Source of the DNA: Candidatus Amoebophilus asiaticus 5a2
GTDB taxonomy: Bacteria; Bacteroidota; Bacteroidia; Cytophagales; Amoebophilaceae
DNA length: 64,000 bases
Direction: 5' to 3'
Assembly (NCBI RefSeq): GCF_000020565.1
Contig: NC_010830.1
Coordinates: forward strand, 1,716,001-1,780,000
Under the pieces are notes generated by a model that saw only the letters and a list, made by a program, of their open reading frames with translations, did no database searches and was not told the DNA's origin. Of this stretch, positions 1 to 64,000 are shown one piece after another. Both the position numbers and the translations under genes were made by a program. Numbering within the stretch: position 1 is the stretch's first letter; each line of letters starts with the position of its first letter.

Positions 1-3000
1 GTATCTTTAAATTTTCCAGCTATTGCACTTACAACTTTTATAGCGTTGTTTTGAAATACTTCAAATTGTTGAGTAATATCTTGGCATTTGTACCTTACTT
101 GAACAATTTGTTCCTTAATAGACTCTTTATCATTACTAATTAAATTGCTAATATTATTAAGTAATCCTTCACTAACTTGTTCTATTATCTTACTATTACC
201 AATAGAAACAACATTTTTTAAGAATTGTGTAGCGTCTTCTGCTATTGCCTCATCAACTTTAATATCTCCCATAACGATTTGTTCAAACTTAGATTTTTGA
301 ACAGTAAACTTATGAAGATCATCCTTAACTTTTCCTAGAATTGCAGTAACGTCGTGTTCCAGTACTTTTTGAGACTCACTTGAAATATACTCATCCACAT
401 CAGTTTTAATCTTCTCGGCAACTTCTATAATTTTAGTTTCCACTTTATCTCTTTCCTCAGTTTGTATTTTAGGGTCAAGCCTACCTATTAAATTCGCAGC
501 TTTTTCTTGAATACGCGTGGCTTTATGTTTATATACAGTAAGCTCCTGCGCTTTCTTACCCCATTCTGCATAGTTTACTCTAAGGCTATCATCATATTGC
601 AATGATAAGTAGGTATTCTTGTCAATTTTATTAAACGCTACTCTTAAACTATTAACTTCTTGTTCAAGTCTCTTAAGCGTTTGCTCAAACAGTTGCTTAT
701 TAATCCACGTAAACTCTTTAATATATATATGTTCAGGGTCATTCTTATGGTATATTTTTAGCGTAAGGTTAGCTGTATATTGTTCTTGAGATAATTTACC
801 TTCCATATTTAAAGTCATGACTTTATCCTTTTGTTTAAGTTTTGAAGAACCACTTTTCCCTAGTACCTTATCTAATGTAGTATTAATATTATCTTCGCTA
901 ACATTTCCTAACTTATAGCAAACTCCTTTACCATGAATGATTTCGATACGTATTTCGTCCATTGGTACAGCTCGGCCTACATTTTTGATAGGTATCTCAA
1001 GCTTTGCATTATCTTCCAACCTTGTGTTTTTTTGTTCTGTAACCTGTAAACTAACTCCCTCTGCCTTCCAAACTACTGACTGTTTAGCCAACTCTATATC
1101 ACCACGTTTTACCGTAACAGTGACTTTGTCCTCATCAATACGATCTATAGCCTTATTTAATTTAAATCGAATGGGTGCGGTGGGGGTATTTTTAGCTACT
1201 TCGTCATCCCCAATTAACGTATCTAAGCGTCTTATAGGCCTATTGTTTGATGTAGCGTATTTACATATTTTATTTATTGCTTCTAAACTAGGACTACGAG
1301 GCAGTTTTTCATTTAATTCAATAAGGCTAAACTGAGTATCTTTATCACTACTTAGTTCTATTATAAACTCCTTGGGATTTACAGGCCCTACAGCATTAGA
1401 AAGTGTAAAGCTGGCTTCATTATTACCTACAAGTACAAGCGAATGTAAGTTTTTTATTTCTAATTGATCCTCTTGCCAATCTATATGAAGAGGCATTCCT
1501 TGCTGTGTCTTTTTATAATAAAGGAATAAGTCGAACTGAGCTTCTTTTGCTTCTTCTGGCTTTACATAAAGTGATATTGTATTTCCTATTTTACCTATAT
1601 TAACACTCGTTAAGGTATCAAGCTTGTGTTTACTTACAGGAGATTTTGAAAGGAAGCTATTACTGTTACTTTTTATATCTATCCATACATGCTTGAGGTC
1701 TATATTGTCTGAATGCCTACCGGTTGGCGCTTCTATAGTGAAATTTAGCATACGATTAGATCCTGTTAATAAAATGTTGCCTGTTGCAGTATCTTTAGAC
1801 ACTAACTTCATTGCAACCTCTTTTGCTTCCAAAGTCTTTATTTCTGTTGCCTGATTAATGGGTTTACCATTATACAGTACTCCGAATTCAAAAGTTGCCT
1901 TGTCTGCCTTCTTAAAATCTACTAAAAGACGTCTTTCCTCTGTTGAAGTATTAGGAGCTATGGTTACTTCCTGAGTCACAACTTCTTTCTTTTCTTTTAT
2001 TTCTTTTAATGTAACCTCTTTCCCCTCATTATCTTCACCTATATTGGTGTATTTTATCTTTACTTTTTCAGCTACATCATTACCATTATTTCTAATAGTA
2101 TATATAATATACCCCTCAGTAGGATCATAATGCAGTTTATCTATTCTTAGGTCCACATTTAAAGGTGTAAAAGTATACAATTTCGGAGTAGTTTGCCCTC
2201 CCTCATAAACCAGCGTAAATTCAATATCTACACTTGAATTGGTACCAAAGTCTAATTCTTTTAGCTCTGTATGTATTCCTTTGGCTCCCACAGCTATGTC
2301 TCCTAGATCTTTTTTTTCAACTTTATCTTTTATAAGGGTCTTTCCTTGCAACTTGACGCCCTCGGTTTTTCCAACGTATTGTAGCTTTATTCCCTTAGCA
2401 GATACAGTACCATTATTTTCTATGTTGCATGTAAGTACACGTGAGTTTCCTTTCTTACGTTCTATACCTAAATTAAGCAACATACCTTGCTCCCAACTTA
2501 CTGTAACAGGATTACCTTGTGCTTTTTCTTGGTAGTATAGTTGAATGGTAAAGCTAGCTTTAAGATCTTTTTTAGCGTTTATAGTTAAAGTTTTTTCTAA
2601 TTCCTGATTACCTGCTATTGATGCCAACACTATTTCATATTTTCCCTCATCTGCAGTCGGTGCAGCGCCTTCTATTGTAGCTTGAGAACCCTCAGTTCTA
2701 TTTATAACTAATTTAAGCTGGCCCGCGCTAATAGAATTAGCGTTAGGATTATATAATTTTAATTTGATATCTTTGTTATCACCTTGTATTTTATTGGGAG
2801 TCTCCTGTGTAAATCTAAGTTCCTTATAAGCATTCCAGCTTAAATCAGTACCGTCCACTAACTCACCTTGCTCACTGAACAACTCAAGCCTATATTTTAA
2901 TTCTGTAGTTTCCATATCAGGCACTAGTTTCAAATCTACTTGAAAGGATGTCCTGTAATCATCTAAACTAGCGCTTTTTGTAAAATGAGTTAATGTTTCT

Positions 3001-3326
3001 ATTATTTCCTTTGCTTTTTTAATTTCATTTTCAGCATCCGCATAATGTAAATGAGAAGCTATACCCCCTTCCTGCTTTTCAAGGCTAACCTTTAGTTTAA
3101 ATTTTTCTAAATCAGCCATTTTATCAGGCTGTGCTAACTGAAAGGAAATTGTTGTTTTTGTAGCATCCCCCATGAGATTACGAGGATTTACTTCCATAGT
3201 CAAACCGCCACTTCCTCCCATTTCACCATTATCACATCGGCAAGAAACAGTGTTTAAGATAGGGAACAAGCTCAATAAATAGCTTAGAATAAGATAACCC
3301 TTTAAATTTTTTAATTTGGTTAACAT
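1..3326 (-). CDS. Giant repeat lipoprotein, C-terminus beyond window edge
   Basis: The frame starts with ATG at 3326 and stays open to base 1, so at least 1,108 residues are present and the C-terminus is missing. The N-terminus is a lipoprotein signal: a hydrophobic stretch ending in TVSC with the probable lipidated Cys at about residue 29, then RCDN. The middle has degenerate immunoglobulin-sized segments of about 120 residues that often close with a Trp-containing strand. The last 250 visible residues are charged, heptad-like coiled coil. It is a paralog of the protein at 5049-8876: same SC-x-C start, order of segments, Trp strand before the coil and C-terminal coil. The long open frames on the opposite strand are mirror images of its codon bias. 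I know no named family. Inferred site is the periplasm or outer surface; function unknown, possibly adhesion or host contact. Confidence 0.85.
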   Translation of the reverse strand, partial: MLTKLKNLKGYLILSYLLSLFPILNTVSCRCDNGEMGGSGGLTMEVNPRNLMGDATKTTISFQLAQPDKMADLEKFKLKVSLEKQEGGIASHLHYADAENEIKKAKEIIETLTHFTKSASLDDYRTSFQVDLKLVPDMETTELKYRLELFSEQGELVDGTDLSWNAYKELRFTQETPNKIQGDNKDIKLKLYNPNANSISAGQLKLVINRTEGSQATIEGAAPTADEGKYEIVLASIAGNQELEKTLTINAKKDLKASFTIQLYYQEKAQGNPVTVSWEQGMLLNLGIERKKGNSRVLTCNIENNGTVSAKGIKLQYVGKTEGVKLQGKTLIKDKVEKKDLGDIAVGAKGIHTELKELDFGTNSSVDIEFTLVYEGGQTTPKLYTFTPLNVDLRIDKLHYDPTEGYIIYTIRNNGNDVAEKVKIKYTNIGEDNEGKEVTLKEIKEKKEVVTQEVTIAPNTSTEERRLLVDFKKADKATFEFGVLYNGKPINQATEIKTLEAKEVAMKLVSKDTATGNILLTGSNRMLNFTIEAPTGRHSDNIDLKHVWIDIKSNSNSFLSKSPVSKHKLDTLTSVNIGKIGNTISLYVKPEEAKEAQFDLFLYYKKTQQGMPLHIDWQEDQLEIKNLHSLVLVGNNEASFTLSNAVGPVNPKEFIIELSSDKDTQFSLIELNEKLPRSPSLEAINKICKYATSNNRPIRRLDTLIGDDEVAKNTPTAPIRFKLNKAIDRIDEDKVTVTVKRGDIELAKQSVVWKAEGVSLQVTEQKNTRLEDNAKLEIPIKNVGRAVPMDEIRIEIIHGKGVCYKLGNVSEDNINTTLDKVLGKSGSSKLKQKDKVMTLNMEGKLSQEQYTANLTLKIYHKNDPEHIYIKEFTWINKQLFEQTLKRLEQEVNSLRVAFNKIDKNTYLSLQYDDSLRVNYAEWGKKAQELTVYKHKATRIQEKAANLIGRLDPKIQTEERDKVETKIIEVAEKIKTDVDEYISSESQKVLEHDVTAILGKVKDDLHKFTVQKSKFEQIVMGDIKVDEAIAEDATQFLKNVVSIGNSKIIEQVSEGLLNNISNLISNDKESIKEQIVQVRYKCQDITQQFEVFQNNAIKVVSAIAGKFKD

Positions 3327-3570
3327 AGAAATAAAACAGTTATTTGAGGAATTTTTAAATTCTTTTTATGGATAGGTAGCTTATTATAAAATAAGATATT
3401 TAAGGCAGAATAGCTACCGATAAACAAGGATTTTATACTGTAAGCAAAATAAAGTGTGTATAATTAGTCATCTCAACCTTTACTATATGCATCCCAAAGG
3501 CTAGAATGTAGATTAATTGCTATTAGGAGCTACCTTATCAGGGCTAACCCACAATAAAACAATAAAATAG

Positions 3571-4302
3571 AAAATTATTAAATTAGTATAAATTTGTTTT
3601 TTAGGAGAAAAAGTATAAATTATCCTAAATGTAGTAATATCCAAAACTGTAAGAATGAGATTACTAAAAGGCATACAACATTATCAATACAAGAGCTGCC
3701 AGTTTCGTTATACAGCCAGCCAAAATCTGGTGTCAAACCAATACAAACCAAGCGCTTAGCCTTACAATTGTATTTAGAAGGGCTAGGCTTTCGCGCTATT
3801 GGCAACCTACTTCAAATAAGCTATGGCACCGTCTATCAATGGATAGAAGCATCGGGAGAACAAGCAACTCTACCCACTCACTACCCAAGAGCCAGAAGAG
3901 GTATAGAGCTAGATGAGTTGCATACGTATGTAGGCTCAAAAAAGTACTGTTGAGTATGGATTGCTGTTGATAGACTTAGTAAACGGTTCCTCTCATATGT
4001 GTGTGGAAACCGATCAAACAAAACAGGATTAAGGTTATGGGAAAAGATAAAAACGCTAAGCCAAATTTATTGTAGCGATTATTGGAAGAGTTATGGTGAG
4101 TTTATTCCAAAGGATAAGCATATCCAAAGTAAGTCAGAGACATATACTGTAGAAGGATATAATAGTTTAATTATGCATTATTTAACAAAATTCAAGCACA
4201 AAGGGAAATGTTATAGCGAGCAGGTGCATATGATTGAAAAGTCACTTGATTTATTGATAGCTAAAATAAATAATCAGTTATCTATATTAATCTAACAATA
4301 AC
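3571..4302 (+). mobile_element. IS1-type element, decayed copy
   Basis: The element is 732 bp, the same length as the better preserved copy at 42661-43392. Its ends are degraded versions of that copy's inverted repeat (core ATTATTAAATTAG on the left, CTAACAATAAC on the right). No flanking duplication is visible any more, which suits an old insertion. It lies between the two giant lipoprotein genes at 1-3326 and 5049-8876. Confidence 0.8.
3594..4295 (+). pseudogene. IS1 family transposase (InsA/InsB type), inactivated
   Basis: Two pieces are readable. The first (3594-3953) contains an InsA-like helix-turn-helix (LEGLGFRAIG then SYGTVYQW) and ends at YVGSKK. The second (from about 3975 to 4295) is the InsB-like catalytic part, with YCSDYWKSY and ETYTVEGYNSL. 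Compared with 43347-42668, this copy has lost zinc-finger cysteines (CPRC has become YPKC), has an early indel that scrambles the finger region, and lacks two bases just after the slippery A-run. Because of that loss the usual -1 frameshift would no longer reach the InsB frame. It is therefore a dead copy. Confidence 0.85.
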
Positions 4303-4352
4303 TCGATTGATTCGATTGGAAATTTGATGGTGTGTGATATGTTCATTCTTAT

Positions 4353-4735
4353 TTAAGATAGGAAAAACAAAGTCCTCTTTTCCCCACTTGTCGCTCGCTT
4401 ATATTTTTCTAATATCTCCAGTGCTGGTAACATCAGTTTGAACTGCATCATCTTACCCATCTTTAGACATGTATATACAACCCGGTCTTCCACAATTTGC
4501 TTCCATTTAAGACTTGCCATATCCCTGAAATTTATGCGTTGCTCGTAGTAGCTAAACAAAAAATAATCCCTGGCCACCTGAAGCTTATTATCCTCGAGGA
4601 ACGGTAGGGTTACAATTTACTGTAGATCTTCTCGGCTCATGGCACGCTTCTGCATGAGGGCAGTAAATTTACCAAGCGAGTAATTATCAAAAGGATAATG
4701 CTTCTTTTCCAACTCTTTGCAGCAACTCAAATGTA
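4353..4735 (-). pseudogene. Tyrosine recombinase (integrase) remnant
   Basis: The readable 74-residue piece has ARDYFLFSYYEQ, INFRDMASLKWKQI and LKMGKMMQFKL. This matches the start of the catalytic domain in Bacteroidota site-specific tyrosine recombinases, where the first catalytic Arg lies in FRDMASLKW. The frame extends upstream of its first Met (LPFLEDNKLQV). A further upstream fragment (NYSLGKFTALMQKRAMS), typical of the inter-domain linker, lies in the same stretch after a stop. The catalytic HxxR and Tyr motifs are absent. It is the relic of an integrated mobile element. Confidence 0.6.
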
Positions 4736-5048
4736 AACTAATACTATATAAAGCAAACCTTAATAAAAGCAATTACCATACAAGTTTGAAAAAATTAAGG
4801 CGACTGATAAACCTCTTGTCGACTTAAAGCAATTTGAAACTATAGGAACAGAAATGTGGTAAAAGAATATAAAATCTCCATTTCTTGCTTACTTGGCAGC
4901 TATTACTAATTATATTCCTTGTTGATATACCTTAATAAATCTGAAGTTTATATATACAATTACTGTTAAGTTGAAAAGTGGAATATTATAGAAGTTTCAC
5001 TTGGTTTTTTTATATGAGCTAGTCTTAGTTTTCAGTCTAGAGGAATTA
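4736..5048. other. Intergenic stretch, no intact gene
   Basis: AT-rich sequence between the integrase relic and the stop of the giant lipoprotein gene. Plus-strand bases 4790-4925 translate, across one stop, to a plausible protein-like string including DKPLVDLKQFETIG and SPFLAYLAAITNYIP. This could be a gene remnant, but I do not recognise it. Confidence 0.3.
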
Positions 5049-8000
5049 TTATCCCCAAACAAGTGAAAGCTCATCTAGGCTATCTAGCTTACTTATTATT
5101 TCCGAAACTTTGGACTGCAATTCCAATCCAGTATTTTCATCAAATTTATTTTCTACATAAAATTTATCGATCCATCCAAGAACTTTTATTGCATGTTGAA
5201 TTTGTTGCTGAATGAGCTTAGTTTGTTCTTGCCTTTCTAATTCGGAAAGTTCTTGCTCAACTTTAGTAAGGATAGATGAAACGGCCATTGTGCTTGTATC
5301 ATAAGCTTCTTTTACATTTCGTATGAGGGATTTGTAAATTTCTTGAATTTCATTTCTGAGATTATTAAGTTTATCAATAACCTCTGAGTCAATAGAAGCA
5401 CCTGCATTAAAGCAATTTTTGGCCTCTGAACAGATGAATTCAGCAAGTCTACAAGCTGAAAAGGCCTTAGTATCATAGTCGGTAAAATTTAATTTAAATC
5501 CAGAAAAGAGATCTTTAATTTTATTTTCAATCTCGCGATCAATTGATTTAAAAAAGGAAGTATTTTTATTATCAAAATAATTATTAATTGCTTGGGAATA
5601 ACTTTCAACATGCGCTTTATTTATATTTATTACTTCTTTAAATTCTTCGATGTTAATCCTATTTTTGCTAACAACAGTTAACAAAGCTTCCATGACAGAG
5701 TTTACAGCAGCTTTATTATTAGTAGTAATAAGTTTGCACTTAGTTTCAGCTTGATCGATTCGTTCTTTAATAACTTCACCATAAATAATATTAGTAGAAT
5801 TCTCAATACGAGTTAACACTTCACTACTTTTTTTCAACTCACGCTCAATAAAAACAGTATTATTAACATATTGCATAACATCTCCAATCGTTTCCATAAG
5901 TCCAGAACTTCCTATAAAAAGCCTGTTAAGTTCATCAACTTTCAAAGCAGCTTCAGTAGCATTTTTCTCAGAATTCTTGAGAGAAGTAGAAATCTGTTGG
6001 TCTACCATTTCAAAAGCATCTAAATCACAACTATCAGCATCAACACCAATTTGCTCAGCAACTTGAATAATTTCAGTTTCAACTTGGATTTTCTCATTAC
6101 GCTGAACCTCAGCATTGAGCTTATTTACTAAGTCTACAGCTCTTATCTGAATATCCTTAGCTTCTTCCTTGTCAGCAATAATTTTAGAAACCCTGTTGAA
6201 CCAGTTATCATAGTCATTCTTTTTTAAGAATTCCTGCACATCCTTTTTATTTGTATTAAAATTGATTTGCAATTGTTTTATCTCTTTTTTAAGTACATCA
6301 AAGCTTTGGCTAAATTGATGCTTATTAATCCAGATCAAATCTTTGGTATACAAGCAATCATTTTTGTAAAAAACTTGTAATTTAAGTTGAGCGACATATT
6401 TATCTGTAGGCAATATTCCATCTAATTCTAAACTAAATGTGTGAGGCATTATTGTTGTCCATTCAGAGGAAATTCTTTCTCCTAGAATAGAAGATAAGCT
6501 TATGTTAATCTTATCCTCGCTAACATTACCTAACTTATATTTAATTCCTTTTTCATGAATAAGCCTAATTTGTATTTGGTCCGTTTTTATAGTACGTCCT
6601 TTATTTATTATTGTAATAGGAATAGCTGTAGTATCATCAAACCACCTATTTTCCACAAGATTTTCCATTCTAACTTCAAAACTAGCTTCCTCAGCTTTCC
6701 ATTTTGCTTGCTCGCTAGCTAGTTCAGTTGTGCCACGTTTTACTGTAATGGTAACACGGTCTACATCAACACTATCAACAGCCTTAGCTAACCTGAACCG
6801 AATAGGATGTGTTGAAACATTAATAGCTACTTGGTCAGTTCCAATTAATTGGTCGAGGGTCATACTATTATTCCCAATAGTTTTATCAGCTTTTATTAAT
6901 GTAAAACTATTATTAGCATCGCTAGTTAATTCTATAGTCAGCTTACTAGGATCGATAGCGGCTACATTATTGCAGAGTGTGAAGCTAGCTTCATTATTGC
7001 CTACAAATGAAGCCAAATTTTGTATTTTGATATTATCTTCTTGCCAATTTACACTTAGTGGCGTGGCTTGAGGTTTATTTTTGTAACTAAGTATTAGCTC
7101 GAATTCCGCTTCTTTTGCTCTAGCTTGATCTATATATAACGTTAGATCATCCCCAATTTTACCTAACTCAACACCCCCTAATTGACTGATATCTACTTTA
7201 TCTCGAGCATTCTTTGTTATAAAACTACTGTTACCTATCTTATTCTTGATAGCTATAGCTACATACTTAGGGTCTATACCTATAACAGGCCTACTATCAG
7301 CTTCTAATTCTATCTTACATTTGAATACTTTCTCATCTCCTGTTAATGAAATATCATTTGTAACTAGACCTATAGGAACTAGCTTTAGGTTGACCTCTTT
7401 TGCCTTAATAGGTAAATCTTTTGTTCCATGGCTAATTGGCTTACCTTTGTAAAGTATCTCAAAGCGAAATAGTGCTTCATCTGCTTGTTTGAAATCGACC
7501 GAAAGACTTACCAAAGGTGACACTTTATCTATTCTCATACTTGCTGTAGTCGCTGTGGCCTTAGTAGCTAATGTAACTTCCCTTTCTTGATCATTTTTAC
7601 TGATATTGGTGTAGCGTACCTGCACGTCTCCTGCCATATCCCTTCCTTGATTTTTTATCTGGTAAGTCACCATATTATTATGGTAAATTAACCCTTCTAT
7701 ACTTAATTGTATATCTAAAGCATAAAAAGTAAGCTTCTGAATTTGTTCCTTCCCAGCTTCATCGATCAGTTTAAATTCAAATTCAGCACTTTGGTTAGTA
7801 CCAAAATCTATCTCTCCTAAGACCTGGTTTTCCCTTTTGGCACCTTTGCTTATATCTCCTATTACTATTTCCTTGAATTCCCCCTCACTAAGCGACATAC
7901 CAGCTAACTGAACACCTGTCGTTTTACTCCTATATGCTAGTTTTACATTCTTTGCATCTTTTGTACCAACATTTTTTGTACTATAACTAAGTATACGTGG

Positions 8001-8876
8001 ATCTCCCATATAGTCCACATCTAGCTTAAGTAACATACCTTGCTCCCAGCTTACAGTTATAGTATTATTGCTTCGTATTTTGCTTTGATGAATTAGTTGT
8101 ATGCTAAAGGTAGCCTCAAAATCAGTTTTCGAGTCTATGAACAAATTTTTGGCTAGGTCTTGGGTACCTGCTATAGCTTCTCCTATTTCTAGTTCATAGG
8201 TAGTGGGGATAATTGTAGAATTAGCTCCTACTATTTCAGCCTCTGTACCCTGGATCCGCGTTATTTGTAATTTAAGCGTACCAGCTGCTATGGTCTCGTT
8301 ATTAGGGTTATGGATGTTTAATTTAATTTCTTTATTTTCCCCTTCCATGTTTTCTTCACTCTTGCAACTAAGAGTAGGGAATAGCTTCTCAGGTTTATAT
8401 TCTACAGGATAACTATCTATCAAACTTCCTTCCGCATCAAAAGCCTCAAATTGATATATTAATAGTGTAACCCCCTTACCAGGTTTTACCTTAAAGTCTA
8501 TTTTTAAAGAAGAATTACTATCCTTTAAACTGTTTAATGAAGTAAAATGACTCAGTTGTTCGGTTAGTTCTTCTACCTTTCTTTTTTCTCCTTCAGCATT
8601 TTGATATTTTAGCTGACTGCCCGACCCTCCTTCTTGTTGGATTATTCGTACGTTTAGTTGAAATTTTCCTAAATTAGCTTGCTTGCGAGCTTCTGTTAGC
8701 TGAAAAGTGACTATGGTATTTGTGTTAGTTTCTGATAAACTGCGAGGCTCTACTTTAAAGGTAAGATCACCAATAGTATCTTCTTTATTACCACATTTGC
8801 AAGAGATAATATTACTAAGTAGAGCTAAGATAAATACTTGACTTAAAAGAAGATGCTTTTTAAAGTTTCTTGGCAT
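5049..8876 (-). CDS. Giant repeat lipoprotein, 1,275 aa, with C-terminal coiled coil
   Basis: The first 28 residues form a lipoprotein signal (ILALLSNIISC, lipid-site Cys about residue 26, second Cys at 28). Residues about 40-860 are divergent beta-rich segments of about 110-130 residues, each with a charged linker and a closing Trp strand such as VSWEQ, VNWQED and LIWINK. Residues about 870-1275 are rich in K, E, N, I and L with heptad spacing and read as a long coiled coil. The gene stands alone. It shares architecture and local identity with 1-3326 and shorter segments with 50820-54512, so the window holds three members of one family. No enzyme motif is visible. An exported, lipid-anchored fibrous surface protein is the best inference. 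Confidence 0.9.
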   Translation of the reverse strand: MPRNFKKHLLLSQVFILALLSNIISCKCGNKEDTIGDLTFKVEPRSLSETNTNTIVTFQLTEARKQANLGKFQLNVRIIQQEGGSGSQLKYQNAEGEKRKVEELTEQLSHFTSLNSLKDSNSSLKIDFKVKPGKGVTLLIYQFEAFDAEGSLIDSYPVEYKPEKLFPTLSCKSEENMEGENKEIKLNIHNPNNETIAAGTLKLQITRIQGTEAEIVGANSTIIPTTYELEIGEAIAGTQDLAKNLFIDSKTDFEATFSIQLIHQSKIRSNNTITVSWEQGMLLKLDVDYMGDPRILSYSTKNVGTKDAKNVKLAYRSKTTGVQLAGMSLSEGEFKEIVIGDISKGAKRENQVLGEIDFGTNQSAEFEFKLIDEAGKEQIQKLTFYALDIQLSIEGLIYHNNMVTYQIKNQGRDMAGDVQVRYTNISKNDQEREVTLATKATATTASMRIDKVSPLVSLSVDFKQADEALFRFEILYKGKPISHGTKDLPIKAKEVNLKLVPIGLVTNDISLTGDEKVFKCKIELEADSRPVIGIDPKYVAIAIKNKIGNSSFITKNARDKVDISQLGGVELGKIGDDLTLYIDQARAKEAEFELILSYKNKPQATPLSVNWQEDNIKIQNLASFVGNNEASFTLCNNVAAIDPSKLTIELTSDANNSFTLIKADKTIGNNSMTLDQLIGTDQVAINVSTHPIRFRLAKAVDSVDVDRVTITVKRGTTELASEQAKWKAEEASFEVRMENLVENRWFDDTTAIPITIINKGRTIKTDQIQIRLIHEKGIKYKLGNVSEDKINISLSSILGERISSEWTTIMPHTFSLELDGILPTDKYVAQLKLQVFYKNDCLYTKDLIWINKHQFSQSFDVLKKEIKQLQINFNTNKKDVQEFLKKNDYDNWFNRVSKIIADKEEAKDIQIRAVDLVNKLNAEVQRNEKIQVETEIIQVAEQIGVDADSCDLDAFEMVDQQISTSLKNSEKNATEAALKVDELNRLFIGSSGLMETIGDVMQYVNNTVFIERELKKSSEVLTRIENSTNIIYGEVIKERIDQAETKCKLITTNNKAAVNSVMEALLTVVSKNRINIEEFKEVININKAHVESYSQAINNYFDNKNTSFFKSIDREIENKIKDLFSGFKLNFTDYDTKAFSACRLAEFICSEAKNCFNAGASIDSEVIDKLNNLRNEIQEIYKSLIRNVKEAYDTSTMAVSSILTKVEQELSELERQEQTKLIQQQIQHAIKVLGWIDKFYVENKFDENTGLELQSKVSEIISKLDSLDELSLVWG

Positions 8877-9349
8877 AGGGATAAAATGTTTGAGTGACAG
8901 TTTTTAACACCCGCATATAAATAAAGTATGGTTCTAGAAAAATACTAGTATGTGAACTTAAAAATATATAAGGATATAGTATGCTATATTTTTGACTATT
9001 TATTTGTAATAGGTCTAGGGTAAACATAAGTACTTAAAAGAATATGATCATAACAAAGAAGGTAGATGCTAAAAGCTAACAATTTATCCCAGATAGTAAA
9101 TAATGCAAAAATTAAAATGATATGTCAATAAGAAAATTTTTAGCTTTATTTGATATATTCTTTCTCAAACCATCCAAACATAAATTTTTTAGCCTTAGCA
9201 TCTATCCTATCCACCTATTTCTAATACGTTAAAAATAGCTTTCATTTTCTTGAGATTTTTATAGAGATTGCTATTAAGTTATAGCTAGCTAGTGTGGGTA
9301 GATGGTATCGAAAACCACTTTTAATTTAGTTTAATGGTTCAGAAGATGT
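8877..9349. other. Intergenic, no gene seen
   Basis: About 470 bp of AT-rich sequence between the start of the giant lipoprotein gene and the frr terminator. I see no RNA, repeat or gene remnant. It must include the promoter of the lipoprotein gene, but I cannot place it. Confidence 0.4.
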
Positions 9350-9383
9350 GTAACGGAGACAGCTTTATAGCTACCTCCATTAC
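9350..9383 (-). terminator. Hairpin downstream of frr
   Basis: GTAACGGAG pairs with CTCCATTAC around an AGCT/AGCT inner stem, with one internal mismatch. It lies about 43 bp past the frr stop. The following run on the minus strand is A/T-rich rather than a clean U tract, so efficiency is uncertain. Confidence 0.5.
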
Positions 9384-9425
9384 ATTATGTTTTAAGTTTT
9401 ACCACAACTAAAATCTTAATAATTC

Positions 9426-9986
9426 CTACACTTCTAATATTTCTGCTTCTTTATGAGTTAAGAGGTTATCAATATTATGAATATGCTTATCAGTCAAGTT
9501 TTGCAGTTTTTCTTCTGCTCTTTTGATAGTATCCTCAGAAGCACCATCTTTTTGTAGATGTTTGAATGTTTCCTTAATATCTTTTCTAATATTCCTTATA
9601 GAAATCTTACCTTTTTCTGCTTCGTTTTTTGCTTGTTTTACCAGATCTTTTCTACGTTCTTCGGTGAGTGGAGGAACAATAATCCTAACCACTTCTCCAT
9701 CATTTTGTGGATTAAGTCCTAGCTTACTATTAACAATCGCCTTTTCAATTTCCTGAATACATTTTCTCTCCCATGGCTTAATAACTAGTGTTCTTGCATC
9801 TGGAGTAGTAATAGCTGCTACTTGGTTAAGTGGGGTCATAGCATTATAATATAAAATACTAATACCATCTAGCATATCTGGCATAGCCCTTCCAGCACGA
9901 ATTTTACTAAATTCTATTTGCGTATGCGTACAAGCTTTTTGCATCAGCTGATCGGATTTATCTAACTGCTTTTGAATTTCATCCAT
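9426..9986 (-). CDS. frr: Ribosome recycling factor
   Basis: This 186-residue protein is full length for RRF, which splits post-termination ribosomes together with EF-G so that subunits and mRNA are released. Seen in the sequence: the N-terminal helix, the family block KIRAGRA near residue 28, the domain II beta region with NQVAAITTPDARTLVI, and the C-terminal block LTEERRKDLVKQ followed by the third helix of domain I. It follows fmt with a 94-bp gap on the same strand and is probably co-transcribed with the ftsE-like gene and fmt. Nothing is missing. Confidence 0.98.
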   Translation of the reverse strand: MDEIQKQLDKSDQLMQKACTHTQIEFSKIRAGRAMPDMLDGISILYYNAMTPLNQVAAITTPDARTLVIKPWERKCIQEIEKAIVNSKLGLNPQNDGEVVRIIVPPLTEERRKDLVKQAKNEAEKGKISIRNIRKDIKETFKHLQKDGASEDTIKRAEEKLQNLTDKHIHNIDNLLTHKEAEILEV

Positions 9987-10080
9987 AATAGTTGCCTTTA
10001 ATAATAGAGTTATATTTTTAGACCTGTTTATATGTTAGCTAATATAGTCATTTTTTAATCTTGATAAAAAAATAATTCTA

Positions 10081-11007
10081 CTAGCTAAAAAGTCTATGTC
10101 CTCTTAAAAAAGATTGGATATCCATCAACTTTTTCCCGGCAGGTTGGAGCTGTTCTACTGAAATGGCGCCATCCTGTGTACCAATACATAAATAGTTTTT
10201 GTTATCAGAACAGAACTCACCCGGAGAGCAGGTAGGGATAGGTAGTGGATGTGCCAACAATATTTTGGTATGTATATTATTTAAAATAGTCCATGCACCT
10301 GGATAAGGAGACAAGCCTCTTATAAAATTAAATACTTTAGCAGTGGATTGGTGCCAATTTATTTGACAATCTTCTGTATAAATTTTAGGAGCCTTATGTA
10401 GTACAACATTTGACTGTGGAACAGCTTTGCAATTATTAGATGCTATGGCTTGTACTGTTTCTAACAATAGATTAGCACCTTTATATTTAAGACGCTCTGA
10501 CAAGGTACCTGCTGTATCCATTTCATAAATAGGCTCTTTGTCTTGTAATAGAATATTACCAGTATCAATGGCTTCTTCTATAAAAAAGGTAGTAAGGCCA
10601 GTTGTTAACTCACCCTGCATAATAGCCCAGTTAATAGGTGCTGCGCCTCTATATTGAGGTAATAAGGAAGCATGTAGATTAATAGTCCCTAAAGATGGTT
10701 TATTCCATACTAACTTAGGCAACATCCTAAAAGCTACCACTACATATAAATTAGCCTCATAACTATCTAAAATTTCAAGAAAACTAGGACTCTGTAAATT
10801 GGTAGGCTGCAAAACAGGTATACCATACTGTTCAGCAGCTACTTTAATAGGTGGGGGAAGTATTTTATGGCCTCTCCCTTGCGGCTTATCTGGTGCAGTT
10901 ACTACTGCTACTATAGGATATCCATATGCTACCAAGGCATCCAAGCTAGGCACAGCAAATTCTGGTGTGCCCATAAATATAATTCGTACGTCAGACATAT
11001 AGTCCAT
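10081..11007 (-). CDS. fmt: Methionyl-tRNA formyltransferase
   Basis: Fmt adds a formyl group from 10-formyl-tetrahydrofolate to initiator Met-tRNA. The 308 residues cover both domains. The N-terminal Rossmann part has IFMGTPEFAVPSL at residues 10-22 and the catalytic block N110-x-H112-x-SLLPQYRGAAPI with the conserved SLLP loop. The EEAIDTGNIL segment supplies the catalytic Asp. The C-terminal OB-fold part includes FNFIRGLSPYPGAWT. The start may be ATG 11007 or the second Met three codons downstream (MSDVRII); the second fits family N-termini better. Only 8 bp separate it from the upstream ftsE-like gene. Confidence 0.97.
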   Translation of the reverse strand: MDYMSDVRIIFMGTPEFAVPSLDALVAYGYPIVAVVTAPDKPQGRGHKILPPPIKVAAEQYGIPVLQPTNLQSPSFLEILDSYEANLYVVVAFRMLPKLVWNKPSLGTINLHASLLPQYRGAAPINWAIMQGELTTGLTTFFIEEAIDTGNILLQDKEPIYEMDTAGTLSERLKYKGANLLLETVQAIASNNCKAVPQSNVVLHKAPKIYTEDCQINWHQSTAKVFNFIRGLSPYPGAWTILNNIHTKILLAHPLPIPTCSPGEFCSDNKNYLCIGTQDGAISVEQLQPAGKKLMDIQSFLRGHRLFS

Positions 11008-11015
11008 ACTTATCG

Positions 11016-11720
11016 TTAAAAGTTCGGTATGTTTAAATTTATATTAGCTTGGGGCAAGGTATCTAATAAATATCCATCTTCGCACTTAAGCACTCTACTA
11101 TGCTGCTTGTCCAGAAAATCATAATTATGCGTAGCCATTAGCACTGCTGTACCTGCTTTGTTAATCTCTAAAAACAAATTTAAAATCTCATTAGCTACTT
11201 CTGGGTCTAAGTTGCCAGTAGGCTCATCAGCCAGTAATACCACAGGGTCATTGAGTAAAGCACGTGCAACAGCTGTACGCTGTTGTTCACCTCCTGATAG
11301 TTGGTAGGGCATCTTTTTTCCAGCCCAGTCTAACCCAACTTTCATCAACACCTCTGCTACTCTATTTTTTATATCTGTCTTTTGCTTCCATCCTGTAGCT
11401 TTTAATACAAAAGCTAAGTTTTCTTCTACTGTTCTATCGGTCAACAATTGAAAATCTTGGAATATAATACCTAGTTTTCTTCGCAAGAAGGGAAGCTGAG
11501 CTGGAATAATTGTGTGTAGGCTAAATTCAGCAACCTGTACTTTACCAAATCTACAAGGCAGCTCTCCATATAAGGTTTTTAGCAAAGAAGACTTTCCACT
11601 ACCTGTTTTACCAATCAAAAATATAAATTCACCTCTATGGATATTAAAATTGATATTTTTTAAAACAAGCTTATCCCCTTGATAAATATTAAGGCCCTTT
11701 ATATGTATAATTGGATACAA
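11016..11720 (-). CDS. ftsE: FtsE-like ABC transporter ATP-binding protein
   Basis: This 234-residue ABC ATPase has Walker A GKTGSGKS (37-44), a Q-loop in [18 protein letters not shown], signature LSGGEQQR (141-148), Walker B VVLLADEP (160-167) and the switch His in MATHNYD. The [17 protein letters not shown] segment is typical of FtsE, which with FtsX couples ATP hydrolysis to cell-wall hydrolase activation at the septum. Bacteroidota often carry ftsE away from ftsX, and no ftsX lies nearby. It starts the probable ftsE-fmt-frr operon. A LolD-like lipoprotein-release ATPase is the main alternative; the many lipoproteins here make that worth keeping in mind. Confidence 0.82.
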
Positions 11721-11950
11721 TTTAGTAATGTATTAGTTCGCCGTACACATAAGCAGGCGAATGGTTTTTTTATTTAATTGAGTAAATAGAGTACCTGCTG
11801 CTCTTAAGAACCTTTTATGAGTGCTAATTTAAGCTATACTTTATAATTCATACAAACTTTCAGGTCGAATATATATACTTATTTTTCAAGCTTAAAATAA
11901 CAAATGCATACTAGAATGTGTACTAATACAAAACTAACCTGCTAAAAATT

Positions 11951-12787
11951 CTAGCTAGGAATTTGCTCTTTAGCTACAGCGTGTAACTGAGCCTTGGCTT
12001 GCTTCCAATAAGCTACCATCTCCTCTATTGAGAGAGTGCTTAATTCCTTGTTATCTTCCTTTAATTGGCGTTCTACACATTGGAAACGTCTTATAAACTT
12101 TAAGTTAGCTTTTTCTAATGCCCTATCTGGATCTACATTAATAAAACATGCATAAGTAATAAGTGAAGAAAGTACATCGCCTAATTCATCTTCTATTTGT
12201 GTGTTAACAGAATCTACCTCATTGCTATTCCTTACTTCATCCTCTAACTCTTGTATTTCTTCTTTAACCTTTCCCCATGCTTCTTCCCTGGTTTTCCAAA
12301 CAAACCCAGCCGAGGAAGCTTTATCTTGTATACACATGGCTTTACTTAAGCTTGGTAATGAATTAGGAATACCTTGTAAGATAGAATTACGTCCTTTCTC
12401 TGCTAGTTTTACCTTTTGCCAGTTTTTATTTACATCAAGTGTATTCACTGCTGTTTGATGAGGTTGGTAGATATGTGGATGGCGATGTATAAGCTTGTCG
12501 CAAAGTGCATTAATGCATTCGCTTGTAGTAAAAGAGTTATCTTCAGTAGCAATTCGAGTATAAAGAAGTATATGCAGTAATAAATCTCCCAGCTCTTCCT
12601 TAATATTTATCATATTTTCTGATAATATTGCTTCAGAAAGTTCAAAAGTCTCTTCAATAGTCATAGGCCGTAGACTACTCATGGTCTGCTGCTGATCCCA
12701 AGGGCACTTGGTTCTTAAGTCATCTATAATTTTTAACAATCTACTAAAAGCCTGTAAAGACTCATTTAAATTTTCTTCTATAGCCAT
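11951..12787 (-). CDS. mazG: Nucleoside triphosphate pyrophosphohydrolase MazG
   Basis: The 278-residue protein has the tandem MazG all-alpha NTP-PPase fold, which hydrolyses (d)NTPs, including damaged ones, to monophosphates and pyrophosphate. The first domain holds LRTKCPWDQQQT, then the metal-binding EETFELSEAI and EELGDLLLH pairs. The second repeats this with EEIQELEDEV and EDELGDVLSSLI, followed by the C-terminal NLKFIRRFQCVE block typical of full-length MazG. Length matches the E. coli family (about 260-280). It is separated from the downstream ftsE-like gene by 230 bp and probably has its own promoter. Confidence 0.95.
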   Translation of the reverse strand: MAIEENLNESLQAFSRLLKIIDDLRTKCPWDQQQTMSSLRPMTIEETFELSEAILSENMINIKEELGDLLLHILLYTRIATEDNSFTTSECINALCDKLIHRHPHIYQPHQTAVNTLDVNKNWQKVKLAEKGRNSILQGIPNSLPSLSKAMCIQDKASSAGFVWKTREEAWGKVKEEIQELEDEVRNSNEVDSVNTQIEDELGDVLSSLITYACFINVDPDRALEKANLKFIRRFQCVERQLKEDNKELSTLSIEEMVAYWKQAKAQLHAVAKEQIPS

Positions 12788-13677
12788 AAATTATAGTTTT
12801 TAAAATCAAACTTCGAAATTAGTAAAATAACAGATAAGCTCTTTCTTGTATAGATTTGAGGATAAATAACCTTTTGAATAATATAATTACTAAGAAATTT
12901 AACTTTTAATTTAATATAATACTAATTCTAGGTAGCATAAAATTGAAAAATTTGTGCATAAATATATATGTAAGCTTAGCAAGAATAGAATGGAATTTTA
13001 TTATACAGTTAGGAGCCTGGCATAAAGATTTTTTTTGCTAAACTATTTTTTAGTAAGAATTGCATGTAGCCAGCGATCTGCGTCCCTTAAATTTTGATAA
13101 AAATGTCTATTGTATTTAGTAAACACCTACTAAAGGCATAGTGTACAGTTGGTATATAGTCATTTTTATAGTTGGCAGCTACTTAACTTTAAGCATATAG
13201 ATACCTCTTTCAGTTAAAAGAAGAAATGTTACTTTCAGTTGGTCTCTGAAAGCATACACAAAGTTTTATTCTTATGATTAATGTAATATGTTTTGCTTAT
13301 TCTATGATTACTTAGCCTCCGTAAATGCAACGTAATCAATCTCCTCTTTATATATTATAATATTTTATTTATAAGGAGTTATAGCAATTGCAAAAAAGTA
13401 TTGCAGCATATTTACTTGATAATCTTATTAACTGACAATATTTCACAACTTTTCTACAAACTAAATCAGAAGAAATAGACTGTGAATAGTCAAGAAGTCA
13501 GTAACTGTTGAAGGTTTTAATAGCAAACACATAGCCTAGCTATAAAACTTATTTTAGCATACCATATCTTACATGGTTGTTAGAGCTAAGCTAGCTACCT
13601 AACAAACACTAAGAGCACAAACTTGTCTAACTATTATGCTTATTGCTAATATATAAATATGTAACCGGCTACTAGCG
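12788..13677. other. Long intergenic region, possible gene relic
   Basis: Nearly 900 bp without an intact gene. On the minus strand between about 13040 and 13130 a protein-like stretch reads FTKYNRHFYQNLRDADRW and then LHAILTKK before a stop. It resembles a C-terminal tail, so a decayed gene is possible, but I cannot name it. No RNA or repeat is seen in the remainder. Confidence 0.35.
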
Positions 13678-13878
13678 CTATACAAATCTTTTTATTGAAC
13701 TAAGTATGTAAACGCCAGATAAACCTACCAAGCTGTATACAATTCGAGAAGCATTGGTTAAACTTCCAAACAGATAAGCTACCAAGTCGAATTTTGCTAA
13801 TCCTACTAAGCCCCAATTTAAAGCACCAATAATTGTCAAAATTACAGCAGCTATACGGATATACTTTTTTGTTGTCAT
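13678..13878 (-). CDS. DUF378 family small membrane protein
   Basis: This 66-residue protein has two hydrophobic helices, the first around IAAVILTIIGALNWGLVGL and the second around IVYSLVGLSGVYIL. The INWGLVGL-type block after the first helix is the signature of DUF378, a family of small inner-membrane proteins of unknown function found across bacteria. The N-terminus (MTTKKYIR) is a short basic cytoplasmic tail. The gene is isolated, with wide gaps on both sides, so context gives no hint of its role. Confidence 0.85.
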   Translation of the reverse strand: MTTKKYIRIAAVILTIIGALNWGLVGLAKFDLVAYLFGSLTNASRIVYSLVGLSGVYILSSIKRFV

Positions 13879-14072
13879 AATTATCTGATTTTTTAGTTGT
13901 TACCTCATCTAAACTATTACATTCTTCTACCCTATATATCTTCTACCCTATATAATTAATACATAAGCTTATGTATACTACAGCACACACCTTTATATCA
14001 TCTTCTATTTTCCCTCGTCTGTTGTCAACACAATTTAATAACATTTTTCTTTTTATCTACCTAATATACCAA

Positions 14073-14834
14073 TTAATCTCTTCTTCTATTTAAAATAGAT
14101 AGGAGATGTAATAATTCTGCTAAAGAACCTAAAGCGGCCATTACATAGGTCATTGCTGCCCACCACAATGCATTTTTAGCTGCAGTATATTCCTGGCTAC
14201 TTACTATATTTTGCTGATTTATCCAAGCCAACGCCCTTCTACTTGCGTCAAATTCTACTGGCAGAGTTATAAAAGTAAATAACGTTGTTACAGCAAACAA
14301 GCCGATACCAATCTCTAGAGGTAGAAGTGTAGTCCTAGCAAGAAAAATACCTATTAAAATAATCCACATCATGTATCGTGAAGTAAACGACAATAATGGT
14401 ACCATAGCAGAACGAAATTTTAAAAAGGCGTAGCCTTTGGCGTGCTGAACCGCATGTCCACATTCATGAGCAGCTACGGCGGCAGATCCTGCATTACTCG
14501 CATAAAATACTGTTTCGCTTAGATTCACTGTTTTATTAACAGGATTATAATGATCTGTTAAATGGCCTTGTGTACAACTAATCGTCACATCCCTTATTCC
14601 ATAATACTGCAACATTTTAGCAGCTATTTCAGCACCGGTCAAGCCAGATCTTAATTGCATACTAGCATACCTAGCAAGTTTCCATTTTAAGATTTGGTGT
14701 ATTAACAAGCTCAGTAAGAAAATAACAATACTAATAATCCTCATACAATTCTTATAATTTTTTAGTTTAACATATCCATTTACATATTGAATGATATACG
14801 CAATATACGTGCCGAGTATTGATATGGCAGTCAA
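14073..14834 (-). CDS. Zinc metallopeptidase, YugP-like membrane family
   Basis: The 253-residue protein carries HECGH at residues 123-127, the zinc-binding HExxH-type motif in its HEVGH-like variant, and a probable third ligand in VEFDASRRA near residue 194. The block LRSGLTGAEIAAKMLQ before it and GHLTDHYNP (90-98) are typical of the YugP/Zn-dependent protease group. Transmembrane helices lie at about 32-48, 153-170, 174-195 and 225-243. Family members are usually about 225-230 residues. The first 25-30 residues here are not typical, so the real start may be an internal codon such as Met31. It is divergent from the phosphoesterase gene at 14993. Confidence 0.85.
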   Translation of the reverse strand: MTAISILGTYIAYIIQYVNGYVKLKNYKNCMRIISIVIFLLSLLIHQILKWKLARYASMQLRSGLTGAEIAAKMLQYYGIRDVTISCTQGHLTDHYNPVNKTVNLSETVFYASNAGSAAVAAHECGHAVQHAKGYAFLKFRSAMVPLLSFTSRYMMWIILIGIFLARTTLLPLEIGIGLFAVTTLFTFITLPVEFDASRRALAWINQQNIVSSQEYTAAKNALWWAAMTYVMAALGSLAELLHLLSILNRRRD

Positions 14835-14992
14835 GTAAAGACTATAATATGAAGCATTTATTTAAATAGATGCTCTTAAAAATTTCTCTATTTTATCAAA
14901 TATACAAAAGTTTTTTATACATAAATTTATGCCTAAATTAAGGGCCTTTATGCACCTAGTAGACATGGAACCATTATTTATTACCCAAACTT

Positions 14993-15514
14993 ATGAAAAT
15001 CGGATTAATTTCAGATACGCATGGTTGGTTAGATTCTAAAGTATTTAATTACTTTGAATCCTGTGACGAAATATGGCATGCAGGCGATATTGGCAATATA
15101 GAAGTTACACAACAGCTAGAAGCTTTCAAGCCTCTAAGAGCTGTATATGGTAATATTGATGGCAGAGAAATAAGGATTAAATATCCTGGACATCAAAATT
15201 TTATTTGTGAAGGATTGCATGTATGGATAACTCATATAGGTGGTAGGCCACCTACTTACACACCTGATATTTTAAAAACTTTTAAGCAAAAACTACCAGA
15301 TATATTCATATGTGGACACTCCCATATTCTACAGGTTATGCACGACAAAAAGCATCCACCCGTTTTATACCTTAATCCTGGTGCTGCTGGCAGATATGGA
15401 TTCCACCAAGTACGCACCATACTTCGTTTTGATATTCAACAGGCAAAGATAAGTAATATGCAAGCCATAGAGTTAGGTCCTAGAAGTTACCGCATAACAG
15501 ACAGCCAACTGTAA
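14993..15514 (+). CDS. YfcE/MJ0936-type metallophosphoesterase
   Basis: The 173 residues form a compact calcineurin-like phosphoesterase that hydrolyses phosphodiesters with two metal ions. The motifs are complete: D8-x-H10 (GLISDTHG), G31-D32, G53-N54-x-D (YGNIDGRE), H81 (WITHIGG) and G108-H109-S-H111. The small size and the AVYGNIDG block match the YfcE/MJ0936 group rather than larger exonucleases. It is followed after 12 bp by the tatD-like gene on the same strand, so the two are probably co-transcribed. The physiological substrate is unknown. Confidence 0.93.
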   Translation: MKIGLISDTHGWLDSKVFNYFESCDEIWHAGDIGNIEVTQQLEAFKPLRAVYGNIDGREIRIKYPGHQNFICEGLHVWITHIGGRPPTYTPDILKTFKQKLPDIFICGHSHILQVMHDKKHPPVLYLNPGAAGRYGFHQVRTILRFDIQQAKISNMQAIELGPRSYRITDSQL

Positions 15515-15526
15515 AATCTATAAATA

Positions 15527-16300
15527 ATGATGGAATTTATTGACACCCATGCACATCTGTATGATGAAGCATATTCAGAGGATAGAAATCAAGTTATTTC
15601 ACAAAGTATACAAGCAGGTGTTACCAAAATACTTTTACCCAATATTGATACTAATAGTATAGAACCTATGTTGGCATTAGAAGAGCAACATCCAACATTG
15701 TGTTCAGCTATGATAGGAATTCATCCTTGCTATATCAAAGAAGACTTCCAACAGCAACTATATCAAATAGAATATTGGTTAAACAAACGATCTTTTATAG
15801 CCATAGGCGAAGTTGGACTAGATTTATATAGAGATACTACTTATCAAGCTCTACAACAAGAAGCTTTAAGCATACAATTAAACTGGGCTAAACAGTACCA
15901 TCTACCCGTTGTAATTCATACTCGACAAGCTTTTAAGGAAACGATACACTTATTAGAAAAACACCAAGATAGCAATCTTAGAGGAGTATTTCATTGTTTT
16001 AGCGGTTCATTAGCTGAAGCAGAACAGATTATAGCACTAGGCTTTCATCTAGGCATAGGAGGCATTATCACCTTTAAAAATGCAGGATTATCAGAATTAA
16101 TTGCAAAAATTGACTTACAGCATTTAGTACTAGAAACAGATAGCCCTTATTTAGCGCCTGTTCCGTACCGAGGAAAGAGAAATGAGGCTACCTACCTTCC
16201 ATATATTGCTGCATCAATTGCACTTAGCAAGCAAGTAGATATAGCAACTGTAGCGTCTGTTACTACAGCCAATGCAAAAAAGATATTTGGAATAACATAA
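15527..16300 (+). CDS. TatD family metal-dependent deoxyribonuclease
   Basis: This 257-residue TIM-barrel hydrolase has the TatD motif set: D6-x-H8-x-H10 (FIDTHAHLYD), the metal-bridging Glu in IGEVGLDLY (E95), VVIHTRQAF, FHCFSGS, and LVLETDSPYLAP with the last catalytic Asp. TatD proteins are 3'-5' DNases linked to DNA repair and fragmentation. Length is normal. Two ATG codons are adjacent at the start; the second gives MEFIDTHAH, closer to relatives. It lies 12 bp after the phosphoesterase gene. Confidence 0.94.
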   Translation: MMEFIDTHAHLYDEAYSEDRNQVISQSIQAGVTKILLPNIDTNSIEPMLALEEQHPTLCSAMIGIHPCYIKEDFQQQLYQIEYWLNKRSFIAIGEVGLDLYRDTTYQALQQEALSIQLNWAKQYHLPVVIHTRQAFKETIHLLEKHQDSNLRGVFHCFSGSLAEAEQIIALGFHLGIGGIITFKNAGLSELIAKIDLQHLVLETDSPYLAPVPYRGKRNEATYLPYIAASIALSKQVDIATVASVTTANAKKIFGIT

Positions 16301-16621
16301 TAAGCCTAAAGCTAATTATCTAATATTTTAGATTTATTAGTTAAACTATAGATAAGGCAGAAAATTCATACAGTAATAAGTACAAGAAAGCATGTTGATA
16401 TAATATGTCTTATAAGGCAATTTAAACTAGATGTACGCGCACAAACCAATTCCCATATTACAAGGCGTCTAATGACCTTTAGTAAAAAACCTTCTATGAA
16501 TTATTCCTGAGATGAAAATATCAAGTGGAGTAAAGAATCAAAGCAAATTTCAAATTATAAATAATGCATTATATTAAACAGATAATGTACTTTATTTTAA
16601 ACTAATAATAATGCTGATATT
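16301..16621. other. Intergenic, no gene seen
   Basis: About 320 bp of AT-rich sequence between tatD and the broken RadC-like gene. I see no RNA, repeat or coding remnant. Confidence 0.4.
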
Positions 16622-17139
16622 ATGAAACCTACTGCTAATACAGACAAGTTAACCATACATCATGATTCAGACATATAGGAACTCATGCAGCTCGTTCTAG
16701 CAAGAGAAAAAAACTAAATAAATCTAAAGGGCATTTTTGGGTTATTGCTTTGAATAACGATAACCAAATCCTTAGTTTAGAACTGGTATCAATGGAGAAT
16801 TCAAGTAATGTGGTTGTAAAGCCGGACGTTCTCAGTATTCCTTTGCAAAAGATAGCTGCAGGAGTAATCTTAGTACATAATCATCCTTTCGAAGAGATAA
16901 AATTGTCTGTTCAGGATACAGATTTAGTAGATCACCTCATCCAAGCATGCAAATTCATGAATACCCCTGTCTTAGATTATATTGTTAGTACAGAAAACAG
17001 TTACTTAGGTTTTAAAGCTTCTGGCTTTTTAGATCTTTTAGAAACTAGCAAGAAATATGTACCTCCGTATGAGTTAAAAAAACAGTATTCCGAGCAAAAG
17101 CAAGCGGAGCTTAAAAAGAAAGACAGAATAAGATCGTAA
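16622..17139 (+). pseudogene. RadC-like JAB-domain protein, broken
   Basis: The stretch from 16750 encodes the RadC JAB/MPN+ core, with the metal motif HNHPFEEIKLSVQD and flanking GVILV and VLDYIVS. The full family start is visible upstream in two other pieces. ATG 16622 gives MKPTANTDKLTIHHDSDI, then an in-frame TAG, then ELMQLVLAREK. The frame then shifts at a run of seven A before LNKSKGHFWVIALN. Reading TAG as CAG and adding one A would give one continuous protein of about 170 residues. Two lesions make this a pseudogene unless the A-run slips and the stop is read through. RadC-like proteins of this short type are common on mobile elements. Confidence 0.8.
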
Positions 17140-17493
17140 AAAGTAGAGAAAGAGCTTAGAAAGATATAAGCAATAGGACTTGAAAAGGGAAATCAGCAAA
17201 GAAGAGTATCATTAAGATTGCCAGGCAAATGCAGTTTAAACTATAAATTAAATATTTTGCACAATACAGCTAAACGCTATATATATCATCAAAACATTTT
17301 AAAGGTATAAGTAGCCAGTTATTGATCTTTTGACAATTGTGGTTATTTTTAATCTAAGTACGCATTCATGGGTCTGTCAATGCTGGAAACACATTATTTA
17401 AAGTATAAAAAAGCACTTGGTTGCTAAGAATAAAAATAAAGCACGAAGCAACTATAAAATTAACCGTATACTAATCATCAACAATAGTTTTTA
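17140..17493. other. Intergenic, no gene seen
   Basis: About 350 bp between the RadC-like relic and the left end of the IS5-type element. It contains no recognisable gene, RNA or repeat. Confidence 0.4.
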
Positions 17494-18364
17494 GAGGCTG
17501 TCTAAAAAGGGTAATTTAGATAGGAAAAGCAGACAAAACTTTATAAAATTAGTTAGTGAACTTTAAACTAACAGCTATGCCATACACTAGCGATTTAACA
17601 GATAAGGAATGGGAAGTGTTAGAACCATTAGTTACTTACATAGGTCCTTGCCGACCCCGTAAATACACTATAAGAGAAGTATTAGATGCTATTTTCTATT
17701 TAGAAAAAACAGGCTGTCAATGGCGCATGCTACCTGCCCATTTTCCACCCTGAAAAAGTGTTTATGACTTGTATTATCGCTGGCGAAGAAATGGTAAATG
17801 GGACTTAGTCCATGATACACTTCGAGATCAAGTACGAGAAAAGTTGGGCAAACAAGCCATACCTAGCGCTGCCATTATGGATAGCCGCTCGGTTAAAACA
17901 GCACAAAAAGGGGGTCGAGAGGCTATGATGCAGCAAAAAAAGTAAAAGGCCGTAAGCAGCATATTATTGTTGATACGCTGGGGCTTATACTTTGTGTGGT
18001 AGTACATTCAGCTCACTTATCAGACTCAAGAGGATGTCATCTTTTGCTTATTCGCCTTTTTAATACATTCCCTTCTATTAAACACATATGGGTAGATGGA
18101 GGATACCAGAAAGGATGTATAATGTGGGCTTATGGGGTGCTAGGTTATACTTTAGAAGTTGTACAACGGCTCTCAAATGGGTTTCATATTCTAAAAAAGC
18201 GATGGATAGTCGAGCGTACATTTGCTTGGCTGAGTTTTTCTAGGAGGCTCTCTAAAGATTACGAGCATAATCCCAAGTCTTCTGAAACACATATTAAAAT
18301 TGTTATGATTAGAATCATGCTTAAGCGGCTTTTATGACTCCATTTTGGCTTTTTAGACAGCCTC
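17494..18364 (+). mobile_element. IS5-type element, copy 1
   Basis: The element is 871 bp with inverted repeats GAGGCTGTCTAAAAA at the left and its complement at the right, flanked by TTA on both sides. A 3-bp TNA target duplication and this transposase type fit the IS1031 group of the IS5 family. By eye it is base-for-base the same as the copy at 38039-38909, including its disabling mutations. The insertion lies in intergenic sequence. Confidence 0.9.
17556..18337 (+). pseudogene. IS5 family transposase with stop and frameshift (copy 1)
   Basis: Starting at ATG 17577 the protein reads [19 protein letters not shown] and on to [10 protein letters not shown], the usual DUF4096-like N-terminal domain. 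A TGA at 17751-17753 then stands where relatives have Trp (FPPW). After it the frame continues with YDLYYRWRRNGKWDLVHDT and AAIMDSRSVKTAQKGG. It breaks at a run of five G (17910-17914); six G would restore the following GYDAAKKVKGRKQHI. The third part (to 18337) holds WVDGGYQKG and WIVERTFAWL, the end of the DDE domain. Two lesions make independent production of transposase unlikely unless by recoding. Confidence 0.88.
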
Positions 18365-18458
18365 TTATAGCTAGTTGCCAATAAAATATGTGTTTTGGCT
18401 CATTCTAAAGGTAGTAGACCTGTGAGCGCGTACTAACCTAAAGTACTTACTGTACAAC

Positions 18459-20081
18459 TTAAAGTGTTTCTTTTAAGGAAAAAGAGTTAATAAAGTTTTT
18501 ATACTGTTCTTCGTTATAAGATTCTTCTGCATAACTCGACATAAGCAAATATTTAGTTTGACCTACTAGTATAACCCTACCTCTCATATAGACAAATCTA
18601 TTTTGTATTAAAAAATCTACTGCTTTATGCTTACCAACATATGACTCTACCGAGTTAAGAAGCTTATTGCTAGAAGAAGATTGAACAATATCCTCTATAA
18701 AATTGTTTAAATCAAATTCCGTAAGTTCTACATCTGCTGGATAGTTCATATGGCTGACAGAATAGTTAACTCCTTGGTCAGTTGTACTTTCATAACATTC
18801 ATACTTGATTTTTAGTTTAGTATCCTCAATAGGCAATTCTTCCTTTTCGTAACTTGGCTGTGTTGGAAATTTGATCTCAAAAGCTTTAGAAGCAGGTTGA
18901 AAAGTTTTCCAAGTCGTAAGACTTTGGGTGAAAGCCATAGAAGAAGGTTTCTTAGGTACCTCAAGCTTTGCCTTTAATAATACCACACAGTAAAGTCCAC
19001 CTATAATAAGCATTAATACCTCACCACGGCTAACACCTTGCCTTGGTTTATAATTTCGGATAGTTTTGTTATTGTAAAAGTGTATTGCTTTTTGCAAAGG
19101 ACGGAAGCATAGGACATCAAATGTTACACCAACCCCTATAATAAATATATCATACCAATACTCGGACATATATTCTGGCAACCGAGTAACAAATCTAGCC
19201 AAGAAGATTAAAAATAAGCATAAAAATATATAGATTATAGATAACTGACCATAAGGGATGCTTTTAGAAAATCCTTGTTCTCTAGCAGAATGGTAAATCT
19301 TTTTAAAAAGGTTGTATATAAAAAAGACTGAAAATAAACCACGCCAGAAAGGTACAATATTACGATTTTCTGCTCGTTTAATAGCCTGCCAATTTTTATA
19401 TGCCCAGTAGAGTGAATATAGTCTTGCCGTCAATATATTAAATATTAAGAACCGAGTAGGCGACACATCAAAGTATCCAATAACAGGAGATGTTGGGTTA
19501 GATGCTAGCGCTGTTAAATTTTCCTGTTCAACCTTGTCTTGATAAAAATTAATAGCTTTTTGTACAGGATAAAAGCATAGCTCTCTTACCATCCCAAACA
19601 AAATTGCAAGAATAGCAAATACCCATCCCCAAATAGTAACAGAAGTTAAATTACTATAGCTAGCACCATTGTATAATATAGATGATCTAGTAAAAATTGT
19701 TAACACACCAAATGTGAGACTTAACCCTAAACAAGCAATATAAAAATTACTTAATAAACGATGGTTTGCAAACTTAGTATAACCTTGCTTTTTAGCAGAA
19801 TTGAAAACATGTTCAAAAAACTCATCTATAAAGAATACAGCAAATATAGAACGCCAAAATGGAGAAATATTATGCTTTTCTGCTCTTTTAATAGCCTTCC
19901 AATTACAATACAACCAGTAAATTTTAAAATAACTTCCTGTAAAAAGATACAATACTAGAAAAGCTGCAAAAGGAATCCTAAAATATTTAGCGCTTGCCCT
20001 GTTTTTTTCTATAGGAACTACAGCTTCATTGGACGACTCATTTAACATTACTAAATGGTCTTTTTGATTGATATCACTCAT
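18459..20081 (-). CDS. Two-domain polytopic membrane protein with soluble C-terminal domain
   Basis: The 540-residue protein is built from an internal duplication. Residues about 30-180 and 205-345 share a membrane unit that begins with an aromatic-rich segment (IYWLYCNWKAIKRAEKHNI in one, LYWAYKNWQAIKRAENRNI in the other). Each then has SPFWR or VPFWR, FAVFFI-type and FSVFFI-type stretches, and two further hydrophobic segments. The first segment resembles DUF4234-like membrane proteins. After another helix near 350-368, residues about 390-540 form a soluble domain starting with FEIKFPTQPSYEKEELPIED. Such domains usually follow a membrane anchor. I do not recognise a function. The gene stands alone, convergent with the IS5 copy and downstream of ssrA on the same strand. 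Confidence 0.85.
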   Translation of the reverse strand: MSDINQKDHLVMLNESSNEAVVPIEKNRASAKYFRIPFAAFLVLYLFTGSYFKIYWLYCNWKAIKRAEKHNISPFWRSIFAVFFIDEFFEHVFNSAKKQGYTKFANHRLLSNFYIACLGLSLTFGVLTIFTRSSILYNGASYSNLTSVTIWGWVFAILAILFGMVRELCFYPVQKAINFYQDKVEQENLTALASNPTSPVIGYFDVSPTRFLIFNILTARLYSLYWAYKNWQAIKRAENRNIVPFWRGLFSVFFIYNLFKKIYHSAREQGFSKSIPYGQLSIIYIFLCLFLIFLARFVTRLPEYMSEYWYDIFIIGVGVTFDVLCFRPLQKAIHFYNNKTIRNYKPRQGVSRGEVLMLIIGGLYCVVLLKAKLEVPKKPSSMAFTQSLTTWKTFQPASKAFEIKFPTQPSYEKEELPIEDTKLKIKYECYESTTDQGVNYSVSHMNYPADVELTEFDLNNFIEDIVQSSSSNKLLNSVESYVGKHKAVDFLIQNRFVYMRGRVILVGQTKYLLMSSYAEESYNEEQYKNFINSFSLKETL

Positions 20082-20134
20082 ATATAGTTTTAGAAAAGGA
20101 ATAAAGATTATTAAAGAGATGTATAAAGAGAAAG

Positions 20135-20501
20135 TGGAGTCGGAGGGAATCGAACCCTCGTCCGAACAAGCAAAAACAATGCTTTCTACATGCTTAGTAA
20201 CTATCTATTGTCGGGATGCTCCTAGGTTAGTTACATACCTTAGAACAATCCTTATACGCGCTCAACTTCGCTATAATATCACGTAACCTACTATAGCTAG
20301 TTCTACTAGATGATGCCTCTATGCTAACCTTGCAGAACAAAAGGTTAGCGAGACAGTTGCTTACCTAATTATCAATTAGGCAGCAAGGGCTACTTGATTG
20401 TTGCCAATTATAATAGTGAAAGTTTGTTATAAGAGGTACTACTTACAACACCTCGCATGCTTACATTGCATCTGAACTTATCGTCAAATCCAGTCGACCC
20501 C
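20135..20501 (-). ncRNA. ssrA: tmRNA
   Basis: The 5' end GGGGTCG (20501) pairs with CGACTCC at the 3' end, followed by the discriminator A at 20135; CCA is not encoded. The 3' part has the T-arm GGTTCGATTCC and the 5' part GACTGGATTTGACG, both typical of one-piece tmRNA. The tag frame runs 20405 to 20376: GGC AAC AAT CAA GTA GCC CTT GCT GCC TAA. With the charged Ala this gives the tag A-GNNQVALAA, ending ALAA as in other Bacteroidota. It rescues ribosomes stalled on broken messages, which may matter in a genome so full of truncated genes. Confidence 0.96.
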
Positions 20502-20615
20502 ATAATTTCAAAGAGCATATTTTATACAAAAATAAAACATAACTTGCAACAGTGCAAGCAAGTATTACTACAAACAAAATAGCTTAAAGATCTGATATAT
20601 TAACAATGCTTATTT

Positions 20616-21115
20616 TCAATTAATAACAAAAAACTTTTCTTGATGAACAAGATTATTTGTAGAAATGGTAGGATCTAAAATATGGGTTTTCCAAATACCT
20701 CTACAGACTCTTTTTTTCAGCAGTATAACTCCAAGTTAGCTTATCTATGTTTCCTGAGGTAGTCTCAAAACCACTTTACCATTCTTTATGGATTTCTTAT
20801 AATGGAAATGTTAAGTATTACTTTCATCTTTATTATATAAATATCTTTAATCCTGAAAGTTGGGTAGCATTCGGCATCCAATTTATCATTACACCTTGCC
20901 AACCTGTAACCTTTGCCGTAATAATAACATTTGTCCTAATTGGAACCTTATAGTAAACCTTATTGCCTTCTTTTTTAATTTTCTTAGAACTATCTAAGTT
21001 TATCTTATATCCAATTTATATCTTATCTAGATTAGGCCCTGCTGATCCAAACCTCCTTGAGCTGAAGCACCTCCCCGGCTTACTGCCTCCACAACTATAG
21101 GCAAATATTAATAAA
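20616..21115 (-). pseudogene. Decayed lipoprotein gene
   Basis: Minus-strand reading gives a lipoprotein-like start (FLLIFAYSCGGSKP), but no start codon is in frame. The text then moves between frames: GGASAQGGLDQQGLI, INLDSSKKIKKEGNKVYYKV, TAKVTGWQGVMINWMPNAT, SGNIDKLTWSYTAEKKS, and finally WKTHILDPTISTNNLVHQEK ending in FFVIN and a stop at 20616. Each piece is protein-like and in order, so one gene has picked up several indels and stops. I do not recognise the family. Confidence 0.5.
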
Positions 21116-21320
21116 AATTATCCACTATATACATTCTAGTTGTTAGTCTTTGATCATATTCGTTTAATTTAAAATGTGAAAAAATCTAAACCATCCTAAA
21201 GTGCAAGGTAAGAAAGCCATTGGGTAAACAGAGATTTCTTGCAATAAAATTCAATGATCAGTTTACAGTTATATTACTTGAATAAGCTCTATAGTATGCG
21301 GTAAAATTTTTACAACAACT

Positions 21321-21328
21321 TATCTTTG
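21321..21328 (+). promoter_or_regulatory. Possible -7 promoter element upstream of leuS
   Basis: TATCTTTG matches the Bacteroidota sigma-A -7 consensus TANNTTTG, 36 bp before the leuS start. No clear -33 TTTG is seen at the right spacing, and the region is AT-rich, so chance is a real alternative. Confidence 0.35.
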
Positions 21329-21364
21329 CCTATCAACCAACTTATAGCAGTATAACAGATAGGC

Positions 21365-24136
21365 ATGAGTCATTATGATTTTAAAGCCATTGAGCAGAAA
21401 TGGCAACAATACTGGAAAAATAACCAAATCTTTCGTACAACCATAGAACCTAGCAAGCCCAAATACTATATTTTAGATATGTTCCCTTACCCTTCTGGTG
21501 AGGGACTCCATGTAGGCCACCCACTGGGCTATATTGCCTCGGATATTGTGGCTAGGTATAAAAGAAGCAAAGGATACCAGGTACTTCATCCAATGGGGTT
21601 TGATGCATTCGGTTTACCTGCAGAACAGTTTGCCATTCAAACAGGACAACATCCTGCTATAACTACTGCTAAAAATATAGGGCGCTATAAGCAACAGCTT
21701 TGCCAGTTAGGACTTTCTTATGACTGGGACAGATGCATTAGCACATGCGAGCCAGCTTATTATAAATGGACACAATGGATTTTTATACAATTGTTTAATA
21801 GTTGGTATGATATATCTCTACAAAAGGCTCGGCCTATTGATGAACTTATAACCTTATTTGACCAACAAGGCAATCAACAAGTACAAGCTAGCTGTGATAA
21901 AGAAGTGTCTTTATTTACTGCCAAAGAATGGCAAGCAATGGATGAAGAGTCTAAACAACAGCATTTACTTGCCTATCGTTTAGCATTTTTAGAAGATACC
22001 ACTGTTAACTGGTGCCCTGAATTGGGAACCGTATTAGCCAATGAAGAAGTAAAAGATGGGCTTTCAGAACGAGGCGGATATCCTGTTATACGTAAACAAA
22101 TGAAGCAATGGAGTTTGCGTATTACTGCGTATACAGATAGACTACTAGCTGGTTTAGAACATCTAAAATGGCCCTTGTCCACTAAAGAAATGCAACGTAA
22201 CTGGATAGGTAGGTCGATAGGTGCTGAACTCAATTTTACAGTAATAGCTAATGGACAAGAGCATACGATCCCTGTATTTACTACGCGACCCGACACCTTA
22301 TTTGGTGTTACCTATTTAGCACTGTCTCCCGAACATCCATTAGCTAAGCTCATTAGTACAGGTACGCAACAAGCTGCTATAGATACTTATATTACTCAAG
22401 CTACTAACCGGTCTGAAAGAGATCGACTAGCGGATGTTAATCATGTTACTGGTATGTTTACAGGTGCTTATGCTATTCATCCTTTTACTAAGCAGCCCTT
22501 ACCTATTTGGATAGCAGACTACGTGTTAGCAGGCTATGGAACAGGAGCTGTAATGGGTGTACCTGCACATGACAGCCGAGATTATGCTTTTGCACAACAT
22601 TTTCAATTACCTATTATACAAGTAGTAGCAGGAGGAGACACTGCTCAATCAGCTTATGAAGCAAGAGAAGGCAGCTTATTTAATTCTCAATTCTTGAATG
22701 GTCTTTCTATACAGGAAGCCACCAAGCAAGCAATACAAAAGTTAGAGTCCTTAGGTATTGGAAAGCAAAAAACCACCTATCGACTACGTAATGCTATATT
22801 TAGCAGGCAACGCTATTGGGGAGAACCTATTCCTATTTACTATAAAAATAATATACCATATCCTATTCCAGCAGAAGAGCTTCCTTTAGAACTACCATCT
22901 TTAGCAAGCTTCAAGCCCACTCCTACTGGTGAGCCTCCACTAGGGCATGCTCCTAATTGGAAAACCAAAGAAGGTTATCCTATAGAGCTAAGCACCATGC
23001 CAGGATGGGCAGGATCTAGTTGGTATTTTTTTCGGTATATGGATCCTAATAATGAAGCAAGCTTTGTAGGCTCAACAGCACAGAATTACTGGCAAGCAGT
23101 AGACTTATATTTGGGTGGAGCAGAACACGCTACAGGCCATTTACTTTATGCGCGATTTTGGACTCAATTTTTATATGACTTGGGGTATGTGAACATAGAA
23201 GAACCGTTTCAAGAGCTTATTCACCAAGGGATGATACAAGGCAAGTCTAGCTTTGTGTATAGAATTAAAGGAACCAATCAGTTTGTAAGCTATAACTTAC
23301 GGCATGCATATGAAACCACTGCGATGCATGTTGATATTCATTTAGTAAAAAACAATATACTAGATCTCGAAAGATTTAAAAACTGGCGTCCTGATTTGCA
23401 GACCGCTACTTTTGTATTGGAAAACGGACAATATATATGTGGTAGTGAGGTAGAAAAGATGTCTAAATCAAAATATAATACAGTAAATCCAGACACAGTA
23501 GTTGAGCAATACGGAGCAGACACTTTAAGGTTATATACTATGTTCTTAGGACCTATTGAACAAGCCAAGCCTTGGGATATGCATGGTATAGAAGGTGTAT
23601 TTAGGTTCTTAGTTAAGGTATGGAGGCTATTTTACTTAGAAAAGGGGGCGATAATTACCAATGAAGTGCCTACTAAAGAAGTGCAAAAGGCTATACATAA
23701 GGCTATTAAAAAAGTAGAAGAAGACATTAAGCGATATGCTTTTAATACAGCCGTAAGCAACTTAATGATCTGTGTTAATGAACTTACAGCCCTTAAGTGT
23801 AATAATCGGGCGGCACTAACCAACTTGGTACTTATATTAGCTCCTTTTGCTCCGCATTTGGCTGAAGAACTTTGGGAAATACTAGGCCATCAGCATAGTA
23901 TCGCACAAGCTCCTTTTCCAACATATGAGGAAATATACTTGCAAGAAGAAACTTACGAATACCCAATTGCTATTAATGGCAAAGTACGTGCTAAAATTAA
24001 TTTCCCTGTTGACATGCCTCAAGGACAAATAGAAGAGCAAGTATTAACTCATGAAAGTATTCAAAAATGGATACAAGGACAACAGATAAAAAGGGTTATT
24101 GTCATATCTTCCAAAATGGTTAATATTGTAATCTAA
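21365..24136 (+). CDS. leuS: Leucyl-tRNA synthetase
   Basis: The 923-residue class Ia enzyme charges tRNA-Leu. The HIGH-type signature is in PYPSGEGLHVGHPLGY (HVGH at 49-52). The CP1 editing domain has TTRPDTLFGVTY and YGTGAVMGVPAHDSRD. The catalytic loop KMSKS is at 698-702. GGAEHATGHLLYARFW and the C-terminal YPIAINGKVRAKI block of bacterial LeuRS are present. Length fits Bacteroidota LeuRS. It leads a tight run of three genes (gaps of 28 and 14 bp) with a membrane protein and trpS, so two aminoacyl-tRNA synthetases are probably co-expressed. Confidence 0.99.
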   Translation: MSHYDFKAIEQKWQQYWKNNQIFRTTIEPSKPKYYILDMFPYPSGEGLHVGHPLGYIASDIVARYKRSKGYQVLHPMGFDAFGLPAEQFAIQTGQHPAITTAKNIGRYKQQLCQLGLSYDWDRCISTCEPAYYKWTQWIFIQLFNSWYDISLQKARPIDELITLFDQQGNQQVQASCDKEVSLFTAKEWQAMDEESKQQHLLAYRLAFLEDTTVNWCPELGTVLANEEVKDGLSERGGYPVIRKQMKQWSLRITAYTDRLLAGLEHLKWPLSTKEMQRNWIGRSIGAELNFTVIANGQEHTIPVFTTRPDTLFGVTYLALSPEHPLAKLISTGTQQAAIDTYITQATNRSERDRLADVNHVTGMFTGAYAIHPFTKQPLPIWIADYVLAGYGTGAVMGVPAHDSRDYAFAQHFQLPIIQVVAGGDTAQSAYEAREGSLFNSQFLNGLSIQEATKQAIQKLESLGIGKQKTTYRLRNAIFSRQRYWGEPIPIYYKNNIPYPIPAEELPLELPSLASFKPTPTGEPPLGHAPNWKTKEGYPIELSTMPGWAGSSWYFFRYMDPNNEASFVGSTAQNYWQAVDLYLGGAEHATGHLLYARFWTQFLYDLGYVNIEEPFQELIHQGMIQGKSSFVYRIKGTNQFVSYNLRHAYETTAMHVDIHLVKNNILDLERFKNWRPDLQTATFVLENGQYICGSEVEKMSKSKYNTVNPDTVVEQYGADTLRLYTMFLGPIEQAKPWDMHGIEGVFRFLVKVWRLFYLEKGAIITNEVPTKEVQKAIHKAIKKVEEDIKRYAFNTAVSNLMICVNELTALKCNNRAALTNLVLILAPFAPHLAEELWEILGHQHSIAQAPFPTYEEIYLQEETYEYPIAINGKVRAKINFPVDMPQGQIEEQVLTHESIQKWIQGQQIKRVIVISSKMVNIVI

Positions 24137-24164
24137 GCTATTATATAAATAACTTTTTATAAAC

Positions 24165-24683
24165 ATGAATTATATTATTAATATACTTACAGGCACACCC
24201 CTTAAAGTATGGATTCTCTTAAAAGTATGGATTCTCTTATGGTATTTGTTCTATACAGGCATTAAAGCTATCAAGCCACAAACGATATGGCTTCCTAAAT
24301 TATTTATACTTCCACTTATTATTACTGGGTTATCTGTAGCCGGCCTACTTAAGCAACCTAATACTATGCAATCAACAATGTGGTATAGTTATCTAGCTTC
24401 TGTTGTGTTAGGTGGATTAGTGAGTTGGCTATTTTTCAGAAATACACAGCTTATAATCGATCGTACCACAAAATCGGTTACACTACCAGGTGGCTATATT
24501 ACTCTTTTTCTACTGCTAGGTATTTTTGTATTAAATTACTTTTGGGACTATATGCACGCTGTACATCCTACTTTTTTCACCTTACCAGTAAACTGTTTTA
24601 AGACGGCTAGTTCAGGCTTACTAGCTGGTTTGTCTATGGGAAGAGCTGCCACTTATACGTATAAATTTTTTAAAACCAACTAA
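24165..24683 (+). CDS. Small polytopic membrane protein (DUF6622-like)
   Basis: The 172-residue protein has about five hydrophobic helices (roughly 12-30, 45-61, 75-90, 107-123 and 140-158) and short charged loops. Length, the opening INILTGTPLKVWILL and helix pattern resemble the DUF6622 group, whose function is unknown. An 18-bp near-perfect tandem duplication in the DNA (24206-24240) produces the repeated KVWILLKVWILL in the first helix, a recent-looking slippage event. It sits between leuS and trpS with gaps of 28 and 14 bp, probably in one transcript, but the context does not explain its role. Confidence 0.75.
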   Translation: MNYIINILTGTPLKVWILLKVWILLWYLFYTGIKAIKPQTIWLPKLFILPLIITGLSVAGLLKQPNTMQSTMWYSYLASVVLGGLVSWLFFRNTQLIIDRTTKSVTLPGGYITLFLLLGIFVLNYFWDYMHAVHPTFFTLPVNCFKTASSGLLAGLSMGRAATYTYKFFKTN

Positions 24684-24697
24684 TCACATTTTTAATT

Positions 24698-25666
24698 ATG
24701 CCACGTATACTCACAGGCATTCAATGTACAGGAAGGCCCCATTTGGGGAATGTACTGGGTGCCATGTTACCTACTTTAGAATTGGCTGCCAAACCGACCT
24801 ATGACACTTTTATCTTTCTGGCAGATTTACATACACTGACTACCCTTAAAGACTCTCAAGAAAGAAGAAATTATGTATATGCTGCTGCTGCTGCTTGGCT
24901 TGCCTTGGGGCTTGACCCAGCAAAAGTCACCTTTTATAGACAATCTAAAGTACCAGCAGTATGCGAGCTAGTATGGTATTTAAGCTGTTTTACCCCCTAC
25001 CCTATGCTAGCCAATGCACATGCATTTAAAGATAAAGCAGACCGTATGTCAATGGTAAGTGCTGGCTTGTTTACCTACCCCATACTGATGGCAGCAGACA
25101 TCTTACTATATCATGCAGATATAGTACCAGTTGGGAAAGATCAGCTACAACATTTAGAGATTACTCGTGATATTGCCACCAGCTTTAATCAACAATATGG
25201 TCCTGTTTTTCATTTACCCCAGGCATTAATAGATAACTCTATAGCAACCGTTCCTGGCATAGACGGACAGAAAATGAGTAAATCATATCATAATACTATT
25301 GATATTTTTTTACCAGAAAAAGAGCTTCGAAAGTTGGTTATGCGTATACAAACAGACAGCAAGTCTGTTGCAGAGTCCAAAGATCCAGATACCTGCATTG
25401 TTTTTAAACTGTATAGTTTAGTAGCTAACACAACAGATATTGATACCATGCGCAAGAATTATACAGCAGGCGGGTATGGCTATGGTCAAGCTAAAGAGGA
25501 ACTTTTTGCTACTATTTTAGAAAGGTTTGCTGTTGCCAGAGAAAAATTTGCTCAATATATAACCGATATAAGCAATTTGGAAAAAATACTGATGTCCGGA
25601 GAAGCTAAAGCAAGTGTTGTAGCTACTGAAACGCTGTCTACAATACGTGGCAAGCTAGGATACTAA
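24698..25666 (+). CDS. trpS: Tryptophanyl-tRNA synthetase
   Basis: The 322-residue class Ic enzyme charges tRNA-Trp. The HIGH-type motif is GRPHLGNVLGA (HLGN at 15-18), the catalytic lysine loop is GQKMSKSYHNTI (KMSKS at 192-196), and the Trp-pocket blocks MAADILLYHADIVPVGKDQ and HLEITRDIA are present. Length is normal for bacterial TrpRS. It is the third gene of the leuS cluster and is followed by a strong two-sided hairpin that separates it from the convergent lipoprotein gene. Confidence 0.98.
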   Translation: MPRILTGIQCTGRPHLGNVLGAMLPTLELAAKPTYDTFIFLADLHTLTTLKDSQERRNYVYAAAAAWLALGLDPAKVTFYRQSKVPAVCELVWYLSCFTPYPMLANAHAFKDKADRMSMVSAGLFTYPILMAADILLYHADIVPVGKDQLQHLEITRDIATSFNQQYGPVFHLPQALIDNSIATVPGIDGQKMSKSYHNTIDIFLPEKELRKLVMRIQTDSKSVAESKDPDTCIVFKLYSLVANTTDIDTMRKNYTAGGYGYGQAKEELFATILERFAVAREKFAQYITDISNLEKILMSGEAKASVVATETLSTIRGKLGY

Positions 25667-25707
25667 GTGTATATAGTTGTAGCGTGATAATAGCTAGTTT
25701 TTAAAAA

Positions 25708-25766
25708 GTAAATAGCCAAAAATCTTTCATTACTAACTTGGTTAAGAAAGACTTCTGGCTATTTAC
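25708..25766. terminator. Bidirectional terminator between trpS and a convergent gene
   Basis: GTAAATAGCCA (25708-25718) pairs perfectly with TGGCTATTTAC (25756-25766), and an inner TCTTTC/GAAAGA extends the stem. It lies 41 bp after trpS and 24 bp after the stop of the convergent lipoprotein gene. Confidence 0.75.
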
Positions 25767-25789
25767 TACTAATCTATTTAATGGCTTGT

Positions 25790-27151
25790 TTAACTGTTAT
25801 CTTTGCCACCCTTATTCTTCTTATTTTTTTGCTTCTTGTTATTGTCCTCTTTCTTGCCATTTCCATTACTATCATGTGTTTTAGCTTTAGTTGGAGGAAT
25901 AGTTTCGCCAATATATTCCTCTAACCTGGCACGTACCTCTATTAGCCTCTTTTGCTCATTTTCGTTTAGACCACTTCCTTCTTGATTTATATATGGATCT
26001 ATATGATGTTGTACGTATTCCTTGATAGGCTTTTTAGTTTTTTTAGGATTTTTTGGATCACCCAAATCTCCCGATTGCAGTGCCAGTGCCTTATCCAATA
26101 CTGCCAACCATCTATCCCGAAACTTTACTACATCCCTTGTAGCATTAAATACTATAAAACTTAAAAGTGGCGCGCCGTTTAGCCCTAACGTGCCTACAGC
26201 TGAATCCTCTCCTTCTGGTTTTTCAAGTAACTTAATTCCAGGGTTATCTAAGAAATACTCAAACATTTTAGCACTATCATTAGCATTTTGCTCATCAGCG
26301 GTTGTATGCTCATGATATGCCATATACATAGCAGGTGTTAATTTTTGTGCACTATCTTTACTATATTTAGCTGGAATGGTAAAAATCTCATTGATCATAG
26401 GTACATTTTTAGGCTCTACCAAGATTTTTACCATTTCTTTTTTAAGCTCCATATTTAACTGTGGATTCCTAAGTGCCCACCATAAAATAGGTATATTTTC
26501 TTTAACAATACCCTTCTGTTTAAATGGAACTTTTTTAGGAGATATAGAAGTAGCATCAGCGTTCAGTGCACCCAAAACTACCAAAGGGTAGTATAGAATT
26601 TCTATTCCATCATCGATTGTTGCGCTAACTGTAAGAAGATTTAGTATTGTATCGTCTAACCTAACGCCTTTTTTACAAAGTGCCTTAAAAATCCTTATAT
26701 ACTTTTCAATTCTTGTATGCTCAAGGACTCTTAGTACGTTAGCTCCATTGGAAACTTCCTTCATGGCACCTAATACAAGATTTAATGCATTATTGGGAGA
26801 CTTTGGCTCTGTATCTAGATCTTTTGAATAGTTTTCTATAATTTCTAAAGCCACTTTAGTATATCCTTCTCTTTGGTTTTCGTCGTTATTTGAGTTATCA
26901 CCTATTGCTCGAAGTGCTTTTTGAAATTGTGTTTGAGGATTATCATTATCATTCCGAAACTGTTCATTAAGTTGTTCTTGTGCATTTTTGATGGCATCTT
27001 CCTCTGGGCGTTCACCACAACTGGTATGTAATAGTACCAGCATTGAAAAAAATAAAGTATATACCTGTCTTAGCACATTACCCGGCTTGATCTTCAATTT
27101 TACCATAAATAAATAGAGTTGAATAAGTTGATACTTGTTTATGTTAAACAC
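25790..27151 (-). CDS. Hypothetical lipoprotein, 453 aa, Lys-rich tail
   Basis: The signal reads LFFSMLVLLHTSC with the lipid-site Cys at residue 45 if ATG 27151 is used. Starting at Met16 (27106, MVKLKIKPGN) gives a normal signal length, and I prefer that start. The mature part is helix-rich. Residues about 100-330 have spaced hydrophobic blocks and the string TPAMYMAYHEH, which faintly recall degenerate ankyrin-like helices. That assignment is weak. The last 40 residues are almost only K, N, G, D and E. No enzymatic motif is seen. The gene is monocistronic, convergent with trpS and divergent from ddl. Confidence 0.8.
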   Translation of the reverse strand: MFNINKYQLIQLYLFMVKLKIKPGNVLRQVYTLFFSMLVLLHTSCGERPEEDAIKNAQEQLNEQFRNDNDNPQTQFQKALRAIGDNSNNDENQREGYTKVALEIIENYSKDLDTEPKSPNNALNLVLGAMKEVSNGANVLRVLEHTRIEKYIRIFKALCKKGVRLDDTILNLLTVSATIDDGIEILYYPLVVLGALNADATSISPKKVPFKQKGIVKENIPILWWALRNPQLNMELKKEMVKILVEPKNVPMINEIFTIPAKYSKDSAQKLTPAMYMAYHEHTTADEQNANDSAKMFEYFLDNPGIKLLEKPEGEDSAVGTLGLNGAPLLSFIVFNATRDVVKFRDRWLAVLDKALALQSGDLGDPKNPKKTKKPIKEYVQHHIDPYINQEGSGLNENEQKRLIEVRARLEEYIGETIPPTKAKTHDSNGNGKKEDNNKKQKNKKNKGGKDNS

Positions 27152-27250
27152 TACTTAAAATATAAGATATATTAAGCAATTTTCAAGGGATTAGTACATA
27201 AAACTTATAAGTATCTTCTTAACAAATTATCTATCTAGCTGTCCAGTTAT

Positions 27251-27258
27251 TATCTTTG
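27251..27258 (+). promoter_or_regulatory. Possible -7 promoter element upstream of ddl
   Basis: TATCTTTG, the same octamer as upstream of leuS, lies 50 bp before the ddl start and fits the Bacteroidota TANNTTTG consensus. No convincing -33 element accompanies it. Confidence 0.35.
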
Positions 27259-27308
27259 TTCATACCCCAATAATTAAAAACTTTTATCATTTATATTATA
27301 CCAACAAT

Positions 27309-28574
27309 ATGCGCATAGGTATTATTATGGGCGGCTTTTCAGCCGAACGCCATATTTCTGTAGAAAGCGGGAGAAATGTATATGAAAAGCTGGCTTCTTC
27401 TGGAACATACACACCTATTCCTATTTTTTTGACTGGTACACCCCTACAACATTCACTATTTATTTTACCCATTCATATTTTGCTAAAAGATAGTGCTGAC
27501 GATATTCATGAAAGACTCAAGCATATTTCTACTACTACGGACAATTCAACTAATTGGACTGAAGAGCCAGCCATAGATTCAATTATTAAAAAGTATGTAG
27601 GTTCATTTACCATGCAGCCTACAGCTATAACCTACCAAGAATTAGCACATTTAGTAGACAGTGTTTTTATTGCTTTACACGGGCGACCAGGAGAAGATGG
27701 AACTTTGCAAGCTATTTTAGAACAGCATGGGTTGCCCTACAATGGTTCAGGGGTGACAACCACAAGCCTTACCATTGATAAATTTGCTACTAACCGCTTT
27801 TTACATAAGCATGGGATATATGTAGCCAATCAAGCTGTGGTTACAATAGACCAATGGAAAAACAATACGCCAGCAACTATAGAGACTATTGAAGCCACTT
27901 TTAAATATCCATTTATTGTTAAACCTGTAGATGATGGCTGTAGTGTAGCTGTGTTTAAGATTCAAAATAAAGACATGCTTATAGCTTATGCAGAGAATAT
28001 ATTTAGAGCAGATTCTAACCAACCTACTAATCTTACACAAGTATTAGGTTTAAAACCCAATGCAGCTTTTCCTAATTATCAACAATTTTTGGTAGAAGAT
28101 CTAATAGAAAAAGGGACAGCCACACATTTTTTAGAAATTACAGGAGGACTTCTAACACATTTAGATGAACAAGGAAATCGGCAATATGAAATGTTTGAAC
28201 CTTCTGAAGTAGTTGCCACTGGCGATATACTGTCGCTTGAAGAGAAGTTTTTAGCAGGTGAGGGACAAAATATTACACCAGCTAGATTTCATCCAGATCC
28301 TACTACCAACCTTGCTATCTCTACAAAAGTTAAAGAAGATCTGCAAAAGGTAGCGCAACTAGTAAATATTGAAGGGTATGCTCGTATTGATGCCATGGTA
28401 AAAATATATCCTACACACATAGAAACTTGGATTATTGAAATTAATACCTTACCAGCACTTACACCTGCTACTTGTATTTTTCACCAATGTGCTATAAACG
28501 GTTATACGCCTTTTGATTTTATACATACTATTATTCAATATGGATATAAAAAAGCTCGTATAGCAACCATATAA
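27309..28574 (+). CDS. ddl: D-alanine--D-alanine ligase
   Basis: This 421-residue ATP-grasp enzyme joins two D-Ala for peptidoglycan stem peptides. The start MRIGIIMGGFSAERHISVES has the family GG-SxE-HxVS motif. The central LHGRPGEDGTLQAILE and YNGSGVTTTSLTIDK, the ATP-grasp Lys in FIVKPVDDGCSV, and the C-terminal GYARIDAMV and IIEINTLPALTP (metal and D-Ala binding) are all seen. It is longer than usual (300-370), mainly from extra sequence after the first domain and before the C-terminal block. It overlaps the PASTA gene by one base (TAATG), so the two are translated from one message. Confidence 0.93.
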   Translation: MRIGIIMGGFSAERHISVESGRNVYEKLASSGTYTPIPIFLTGTPLQHSLFILPIHILLKDSADDIHERLKHISTTTDNSTNWTEEPAIDSIIKKYVGSFTMQPTAITYQELAHLVDSVFIALHGRPGEDGTLQAILEQHGLPYNGSGVTTTSLTIDKFATNRFLHKHGIYVANQAVVTIDQWKNNTPATIETIEATFKYPFIVKPVDDGCSVAVFKIQNKDMLIAYAENIFRADSNQPTNLTQVLGLKPNAAFPNYQQFLVEDLIEKGTATHFLEITGGLLTHLDEQGNRQYEMFEPSEVVATGDILSLEEKFLAGEGQNITPARFHPDPTTNLAISTKVKEDLQKVAQLVNIEGYARIDAMVKIYPTHIETWIIEINTLPALTPATCIFHQCAINGYTPFDFIHTIIQYGYKKARIATI

Positions 28575-29470
28575 TGCCTTTTCTTATGTCATCAAAAAGA
28601 ATAAAAAAAATGATTGCCATTTTGTTTTTACATGTAGGACTTATATCAGGTATTCTATGTGGCTTGATATGGATGTTTTTCCAATGGGGTCTTCCTGCTA
28701 TTACTAAACATGGACAAGCCATTACAGTACCTAATCTTAAAGGAATACCTATTGAAGAGCTAAAAGAAATTTTAGCTACGCGGCATTTACGTTACAAGCT
28801 TACTGAAGATATTATCTATTTACCTAGCTATCCACCTTCTGTAGTACTAGAGCAATATCCTAAGCCTGGTGCACATGTTAAAGAAGGAAGAAGCATTTAT
28901 ATTACACTTAATGCTGCACAGCCACCAGAAGTAGTTATGCCTAATTTAGTAGATGGCTCTGTAAGAAATGCACATATTACTCTAAAAAGTAGAGGACTTG
29001 CTTATAATACTATTACATATGTTACTGATATTGCAAAAAACGCAGTATTAGAGCAATGGTATAATGGAAAACCTATTGATCCAGGCACACGAATTCCACA
29101 AGGTTCTAAAATTGATTTAATAGTGGGTGCTGGATTGAATAAACACTTGGTAGTAGTTCCTGACTTAATAGGTATGCCAGCAGAAGAAGCTGAGCTATTA
29201 CTTTTAGATGCGGGCATGTGTGTTGGGAAAACAGCTTATGAATATATTGATTTGCTACAATCCGGAACAATTTTCCAGCAACAACCTAAGGTAGGTAGCC
29301 AAGTAAATTTAGGAGATCCTATTCATATATGGGTGGTAGAAGCCAACCCGCATACAATAGATGTTGAGCCTAAAATAGATGAACCTATTATAGGAGATAA
29401 GCCTATACCGGATGTTGTTGAAATCTATTCTGACAGCAGTATGCTGAGTATAGAATCTGATTTACAATAG
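28574..29470 (+). CDS. PASTA-domain membrane protein, C-terminal tail cut by a MITE
   Basis: The protein has a short cytoplasmic start, one helix at about 13-36 and three PASTA domains at about 51-114, 118-186 and 192-256, followed by an acidic tail. PASTA modules in other bacteria bind peptidoglycan or muropeptides, and Bacteroidota commonly have such a gene next to ddl. A start at the second Met (MSSKRIKKM) is also possible. The TAG stop at 29468-29470 is created by a 97-bp inserted element. Deleting the element and one AAT repeat lets the frame continue 39 more residues (YNIPTAEDTNQSND and on to DSLEIESQ) to a TAA at 29687. The domains are intact, so the shortened protein is probably functional. 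Confidence 0.9.
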   Translation: MPFLMSSKRIKKMIAILFLHVGLISGILCGLIWMFFQWGLPAITKHGQAITVPNLKGIPIEELKEILATRHLRYKLTEDIIYLPSYPPSVVLEQYPKPGAHVKEGRSIYITLNAAQPPEVVMPNLVDGSVRNAHITLKSRGLAYNTITYVTDIAKNAVLEQWYNGKPIDPGTRIPQGSKIDLIVGAGLNKHLVVVPDLIGMPAEEAELLLLDAGMCVGKTAYEYIDLLQSGTIFQQQPKVGSQVNLGDPIHIWVVEANPHTIDVEPKIDEPIIGDKPIPDVVEIYSDSSMLSIESDLQ

Positions 29471-29565
29471 ACCCGCTGCGAAACAAAAAACCCCATTATT
29501 TTTTCGCCCTTTAGAGCATTTATTGGCTGTTTTTTGTATATCAAAAATCGTTTCGCAGCGGGTCT
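29469..29565. mobile_element. 97-bp MITE-like element
   Basis: AGACCCGCTGCGAAAC at the left end and its exact complement at the right end enclose 65 bp of non-coding sequence. AAT is duplicated on both sides (29466-29468 and 29566-29568). The inverted repeats match those of the 989-bp IS at 48018-49006 apart from a few bases, so that transposase family is the likely driver. It sits inside the PASTA gene. Confidence 0.88.
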
Positions 29566-29705
29566 AATATAACATTCCTACTGCAGAGGATACTAATCAA
29601 TCAAATGATAATATTTTAGAGGAAGAAAAAAATGGTAATCCTAACGCTATAACAGATGCGGATAGTTTAGAAATAGAATCTCAGTAAAATAAGTATCAGT
29701 TTTTA

Positions 29706-29740
29706 GCCTTAGCTATATTATTCAGTATATAGGCTAAGGC
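29706..29740 (+). terminator. Hairpin after the ddl-PASTA operon
   Basis: GCCTTAGCTATA pairs with TATAGGCTAAGGC (one bulge) 18 bp after the ancestral stop of the PASTA gene. It lies between the convergent PASTA and dapA genes and could serve both. Confidence 0.55.
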
Positions 29741-29825
29741 ACCTACTCTACAAACAGGTGTGTCCTACTTCAATTTAAAATAGGATATAATAATACATGC
29801 CTTTTATATCAGATAAGTAAGTAAA

Positions 29826-30713
29826 TTATGCTTTATATAGCCAAGGTTGCATAGCAGCTTGCATCTGTTCGATAAATAGTGTATCAAGTGGAGCTAAAGG
29901 TAACCTTACATAGTTTTTACAAATACCTAATGCTGCTAACATTTGTTTAGTAGCTACTGGATTGCCCCCTTGTGCTATTAGTTGATGCAAAGGAAATAAT
30001 TCAAACTGATGTTCGGCAGCCAATTGAAAGTCTTTATTAAGTGCAGCTTGTACCATGGCAGTCATCTGTTTAGGAAAGGCATTTGCTAGCGTAGATATAA
30101 CACCCACGCCACCTATAGACATAATAGGCACTGTTAAAACATCATCTCCTGAAATAAGCAGAAAATCCACTGGTTTTTTTCTAGCTATTTCGATACAACT
30201 TACTAAGTTACCAGAAGCCTCTTTGATACCTATTATATTAGGATGGCTACTCAACTTAATAACAGTTTCAGGAGCTATGCTAGAGCCTGTTCTGCTAGGC
30301 ACATTGTATAATAATATAGGTATTGGGCAAACATCTGCCAACATTTTATAATGTAGATAAATACCTTCTTGAGAAGGTTTATTATAATATGGACTTACAG
30401 CCATGACAAAATCAATACCACTAAAATCCATTTCATCTATTTGCTTTATTAGATCATTGGTATTATTTCCTCCAAGTCCATATACAATAGGTATAGCATT
30501 AGGGTTATTGGCCTGTATAAATCCGAGTATTTCTTTTTTCTCTCTAGATGTTGTAGTAGCAGCTTCTCCCGTAGTACCATGTACGACCCAATAGTTTACT
30601 CCTCCTGCCGTATTTATCTGTAACAGCTTAGCTAATCCTTCAAAATCAACTTGTAGTTTTTCGTCAAACGGTGTCACTAGTGCCACACCTGTGCCTTTTA
30701 ATTTTTCTATCAT
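29826..30713 (-). CDS. dapA: 4-hydroxy-tetrahydrodipicolinate synthase
   Basis: The 295-residue TIM-barrel aldolase condenses pyruvate with aspartate semialdehyde, the first committed step to diaminopimelate and lysine. All catalytic residues are visible: Schiff-base Lys164 in IGIKEASG, Tyr136 in LLYNVPSR with Arg141, and Thr47-Thr48 in VHGTTGE. The GDD block (LLISGDDVLTVP) is also present. The start overlaps the end of the DUF6913 gene by four bases (ATGA), which places it third in a ligA-DUF6913-dapA operon. Retention of dapA beside ddl suggests meso-diaminopimelate is still made or used for something. Confidence 0.96.
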   Translation of the reverse strand: MIEKLKGTGVALVTPFDEKLQVDFEGLAKLLQINTAGGVNYWVVHGTTGEAATTTSREKKEILGFIQANNPNAIPIVYGLGGNNTNDLIKQIDEMDFSGIDFVMAVSPYYNKPSQEGIYLHYKMLADVCPIPILLYNVPSRTGSSIAPETVIKLSSHPNIIGIKEASGNLVSCIEIARKKPVDFLLISGDDVLTVPIMSIGGVGVISTLANAFPKQMTAMVQAALNKDFQLAAEHQFELFPLHQLIAQGGNPVATKQMLAALGICKNYVRLPLAPLDTLFIEQMQAAMQPWLYKA

Positions 30714-31267
30714 ACTTGTAACAGTTGCATATAGTTAAGCATCTTGCTAATCAAACTATCAAACGTAAACTTTTTATCTGTTTCAACAAGCCCCTTAAAA
30801 AGTATATCAAATATAGAATTTCTTCCAACCATAAAATTTCCAATCTTACATTTAGCGTTACAGATAGTAATGATATAGTCTAACACAGGATCACTGGTTA
30901 GGTCTAGATGATATAAATGCTCAAATGGAGTTTTTAAAAAATCATTTAGCTCCCGATTTTTGGTATGCCCTAGTAAATTGATATCCTGCTTAGAAAAAGC
31001 CTTGAATTTTATGTTAGGATTCATTTGGTGGGTAGGCAGATAGCATAACACTTTAACTTGCTTACCACTAGCTTTTATTTTTTCTATAGCACGTAATACA
31101 GCTTCAGTTTTTTCTGGATTATCTACCTCTACTGTATATATCAAACCTATTGCCAAAGGCACTCGGCTATTAGTAATAATAGGTACCCTCTTTTTATACT
31201 GTTTGGAGTAACGAGTATATAAAGCTAAAAGTCTATCTTTTAATTTATCTTTAAAAAAAGAAATCAT
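30710..31267 (-). CDS. DUF6913 family protein
   Basis: The 185-residue protein has a basic amphipathic N-terminal helix, the segment [32 protein letters not shown], and a late block [15 protein letters not shown] followed by GNFMVGRN. This order matches DUF6913, a Bacteroidota-specific family of unknown function that is usually encoded beside dapA or ligA. It overlaps both neighbours by four bases, so translation is probably coupled. No catalytic motif or signal peptide is seen; it is probably cytoplasmic. Confidence 0.8.
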
Positions 31268-33282
31268 AATTCCAGCATTTGTAAGATTTCCGTTTCATTG
31301 ATAGTAGAAATACCTAGCGCTTGTGCTTGTGCTACTTTACCAGGACCAGGATTTTCGCCTATTATCAAATAGTTTAGTTTAGCCGAAATATTAGTCAGTA
31401 TTCCCCCTCCTTTCTTTTTAATCAACTCTTTTAACTCTTCTCTTTCGAAATTCTGAAAGGTGCCTGAAATTACAAAAGTTTTTCCTGATAGTGGTAGCGA
31501 CTGAGTGGCAAAAACAGTTGCTAGCTGAGGCCTGCTTAACTGCAAACCAGCTTGCTTAAGTACATCTATGAGTGCTAAATTTTCAGGGTTTTCAAAATAG
31601 TTGGTTACACTATGGGCAATTTCTGTGCCAATAAAAGGAATAGCTATTAAATCCTCTACAGTAGCATTAGATAAAGTATCTATGTCAGTATAATACTGCG
31701 TAATTTTATCGGCAATTACTTCGCCCACATGTCTAATTCCTAGAGCAAATAAAACACGTTCAAAAGGACGTTGTTTAGAGCTCTCTATACCACTTAGTAC
31801 ATTGCGAGTAGCCAAGTCTTTAAAACCTTCTAAAGAACGTATATCCTGGTATTTGAGCGAATATAAGTCGGCTGGTGTATGCACCAAGCCCCTATTAATC
31901 AACATTTCTATAGTCTGCTTGCCAATAGAGCGGATATCCATAGCTTTCCTATGCACAAAATGTTTGAGCAAACCTTGCAGCTGATAAGGACATCCTTTTG
32001 TATTAGGACAATAGTATAGTGCCTTTTCATATCTTTTTACTAACTCAGTGCCACATGCAGGACAATGTGTTACAAATTTTACAGGCTCGCTATCCAGACT
32101 TCTTTTACTTACATCTGTACCTGTTATCTTAGGTATAATTTCACCCCCCTTTTCTATAAAAACTGTATCACCTAAGTGAAGGTCTAGGCGCTGAATCTCA
32201 CCTGCATTATGTAAAGTTGCTCTTTTTACAATAGTGCCAGCCAAAAGAATAGGCTTTAAATGAGCTACTGGTGTAATTACTCCTGTTCTACCTACTTGAT
32301 AATCTACAGATTCTAGTATAGTAGCTAGATTCTCTGGTTTATATTTATATGCAATAGCCCAGCGAGGACTTTTAGCAGTTAAGCCTAGCTTATTCTGCTG
32401 AAGCGTATCATTTACTTTAATTACCACCCCATCTATAGCAACAGGAAGCGAGTTTTTGGCAGACTCCCAGTATTCAATATAAGCCATTACCTCTTCCAGA
32501 GTCCGGCATTTTTTATAAGTAGGAGAAACATGAAAGCACCACTTTTCTAGCCATTGAATACATACTTCATGGGTTGGCAAATCCATATCCGTAGATAATA
32601 AAGAATACATATAGCAGTCCAACCATCTTTTGGGCCCTGTACTCTTGAGTGTCTTAAGAGTGCCTGCAGTAGCATTTCTGGGATTAGCTAAAGGTTCCAG
32701 CCCATGTGCTAGCCTATCTCTATTTAATTTTTCAAAATCAGCTAGTGACATGAAGGCCTCTCCCCTTACTTCAAATGCTGGTGGCAGATCTTTATGCTCG
32801 ATTATTTGTGGAATATTAGGTATTTGCTTAGCATTTTCAGTAATATCATCTCCCTTAAAACCATCTCCACGCGTTACAACTTTATCTAATTTTCCTTCTT
32901 TATATAAAAGGCTAATAGCTACTCCATCAAACTTAAGCTCACAAAAGAATTCTATGGTTGCTCCCGGAAGTTGCTTGTGAGCACGCTTTACAAATTGCAT
33001 AACCTCTTCTGCTGAGTAAGTATTACTCAAAGAGAGCATAGGATACTGATGATAAACTGTTGCAAATTTTTTAGAAGGTTCTCCGCCTACACGTTGGGTA
33101 GGAGAATTAGGTAGCCTAAGATCAGGAAACTGGTTTTCAAGTGCTATAAGCTTTTCTAAAAGCTGATCAAACTCATAGTCTGATATTTCAGGCTGAGCCT
33201 CTTCATAGTATAGCTTATTGTGGTAGGCAACTAATGCAGTCAGCCTTTTTATTTCTTTTCTAGCCTGCTCTTTATCCATCAT
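31264..33282 (-). CDS. ligA: NAD-dependent DNA ligase
   Basis: The 672-residue LigA seals nicks in replication and repair using NAD. Domain order is complete: the Ia domain with [17 protein letters not shown], the adenylation motif KFDG with Lys117, and [14 protein letters not shown]. Then come the OB domain with [11 protein letters not shown] and the four-Cys zinc finger (CPACGTELV then [12 protein letters not shown]). Tandem helix-hairpin-helix units ([36 protein letters not shown]) follow, and a C-terminal BRCT domain ([12 protein letters not shown] and [16 protein letters not shown]). Length is normal. It opens the operon with DUF6913 and dapA. Confidence 0.98.
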
Positions 33283-33424
33283 TACCTATATTATCTAATA
33301 AAAATGCTTTATGCTAACCTCTACAAATATTTACTTAAAGCTGATATATTTGCTCTTTCATATCATAGGTAAAGATTAGGATATAATAATCAATAATCTT
33401 ATAGTAGCTAAATATGGCTACAAT

Positions 33425-34177
33425 CTACAAAAAATACTCTAACATCATTACTAGTCCGACACCTGCCACGATAGCTAATAATCTTCTAACGTTTATTCGA
33501 TGATGTGGGCTAGATTCAAAGAATATAGTCGTGGAAATATGAAGTAAATTACCAACTGCTATAGCAGCTAAGGCAACAAAAATTTGTTGGTTAAATAAGA
33601 GACTCTGACTACAATATTTACTAACCCATAGTCCTAGTGGAGAAGCAAAAGAAAAACCTAGTAAGTACCAGAAGATGGTTCGTTTTTTACGTACTATCCC
33701 TTGGAGAACACTCACTAAAGCAAAAGCTTCGGAAGATTTATGGAGTACTATACCAACCAATAATCGTGTATTAGTAGCTACATGCGAATGAGAACAAACT
33801 GTTAGTATAGCATTACTTAAAATAACACCGTCTAAAAAAGCATGTACACATAAGGAGATAAATAATGCTGTAGCAGAGACTCCATGGTGTTCATGATGTT
33901 GAGATTCATACGTATGACCATGTTCTACCCCTTGACTAAACATACCTAACAATAATTGCAAAAAGAAACCTACCAACACATAAAACCCAATAAAATGCGA
34001 TGAAGTTTGAAAAGCAAGCAAATCTGGAAGTAGATGTAAGATAGTAAGAGAGAATAGATAGCTACCAACAAATACTAACAGAAAGTTAAATGTAGATGGT
34101 TTAAGTTTAGGCAACATTAATACCACAAATCCTCCTAGTAAAGACGCTAGAAAGAGCGAAACAATTTGTGTAAACAT
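33425..34177 (-). CDS. ZIP family metal transporter
   Basis: The 250-residue polytopic protein has about eight hydrophobic helices and a His-rich loop (VEHGHTYESQHHEHHG, near residues 85-100) typical of ZIP zinc/iron importers. The transport-path helices carry the polar HAFLDGVILSNAI and HKSSEAFALVSVL motifs, equivalent to the HxxxDG and HKxPE signatures that form the metal site. It sits upstream of ligA on the same strand with a 142-bp gap. Import of zinc or another divalent metal across the inner membrane is the likely role; substrate cannot be told from sequence. Confidence 0.9.
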   Translation of the reverse strand: MFTQIVSLFLASLLGGFVVLMLPKLKPSTFNFLLVFVGSYLFSLTILHLLPDLLAFQTSSHFIGFYVLVGFFLQLLLGMFSQGVEHGHTYESQHHEHHGVSATALFISLCVHAFLDGVILSNAILTVCSHSHVATNTRLLVGIVLHKSSEAFALVSVLQGIVRKKRTIFWYLLGFSFASPLGLWVSKYCSQSLLFNQQIFVALAAIAVGNLLHISTTIFFESSPHHRINVRRLLAIVAGVGLVMMLEYFL

Positions 34178-34573
34178 ATGAGGTAATAGCTATATAGTTG
34201 GTTAAGTTGCAAATATACAATAATAAAAGTCTGATTAAATGTTTGAATGCAGTATATCTTAAAATTTAAGAAAGAGCATATGCTTTTACTGTATGTAGCA
34301 TAGAGCCACTTTATTTCACTTTTAGAAATAGGTTATAGCTGGATATCAGCATAAAAAGCTAAATCCGCTTTTTTGTTATAAAGAAGCTTACTAAGGTTTC
34401 TAGTTACAGCACAAACGTCCAGCAGCCAGAAATAAAGGCGTTCTGTTTTGCAGCATCAGCTTATTATTTTAAACATCCAAAGTATAGGATCTTCTTCCTT
34501 AATGGGATTTAAGTTTGCAAAATAAGCAAGCATAACTTATTGTAAATTCCTTACTATTATTTCTAATAAACTT
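34178..34573. other. Intergenic, ZIP promoter region
   Basis: About 400 bp without a recognisable gene. Near the ZIP gene, CAAATATA on the plus strand (34210-34217) reads TATATTTG on the minus strand and fits the Bacteroidota -7 consensus, 33 bp before the ZIP start. The rest shows nothing I can name. Confidence 0.35.
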
Positions 34574-35053
34574 ATGAGAAGGAATCATCCGCTGTTTCAG
34601 CAATATACAGCTTATGTTTTACTTGTAAACTTTTTCTTACAAAGTTGTGATGATCTCAAGCTTCCAGTCATACCTATTACTGGAGAGCCAGCAACATCTA
34701 TACAAGCACATACTCAAGCAATCTTACTACTCAACCGATATTGAGTTTTTAAACCGATATTGAGTCTTTAATAGGATAAGAACTTATAGCAAAAGGGAGA
34801 GATATTGTTGCCTGTTATCAATTATCAAGAATCAGGCACATTAAAGGCAAATGTCGAGATGTACACACCTCAAGGATTAATGCCTATCAAGGAGCAGAAG
34901 TATTACTAGAACAAGGAGCGGATGTATCTAGGTTGGTTAGTTTAGACAACCCATCTCAAAGGCGCCGTATCCATTTCCAATTAGGCCAAAGTGGCAACCC
35001 TACTAGAGTCATTATCTATAAGGATCGCAGGATTGATAGGAGGATTAAGTGGG
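34574..35053 (+). pseudogene. Lipoprotein gene relic
   Basis: ATG 34574 opens a 56-residue frame with a lipoprotein signal (YVLLVNFFLQSCDDL) and ends in a TGA. After a short tandem copy of an ACCGATATTGAG unit, further protein-like pieces follow in changing frames: ELIAKGRDIVACYQ, then SGTLKANVEMYTPQGLMPI in another frame, then YQGAEVLLEQGADVSRLV and HFQLGQSGNPTRVIIYK. The order suggests one ancestral surface lipoprotein with an N-terminal module of unknown function, now broken by at least two indels and a stop. It runs straight into an IS481 relic. Confidence 0.5.
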
Positions 35054-35056
35054 GAA

Positions 35057-35298
35057 GATCTACACTAGTCTAGAAGAGTTACAGCATGACTTAGATGAGT
35101 GGCTATATTACCACAACCATCAGCGTAGTCATAGTGAAAAGTATTTTTATGGCAAGACACCTATGCAAACATGAAAAGATAGTAAGCACTTAGCTTTGGA
35201 AAAGAACAACGAGTTGTTGTATCTTTCTAGCACATCTGACAGGCTAGAGTATACTGGCAGCTTCACCCCTGTCGTAACTTGTTTGTCAGTTTAAATCT
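35057..35298 (+). pseudogene. IS481-type transposase, C-terminal relic
   Basis: The stretch reads IYTSLEELQHDLDEWLYYHN then HQRSHSEKYFYGKTPMQT, a stop, and KDSKHLALEKNNELLYLS. This is the tail of an integrase-core transposase, where a catalytic-helix WL..YN and RxH block are followed by GKTPMQ. Everything upstream in the transposase is missing, so it is a 5'-truncated fragment. It is a different subtype from the IS481 relic at 56697-57660. Confidence 0.7.
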
Positions 35299-35309
35299 TG
35301 ACTTGTACA

Positions 35310-35392
35310 CTTAATTAAGGTTCTCTTATTTTTATTAGTTTTCCAGATAAACCAAGCTTTATTATAACTAGCAACTTGGGTTATATATAATT
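35310..35392. repeat. IS982-type terminus relic
   Basis: This segment contains TTTTCCAGATAAACCAAGCT and AACTAGCAACTTGGGTT, closely matching the right end of the IS982 element at about 47030-47094. It is an orphan end, with no transposase sequence beside it, and abuts the 3' end of the broken ankyrin gene. Confidence 0.55.
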
Positions 35393-35599
35393 CTATCCTA
35401 ATCTTTTAAAGGTATTTTTTTAGTTAATAACTCAGCTATTGCTGTATGGCCTTTATATTTAGCTACCTGTAATGGAGTTAAACCTTGGTTGTTTTTATCA
35501 TTTACCTTAGTTTCCTCCTTTCCTAGTAGCAACTTAACGACTTTTATATGGTTATTCATAGCAGCCCAATGTAATGGTAAATAGTCATTCTTATCCTTA

Positions 35600-36490
35600 G
35601 AGTCTGTTCATAATCTTTGTAGGCATATTCTTAGAAAAGCAAGCACCACCATTTGTAAGCTTGTAGTTAATCTTCTCTCACAGTTTTTCCATAGGCGTCG
35701 GCATTTTTCCAGCCAGCCAAAACTTCGCTCCACTATCCATCGCTTAGGTATTACCTTAAATCGATGCAATTCGCTCCTTTTAGCTACTTCTACTTCCGCT
35801 CCCTGAAGGACTTCTTTTACTTGGTTGGCAAACACTTCTCCACTATAGCCTCCATCTACGAGCACCTTCTTTACCTTAGCTAATTGCTCTTTGTGATCTT
35901 TAAGCATAGTTACTGCTCCATCTCTATTTGTTTCACTAGCCCGTGTAACATATATCCCATGCGGTAAGCCTTGGCTGTCTACGGCTATGTGGCGCTTGAT
36001 CCCGTTTATCTTTTTAGCTCCATCATAGCCTTTCTCTTTGGCTGTATCTGTATTCTTTATGCTTTGCGCATCTACTATAATCAGGCTCGTTTGGGCTGCT
36101 TTACCTGCTTGCTTCCTCAGACGAGCAACCATATTTTTTTAATGCTTCTTCTAGAAAGCTTATGCCATTTTCTTGCTTTTCACTCCATATCTGAAAATAA
36201 GCATGTACCGTACGCCATTTAGGAAAATCTTTAGGCAACATTCTCCATTGGCAGCCTGTCTTGAGCAGATACAGTAATCCAGAGAATACCTCATATAAAT
36301 CTACCTGGCGAGGTTTAGTCTTTTTTCGGGCTGCTTCCAAAATAGGGCGTATAACTTCAAATTGTTCTCTATTAATATTAGTAGAATACTCTTGAGTCAT
36401 AGATAAGTCCCTTTTTTATCAAGTTATTGACTAGTTTCCTCTCTAATCTAATAAATATTAACTTAATGAACAAAGATCTTGAACAGGCTC
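35600..36490 (-). mobile_element. IS5-family element inside the ankyrin gene
   Basis: The element is about 891 bp with ends GAGTCTGTTCA and GAGCCTGTTCA (one mismatch) in inverted orientation. The flanks are CTTA and CTAA when read on the minus strand, compatible with a YTAR target duplication that has mutated. It carries the transposase frames at 35608-36132 and 36101-36400 and is inserted into the 3' part of the ankyrin gene. Confidence 0.82.
35608..36400 (-). CDS. IS5 family transposase in two overlapping frames
   Basis: Frame one (36400-36101) encodes the DUF4096-like start with [34 protein letters not shown] and DFPKWRTVHAYF. Frame two (36132-35608) encodes the DDE domain with IIVDAQSIKNTD, GYDGAKKINGIKRHIAVD, VDGGYSGE and WIVERSFGWLEKCRRLWKN, including all three acidic positions. 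The frames overlap by 32 bp and meet at a run of seven A (36134-36140). Six A would fuse them as EALKN-MVARLRK. Either one base was gained in the run, or the protein is made by slippage there. Apart from that join the transposase looks complete. Confidence 0.85.
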
Positions 36491-36948
36491 TAAGAATTTA
36501 CATTAGCTCCGTTCTCTAGTAACACCTTAACCACTTCTACTTGTCCCTTGAACGCAGCCCAATGGAGCGAAGAATAACCATCTTTATCTTTAGCTTCTAT
36601 ATCAGCTCTATTTTTTAATAACAGATCAACAACATCTAGATAACCCTTCAGCGCAGCCCAATGGAGCGAAGAATAACCATCTTTATCTTTAGCTTCTATA
36701 TCAGCTCTATTTTTTAATAACAGATCAACAACATTTAAACGACCATTTTGAGCAGCCCAATGGAGCGGAGAATTACCATTGTTGTCTTTATCATTTATAT
36801 CAGATCCTTTTTGTAGTAACAGATCAACAACATTTAAACGGCCATTTTGTGCAGCCCAATGGAGTAGAGAATAACCATTCTTATCTTTGTCATTTATATT
36901 AGCTCCTTCTTGTAATAACAGATCAACAACCTCTAGATGGCCCTTCAA
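36490..36948 (-). pseudogene. Ankyrin-repeat fragment (3' part)
   Basis: This open frame holds about 4.5 ankyrin repeats of 33 residues with the consensus DGYSSLHWAAxxGxxxVVDLL, ending NGANVNS where the IS5-family element begins. The frame is open upstream of its first Met back to about 37008, reading ADIEAKDKYDASSLHLAALK. Adjacent repeats are nearly identical at DNA level (for example 36568-36660 and 36661-36730), a sign of recent repeat amplification. Ankyrin repeats mediate protein-protein contact and are typical of host-directed proteins in intracellular bacteria. Confidence 0.85.
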
Positions 36949-36992
36949 AGCAGCTAAATGCAGAGAAGATGCATCATATTTATCTTTAGCTT

Positions 36993-37209
36993 CTATATCA
37001 GCTCTATTTTTAACAGATCAACAACATTTAAACGGCCATTTTGTGCAGCCCAATGGAGCGGAGAATAACCATTCTTATCTTTGTCATTTATATTAGCTCC
37101 TTTGTCTATTAGTAAATTTGCTATATTTATATGTCCTTTTTCACTAGCTAAATGAAGAAGAGAATTGCCATTGTTGTCTTTATCATTTACTTTAGCTTCC
37201 TTTTGTATT
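36993..37209 (-). pseudogene. Ankyrin-repeat fragment (middle)
   Basis: The frame runs from the right end of the MITE (QKEAKVNDKDNNGNSLLHLA) through two ankyrin repeats to NVVDLLKIELI. There a 4-bp deletion relative to the neighbouring repeats throws it out of frame near 37010. Without the deletion it would run straight into the fragment at 36490-36948. The apparent Met start at 37259 lies inside the MITE and is not ancestral. Confidence 0.8.
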
Positions 37210-37389
37210 AGACCCGCTGCGAAACAACTGCCGTAAAAAAATAGAGGAGCATTTTGCACAATTCAGAAAATATAAAAAATAAGAATAGACGTTTAAAGTA
37301 TAAAAAACGCAGGTTGAATTTTTATAAATAATAAATTTAACTCTCAAAAATCTAATGTTTTTATCGATCTTCTGTTTCGCAGCGGGTCT
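37210..37389. mobile_element. 180-bp MITE-like element, copy in ankyrin gene
   Basis: The ends AGACCCGCTGCGAAACA and the complementary TGTTTCGCAGCGGGTCT are perfect inverted repeats; ATT is duplicated on both sides (37207-37209 and 37390-37392). The interior is non-coding. It matches the 180-bp copy at 56490-56669 in the opposite orientation, including the TTTTGCA-AATT block and the AGAGTTAAATT block. Confidence 0.9.
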
Positions 37390-38000
37390 ATTATTAAATT
37401 GGCTATTTCTGAATTTATTTTACAAGTAGCTCCGTGAAGTAAGGTCCTAACAGATACATCTGCTCCTTCTTCTATTAGTAGCTTAACTATTTCTAAATGC
37501 CCTTCTTTAGCAGCCTCATACAATGCAGTATAACCATTCTGATCCTTAGCATTTACATTTACTCCTTTTTGTATTAACAGATTAACTATTTCTAAATGCC
37601 CCTCTTTAGCAGCCTCATACAATGCAGTATAACCATTCTGATCCTTAGCATTTACATTTACTCCTTTTTGTATTAACAGATTAACTATTTCTAAATGGCC
37701 CCCTTTTGCAGCACCATGAAGTGGGTTTCCAGTGTATATACTTGCTTTATTCTCTATTAATAACTTTGCTATTTCTAAATGCCCTTCTTTAGCAGCCTCA
37801 TACAATGCAGTATAACCATTCTGATCTTTAATATTCACCTTTGCTCCCTTTTGTATTAGTAGGCTAATTATTTCTAAATGCCCCCATTTAATAGCTTCTT
37901 GAAATACCTGCGCAGGTATATGTGCTTTTTTGGCACCTCTTTTATACCATTTAATTGCCCTTATTTCATTCCTTTCTACTCCTAGACCTTTTCCATACAT
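37344..38000 (-). pseudogene. Sel1/ankyrin fragment (5' ankyrin part)
   Basis: After removal of the upstream IS5, the frame begins GHQESQYKLGEMYGKGLG and continues ERNEIRAIKWYKRGAKKAHI, a Sel1-like repeat. It then has about five ankyrin repeats (NGYTALYEAAKEGHLEIVNLL). Two consecutive repeats are almost identical in DNA (37546-37644 and 37645-37690). The true reading ends at SEIANLI where the MITE starts; the last residues to 37344 are MITE-encoded. The joining of Sel1 and ankyrin units in one chain is typical for amoeba symbionts. Confidence 0.85.
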
Positions 38001-38038
38001 TTCCCCTAACTTATATTGTGATTCTTGGTGACCTCTTA

Positions 38039-38909
38039 GAGGCTGTCTAAAAAGGGTAATTTAGATAGGAAAAGCAGACAAAACTTTATAAAATTAGTTA
38101 GTGAACTTTAAACTAACAGCTATGCCATACACTAGCGATTTAACAGATAAGGAATGGGAAGTGTTAGAACCATTAGTTACTTACATAGGTCCTTGCCGAC
38201 CCCGTAAATACACTATAAGAGAAGTATTAGATGCTATTTTCTATTTAGAAAAAACAGGCTGTCAATGGCGCATGCTACCTGCCCATTTTCCACCCTGAAA
38301 AAGTGTTTATGACTTGTATTATCGCTGGCGAAGAAATGGTAAATGGGACTTAGTCCATGATACACTTCGAGATCAAGTACGAGAAAAGTTGGGCAAACAA
38401 GCCATACCTAGCGCTGCCATTATGGATAGCCGCTCGGTTAAAACAGCACAAAAAGGGGGTCGAGAGGCTATGATGCAGCAAAAAAAGTAAAAGGCCGTAA
38501 GCAGCATATTATTGTTGATACGCTGGGGCTTATACTTTGTGTGGTAGTACATTCAGCTCACTTATCAGACTCAAGAGGATGTCATCTTTTGCTTATTCGC
38601 CTTTTTAATACATTCCCTTCTATTAAACACATATGGGTAGATGGAGGATACCAGAAAGGATGTATAATGTGGGCTTATGGGGTGCTAGGTTATACTTTAG
38701 AAGTTGTACAACGGCTCTCAAATGGGTTTCATATTCTAAAAAAGCGATGGATAGTCGAGCGTACATTTGCTTGGCTGAGTTTTTCTAGGAGGCTCTCTAA
38801 AGATTACGAGCATAATCCCAAGTCTTCTGAAACACATATTAAAATTGTTATGATTAGAATCATGCTTAAGCGGCTTTTATGACTCCATTTTGGCTTTTTA
38901 GACAGCCTC
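38039..38909 (+). mobile_element. IS5-type element, copy 2, inside the Sel1/ankyrin gene
   Basis: The length (871 bp), inverted repeats GAGGCTGTCTAAAAA and sequence are the same as in 17494-18364. TTA flanks both ends. Removing the element and one TTA restores the host gene frame exactly. It lies antisense to the interrupted gene. Confidence 0.92.
38101..38882 (+). pseudogene. IS5 family transposase with stop and frameshift (copy 2)
   Basis: It is identical to the copy at 17556-18337. The likely start is ATG 38122, a TGA replaces Trp after HFPP at 38296-38298, and the frame breaks at the five-G run 38455-38459. The DDE-domain end WIVERTFAWL is intact. Sharing both lesions means this copy descends from an already defective element or that both are expressed by recoding. 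Confidence 0.88.
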
Positions 38910-40293
38910 TTATAGCAGCAATTGAATAATAGTTGAATGCAGTTACAAAATGCTCCGACACTTCCTGCTTTTCATATATTTTTCCTAATTTGTAATATGC
39001 ATTTATATCTCCTTGCTCAGCAGCTTTTTGATGCTTTTTTATGGCTTTTAATGGTAACCTTTTTTTACGTATTGGTGAGGTTTGCACAGTTTGATTCTTC
39101 TCTTTTCTATCTCTTAAATGTTGTATTGCTATTGCTAGTGCGTCTATACGATCATCATGTGTGGGTTTACTAAAACCTTGAGAGGTGAATTGAGCACCTT
39201 TTGCACCTATTGTTAGTAATTGGTAAAAAAAGCTGCAATTTAAATCTCCTACTTCTGGTTGTGATATTCTCTGAAAATCTTCTTGGAGAATCTTTAGGTC
39301 AATAATAAGCTTATGTGAGTTTAGTAAAGGTTCGAGAGTAGAGATAATCCTAGTTATTTTACCTTCACCCTTTTGAGTATCTGTGTTATTGCTATTTTGG
39401 TTAATTGCAAGTAATACCTTTACTTGTTTTGAAGTATCTTCTTCCTCTTCTTCTCCTTTTTCATCTTTTATATTCGAACTTTTAGATCGCTTTTTTTGTT
39501 TTTCTAGCTTTATTACCTCTATATTATATTTATTAAGTTCATCTTTTACAGGTTTCCCAAAATAACAGCCAGCACCATTTCTTTCATAAACGATGTAGAG
39601 CACATCCTTATGTCTTCTAATAATTGATCCTACTTGTTCTATTATTTTATCTTCGCTATCCTTTACTATGCTTCCTAATTCAACGATAAAATAATACTCG
39701 CCGCTTCGTTTGGCTACACAATAAGCTATCTCATCTGCTTCAAGCCCAGGTCCAGCAACATCAATAGCAATGACCCCCTTATCATCATACTTTTTAACAT
39801 TAGGTAGCGTAAAGATTGGTGCGAAAATATGACTTGCTTTACCATTTCTTGTAGAAATACCTCCCCATTCTATCGTGGTCGGTACGTGGGTAGCATCTAG
39901 CTCCATAACGATTAGGTCAGATAATTTTAATGGTGCTTCAGTTGCATCGGCTTTTTGTATAAACTCTGTAAAATTCAAAAATTTATTTTCCCTGCTTGTT
40001 TTACCCCAGCTATTTGCAGCTCGGTTGATAGCATCTTTATACCACTTCATTGCTTCCTGATGTGGGTTGCTGTACTGTCCTGTATTTCTAGAGCTAATAA
40101 GTTTTTGCTGTGCTTCTAAATGACCTGCTTCAGCAGCTCTTTTGTAACATGCAATTGCTTTACTAAAATTACTTTCCTTCTCATTAGCTAGCGCAGGATC
40201 TTCACTTAATCTTTCATGTTTTTCTCCCGTTAGGTTAGTAGGAGCAATAAAAAGGTTTAAAATATTATTATTGTTGTAGCTAAATTTATCCAT
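38866..40293 (-). CDS. Sel1 repeat protein with T7-type terminase nuclease domain (5' fragment)
   Basis: Of 475 residues the last 15 come from the inserted IS5. Residues 43-66 (FSKAIACYKRAAEAGHLEAQ) and 76-95 are Sel1-like helices. Residues about 118-400 match the end of phage T7-type large terminase: linker APLKLSDLIV, then the RNase H-like nuclease with IAIDVAGPG (Asp178), YIVYERNGAGCYFG (Glu237), TRIISTLEPLLNSHKLIID and HDDRIDALAIAI (Asp381, Asp384). The terminase ATPase is absent. A lysine/glutamate insert (266-290) interrupts the nuclease. Residues 417-460 are further Sel1-like repeats. All three acidic positions are kept, so the fragment could still be a metal-dependent nuclease. Its use in a repeat protein, rather than in DNA packaging, is inferred. 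Confidence 0.75.
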   Translation of the reverse strand: MDKFSYNNNNILNLFIAPTNLTGEKHERLSEDPALANEKESNFSKAIACYKRAAEAGHLEAQQKLISSRNTGQYSNPHQEAMKWYKDAINRAANSWGKTSRENKFLNFTEFIQKADATEAPLKLSDLIVMELDATHVPTTIEWGGISTRNGKASHIFAPIFTLPNVKKYDDKGVIAIDVAGPGLEADEIAYCVAKRSGEYYFIVELGSIVKDSEDKIIEQVGSIIRRHKDVLYIVYERNGAGCYFGKPVKDELNKYNIEVIKLEKQKKRSKSSNIKDEKGEEEEEDTSKQVKVLLAINQNSNNTDTQKGEGKITRIISTLEPLLNSHKLIIDLKILQEDFQRISQPEVGDLNCSFFYQLLTIGAKGAQFTSQGFSKPTHDDRIDALAIAIQHLRDRKEKNQTVQTSPIRKKRLPLKAIKKHQKAAEQGDINAYYKLGKIYEKQEVSEHFVTAFNYYSIAAIRGCLKSQNGVIKAA

Positions 40294-40339
40294 ATGTGGC
40301 TAGCTTAGATTGAGAGAAGGAAACATGTGGATAAATTTT

Positions 40340-40505
40340 AGAATAAAGAAAACTAACAGGCAACAGGGGCGCTTTATTTTTTCCCTTAGGCATAATGGCC
40401 TATGACAGGGTTTAATCCCCCGTTGCTTTTAACAGGCAGTTTCAGATAGAAATTTAGGCTAAAGACCTATTATCACGGGGTTGAACTATAACCTGTTAAC
40501 TGTTA
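40340..40505 (+). ncRNA. Candidate bridge RNA in the IS110 left end
   Basis: The 200 bp before the IS110 transposase are non-coding and fold into two tidy stem-loops. The first is CAACAGGGG (40361-40369) with CCCCCGTTG (40417-40425), enclosing the hairpin TAGGC-ATAATG-GCCTA (40387-40402). The second is AACAGG (40431-40436) with CCTGTT (40492-40497), enclosing a TTAGG...CCTA hairpin. IS110-group elements such as IS621 encode a bridge RNA of about 180 nt in this position, with target- and donor-binding loops. The fold is by eye and the loop assignments are not established. Confidence 0.45.
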
Positions 40506-40511
40506 GATATT

Positions 40512-41540
40512 ATGGAACTAAATAAAATTAACTTGTATATGCAATTTACTTATCTTCTTGGAATAGATATATCCAAAAGCAAAATAGATCTAGCTTTAAG
40601 TGAAAATAAAGCAGGTGCAAGCCTTACTCTCAAAGAGTTTTCTAACCACTTAAAAGGCTATAAAAAGATGCTCGAGTGGCTTTGCGAAAAGAAAGTAGAC
40701 CTTGATAAGTTACTGGTATGCATGGAAAATACAGGTATATATCACCACTTACTGGTTAATTATCTGCAAAGCCAGAAAGTGTTTTGTTGGGTCGAAAATC
40801 CAGTTGCCATTAAATGGAGTATGGGACTTCAAAGAGGTAAAACAGACAAAATAGATGCCCAAAGGATCTGCTTGTATGCTTTTCGCAATCAAGATAAAGC
40901 TAAAGCGTATAGCCTTAAAGATAAAAATTTACAAAAGGTATCCGAGTTACTTTCAGCCAGGGAAAGACTGATCAAAGCTCGCAAAATGCTTTTAACGCCT
41001 ATTGGAGAGTTAAAGCAAGTAGGTCTTGTGGAAGAAGAAAAGATGGTTAAAAAAGCTTGTAAACAAAGCTTATCTGCTTTAGAGAAAGAAATCAAGAGTA
41101 TAGATAAAGATCTAGAAGGCTTAGTAGAGGCAGATACAACTCTTAAAGCAAGCTACAGCTATATTCGTTCTGTGGACCATGTGGGAGCGATAACAGCTTT
41201 GCAACTACTAGTCTATACACATGATTTTAAAAGGTTCGATAATGCCAAAAAACTAGGCTCATACGCTGGAGTAGTTCCATTCGAGTATAGTTCTGGCTCT
41301 AGCATAAGAGGAAGGACACGTGTACATCCAATGGCTAACAAACGATTGAAAACTTCTTTACATATGTGCGCTTTGAGTGCTATTAGACGAGCTGGGACCA
41401 TGCGTAGCTACTTTGAAAGAAAAGTTAAAGAAGGTAAAAACAAGATGAGTGTTTTAAATGCTGTTCGAAATAAAATATTACAAAGAATATATGCTTGTGT
41501 TAAAGGTGAAAGGATGTATGTGCCCTTACAAAATAGCTAG
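40512..41540 (+). CDS. IS110 family transposase (bridge recombinase), intact
   Basis: The 342 residues cover both domains. The N-terminal RuvC-like DEDD domain has LGIDISKSKIDLAL (Asp19), CMENTGIYHH (Glu) and GKTDKIDAQRI (two Asp). A coiled-coil linker follows. The C-terminal Transposase_20 domain has IRSVDHVGAITALQLL, SYAGVVPFEYSSG-SSIRG with the conserved Ser, and HPMANKRLKTSLH. Family members are about 300-400 residues. ATG 40539 (MQFTYLLGID) may be the real start. IS110 elements lack terminal inverted repeats, and I cannot place the exact ends between 40294 and 41563. It lies between the terminase/ankyrin gene and a lipoprotein gene. Confidence 0.93.
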   Translation: MELNKINLYMQFTYLLGIDISKSKIDLALSENKAGASLTLKEFSNHLKGYKKMLEWLCEKKVDLDKLLVCMENTGIYHHLLVNYLQSQKVFCWVENPVAIKWSMGLQRGKTDKIDAQRICLYAFRNQDKAKAYSLKDKNLQKVSELLSARERLIKARKMLLTPIGELKQVGLVEEEKMVKKACKQSLSALEKEIKSIDKDLEGLVEADTTLKASYSYIRSVDHVGAITALQLLVYTHDFKRFDNAKKLGSYAGVVPFEYSSGSSIRGRTRVHPMANKRLKTSLHMCALSAIRRAGTMRSYFERKVKEGKNKMSVLNAVRNKILQRIYACVKGERMYVPLQNS

Positions 41541-41563
41541 TTAAAATCTTGGGTATAAAAACC

Positions 41564-42310
41564 CTAAATAAGATTGCTTTTACCATAGAAATCCTGTTCA
41601 TACTGATATTGAGCGTCAACATTGGCTGTTATGGCTTCCAAATCCATTGGGCCTGTTTCTTTTTCTGTCGGCTCTTCTTTAATTTTCATGCTTTCACCAA
41701 GTTGAAATACCCTTTTTTCTTCTTCTGTTGGTTCTCTTTCGGAATCTTCTTCTTGTAATTTCCTTCTCTTACTTTTTTCAGTAATTTCCTTTCCCTTATC
41801 TGCTCTATTTCTTTTTAACGGCTTTTGTGATGAAGTGGTAGAAGTAACGTGTATAACTGTTCCTTCTTTTTCTTTTTCTTTACCTCCACCTAATAAGCCT
41901 ATTTGTGCTATGTGCACACGGTTATCTATAACATGTATAAATTGTGTTTGCCATCCTTTATTCTTAATGGTGGTTTCTGTAATTCTTAGTGCTGGGTCTA
42001 TGTATATAGGTAGTATGTATGCTCTGCCGAGTGTTCCCCCTAGATTTTCGATTACTGTTGCCTGCATAGCTCCATTAGCAGTTTTCTTAAATTTTATTTG
42101 TTCACCTTGTTTGGTTATAACGATATGGTCTTCTAAAAGGTTGGCAGTTTCTTTAGAAATGAAAGAGTTAGTGATAGAAAGTCGGTGTTCTTGCTTGTAA
42201 GATTGAAGAACAGGTGAATTGTTAAAAATTTGACAGCTCTCTAAAAGGTATACGATGAGTAATAAACGAGCTATTAATCTCTGGCTTTTGCTAAATTGTA
42301 AATACACCAT
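41564..42310 (-). CDS. Hypothetical lipoprotein with Lys/Arg-rich C-terminal region
   Basis: The 248-residue protein has an N-terminal hydrophobic stretch (LIARLLLIVYLLESC) with a possible lipid-site Cys at 26, though Glu at -2 is unusual. Residues about 40-165 form a compact domain (FISKETANLLEDHIVI, GGTLGRAYILPIYIDPALRI, NRVHIAQIGLLGGGK) that I do not recognise. Residues 170-230 are highly charged with two basic clusters (KPLKRNRADKGK and KSKRRKLQ), spaced like a bipartite nuclear localisation signal. The end may have been cut by the IS110, which begins or ends within about 20 bp of its stop. A secreted host-directed protein is possible but not shown. Confidence 0.7.
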   Translation of the reverse strand: MVYLQFSKSQRLIARLLLIVYLLESCQIFNNSPVLQSYKQEHRLSITNSFISKETANLLEDHIVITKQGEQIKFKKTANGAMQATVIENLGGTLGRAYILPIYIDPALRITETTIKNKGWQTQFIHVIDNRVHIAQIGLLGGGKEKEKEGTVIHVTSTTSSQKPLKRNRADKGKEITEKSKRRKLQEEDSEREPTEEEKRVFQLGESMKIKEEPTEKETGPMDLEAITANVDAQYQYEQDFYGKSNLI

Positions 42311-42450
42311 TTTTAAAGTAAAAGTTTACATATAAGGAGTGTAATTTAAAGAATTATTAGGGTAGTATCTATAAAAATTGTGTATAAGTGGGGTTGTAGA
42401 AAAGAGAAGAAATATTAAAATAGGAAGCCACTTTAAACACTTAGTGAACT

Positions 42451-42564
42451 ATGGAAAAAATAGAGTTTACAAAAGCACAAGTTAAACACATATTAACAGA
42501 GATAGCCCAACAAGAAGATGGATATAACAACCTTTTACAACTATCCTTGTGTTCAGTCCCTTAG
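42451..42564 (+). pseudogene. IS256-type transposase, N-terminal scrap
   Basis: The 37 residues MEKIEFTKAQVKHILTEIAQ and QEDGYNNLLQLSL resemble the start of IS256/mutator transposases. The frame then meets a stop as it runs into an unrelated sequence (CAGTCCCTTAGTGAAGG and on) that recurs near 56686-56726. Only the first tenth of the gene remains. Confidence 0.5.
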
Positions 42565-42660
42565 TGAAGGTATTAATATTTTGGTGAAAAAGCTAAAGAA
42601 AATTTCTTAGTGGACGTTTCCGTTTTGAACGGACTGCAAACCCCAAAGATTATTAATTTT

Positions 42661-43392
42661 GGTATTGTTAAATTAAGATAGGCAGCTGATTATTTAGCTT
42701 GGCCATTAGCAGGTTGAGCGATTTTTCTATCATGTGCACCTGTTTGCTATAGCATTTTCCTTTACGCTTAAATCTTGCTAAATAGTGCCTCATTAAGCTA
42801 TTATATCCTTCCACTGTATATGTTTCTGATTTGCTTTGTCGGTGTTTATCTTTTGGAATAAACTGCTCATAACTTTTCCAATAGTCACTACAATACAGCT
42901 TGCCTATATCCTTGACGCGCTCCCATAACTTCAGTCCGGTTTGTGTCGAGCGATCTCCACACACATATGATATAAAACGCTTGCTCAATCTATCAACAGC
43001 TATCCATATCCAGCAGTAGACTTTTTTGAACCCACATATGTGTGTATTTCATCCATCTCGACTATATCTACTTGATCTTGGCTTTCTGGTAAACTTACTT
43101 GATCTCCACATGCTTTTACCCATTGATAGACTGTTCCATAGCTTATGTTGAGTATACGCCCTATAGCTCGAAATCCTAATCCTTCTAAGTATAATTGCAA
43201 CGCTTTTCGCTTAGTAGATACAGGTTTAACATCTGATTTGTGGCTAACTGTGTAACGGAAACGGCAACTTTTACACTGGTAGTGCTGTCTACCTCTAACA
43301 ATTCCATCTTTACAGCTTTGAGTATTATTACATCGAGGACAGTTCATACTTTTTCCTCTAACTTACTAATTCTATCCTAATTTAACAATACC
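42661..43392 (-). mobile_element. IS1-type element with intact ends
   Basis: The 732-bp element has 21-bp inverted repeats with one mismatch (GGTATTGTTAAATTA then A or G then GATAG). It is flanked by the 8-bp direct repeat TTAATTTT at 42653-42660 and 43393-43400. IS1 elements make 8-9 bp duplications. Clean ends and duplication suggest this copy is much younger than the one at 3571. Confidence 0.93.
42668..43347 (-). CDS. IS1 transposase InsA/InsB made by -1 frameshift
   Basis: The first frame (43347-43000, 115 residues) is InsA-like: zinc finger CPRC...CKDG and CKSC, then the helix-turn-helix LEGLGFRAIGRILNISYGTV. The second frame (to 42668) is the InsB-like catalytic part: WIAVDRLSKRF with the first Asp, YCSDYWKSY with the second, and ETYTVEGYNSLMRHYL. 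At 43021-43027 the coding strand reads A AAA AAG in the zero frame, a canonical -1 slippery heptamer. Slipping there gives KKVYCWIWIAVDRLSK and one full transposase. This is how IS1 makes its active protein. No disabling mutation is seen. Confidence 0.88.
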
Positions 43393-43516
43393 TTAATTTT
43401 CTATCCCGTTGAGTCCCATCTTATCGGCATATTAGAATGCACATATAAGATGTAAATCTAAACTACGTGATGGATTTTCCCATATGCCTTTCTAAAAAGG
43501 TAGTCTTACACATGTA

Positions 43517-44914
43517 CTAACCAATAGTAATATTAATATTAGGATACTGCTCTCTTACTAAATATTTTACTTCATCCGATACCTGTATTTCTATTAACTT
43601 AAGAATATGTAGTTGAGTTTGTGGTAAAATCTTAGCCAGTTCTATTATACCTGCATCTCTTATACTATTATAACTTAAATCGAGGGTATGTATCTGAGTT
43701 TGTGGCAAAACTTTAACCAACTCTATTGTACCTGCATATCCTATACTATTGCTGCTTAAATCAAGGGTATGTATTTGAGTTTGTGATAAAACCTTAGCTA
43801 GCTCTGTGATACCTTCCTCTCCTATTTGATTCCCATTTAAATCAAGGGTATGTATCTGAGTTTGTGGTAAAACTTTAGCCAGCTTTATTAGAGCTGCATA
43901 TCCTATGTTATTATAATTATAGCCTAAATCAAGGCTATGCATTTGAGTTTGCGGTAAAACTTTAGTCAGTTCTGTTAGCGTTTCATCTCCTAATTCATTG
44001 CCCGCTAAACAAAGGGTATGTATCTGCGTTTGTGGCAACAATTTAACAAGCTCTATCATACCTGCATCTCTTATACTATTACTGCCTAAATCTAAGGTAT
44101 GTATCTGAGTTTGTGGCAAAACTTTAGCCAGCTCTACAAGACCTTTATATCTTATTCCAGTATAGTCTAACCAAAGAGTATGTATCTGAGTGTATGGCAA
44201 AACCCTAGCCACCTCTATGATATCTCTATCGTCTATATCATTGTCGCCTAAATCTAGGGTATGTATCTGAGTGTATGGTAAAATCCTAGCCACCTCTATG
44301 ATACCTTTATTGTCTATATCATTATTGCTTAAATCAAGCGTATGTACGTTTGTCCCTTGTAAATAGGGCCAAAATGCTTGAGGTAGATTTTCTACCTTCG
44401 CCATTAACCGATAAAAGGCAAAGCTAGGAATGGTTGCAGGGGTTAATATACTTAACTTTTTACTCCTAAAATTTATTTCCTTTTTTGTTATCCAACCTCG
44501 TGTATCAATTATGTGACAAGGTTTATTCTCCACACCTACTGCACCTATGTATGGTGTGCCTGAGATTAACTCATTCCAAGCGTAACTTATCCTTCTTGCT
44601 GCCAGGATACCTTCAAAATCTAAGTGTGAGAAAACCTCTTGCCATATTTCTGGAGGAAGAATATTAAAAATATTTGAAGATTCTTCCAGAAGCTCCTGTT
44701 GTGTTCCTGTTATTCCTAAACCACCAATCTCTTGTTCAATTCTTGCTCTTTTTCTCCTTCCTTGCTGAGCTTCTCCTTCTTGCTCTGTAGTTTCTGTTGA
44801 TTCTTCTTCTCCTTCAATAGGTAGATTGGTTGAACCTCCACAATTTTGTAAAAGCAAGCTTGCGAGCAAAAGGCATGCCACCAGTGGTAGAGATAAGAAG
44901 TAACGTTCTCTCAT
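43517..44914 (-). CDS. F-box and leucine-rich repeat lipoprotein
   Basis: The 465 residues start with a lipoprotein signal (LLLASLLLQNC, Cys25), then an acidic linker and a basic patch RRKRAR (53-58). Residues 84-119 (NILPPEIWQEVFSHLDFEGI then LAARRISYAWNELI) fit a eukaryotic F-box. From about 170 to 450 follow ten ribonuclease-inhibitor-type LRRs of about 27-29 residues (LPQTQIHTLDLSSNSIGYAG). F-box proteins recruit substrates to SCF ubiquitin ligases, with the LRRs as the usual substrate-binding part. In a bacterium this suggests an effector acting on host ubiquitination; F-box proteins have been reported in amoeba symbionts. The combination with a lipoprotein signal is odd for a delivered effector. 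Confidence 0.88.
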   Translation of the reverse strand: MRERYFLSLPLVACLLLASLLLQNCGGSTNLPIEGEEESTETTEQEGEAQQGRRKRARIEQEIGGLGITGTQQELLEESSNIFNILPPEIWQEVFSHLDFEGILAARRISYAWNELISGTPYIGAVGVENKPCHIIDTRGWITKKEINFRSKKLSILTPATIPSFAFYRLMAKVENLPQAFWPYLQGTNVHTLDLSNNDIDNKGIIEVARILPYTQIHTLDLGDNDIDDRDIIEVARVLPYTQIHTLWLDYTGIRYKGLVELAKVLPQTQIHTLDLGSNSIRDAGMIELVKLLPQTQIHTLCLAGNELGDETLTELTKVLPQTQMHSLDLGYNYNNIGYAALIKLAKVLPQTQIHTLDLNGNQIGEEGITELAKVLSQTQIHTLDLSSNSIGYAGTIELVKVLPQTQIHTLDLSYNSIRDAGIIELAKILPQTQLHILKLIEIQVSDEVKYLVREQYPNINITIG

Positions 44915-45258
44915 ACTTTTTATTTAGTAAGCAAATATAGAAGTTGGTAGCTAGTTCATATACTAATATGGTCTATGTTTTTGCAACTAGCATTGATTAA
45001 TTCGGTGATTCTTGCTTAAAAACTTGACCCCTTTAGCAGAAGTAGTTCTCTATTAAGCTAATGAGAGCATATTTCTCTATTCATTTGCTCCCGCTGATAC
45101 ATATTGTAATCTTCATCCCTTTTATTTTACATTGTAGCGAGTAACCCAACAACTTAGCATTGTTGATAGCTCCAAAGGTAGTTCGACTTCAAACCCCTCC
45201 TACTATATAGCTAGTTTGCACATAAGGTAGAAGCAAGAGAAAAATTAATTTATAATTA
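44915..45258. other. Intergenic, no gene seen
   Basis: About 340 bp between the F-box gene start and the IS982 left end. No RNA, repeat or gene relic is recognised. Confidence 0.4.
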
Positions 45259-45931
45259 AACCAAGTTGCTAGTTAATAGTAGGTAAAAAAATAAAAAACC
45301 TTTGATCTTGTTTTTGTATAAACTAAAAAACCGGAAGTCATTATGATTGAAAAATCAATAACAATATACTCATTTATTGAACATTTACTGAAGTATTTGT
45401 ACCATCAACAAGATAAAAAAAGGAAATTGTCAGATGCAGCGATTCTGATAACAGCTATCGTCTCAGCCTTATACTTTGGCGGACATCTTGACAAAGTCCG
45501 ATCGTTTATACATTCCACTAAGCTTATCCCTAACATGCTCGATAAAAGTAGGTATAATCGCCGCTTGCATGCTATAGGAGAAGAGATAACGACCCTCTTT
45601 TTAGCAATAGTCAATCTCATCAAGCAAGTAGCCACCTGCAAGGATTTTGTGTTGGATTCCTTTCCTATACCTATTCTGTTGCAACATATATACTCGCCGG
45701 TGTAAGTTATTGCAAAGTGAGGCTTATCGCGGCTACAAAGCCTCTATGTGCCGTTACACTTTTATGGCATTAAGGTGCAATTGATTACAATTAGTAAAGG
45801 CATCCCAGTTGAATTCTCAATGGTGCCTGCTATTCAAGCAGATGTTAAAGGATTGCATCAACTGCCTTTCTGTTTGCCTGCTGGTAGTGCACTCTATGCT
45901 GACTCGGCTTATACCAACTACCTTCTAGAAT

Positions 45932-46842
45932 AGAGTTCTTCCGAAACTTAACATAAAAGTTCATAGTTATAAATTCCAGCAATAAGATTAAAGCGTAGCC
46001 CAAATCTTTTTCTCCTATTTCTGTAACGCTCCGCTAAAATTTTAAACCGCTTGAGCATACCAATTATATGCTCGCTAAGCACCCTTTGGCTGGCTAATTG
46101 CTGATTACTCCTCTTATCGGCTTTGGCCAAAGAATGCTTTTTACTGCGTTTTTTAGGCATAAGCGATTTGTCATGTAGCCTCTTTAACCCTTGATAGCCT
46201 GTATCTACTATGACTTGACTATGCTGGCTTATATGTACCTTAGATTCCTTAAACAAGCGAAAGTCATGCCGCTTTCCATTTGAAAAACTACTACATATTA
46301 TGGCTCGCGTTTGCTTATCGACAACTAGTTGTGTCTTTAGTGTATGTCGTTTCTTTTTACCTGAGTAGTAATATCGCTGCTTTTTTTAGGCCGCTCAATG
46401 GGGCTCTCTGTAGCATCTATTAAGATTACTGCATATTCCATATCGCTTTTTAACAATGCTTTACGGCCTGGTAAAGTGAATTGACCACTTTTAATTAACG
46501 CCTCTTCAATAAAACGGATGGTATAATAGCAATTACTCTCACTTATTCCATAACTTTTTGAAATATGGAAGTATGTGCGGTATTCTCTTAAATATTCTAA
46601 AGTCATTAAAAACATTTGTTCACAACTCAGTTTATTAGGCCGCCCTCCTTTAGCTTTCTTTGTTTGAATGGCTTTCTGTATGATAGCTAACATTTTGGCA
46701 AAGGTCTCAGCCTTTACGCCTGTTAAGCGACGGAATTCTTCTGGCTTTAAGGTTTTTAGATGACTGTTTTCCATTAATCTTTCTGTTTTTTTATCCCTAA
46801 TTTATACATTTATGCTTATTCCTTAGGTTTCAGAAGAACTCT
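45932..46842 (-). mobile_element. IS5/ISL2-type element nested in IS982
   Basis: The ends AGAGTTCTTCCGAAAC and the complement of AGAGTTCTTCTGAAAC are inverted repeats with one mismatch. AAT is duplicated at 45929-45931 and 46843-46845. The length is 911 bp. A 3-bp ANT duplication is the same rule as for the element at 48018-49006. Confidence 0.88.
45948..46774 (-). CDS. IS5/ISL2-type transposase in two frames
   Basis: The first frame (46774-46337) has an N-terminal HTH_Tnp_4-like part (PEEFRRLTGVKAETFAKML, GGRPNKLSCEQMFLMTLEYL, YHISKSYGISES type) and ends in VILIDATESPIERPKK with the first Asp. The second (from about 46380 to 45948) has YSGKKKRHTLKTQLVVD, HDFRLFKESK, VIVDTGYQGL with the second Asp, and LSEHIIGMLKRFKILAERYR with the last Glu. 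They meet at seven A (46381-46387 on the plus strand as T). A -1 slip there gives RPKKKQRYYYSGKKK, aligning without a gap to the relative at 48098-48925. All catalytic residues are present. Confidence 0.85.
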
Positions 46843-47249
46843 AATATATGTTGGCTGATAAACAGATTAAACTTTACTCTCAGCGTAAAGCCAATGTTCA
46901 TCAAAAGGATACTCCTTGCCTGGCTTATCTCAAAGGGCGCATGCGAAAAGTGATGGAAACAGCATTAGTGGCATTAAAGGCCTTTTCTTAAGGAAGATCC
47001 ATGCTGTTACCTTCCAAGGCTTTCTGAACAAAATTCTCTTGTTTTTGTTAGCTTTTCAAATCAACAAAGCTTTCCTCAACTAGCAACTTAGGTTAACTAA
47101 GTGACGCTATAGGTGACGCTTGAGTTATATAAATACCAAGAATAGTAAAAAACTAAAAGTATGGGTTTGATAACAAGATAATGTAAGTTCAGAAATTTAA
47201 ATCGCAACATAATAGGCAAAAACTGTATATTTTACCTATTAAACTATAG

Positions 47250-47322
47250 TGGTCTCAGAAGGACTCGAACCTTCAACCTACTGCTTAGAAGGCAGTTGCT
47301 CTATCCGTTGAGCTATGAGACC
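47250..47322 (-). tRNA. tRNA-Arg (anticodon TCT)
   Basis: A 73-nt cloverleaf: acceptor GGTCTCA pairs with TGAGACC followed by discriminator A. The D-arm is AGCTCAACGGATAGAGC. The anticodon stem ACTGC/GCAGT has loop CTTCTAA (anticodon TCT, reading AGA/AGG). The T-arm is GAAGGTTCGAGTCCTTC. CCA is not encoded. It is the only tRNA I see in the window. Confidence 0.95.
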
Positions 47323-48017
47323 GATTTTATTATAGGTTGGTTATCAGAGAGCTACAGAAACCCTCATATAGAAGGCAAAGCCAGCATCCTTGCCATACCT
47401 GCGTAGCTACAAATTTAATATAGATTATGGAAGTTATATATAATTTTGTAGTAAATATCTTAAAATATTCAAAATAAGGTAACATCAAAGCTTGTATGAG
47501 CCAAAGGATAGGTTGGCAAAATATAGTTTCACAAAGAGGTAAAATACAGCACAAATCAGATATCTTCAAAACAGCTAGCTGGGTTATTAGCCACAATAGA
47601 ACGCTTAATTGATACTAAAAAACGTTTGTTAACTTCTATTGAAGAACTAAGAGCTGTTGGCTTATAACAGCAGAGTAATATGGTTCAAGAAAATTGCTTA
47701 AAATTCCCAGCAAGTTTAAACATGCAAATTAGAGCAATAGAGCAAGCATTAAATATTATTATAGGAGACGAATCAAAGTTCAACAAGAACTATCAAATTG
47801 CAGCTTCTGTAAGGATTATAGGATTAGTATTTTGGTAATACTAAACAGCCAGCCTCTTATGCTGGAGAGTACGCTTCGAGTATAATTCTAGTAGTAATAA
47901 GGGACAAATATCAAGCCTATCTTATAACTACCAAAGCGCCAAAAGCTACCCTACATTTGTATGCCTTAAGCTCAATTGTTCACAATAAGCAGATGCAGCT
48001 TTCCTATCAGAAAGAAT

Positions 48018-49006
48018 AGACCTACTGCGAAAGAGGTTGATAAAGAGAGTAGAAAAGGTTAAAATGTAATCCTTGTTATATACTAAAAGGAATAAGTATG
48101 CATTTAACCTACACCAGAATAAGCAAGTACCCATACAATTTTAGAAGAATAACTGGATTGAGGCTAGAAACATTTGATAAATTAGTTCAAAAAGTAAGGC
48201 CTGTCTTTGAAAAGTTAGAAGCGAGCAAGCTGCGCCATGGACGTCGGAGCCATTTACCTACCTTAGAGGATAAACTGCTCTGTGTTTTGGTATATTACCG
48301 CACCTATATTAGCCATGTATTTCTAGGCTACTTATTTAACTTACACAACGCTAACATATGCCGCTTGCTAAGAAAAATGGAGCCCTTACTAGCTAAGAAA
48401 ATTAGCATTAAAAAAGATAGGACTTTAACCCCAGACAAGGTATTGCGCATATTAGCAGATGTAAGTGAACAGCCTACGCAAAGACCTAGTAAAAAGCAAA
48501 AGAAATCTTATTCAGGCAAGAAAAAGAGACATACCATAAAAACAGAGATAGTCATCAGAGAAGATGGGAGAATACTGTCTGTCTCCAAATCACATAAAGG
48601 AAGAGTGCATGACTTTAAAATCCGTAAAGGAGAAAAACCCTTACCTAAAGAAAGCTTAAAGCTGGCAGATAGTGGTTATCAAGGCTGGCAAAAGCTACAG
48701 AGCAATGTAATGATACCCTACAAAAAGAGCCGTAAGCGGCCATTAACCAAAGAGCAAAAAGACCATAACAGAAAGCTAGCCTCCATACGCATGAAGGTAG
48801 AGCATAAGATAAGAGAGATCAAGGTATTTAAAATTATGGCAGAGGTATACAGGAATTTTCAGAAAAAATATAACCTTCGCTTTAACATTATATCCGGGCT
48901 TATAAACTTCAAGTACGCTTTTTAACAAATAATGTCGCTAGAGCCAAGCTCCCTTCTTTATTTTATTTAAAATTCTACTCTATTTTACCTCTTTCGCAGT
49001 AGGTCT
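48018..49006 (+). mobile_element. IS5/ISL2-type element, intact
   Basis: The 989-bp element has 20-bp perfect inverted repeats (AGACCTACTGCGAAAGAGGT) and an AAT duplication at 48015-48017 and 49007-49009. It contains one uninterrupted transposase gene. Its inverted repeats are the model for the MITEs at 29469, 37210 and 56490, so it may be the source of transposase that moved them. Confidence 0.93.
48098..48925 (+). CDS. IS5/ISL2-type transposase, intact
   Basis: The 275-residue protein has an N-terminal HTH_Tnp_4-like domain (FRRITGLRLETFDKLVQK, HGRRSHLPTLEDKLLCVLVY) and a DDE_Tnp_4-like catalytic domain. Motifs: RILADVSEQPTQRPSK (first Asp), SYSGKKKRHTIKTEIVI, GRVHDFKIRK, LKLADSGYQGW (second Asp) and RMKVEHKIREIKVFKIMAEV (Glu), then YRNFQKKYNLRFNIISG. 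Unlike the relative at 45948-46774 it needs no frameshift. All parts needed for transposition appear present. Confidence 0.92.
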   Translation: MHLTYTRISKYPYNFRRITGLRLETFDKLVQKVRPVFEKLEASKLRHGRRSHLPTLEDKLLCVLVYYRTYISHVFLGYLFNLHNANICRLLRKMEPLLAKKISIKKDRTLTPDKVLRILADVSEQPTQRPSKKQKKSYSGKKKRHTIKTEIVIREDGRILSVSKSHKGRVHDFKIRKGEKPLPKESLKLADSGYQGWQKLQSNVMIPYKKSRKRPLTKEQKDHNRKLASIRMKVEHKIREIKVFKIMAEVYRNFQKKYNLRFNIISGLINFKYAF

Positions 49007-49172
49007 AATTGAAGCAAGAAAACAACCTACCTGTTATCAATGCTATCAGAAATAAGCACCTGGCTTAATAATAACCACCATTAAAAAGTCTCTCTAAAAA
49101 TTTACGCTTGACATAGAAATGGCACCATTTTTAATCATTTTAATACGGATAAGTGTCTGCTGTTTTTTTAAT

Positions 49173-49395
49173 TTAAATCTTTTGTATTTTTTTATAAACT
49201 GTAATATCTATCTCTAGCAGCATAGCTACTGTGTGCCAGTGACCTTTCTCAATACCTATATCCATTGCAGTATTTCCATTATTTGCTTTTACATTTATTA
49301 TTTCTGTACCATATTTTTTTAAAACTAATATTCTATCAACATCTCCTCTTACTGCAACAATATATATGAGTACTTTACGGCAGCTCTATACCTAC
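49173..49395 (-). pseudogene. Ankyrin-repeat gene relic
   Basis: Minus-strand text reads AVRGDVDRILVLKKYGTEI, then INVKANNGNTAMDIGIEKGH, then WHTVAMLLEIDITVYKKIQKI and a stop at 49173. These are the last one and a half ankyrin repeats of a protein; NGNTAMDIGIEKGHW fits the repeat consensus. No start or upstream repeats remain. Confidence 0.65.
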
Positions 49396-49729
49396 AATTC
49401 TTTTGACGCAACAGAAGTACTTTATATACTTTTTCTAACAAATTATTACATCTAGTTTTTAACTTGATAAAGCTATAGATGTATTATCTTGCTCTGTGGC
49501 ATACCCTGCTTATTATAGCTTGAAAAATAACTTAATTAGCTAAGTCGCCTAACACAGACAACGATTAGTAACTTTGTGTTTTTATAGCTGCCTCTTTAAC
49601 ATGCCAAGTTTTGGCATACAGCACAGGATAATACGCTAAGTGTTACACTTATAGATTTAGTGTTAACATATATATAACTTTACTTTATAGTACACAGTTT
49701 ATAGTTTCAATTACATAAATCAATACAAT
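49396..49729. other. Intergenic, no gene seen
   Basis: About 330 bp upstream of the FMN reductase gene. AT-rich, with no RNA or relic recognised; it must contain that gene's promoter. Confidence 0.35.
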
Positions 49730-50266
49730 ATGCCAGACCAACCCATTTTAGTTGTAGTAGGAACCAACCGTCCTAACTCATTAACTTCAGCTTTAGCTCA
49801 CCATTATGCTGAGATCTTAAAAAACAAGTCAGCTTCAGCACAAGTGCTAGAACTCGCTAGCTTACCTCCTGATTTTATGGCTAGTGCTTTACATGAGAAT
49901 TGTGGGAAAGATAATGCTTTTAATCAAGCTAAATCACAGATGGAGCAAGCACAAAAGTATGTATTTATTGTACCTGATTATAATGCGTCTTTCCCTGGCG
50001 TTTTAAAAGCTTTTATTGATGAATTAGAATTTCCTAAAACTTTTGCAGGAAAGAAATGTGCGCTCGTAGGAATTTCAAAAGGATATAGAGGCGGCAGCTT
50101 TGCACTTAGCCATCTTACCGATATATTCCATTACCTTAGAATGCATGTATACCCACTTAACTTAACTCTTTCAAGAATAAGTGATAGCAGATTAGAAACC
50201 ATTTTAGCTAACCCTAGCTATGCTCAACTATTAGAAGAACAAGCAGAAGGTATTATTAACTTTTAA
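49730..50266 (+). CDS. NAD(P)H-dependent FMN reductase family protein
   Basis: This 178-residue flavodoxin-like protein has the FMN phosphate loop VVVGTNRPNSLTSALA at residues 8-23, the second flavin loop FIVPDYNASFPGVLKAFID (family signature PEYNxSxPGxLKNxID), and KKCALVGISKGYRGG for the third. Such enzymes reduce FMN, quinones or azo compounds using NAD(P)H and may counter oxidative stress. Length is normal. It stands alone between the transposon cluster and the giant lipoprotein gene; the context does not suggest a specific partner. Confidence 0.9.
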   Translation: MPDQPILVVVGTNRPNSLTSALAHHYAEILKNKSASAQVLELASLPPDFMASALHENCGKDNAFNQAKSQMEQAQKYVFIVPDYNASFPGVLKAFIDELEFPKTFAGKKCALVGISKGYRGGSFALSHLTDIFHYLRMHVYPLNLTLSRISDSRLETILANPSYAQLLEEQAEGIINF

Positions 50267-50819
50267 GTATATTCTTGTTTACTTATATTATATATAGTGC
50301 TCTTGCTGGCATTGTTAATCTTGGATAGGTAAAGAATTAAAACTGAGCTATATTAACTTAAAATTAATATCTTGGTATAATACAAGTATCCCAATTTAAC
50401 AATCCCATCTTGCTTCATTAACAGTGCAATAACTAAAAAGAACTATAATCAACTATTTATATCCTTATAAATAATCTTGTGAGTTATGTCTAACGTTAAA
50501 CACACAAAGCTATACTAAAAATGGAGCATAAATCAACTCCTATAATGTCAATAATTTCTAGTTATATTGAAAGATCGAGTTAATCTGTTTACCCTACTAC
50601 CTTAAATAAATAAGCCCTATAGAACCCGACCATATAATCAACTTCTAATTTCGAACAAGCTTATAAAAAAAACCAGGCAACTATATTGTTTATATCCACA
50701 ATAAAGCTTATTATTTAAATATCATTCATTCCCATGTATCGGAAGGTATAGGTATAATTAATACATAAATTTTCAAAATAAGCCTTGTTAAATCTTATAA
50801 AATAATCGTTAGTCTTAAA
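50267..50819. other. Intergenic, no gene seen
   Basis: About 550 bp between the FMN reductase and the third giant lipoprotein gene. I see no gene, RNA or repeat; upstream regions of the giant lipoprotein genes are all long and AT-rich. Confidence 0.4.
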
Positions 50820-53800
50820 ATGTCGCACACGCTAAAAATACGATCACTCAAATTGATAATAAAGCTGACTAGTTTATGCTGCTTATTAACTATAGCTTCT
50901 TGTCAGAAAGAATGTAAACCAAGAGCCTTACATCATAAAGAATCAGATTTTAAATTAAAAGTACTTACTAAACACTTAGCCCGGGAAAATAGAAATATAA
51001 GATTTAAAGTAGAAAGAAATAAGAGCAGCAATGCTATTTCAAATGGAAGCCTATTTTTACGATTGACTCGTAAAGAAGGGCAAAGTGCTACAATTATGAC
51101 AAAAACAGGAACAGAACTCGCAGAGATATCACCTGGTTTGTTTGAATATAATATAAAGAGGCTAGACGAAGATATTGATGATTTAGAGATTAAAATAGAT
51201 GCAGAGAAGGAACAAAGAGCCGTATTCGAACTTGAGCTAGTTTACAACCAAGAATATCAAGGCAAACCTAAGAGAGTAACTTGGGAATACAAAGATATTA
51301 GATTAGCTATCAAGGGAATTCCTAGAAAATTATATGATCATAAGAAAGGGCTTCCTTTCAAAATCAAAAGCAAAGGCAAAGACAAGCCAGATGAAGATCA
51401 AATTGTACTCACATTTACAAGAAAAGATGGTCACAAAGCTTATATTAAAGGACCAGCAGGCTCGCCAAATTTCAAATCTGACCACCAAGCAGGAATTTTT
51501 GAGTTATCTATACAACCAAACGACTTTGTGGAGGCGAACAACACTTTAAGTATTGAAGTTGAACCAGGAGAGACCAAAGCCACATTTGATGTTCAGCTAG
51601 CTTATAAAGGTACAAAAATAGGGAAATCTAAGACAATTACCTGGATGGCTAAAAAAATTAACTATTCATTAAAAAATGTAACGCAGGATTTAAGGGGAGA
51701 TAATAATGATATAGAATTTTCTGTAAAGCTTAAAGGGCATGAGCTAGAAGACCTGGATGATAATCTAATTTTAAGGATAACAAAAACACTTGATAGCAAT
51801 GCACGCATTATTGGTGCTACAGAAAAAGAAGATGGAGAAATAGATAAAAAAACCGGTAAGTTAAGAACCTTTTTTGAGCTACCCATAACCAAAGAAAATT
51901 TAAAAGGACACTTGGAAACAAAAGGTAAAGAACCTATCAAAGGCTTAAGTATAGAAGTAGATAAAGGAGATACATGTGCACAGTTTAAGCTACAGCTAGT
52001 CTACAACAATATGAATGTAGGAAAGCATAAACTGGTAACTTGGCGAGCTGCAGATATTAGGCTAGAACTGAAATTTACTAAGGAGAACAAAAAATTGGTA
52101 GGTGAAGGAGATGGGCAGATTATTAAATTTAGTATTGATGATAAAGGAAAAGATAGGCCAGAAGAAAGTAGAACAATCCTTAGAATAGAAAGGCTTGTGA
52201 ATACGAATGCTAAAATAGAACTAGCTACTGCTAAGGCAGCATCTGATACTACTGCATCCAAGTCCCTTGAAGTAGGCCCTGGTATTTTTGAGATACCCCT
52301 TACTAATTATGAAATAGAATCTACCTTTATCGATAAACTACGTATAAGCACTCAAAAAGGTGATAAAGAAGCTCAATTTAACGTACAGCTTTTCTATGAT
52401 GGTATGGAGATAGGCAAGCCTAAAACCATAACTTGGAAAGCTAAAGATGTTAGATTAGAACTAGCTGGCCTTCCTAAAAACAAGAAAATAGTTGGGCGCG
52501 AGAATACCAATATAGACTTTAAAGTAAAAAGCAAAGGCAAAGACCAGCCAGAAGCAGAAAAGCCATTAATACTTAGATTTACAAGGATAGAAGGATATGA
52601 TGCTAAGATAGAGGGTGAAGTTCAAGGAAAAAAAATTGAACCAAAAGGACATGGTGTGTTTGAATTAGAGTTAGACTCCATCAATATAGGCAATACTTTA
52701 GCAGGGCTAAATATGGGGCTTAGGGACGGAGAGATCAAGGCTAAATTTGAATTGCAGCTTGTATATGATGGAATAGCAATGGGTCAATCTCAAACTTTAA
52801 CTTGGGAAGCTGAGCATGTTCAACTTGATATCCAAGACTTAACAGAAAGATTAAGAGGAGATACAACAGATATCAAATTTAAGATAAAAAATAAAGGTAA
52901 AAATAATCCAGAAAAAAACGAACTACTTCTCCGCTTAACAAGGAAAAAAGGTTACAATTCTAAAATAGTGTATATAAATGGTGAGGTAGATAAATTTAAG
53001 GATAAAGGAGAGGGTTTATATGAGCTTAAAATAAATATTGACCATTTAAACAGAGAAATTGCAGACTTACGAATAGACCCACGTGTTGGAGAAGCCAAAG
53101 CTGAGTTTAGATTACAACTTGTTTATGATGGCATCGATATAGGGGACGCCAAAACTTTAATTTGGGAAGAAAAAGATATACAGTTACAACTAACTAACGT
53201 ACATAACAAACTAGGGGGAGAAGATGATAAAATAAAATTTACCATCGTTAATAAAGGAAAAGATAAGCCGGAAAAAGGTAAGTTATATATAAAGTTTATA
53301 AGAAATAAAGGACACCTGGCTAACATAGGTAGAGTATCTACCGGGGAGAATATGGATCCGGGTATGAAGCCAGAGAGCGCCAACGAAACAGGGAAGGGTT
53401 TTTTTGAATTTCCATTAAATAGTGATGATATAGGCAATGAGATTGCAGACTTTGTAATACTACCTAGAGAAGGTGAGAGAAAAGCTAAATTTACTATGCA
53501 GCTTGTATATGACACTGTAGAAATAGGTAAACCTAAAACCATTACTTGGGTAGAAAAAGTAATAGGATTATATATAACCGAGCTTTCTACTCTATTACGT
53601 GGACATGGTGAGGAAAACACTACTATATCCTTTAAAATAAAAAGGGATGCTAAAGATGTACAAGAAAAAAATAGCCTAGAAGAAGGAAAGTTATCAGTTA
53701 GGTTTACAAGGAAAGAAGGAAGATCTACTATTAAAGCTAAACCTAATGTAAATGTAACTCCCCTACCATCTAGTGAAAAGTCAGGCATATTTAAATTTAA

Positions 53801-54512
53801 TATTAGCACTACACAACAAGGTAATTTGCTTGAATATTTCATGATAGAGCCTGCAGACTATGAAAAAAAGGCTAGATTTAAAATAGAATTAATTTATGAT
53901 GGTAAAAAAGTAGGAAACCCACAAGAGGTAATCTGGACACCAAAAGACATTAAGCTTAAGTTGAATGTAGCAAAAAGCCAGATAGGGGGTGATATGAAGC
54001 ACGAATTTAAACCAACAGATAATATACTAGAATTTACTGTAGATAATAAAGGAAAAGATTCACCGAAACAAGGAGAGTTGATAGTACGAGTTAAAAGAAT
54101 AAGCGGAATGTATGTAGATATCATTCTTAAAGACCAACCAGGCATTATTGCTAGTAGATTTAAACCAAACTCAAAAGATGGATACTTTGATTACGAGTTA
54201 GATGTTAAAAAATTGGGGGTACCGATCAACGACCTAATGATACCTAGTCTAACCGGAGCTAGAGAAGCCTCATTTACTCTTCAGCTTATCTATGAAGGCG
54301 TAGCAATAGGCAATACAAAAAATGTGGTTTGGAAAAATATGGCTTTAATAAGAGGAGAAGAAGAGGCCAAAAAAGCCAAGAGAGAAGTGGAGAAACAGAA
54401 AAGAGAAGCAGAGAAACAGGAGAGAAAGATACAGAAAGAGAAAGAAAAAGCAGAAAAGGAACGAGAAAAAGCCAAAATAGAAGAAGAAAAAGGTGAAAAG
54501 AAGGGAAACTAA
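50820..54512 (+). CDS. Giant lipoprotein of nine 120-residue repeats, 1,230 aa
   Basis: The signal ends CCLLTIASC with lipid-site Cys28. The rest is nine clear tandem repeats of about 115-135 residues. Each begins near LRGDxxDIxFKIKxKGKDxPEE, continues LxLRxTRKEGxxAKI and FELPLxxxxIGNxLxDL, and closes FELQLVYDGxxIGKPKTITW. The closing Trp lies near residues 154, 273, 406, 537, 660, 780, 908, 1037 and 1169. The pattern looks like beta-sandwich modules in a rod. The last 55 residues are a K/E-rich helix (KREVEKQKREAEKQERKIQK). The repeats are more regular than in the relatives at 1-3326 and 5049-8876, so expansion here is probably more recent. A surface fibre anchored by lipid is inferred; function unknown. 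Confidence 0.9.
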   Translation: MSHTLKIRSLKLIIKLTSLCCLLTIASCQKECKPRALHHKESDFKLKVLTKHLARENRNIRFKVERNKSSNAISNGSLFLRLTRKEGQSATIMTKTGTELAEISPGLFEYNIKRLDEDIDDLEIKIDAEKEQRAVFELELVYNQEYQGKPKRVTWEYKDIRLAIKGIPRKLYDHKKGLPFKIKSKGKDKPDEDQIVLTFTRKDGHKAYIKGPAGSPNFKSDHQAGIFELSIQPNDFVEANNTLSIEVEPGETKATFDVQLAYKGTKIGKSKTITWMAKKINYSLKNVTQDLRGDNNDIEFSVKLKGHELEDLDDNLILRITKTLDSNARIIGATEKEDGEIDKKTGKLRTFFELPITKENLKGHLETKGKEPIKGLSIEVDKGDTCAQFKLQLVYNNMNVGKHKLVTWRAADIRLELKFTKENKKLVGEGDGQIIKFSIDDKGKDRPEESRTILRIERLVNTNAKIELATAKAASDTTASKSLEVGPGIFEIPLTNYEIESTFIDKLRISTQKGDKEAQFNVQLFYDGMEIGKPKTITWKAKDVRLELAGLPKNKKIVGRENTNIDFKVKSKGKDQPEAEKPLILRFTRIEGYDAKIEGEVQGKKIEPKGHGVFELELDSINIGNTLAGLNMGLRDGEIKAKFELQLVYDGIAMGQSQTLTWEAEHVQLDIQDLTERLRGDTTDIKFKIKNKGKNNPEKNELLLRLTRKKGYNSKIVYINGEVDKFKDKGEGLYELKINIDHLNREIADLRIDPRVGEAKAEFRLQLVYDGIDIGDAKTLIWEEKDIQLQLTNVHNKLGGEDDKIKFTIVNKGKDKPEKGKLYIKFIRNKGHLANIGRVSTGENMDPGMKPESANETGKGFFEFPLNSDDIGNEIADFVILPREGERKAKFTMQLVYDTVEIGKPKTITWVEKVIGLYITELSTLLRGHGEENTTISFKIKRDAKDVQEKNSLEEGKLSVRFTRKEGRSTIKAKPNVNVTPLPSSEKSGIFKFNISTTQQGNLLEYFMIEPADYEKKARFKIELIYDGKKVGNPQEVIWTPKDIKLKLNVAKSQIGGDMKHEFKPTDNILEFTVDNKGKDSPKQGELIVRVKRISGMYVDIILKDQPGIIASRFKPNSKDGYFDYELDVKKLGVPINDLMIPSLTGAREASFTLQLIYEGVAIGNTKNVVWKNMALIRGEEEAKKAKREVEKQKREAEKQERKIQKEKEKAEKEREKAKIEEEKGEKKGN

Positions 54513-54976
54513 AATACGAAAAGTGGGACTTATAAGTAAGATTAAATAAAATTATAGAAATAGTTTAGTGCTATACCTATTAGTAGTAAGTGTGGGGACG
54601 AGTATAAACAATACATATGCATTATTTATTACTTATGTCCCATGCTTATAATATTAAAATTGATATAAGTGATATAATTTAGAAATTTGGATGGTTTATG
54701 TATTATTAACAATTTTATATAGACAGCTATGTTAGTAAATTTTTATAATTGCTTAAGAATTATAAAATAGCGTTAATAATAATAGCTTTATACAGATATA
54801 GATAAGGCCTAAGCACACAATTAAAATTCATAATTTGGTGCTAAAACAATTATTTAATTCACTTTAAAGTATCTATTTTAGCTGTCAATAAAAATGTAAA
54901 TAAGTAATCTTTAGGTATACCTAATATTTAAGCTAGTGCCACCCTATAATCTTTAAAGGATATATATAAAGAAGTA
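54513..54976. other. Intergenic, no gene seen
   Basis: About 460 bp of very AT-rich sequence between the giant lipoprotein gene and the outer-membrane protein gene. No clear terminator, RNA or relic is recognised. Confidence 0.4.
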
Positions 54977-55975
54977 ATGAAAAGCTATTCTTTTGATAAA
55001 ATACATTCTAGGTTTCAGATAAAGAAATATGTAGTAGGGTTACTGATTCTCTTTTGCATACCTAATATGATGTATGCAAAATCTACCTCCAAGCTAAGGA
55101 AGCTTATTAACCCCATACATTTTAATTTTTCCATGGGATATGGTAAAACCTATTATCATAATCAAACTGTGGGAATAGCTGTTATAAAAAAGGACGGCAA
55201 TCATTATCTACATATTCCTTCCGAAGCAAAGGTAGGATATTTAATCAGATGGTTTAGGCAACCCTATGTTCGAACATTACTATATGAGAATGAGCAAACA
55301 CTAAGCAGTTTAGCGAATAATACTAATAATCTTTCTATAGGTTTTGAAGGCAAAGGCAATACTTTTCCTATAACATTTAGTGGTCATGTAGATATCTTCA
55401 AAAAACTTAGAGTTGAATTAGGAAGTAGTATTTGTATACATTTCATTAAAATATTACAACCCGAAGAGAGATACCGAGAAGACTTAGGTGACTATGTTGA
55501 TCCAATAGGAATGCACTATGTACTAAAAGCTTACTTGATGCCAAGTTTTAAACTACTAGAAAATAATGCTTATACACTATTACTTAATACACAAGTAAGC
55601 TTAAACTTTACTTATGGAAATATTATAAAAGATGCTACAGCAGCTCACAACTGGATTGCGCCTGTTCCTGTAGGAATAGGATTAACGCTGGAGAAACATA
55701 TTTCAGAATATTTTAGCCTATTTGGTAGACTCATGTATGAGCATAGCAATACTGTAGATAAGATTTTACCTAATAATTCTACTAAGTTAGTAAGCCTAAA
55801 TCAACAAAGTATATTTTTTCAGGTAGGTTTCACTATTAACTGTCCTGAAATACCTAGATGTCCTTTACCTGGCTGTAATATAGATGTCAAACACAAACAC
55901 TCAAACAAAGCTTATCGTGGAGTTTCTATGTTTACAGGAAAAAATTATTTAGGGGACAGATTATATAATAAATAG
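54977..55975 (+). CDS. Probable outer-membrane beta-barrel protein
   Basis: The 332-residue protein has a signal peptide (IKKYVVGLLILFCIPNMMYA, cut near AKS). Alternating short amphipathic strands follow (FNFSMGYGKTYYHN, IGFEGKGNTFPITFSGHVDI, LRVELGSSICIHFI, LLLNTQVSLNFTYGN, VPVGIGLTLEKHI, FFQVGFTINC), as in 8- to 12-stranded barrels of Bacteroidota. The C-terminus is unusual: a four-Cys block (CPEIPRCPLPGC plus one before it) and a basic tail with HKHSN. The gene follows the giant lipoprotein on the same strand after 464 bp. I cannot name the family. Confidence 0.7.
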   Translation: MKSYSFDKIHSRFQIKKYVVGLLILFCIPNMMYAKSTSKLRKLINPIHFNFSMGYGKTYYHNQTVGIAVIKKDGNHYLHIPSEAKVGYLIRWFRQPYVRTLLYENEQTLSSLANNTNNLSIGFEGKGNTFPITFSGHVDIFKKLRVELGSSICIHFIKILQPEERYREDLGDYVDPIGMHYVLKAYLMPSFKLLENNAYTLLLNTQVSLNFTYGNIIKDATAAHNWIAPVPVGIGLTLEKHISEYFSLFGRLMYEHSNTVDKILPNNSTKLVSLNQQSIFFQVGFTINCPEIPRCPLPGCNIDVKHKHSNKAYRGVSMFTGKNYLGDRLYNK

Positions 55976-56099
55976 TACAGCTATAATACTGTATTCTATA
56001 TAAAAAATTAGCTTAAATGTTATTTTTTCTTGTTAAGAAAAACATTTTGGCTATATTAGCAATTAGAGTAATATTTTAAATAGTTTAAAAACTGAGAAT

Positions 56100-56279
56100 A
56101 TGAATCAATTTGAGAGCCTATTGAAGCATGTAAAAGGCTTAGAAGACGATTTTGCAAAATTCTATGATAAGGGTAACAAAACAGCTGGGACTCGTATCAG
56201 AAAAGGTATGCAAGATCTAAAAGAAATGGCACAACGTATCAGACTTGATGTACAAAACAGAAAGAATGACGGTGCGTAG
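56100..56279 (+). CDS. Histone H1-like DNA-binding protein
   Basis: A 59-residue frame from ATG 56100 to TAG 56279 encodes NQFESLLKHVKGLEDDFAKF, YDKGNKTAGTRIRKGMQDLK and EMAQRIRLDVQNRKNDGA. The block FYDKGNxxAGTRxRKGMQ-LK is the hallmark of the short histone H1-like (Hc1-type) proteins of Bacteroidota. These bind and compact DNA. It is easily missed because of its size. A strong terminator begins 30 bp after the stop, supporting an expressed single-gene unit. DNA compaction or global regulation in the nucleoid is the likely role. Confidence 0.88.
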   Translation: MNQFESLLKHVKGLEDDFAKFYDKGNKTAGTRIRKGMQDLKEMAQRIRLDVQNRKNDGA

Positions 56280-56309
56280 TTTAAATTAAGCATTTACATA
56301 ACATGTTAT

Positions 56310-56336
56310 AAAAAGGGTTCTTGAGGAACCCTTTTT
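56310..56336 (+). terminator. Rho-independent terminator after the histone-like gene
   Basis: GGGTTC (56315-56320), loop TTGAG and GAACCC (56326-56331) followed by TTTTT, with a matching A-run on the 5' side. A textbook hairpin plus U tract. Confidence 0.85.
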
Positions 56337-56489
56337 ATGTTATATATATTACACATCAATACACGTTCACAGGTCTACCACCTTTAAAATAAATCCAAAA
56401 CGAATATTTTATTTAGCAACCACCTATAAAAACTATTGTTGGTGGTTAGTATTTAGTATATGGTTGATTTTAAGCACTGTTAAAATAAT

Positions 56490-56669
56490 AGACCTGCTGC
56501 GAAAGAAGAAATTGATAAATACACTAGATTTTCCAGAGTTAAATTCACTATTTGTAAAAATTTAACCTGCGTTTCACATGCTTTAAATGCATATTTTCAT
56601 TTCTTGTATTTTCTCAATTATGCAAAATGCACCTCTGCTTTTTTATAACAGTTGTTTCGCAGTAGGTCT
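56490..56669. mobile_element. 180-bp MITE-like element, intergenic copy
   Basis: The ends AGACCTGCTGCGAAA and the complement of AGACCTACTGCGAAA are inverted repeats with one mismatch. AAT is duplicated on both sides (56487-56489 and 56670-56672). Length and internal blocks equal those of 37210-37389 in reverse orientation. No coding potential is seen. Confidence 0.88.
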
Positions 56670-56696
56670 AATATAAGTCCCTTGGTGAAGGTAGTA

Positions 56697-57660
56697 ATAT
56701 TTCAGTGAAAAAGGTGAGGGTTTTTGCTGTATTGTTCCTCTAATTGACAAGGAGTTTTACCCCTCAATACCTTGAGCCTACGAGAAAAATTATAAGCTAA
56801 CAAGAATAAGCTAACAAGAAACCATTTAAGTGGTGCTCTAATTGCTGATGGCTACTATAATAATAGCTTTGTACAGTGGCTTGCTTAATAGTCCTATTCA
56901 TTTGCTCTACCTGACCATTAGTCCATGGATGTCCCACCTGCGCTCTTCTATTTTCAATGTCCTCTTGCTTACAAATGCAATCAAACATATGCTCAAGTGC
57001 TAAATCTCCTTCTTTTCTATTTGTAAACTGCACACCATTATCAGTAAGTATCTTATGGATCTTATAAGGAACAAAACCTCTCAAGTCTTGTAAAAAGCCT
57101 ACTGCTGCCGATTTAGAAACAAATTCATATAGACTAGTATAGAAAAACTTACTAGTCCTATCTATTGCCACAGACAAATATGGTTTGCCTTGTGCTGTTT
57201 GCATTTCTGCTATGTCTATATGAAAATAACGGGTGGTTTAAGCTTTAAACTGCTTCTTAACTGCTTTTCTCCTTAGCCTGTCCTTTCTCTAGCTTAGGAC
57301 AGCCATGACGCTGAAAAACAGCGATGCAAAGTAGAACGCGATAAGTGAGGTATAGTTTCTTGTAGGGTGTATAGACAATCATCCAAGGGCAATGGGGTCA
57401 GCTTTCTAAAAGCAAATAACAACTTGTTCTTCTTGCTGGGTTAACACCTTAGAACGCCTTACCTTAGGTTCCATGGGTGAATCTTGGGAAGTAGTTCTGT
57501 TTTTTCATTTAGCTATTGTTTTATGATTAACTCCATATTATCTAGCAAGGGTTGCTATATTCTCTTCTGATAACTGTATTTCTCTGCAGTTTTTCTATGT
57601 TGTCCTGGCGCATTGATGTAGTAGTTATCCCATAATTTTTTACTTGGTTTTTATCGCTAA
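56697..57660 (-). pseudogene. IS481-type transposase relic
   Basis: The readable 135-residue core (57204-56797) has AIDRTSKFFYTSLYEF, HKILTDNGVQFTNRK (second DDE Asp) and HPWTNGQVEQMNRTIKQAT (Glu). Upstream pieces lie in other frames: LYTLQETIPHLSRSTLHRCF, RHGCPKLEKGQAKEK, then FHIDIAEMQTAQGK with the first Asp. Downstream, a 14-bp tandem duplication (TAAGCTAACAAGAA, 56793-56820) breaks the frame. Without it the text continues FLLAYNFSRRLKVLRGKTP and QLEEQYSKNPHLF. The gene has several indels but the DDE residues survive. Confidence 0.8.
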
Positions 57661-57799
57661 TAACATCCTTACTAATATAACCACAATTGTTAGGGATAAA
57701 ACATCCCTAGTATAACCAAAATAAGTGTAATTTTTAATTTTCAGTATTTATGATTAGTTGATTAGTTGAGAAGAAAGTAACCTAAAGAGAGCACTACAG

Positions 57800-58729
57800 T
57801 TACATTAATGAAATAACAAAATCAGCAATAGCTTTATAAAATTGGCTATCTGTAATAGCTAACTCTTTTAAGAGAGAGTAGGTAGCAGATACAGATTCTA
57901 ATACTAATTTATCAACATAATAAGGAATGTGCGTTTTACCTTGAGGGGTAAGCAAGTAATTTGTGTTGCCTGTCTGTTTATAAGCATGTTCATGATATGG
58001 AATACATTTTACATCTATTCGATACTTAGTGGTAATTCCTTTAATAGAAGGTATATTATCATAATAAAGTAGACTACCTGCTTTAGGTATTATATTCGAC
58101 AAATTACTTAGTGAACTAATATACTTCTCTAAAAGTATATCAGTTTTACAGTAATCCATATCTATACCAGTTATAAGCACAATATGTGGCTCATAAACCA
58201 AGCATTCTATACGTTGGTCAACAGAAGAAATAGCCTGTATATTTGCTTTTAAGAATATAACTGGCGCATCACTTAATTTAACAGAAATATCTAGTTGAGA
58301 AATGTTGGCTATGTAGTCAAACGCACGTCCACAGTATCTCATAACATGTATAGCCATAGCAAGAACCATATCTGTTACTTTTGGATCTCCTACAACAACA
58401 ATACGTTGTTTATCTTTTATAAATTGTTGATAAATATATTCGGTGTAAGAATAAATAGGAAGGCCTAATTCTTGTGCAGCCTTTAATTCAACATTATCAT
58501 TATCTATTTCTCTACCAATAACAATGCATTCTATTAAGCTGCCAATATTACTTTTAGAAAAGCCATACTGGTTGGGTAGAATATTCTGGTAAGCAAGCCG
58601 ACTTGATATATCTTCTCTAAGATTTGTTGCACTACTACCTGTTACTACATACCCTTGCTCACGTAACACCAGAGCCAAATCTGCCATAATAGCTTCGCCT
58701 ATGCCTATAAAGTGAATGCTCTTATGCAT
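57800..58729 (-). CDS. Mur-ligase-like protein without the ATP-binding loop
   Basis: The start MHKSIHFIGIGEAIMADLAL, the GSSATNLREDISSRLA region, the VIGREIDNDNVELKAAQELG block and YSYTEYIYQQF match the N-terminal domain of Mpl/MurC ligases, especially Mpl, which recycles cell-wall tripeptide. The next step should be the P-loop GSHGKTT. Here residues 114-120 read GDPKVTD, so the ATP-binding Lys-Thr motif is lost. The rest is a shrunken central domain, and the total is 309 residues against about 450. The frame is open and free of lesions, so it is kept under some selection. A pseudoenzyme that binds a nucleotide-sugar, or an early stage of decay, are both possible. Confidence 0.7.
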   Translation of the reverse strand: MHKSIHFIGIGEAIMADLALVLREQGYVVTGSSATNLREDISSRLAYQNILPNQYGFSKSNIGSLIECIVIGREIDNDNVELKAAQELGLPIYSYTEYIYQQFIKDKQRIVVVGDPKVTDMVLAMAIHVMRYCGRAFDYIANISQLDISVKLSDAPVIFLKANIQAISSVDQRIECLVYEPHIVLITGIDMDYCKTDILLEKYISSLSNLSNIIPKAGSLLYYDNIPSIKGITTKYRIDVKCIPYHEHAYKQTGNTNYLLTPQGKTHIPYYVDKLVLESVSATYSLLKELAITDSQFYKAIADFVISLM

Positions 58730-59370
58730 AATTAAAAAATTCTCCTATTAAGTTAAGTATTCCCTATAATGAAAAGAGTATGATATGTACATAGATATAC
58801 ACAGCTATTACACAAACAAGTGTAGTTTTACTATATCCTTTAACAAATCTCTATACAAGCAGACAGTCAACAAAACTACCACCCTTTTTGCTTTACAAAC
58901 AAGTATATGCAACCAACAATAAGCTTGCTACGAAGACAATTACTAAGTAGATTAATTAATTTTTAGCAATTGTTAAATAAGATACTCTTGTTATAAAAAA
59001 TAGCAATTTTAAATCAATACAGCTTGGTTCTAGCTCTTTACCTATCTAAGATTAACAACACGCAATTTTTAATATCTAATCTTATTATTTTACAAAAGTT
59101 AATTTGCTTTTTTATACTTTAAGTACACATTTTATCTCTTGTATTTTTGTTAATTGTATAGAATGGAGCACATTTTTTTCTTGACAGCCATTCTGCACCA
59201 TATATAATACAAAACTACTTAATAGAAAATATGCTTTCTATATACTTCAAAGAGCCAAGGCTTTAATTGGGCCCTGGCTCATTAAGTGTATTTATTAATG
59301 GGCTAACCTATATTCTTATATAATTTTATACATCAATAAGCTACTCATTTATAATTCTAGTATTCTATTT
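58730..59370. other. Intergenic with decayed MITE and rpoC terminator
   Basis: About 640 bp. Bases 59085-59195 resemble the interior of the 180-bp MITE (TACTTTAAGTACACATTTT, TCTCTTGTATTTTTGTTAAT and a GCACATTTTTTTC block), but the inverted repeats are gone. A terminator hairpin for rpoC lies at 59252-59280. The rest shows nothing. Confidence 0.5.
59252..59280 (-). terminator. Hairpin downstream of rpoC
   Basis: On the minus strand GAGCCAGGGC pairs with GCCTTGGCTC (one mismatch) and is followed by TTTG. It lies about 90 bp after the rpoC stop and would end the rpoBC transcript. Confidence 0.6.
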
Positions 59371-62300
59371 CTATATATTATCAGTAGCTGCCTGCTTTTC
59401 TCTTGAGGCAACTAAGTTTTCATAATCTTCTCTTAACCCTATAATCATTTTACTATAACGAGGTAGCCCAGTACCAGTAGGTATTAAATGCCCTACAATA
59501 ACATTTTCCTTCAGGCCTTGTAAACGATCTCTTTTTCCTCTTATAGCAGCCTCGCTTAACACCCTAGTGGTATCTTGGAATGATGCAGCAGAGATAAAGC
59601 TTTTTGTGTCTAAAGATGCTTGTGTAATACCTTGTAATTTTAGACGTGCAATAGCTGGCTGTGCATCTCTGGCTTGTACAAGCGATAATTTATCTCTTTT
59701 CAGGTTACTATTTTCCTCATGTAAGGCCCTAGCAGTAATAATTTGTCCAACTCTTAGTACACTAGAACTTCCAGCATCAATTACTACTTTTTTATCTAAC
59801 AGTTGATCGTTTCCTTCTCTAAATGTAAACTTAGAAACAGTTTGTCCAGGTAAGAATGTAGTGTCTCCTGATTCAATAACTTCTAACTTACTAAGCATCT
59901 GCCTAATAATAACTTCTATATGTTTATCATTAATCTTAACACCTTGCAAGCGGTATACAGCCTGTAGCTCTTTAGCAATATATTCTTGTACTGCTATAGG
60001 CCCTTTAATGTGTAGAATGCTACTAGGTGAAGTATTACCATCAGAGATAGGGTAACCTGCTTTAATGTAGTCGTTATCCTGTACTAGTATGTGCTTAGAA
60101 AGGGGTACTAAATACTTCCTTCTTATACCATCTTTAGATTCGACAAAAATTTCACGGCTACCTCTTTTTATAGGACCATATGTAACAAAGCCATCAATTT
60201 CACTTACAATAGATGGGTTAGATGGATCTCTAGCCTCAAATAACTCTGTAACCCTAGGTAGACCTCCTGTAATATCTTTAGACAAGCTAACAACTCTAGG
60301 TATTTTTACAAGTGGATGACCTGCCTTAATTTTTGTACCATCTTCTACTATCAAGCGTGCTTTTACAGGTATGTTATAGTTAATAGCTTCTCCTGAAGAA
60401 CCTTTTACAGTTATGCTAGGGTTCTTAGTTTTATCTTTAGATTCAATAATTACCTTTTCTTTATAGCCTGTTTGCTCATCATACTCCTCTTTATAAGTAA
60501 TACCTTCTTCTATAGAGTGGAACTCAATTTCTCCATCAATACTTGTTAAGATAACAGCATTATATGGATCCCAATAGCATATTTCCTGTCCCTTTTCTAT
60601 TAACTCACCTTGTTTAACACGTAGATAGGCACCATAAGGTACGTGTTTATGCATGAGTATCCTATTATCTTGAGGATTTAACAGTCGTACTTCACAAGAT
60701 CTACTAATAATTACATCTAATTGTTCACCTTGTGGATTAGTAGTTTTTATAGTGTTAAAATCTTCAAACTGTAGAACTCCCTTATCTGTGGCTTGTATAT
60801 TAGATTCAACACCTATGCTGGATGCAGCACCCCCTACGTGGAATGTCCTTAAAGTTAACTGCGTACCAGGCTCACCGATAGATTGTGCAGCAATAACGCC
60901 AACAGCCTCTCCTATCTGAACTAGTTTGCCAGTAGATAAGTTTCTACCATAACATTTAGTACAAATACCTCTTCTGGTCTCACAAGTCAATACAGATCTT
61001 ACTTCTATGCTTTCAATACCTACTGATTCAATATAAGCAGCTATTTCTTCGGTAATTTCTTCTCCTGCATTAACTAATAGATTATTAGTAACAGGATCAT
61101 AAATATCATTTAAGCTAATTCTACCTAGCGTACGCTCAGAAATAGACTCTGCTACCTCATCTTTATTAATTGAAGTGGTAATAGTTACACCACGCAATGT
61201 GCCACAATCTTCTTCTGTTGTAATTACATCTTGCGCTACATCTACCAACCTCCTAGTAAGATAACCGGCATCTGCTGTTTTAAGTGCCGTATCTGCCAAT
61301 CCTTTCCTAGCACCGTGTGTGGAAATAAAGTATTCAAGGACGTCCAAGCCCTCTTTAAAGTTAGAAAGAATTGGATTTTCAATAATTTCACCTACAGAAC
61401 CTTGTAGCTGCTTTTGAGGTTTCCCCATCAGTCCACGCATACCACCTAACTGACGAACCTGCTCTCTAGATCCTCTAGCTCCCGAGTTCATCATCATAAA
61501 GATAGAGTTAAAGCCTTGTCTATCTTCTTCTAATTCTTGCATCAAGAATACAGTTACTTGTGTGTTAACACGTGTCCAAATATCAATGATTTGGTTATAA
61601 CGCTCATTGTCTGTAATAAGACCCATTAAGTAGTTCTCTTGCACAGCATTCACCTCTCTTTGGGCCTGTTCAATTAGCTCAAACTTAATAGTAGGAACTT
61701 TGATATCATCTAGAGCAAAGCTTACGCCTGCCTTATAAGCATTACGGAAACCTAATGATTTTACATCATCTAAGAATTGAGTAGCCCTTGAAGTACCCAC
61801 CAACCTATAAACTTGGCTGGTAATATGTTGTAACTTTTTACTGGTGAGCAACTCGTTAATAAATCCCAGTTCCTCTGGCACATATTGATTGAAAACTACC
61901 CTCCCTGCAATGGTATCAACTATATGCTCAATCGTCTCTCCCTGTTCATCTTTGTCTTTAATTTTTACCTTAACCAAAGCATGAATAGAAACTTGGCCCG
62001 TATCAATACCAATAATGACTTCTTGTGCTGAGAAGAAGGTCATGCCCTCTCCTTTTACTGGATGTTCTGGGGTACTTTTTCTACCTTTTGTTAGATAGTA
62101 TAATCCCAATATCATATCCTTGGTTGGTACAGCTAGTGGTGTACCATTAGCTGAGTTAAGGATATTGTGAGAAGCCAACATAATAAGAGATGCTTCCGCA
62201 ATTGCCTCGTGGCTTAAAGGAACGTGTACTGCCATTTGGTCTCCATCAAAGTCTGCGTTAAAGGCCGCACAAACTAAAGGATGAAGCTGAATGGCCTTAC

Positions 62301-63672
62301 CTTCGATTAACTTAGGTTGGAAAGCTTGTATACTGAGTCTGTGTAGTGTTGGAGCACGATTTAGTAGTATCGGATGGCCTTTTAATACATTCTCTAAGAT
62401 ATCCCAAACAACCGGTGTCTTTTTTTCAACTAGCTTTTTAGCTGATTTAACCGTTTTAACAATGCCCCTTTCAATTAGCCTTCTAATAATGAAAGGTTTG
62501 AATAGCTCGGCAGCCATGTCTTTAGGCAAGCCACATTCGTGTAGTTTTAATTCTGGGCCTACAACAATTACAGATCTACCTGAATAGTCTACACGTTTTC
62601 CTAACAAGTTCTGACGGAAACGTCCTTGCTTTCCTTTTAAGATATCACTAAATGATTTTAGTACTCTTGATCCTTCAGCAACAACAGTATTGACTTTTCT
62701 AGAATTATCAAATAAGGAATCCACAGCTTCTTGTAGCATCCTCTTTTCATTTCTTAAGATAACTTCAGGAGCTTTAATATCAATAAGTCTTTTAAGCCTG
62801 TTGTTTCTAATAATAACTCTTCTGTAAAGATCATTAAGATCAGAGGTAGCAAATTTACCTCCGTCTAGTGGAACAAGTGGCCTTAGTTCCGGTGGTATAA
62901 CAGGAATAATACGCATCACCATCCATTCTGGGCGATTTGCTATTCTTGTCTTAGCATCTCTGAAGGCTTCTACTATTTTCAGCCTCTTTAAAGCTTCTAT
63001 TCTACGCTGCTGAGAGGTATCTGTATGCGCTTGTTCGCGTAGTTCAGAGGATAAAGTGTCTAAGTCTATACGTGATAGCATGAATTCCAATGCTTCAGCT
63101 CCCATTTTAGCAATAAATTTCTTAGGATCGCTATCATCTAAAAGCTGGTTCTCGCGTGGTAGTGAATCTAGTATATCTAGATACTCTTCTTCAGTTAAGA
63201 AATCCATGTAGCTAAGCCCCTCTTCTGCCTTGATGCCTGGCTGTACTACTACATATCTTTCGTAGTAAATAATTTGGTCAAGTTTTTTTGTAGGAAACCC
63301 CAGTAAGTTACCAATTTTACTTGGCAAAGACCTAAAATACCATGTATGTGCTACAGGTATAACTAGCTCAATATGTCCTGTTCTTTCCCTTCTAACCTTT
63401 TTTTCAGTTACTTCAACCCCACAACGATCGCATATAATACCTTTATACCTAATTCTTTTATACTTTCCACAATGGCATTCCCAATCCTTTACAGGGCCAA
63501 ATATTCTTTCGCAGAATAGACCTTTCATTTCAGGTTTATAAGTCCTGTAATTAATGGTTTCTGGCTGAGTAACTTCTCCACGAGATCTCTCTAAGATTGA
63601 TTCTGGAGAAGCAAGACTAATAATAATTTCTGAGAAATCAGATTTAACTCTTGTGTCTTTTCTTGCTAGCAT
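59371..63672 (-). CDS. rpoC: DNA-directed RNA polymerase subunit beta'
   Basis: The 1,433-residue beta' subunit forms half of the active-site cleft. Seen: the N-terminal zinc-binding [13 protein letters not shown] then CDRCG (about 66-85), the clamp and rudder blocks, and the catalytic magnesium motif [10 protein letters not shown] near residue 470. The bridge helix and trigger loop region is present ([20 protein letters not shown]). The second zinc site [14 protein letters not shown] and [19 protein letters not shown] follow. Near the end are the usual beta' C-terminal blocks (TLLPRYSK-like [12 protein letters not shown]). Length is normal for Bacteroidota. It follows rpoB with a 58-bp gap. 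Confidence 0.99.
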
Positions 63673-63730
63673 ATGTGTTTGTCTAGAAGTCTATTGGTTA
63701 ATGGTTATGTAAGGATATAGTGTCCTTAAC

Positions 63731-64000
<270 letters not shown>

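Follow-up and report, generated by a model that had tools for sequence, protein, structure and literature searches.

The PASTA-domain gene beside ddl in the amoeba symbiont Candidatus Amoebophilus asiaticus 5a2, a conserved gene of cell-wall type, carries a 97-bp MITE near its 3' end, and this insertion has given the gene a new stop codon and cut a 39-residue tail from a protein that most likely still works. The whole account, in which the MITE would have been moved by the transposase of ISCaa6, is one that we hold with high confidence. The window, that is, the whole stretch of DNA that was analysed, comprises 64,000 nucleotides (bases 1716001-1780000) from a genome that forms one contig of 1,884,364 bp. 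Features are listed in Table 1, and positions are those of the window unless the genome is named.

Table 1. Features in the window that bear on the shortened PASTA gene and on the MITE family
Feature	Position	Strand	Remarks
ddl, D-alanine-D-alanine ligase	27309..28574	+	Pfam Dala_Dala_lig_N and _C
PASTA-domain protein, present form, 298 aa	28574..29470	+	3x PF03793, N-terminal hydrophobic stretch
Target-site duplication AAT, left copy	29466..29468	.	
Present stop TAG	29468..29470	+	T of duplicated AAT plus AG of element end
MITE, 97 bp, terminal inverted repeats AGACCCGCTGCGAAAC, without transposase	29469..29565	.	Four identical genome copies
Target-site duplication AAT, right copy	29566..29568	.	
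Disconnected former 3' end of gene	29569..29687	+	Together with T of the left AAT copy, gives the lost 39 residues and TAA
13-bp hairpin just past old stop, possible transcript end	29706..29740	.	Fold z = -1.56
180-bp MITE, duplication ATT, in ankyrin-repeat gene on minus strand	37210..37389	.	
180-bp MITE, duplication AAT	56490..56669 (genome 1772490)	.	Adjoining frame short, 62 codons

The last base of the ddl stop codon is the first base of the PASTA-gene start codon, and the same gene order, with ddl directly upstream, was found in the sister species (G001, locus L100). The PASTA protein was matched in 54 of the 57 genomes searched. Its PF03793 score was 104.9 bits against a curated cut-off of 23.2, in three stretches of which the best covers residues 193-254. 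All three domains lie upstream of the insertion and are intact, as the first-pass annotation had stated in calling the PASTA modules untouched; the N-terminal hydrophobic stretch and the remaining frame are intact as well.

The inserted element starts with AGACCCGCTGCGAAAC, and its other end is the exact reverse complement, so that the 16-bp terminal repeats are perfect. Identical copies are located at genome positions 222638 (ACT), 237148 (ACT) and 1271145 (AAT), giving four copies in three different contexts with the target duplications AAT, AAT, ACT and ACT. The copies at 237148 and 222638 lie about 14.5 kb apart, in one longer duplicated segment. Matching flanks at two copies (95% over 1-117) initially pointed to an element of greater length or to duplication of a gene end; both ideas were rejected when the alignment limited the shared unit to 97 bp. 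The element is short and non-coding, with terminal inverted repeats, near-identical copies and a target duplication, as is expected of a MITE. The earlier claim of a MITE insertion in the PASTA gene was thus borne out by the 97-bp unit, the AAT duplication and the identical copies elsewhere, and the element does supply the present stop, its AG following the T of AAT. In the account that we favour, this non-autonomous element entered the ddl-linked gene close to its 3' end, at an A-N-T target, and the 3-bp duplication set a T directly before the terminal AG to give an immediate TAG; the protein was thereby shortened by 39 residues, with no foreign residues added.

In order to compare tails, the residues beyond position 256, past the last PASTA domain, were counted in 29 orthologues with loci. 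The median was 8 residues; 28 orthologues have 0-22, and the sister species has 60. The A. asiaticus protein has 42 residues beyond its third PASTA domain at present and had 81 before the insertion, and the 42-residue remainder is longer than the tail of every non-Amoebophilus orthologue examined. The sister species is the nearest relative, with a PASTA protein that is only 69% identical and no element inserted in the gene. Its 60-residue tail is acidic and Ser-Thr-Pro-rich; the portion in the position of the lost 39 residues does not align with them, and a search of the sister genome with the tail DNA found no homology beyond the PASTA-coding part. Conservation of the 39 residues in relatives, which had been put forward as a check, was therefore not found, since the sister tail differs in sequence and the other 28 orthologues end within 0-22 residues of the domain. 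These comparisons show the tail as a fast-evolving extension at the level of the genus, and the lost part would be an acidic, probably disordered tail past the third PASTA domain. Because the remaining tail still exceeds that of every non-Amoebophilus relative examined, the effect of the loss was probably near-neutral. With the loss confined to a fast-evolving part beyond the third domain, the shortened protein is likely to have remained functional.

Orthologues that lack the tail and end at the present stop had been named as evidence against a shortening. The orthologues do lack the tail; they do not end at the present stop, mostly ending before it. A related explanation is that the element inserted just past the original gene end, and that the 39-codon open frame behind it is intergenic and open by chance. 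This would agree with the orthologues, which lack this tail and mostly end earlier, and openness alone is weak evidence of coding, because 10.7% of the 39-codon stretches in the window's intergenic DNA are open. The insertion point argues otherwise. Removal of the element and one AAT (100 bp) gives an empty site with a 337-codon frame running unbroken to TAA 29687, compared with 298 aa now, and the duplication places the insertion within a codon of this open frame, which reads TAT, not a stop, once the element is taken out. In a codon model contrasting the 34 long ORFs of the window with intergenic triplets, the tail scored +15.0 bits, a value reached by 1.0% of the open intergenic stretches, and its other five frames were strongly negative (-11 to -47). 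The sister orthologue, too, has a long acidic, Ser-Thr-rich tail. A frame open by chance is thus extremely improbable; the codon score and the insertion point inside a codon make it very likely that the tail was formerly coding. The claimed shortening by 39 residues accordingly stands, and tail-less orthologues do not refute it, because the target duplication and the coding score show that the frame once ran on. The likeness of DSLEIESQ in the lost part to SSMLSIESD before the insertion, noted in the first-pass annotation, carries little weight, both being acidic, low-complexity sequence.

Two further explanations accept the shortening and differ in what it would mean. The TAG and the element's hairpin might together form a functional new gene end, acting as a stop and a 3'-end stabiliser or attenuator that alters PASTA-gene expression. 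The single-strand fold of the element is strong (-37.1 kcal/mol, z = -7.4) and lies right behind the new stop; such folding is, however, expected of any MITE with long inverted repeats, a U-run is absent and there is no sign of selection, and we regard this role as very unlikely. Past the old stop, a terminator scan found no canonical terminator, and the hairpin there is weak and without a U-run. The PASTA protein could instead be a decaying pseudogene, with the tail loss as one step and a truncation that matters. IS elements and truncated copies abound in the genome (PMC3196728), and the gene has an interruption close to its end; yet all three PASTA domains are intact, as are the hydrophobic stretch at the N-terminus and the remaining frame, and the residual tail outruns that of every non-Amoebophilus orthologue examined, so that decay of the gene seems highly doubtful. 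A trimmed protein that still works is the reading that we prefer.

The element belongs to a larger family. When up to 3 mismatches to the terminal repeat were allowed, a genome scan found matches at 141 places, compared with 15 for a reversed control pattern, and pairing of ends in the stretches read yielded at least 29 short elements, with lengths of 97 bp (4 elements), 170 bp (2) and 180 bp (23). The 180-bp elements fall into several subfamilies, while the terminal repeat is common to all 29. Exact 3-bp duplications of the ANT type flank 25 of the 29, for which the probability by chance is approximately 4e-11 even with ANT required on both flanks; identity of the flanks was found once at 2 bp and never at 1, 4 or 5 bp. 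Because a T closes the target and AG opens the element, a TAG arises exactly where the two meet in one reading phase, and this was seen on both strands in all the subfamilies that were checked. A 97-bp-type element with 77% identity is present elsewhere in the genome of the sister species, with AAT on both flanks. No published description of Amoebophilus MITEs was found, and the words MITE and miniature are absent from the IS survey of this genome (PMC3196728); the 97/170/180-bp family is apparently undescribed.

Of the 29 elements, the majority are located outside long open frames, a count in which frames may have been missed at the eight elements with flanks shorter than 350 bases. The MITE at 37210-37389 is adjoined by open frames on both sides (223 codons before and about 71 after), and another 180-bp copy, at genome 1118672-1118851, is located in a second ankyrin-repeat gene that is open for 141 codons before it and about 172 after. 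At genome 1434802-1434981, where a Sel1-repeat-type gene ends, a 180-bp copy is open in the frame of that gene for about 52 codons and would thus contribute element-encoded residues to the protein; the ankyrin and Sel1 assignments come from reading the repeats, not from a domain search. At genome 1479957 a long frame adjoins the MITE, beside a transposase-like frame. It is conceivable, and in our judgement rather far-fetched, that ANT-targeting elements, with a T/AG junction on each strand and a strong hairpin, act as a ready-made stop and 3'-end cassette, tail-trimming insertions being tolerated or kept as gene ends.

A candidate source of transposase is present in the same genome. Elements of 975-989 bp with the termini AGACCTACTGCGAAAG or close variants contain a single ORF which, from its first ATG, encodes a 275-aa DDE transposase (Pfam DDE_Tnp_4). 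These fit ISCaa6, described as an element of the IS5 family, ISL2 group, 991 bp long with one ORF of 275 aa (PMC3196728). ISCaa6 resembles the MITE in its terminal repeat (13 of 16 bases) and its 3-bp ANT target duplication, but is 989 bp long with a transposase where the MITE is 97 bp and non-coding, and the two have no internal sequence in common; the 97-bp copies were not among the matches listed when the genome was searched with whole ISCaa6. No closer autonomous partner was found among the matches listed in a terminal pattern search allowing 3 mismatches. The ISCaa6 transposase would be the probable mover of the MITE, although the enzyme responsible may have been a different IS5-type transposase, whether still present or since lost, because only the ends are shared. 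At genome 1577890-1578111, an ISCaa6-like copy contains a nested 180-bp MITE, which has AAT on both sides and lies 42 bp from the end of that copy.

Exact 3-bp duplications were found at 20 of 25 full-length ISCaa6-like copies, all ANT except one ATG, and at 12 of 12 in the closest subgroup (97-100% identical). The published survey gives the direct repeats of ISCaa6 as 0, and it argued for transpositional inactivity in part from the lack of direct repeats in most of the IS elements (PMC3196728). Probably the element as drawn at 991 bp includes the T and the A that do not vary in the ANT target, which would hide the duplication. These duplications show past transposition, not present activity, and the experiment in which no IS movement was seen over 984 days (PMC3196728) therefore stands.

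The PASTA gene offers a clean case of a mini-transposon that has changed where a conserved gene ends, apparently doing little harm. The mechanism, a MITE insertion, is ordinary and the event is real; of more use are two side results, namely a family of MITEs that is apparently undescribed and the finding of 3-bp target duplications at ISCaa6, an element for which the published survey of this genome gave no direct repeats (PMC3196728). In comparison with bacterial MITEs in general, the Amoebophilus element has the same terminal inverted repeats, target duplications, near-identical non-coding copies and candidate partner IS in the genome, and there is no categorical difference; every junction here spells TAG. 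The host gene shares with the ddl-linked PASTA proteins of Cytophagales its adjacency to ddl (also seen in the sister species), a hydrophobic stretch near the N-terminus and the presence of three PASTA domains, and departs from them in its tail, with a median of 8 residues in that group compared to 42 in A. asiaticus, and 81 before the insertion.
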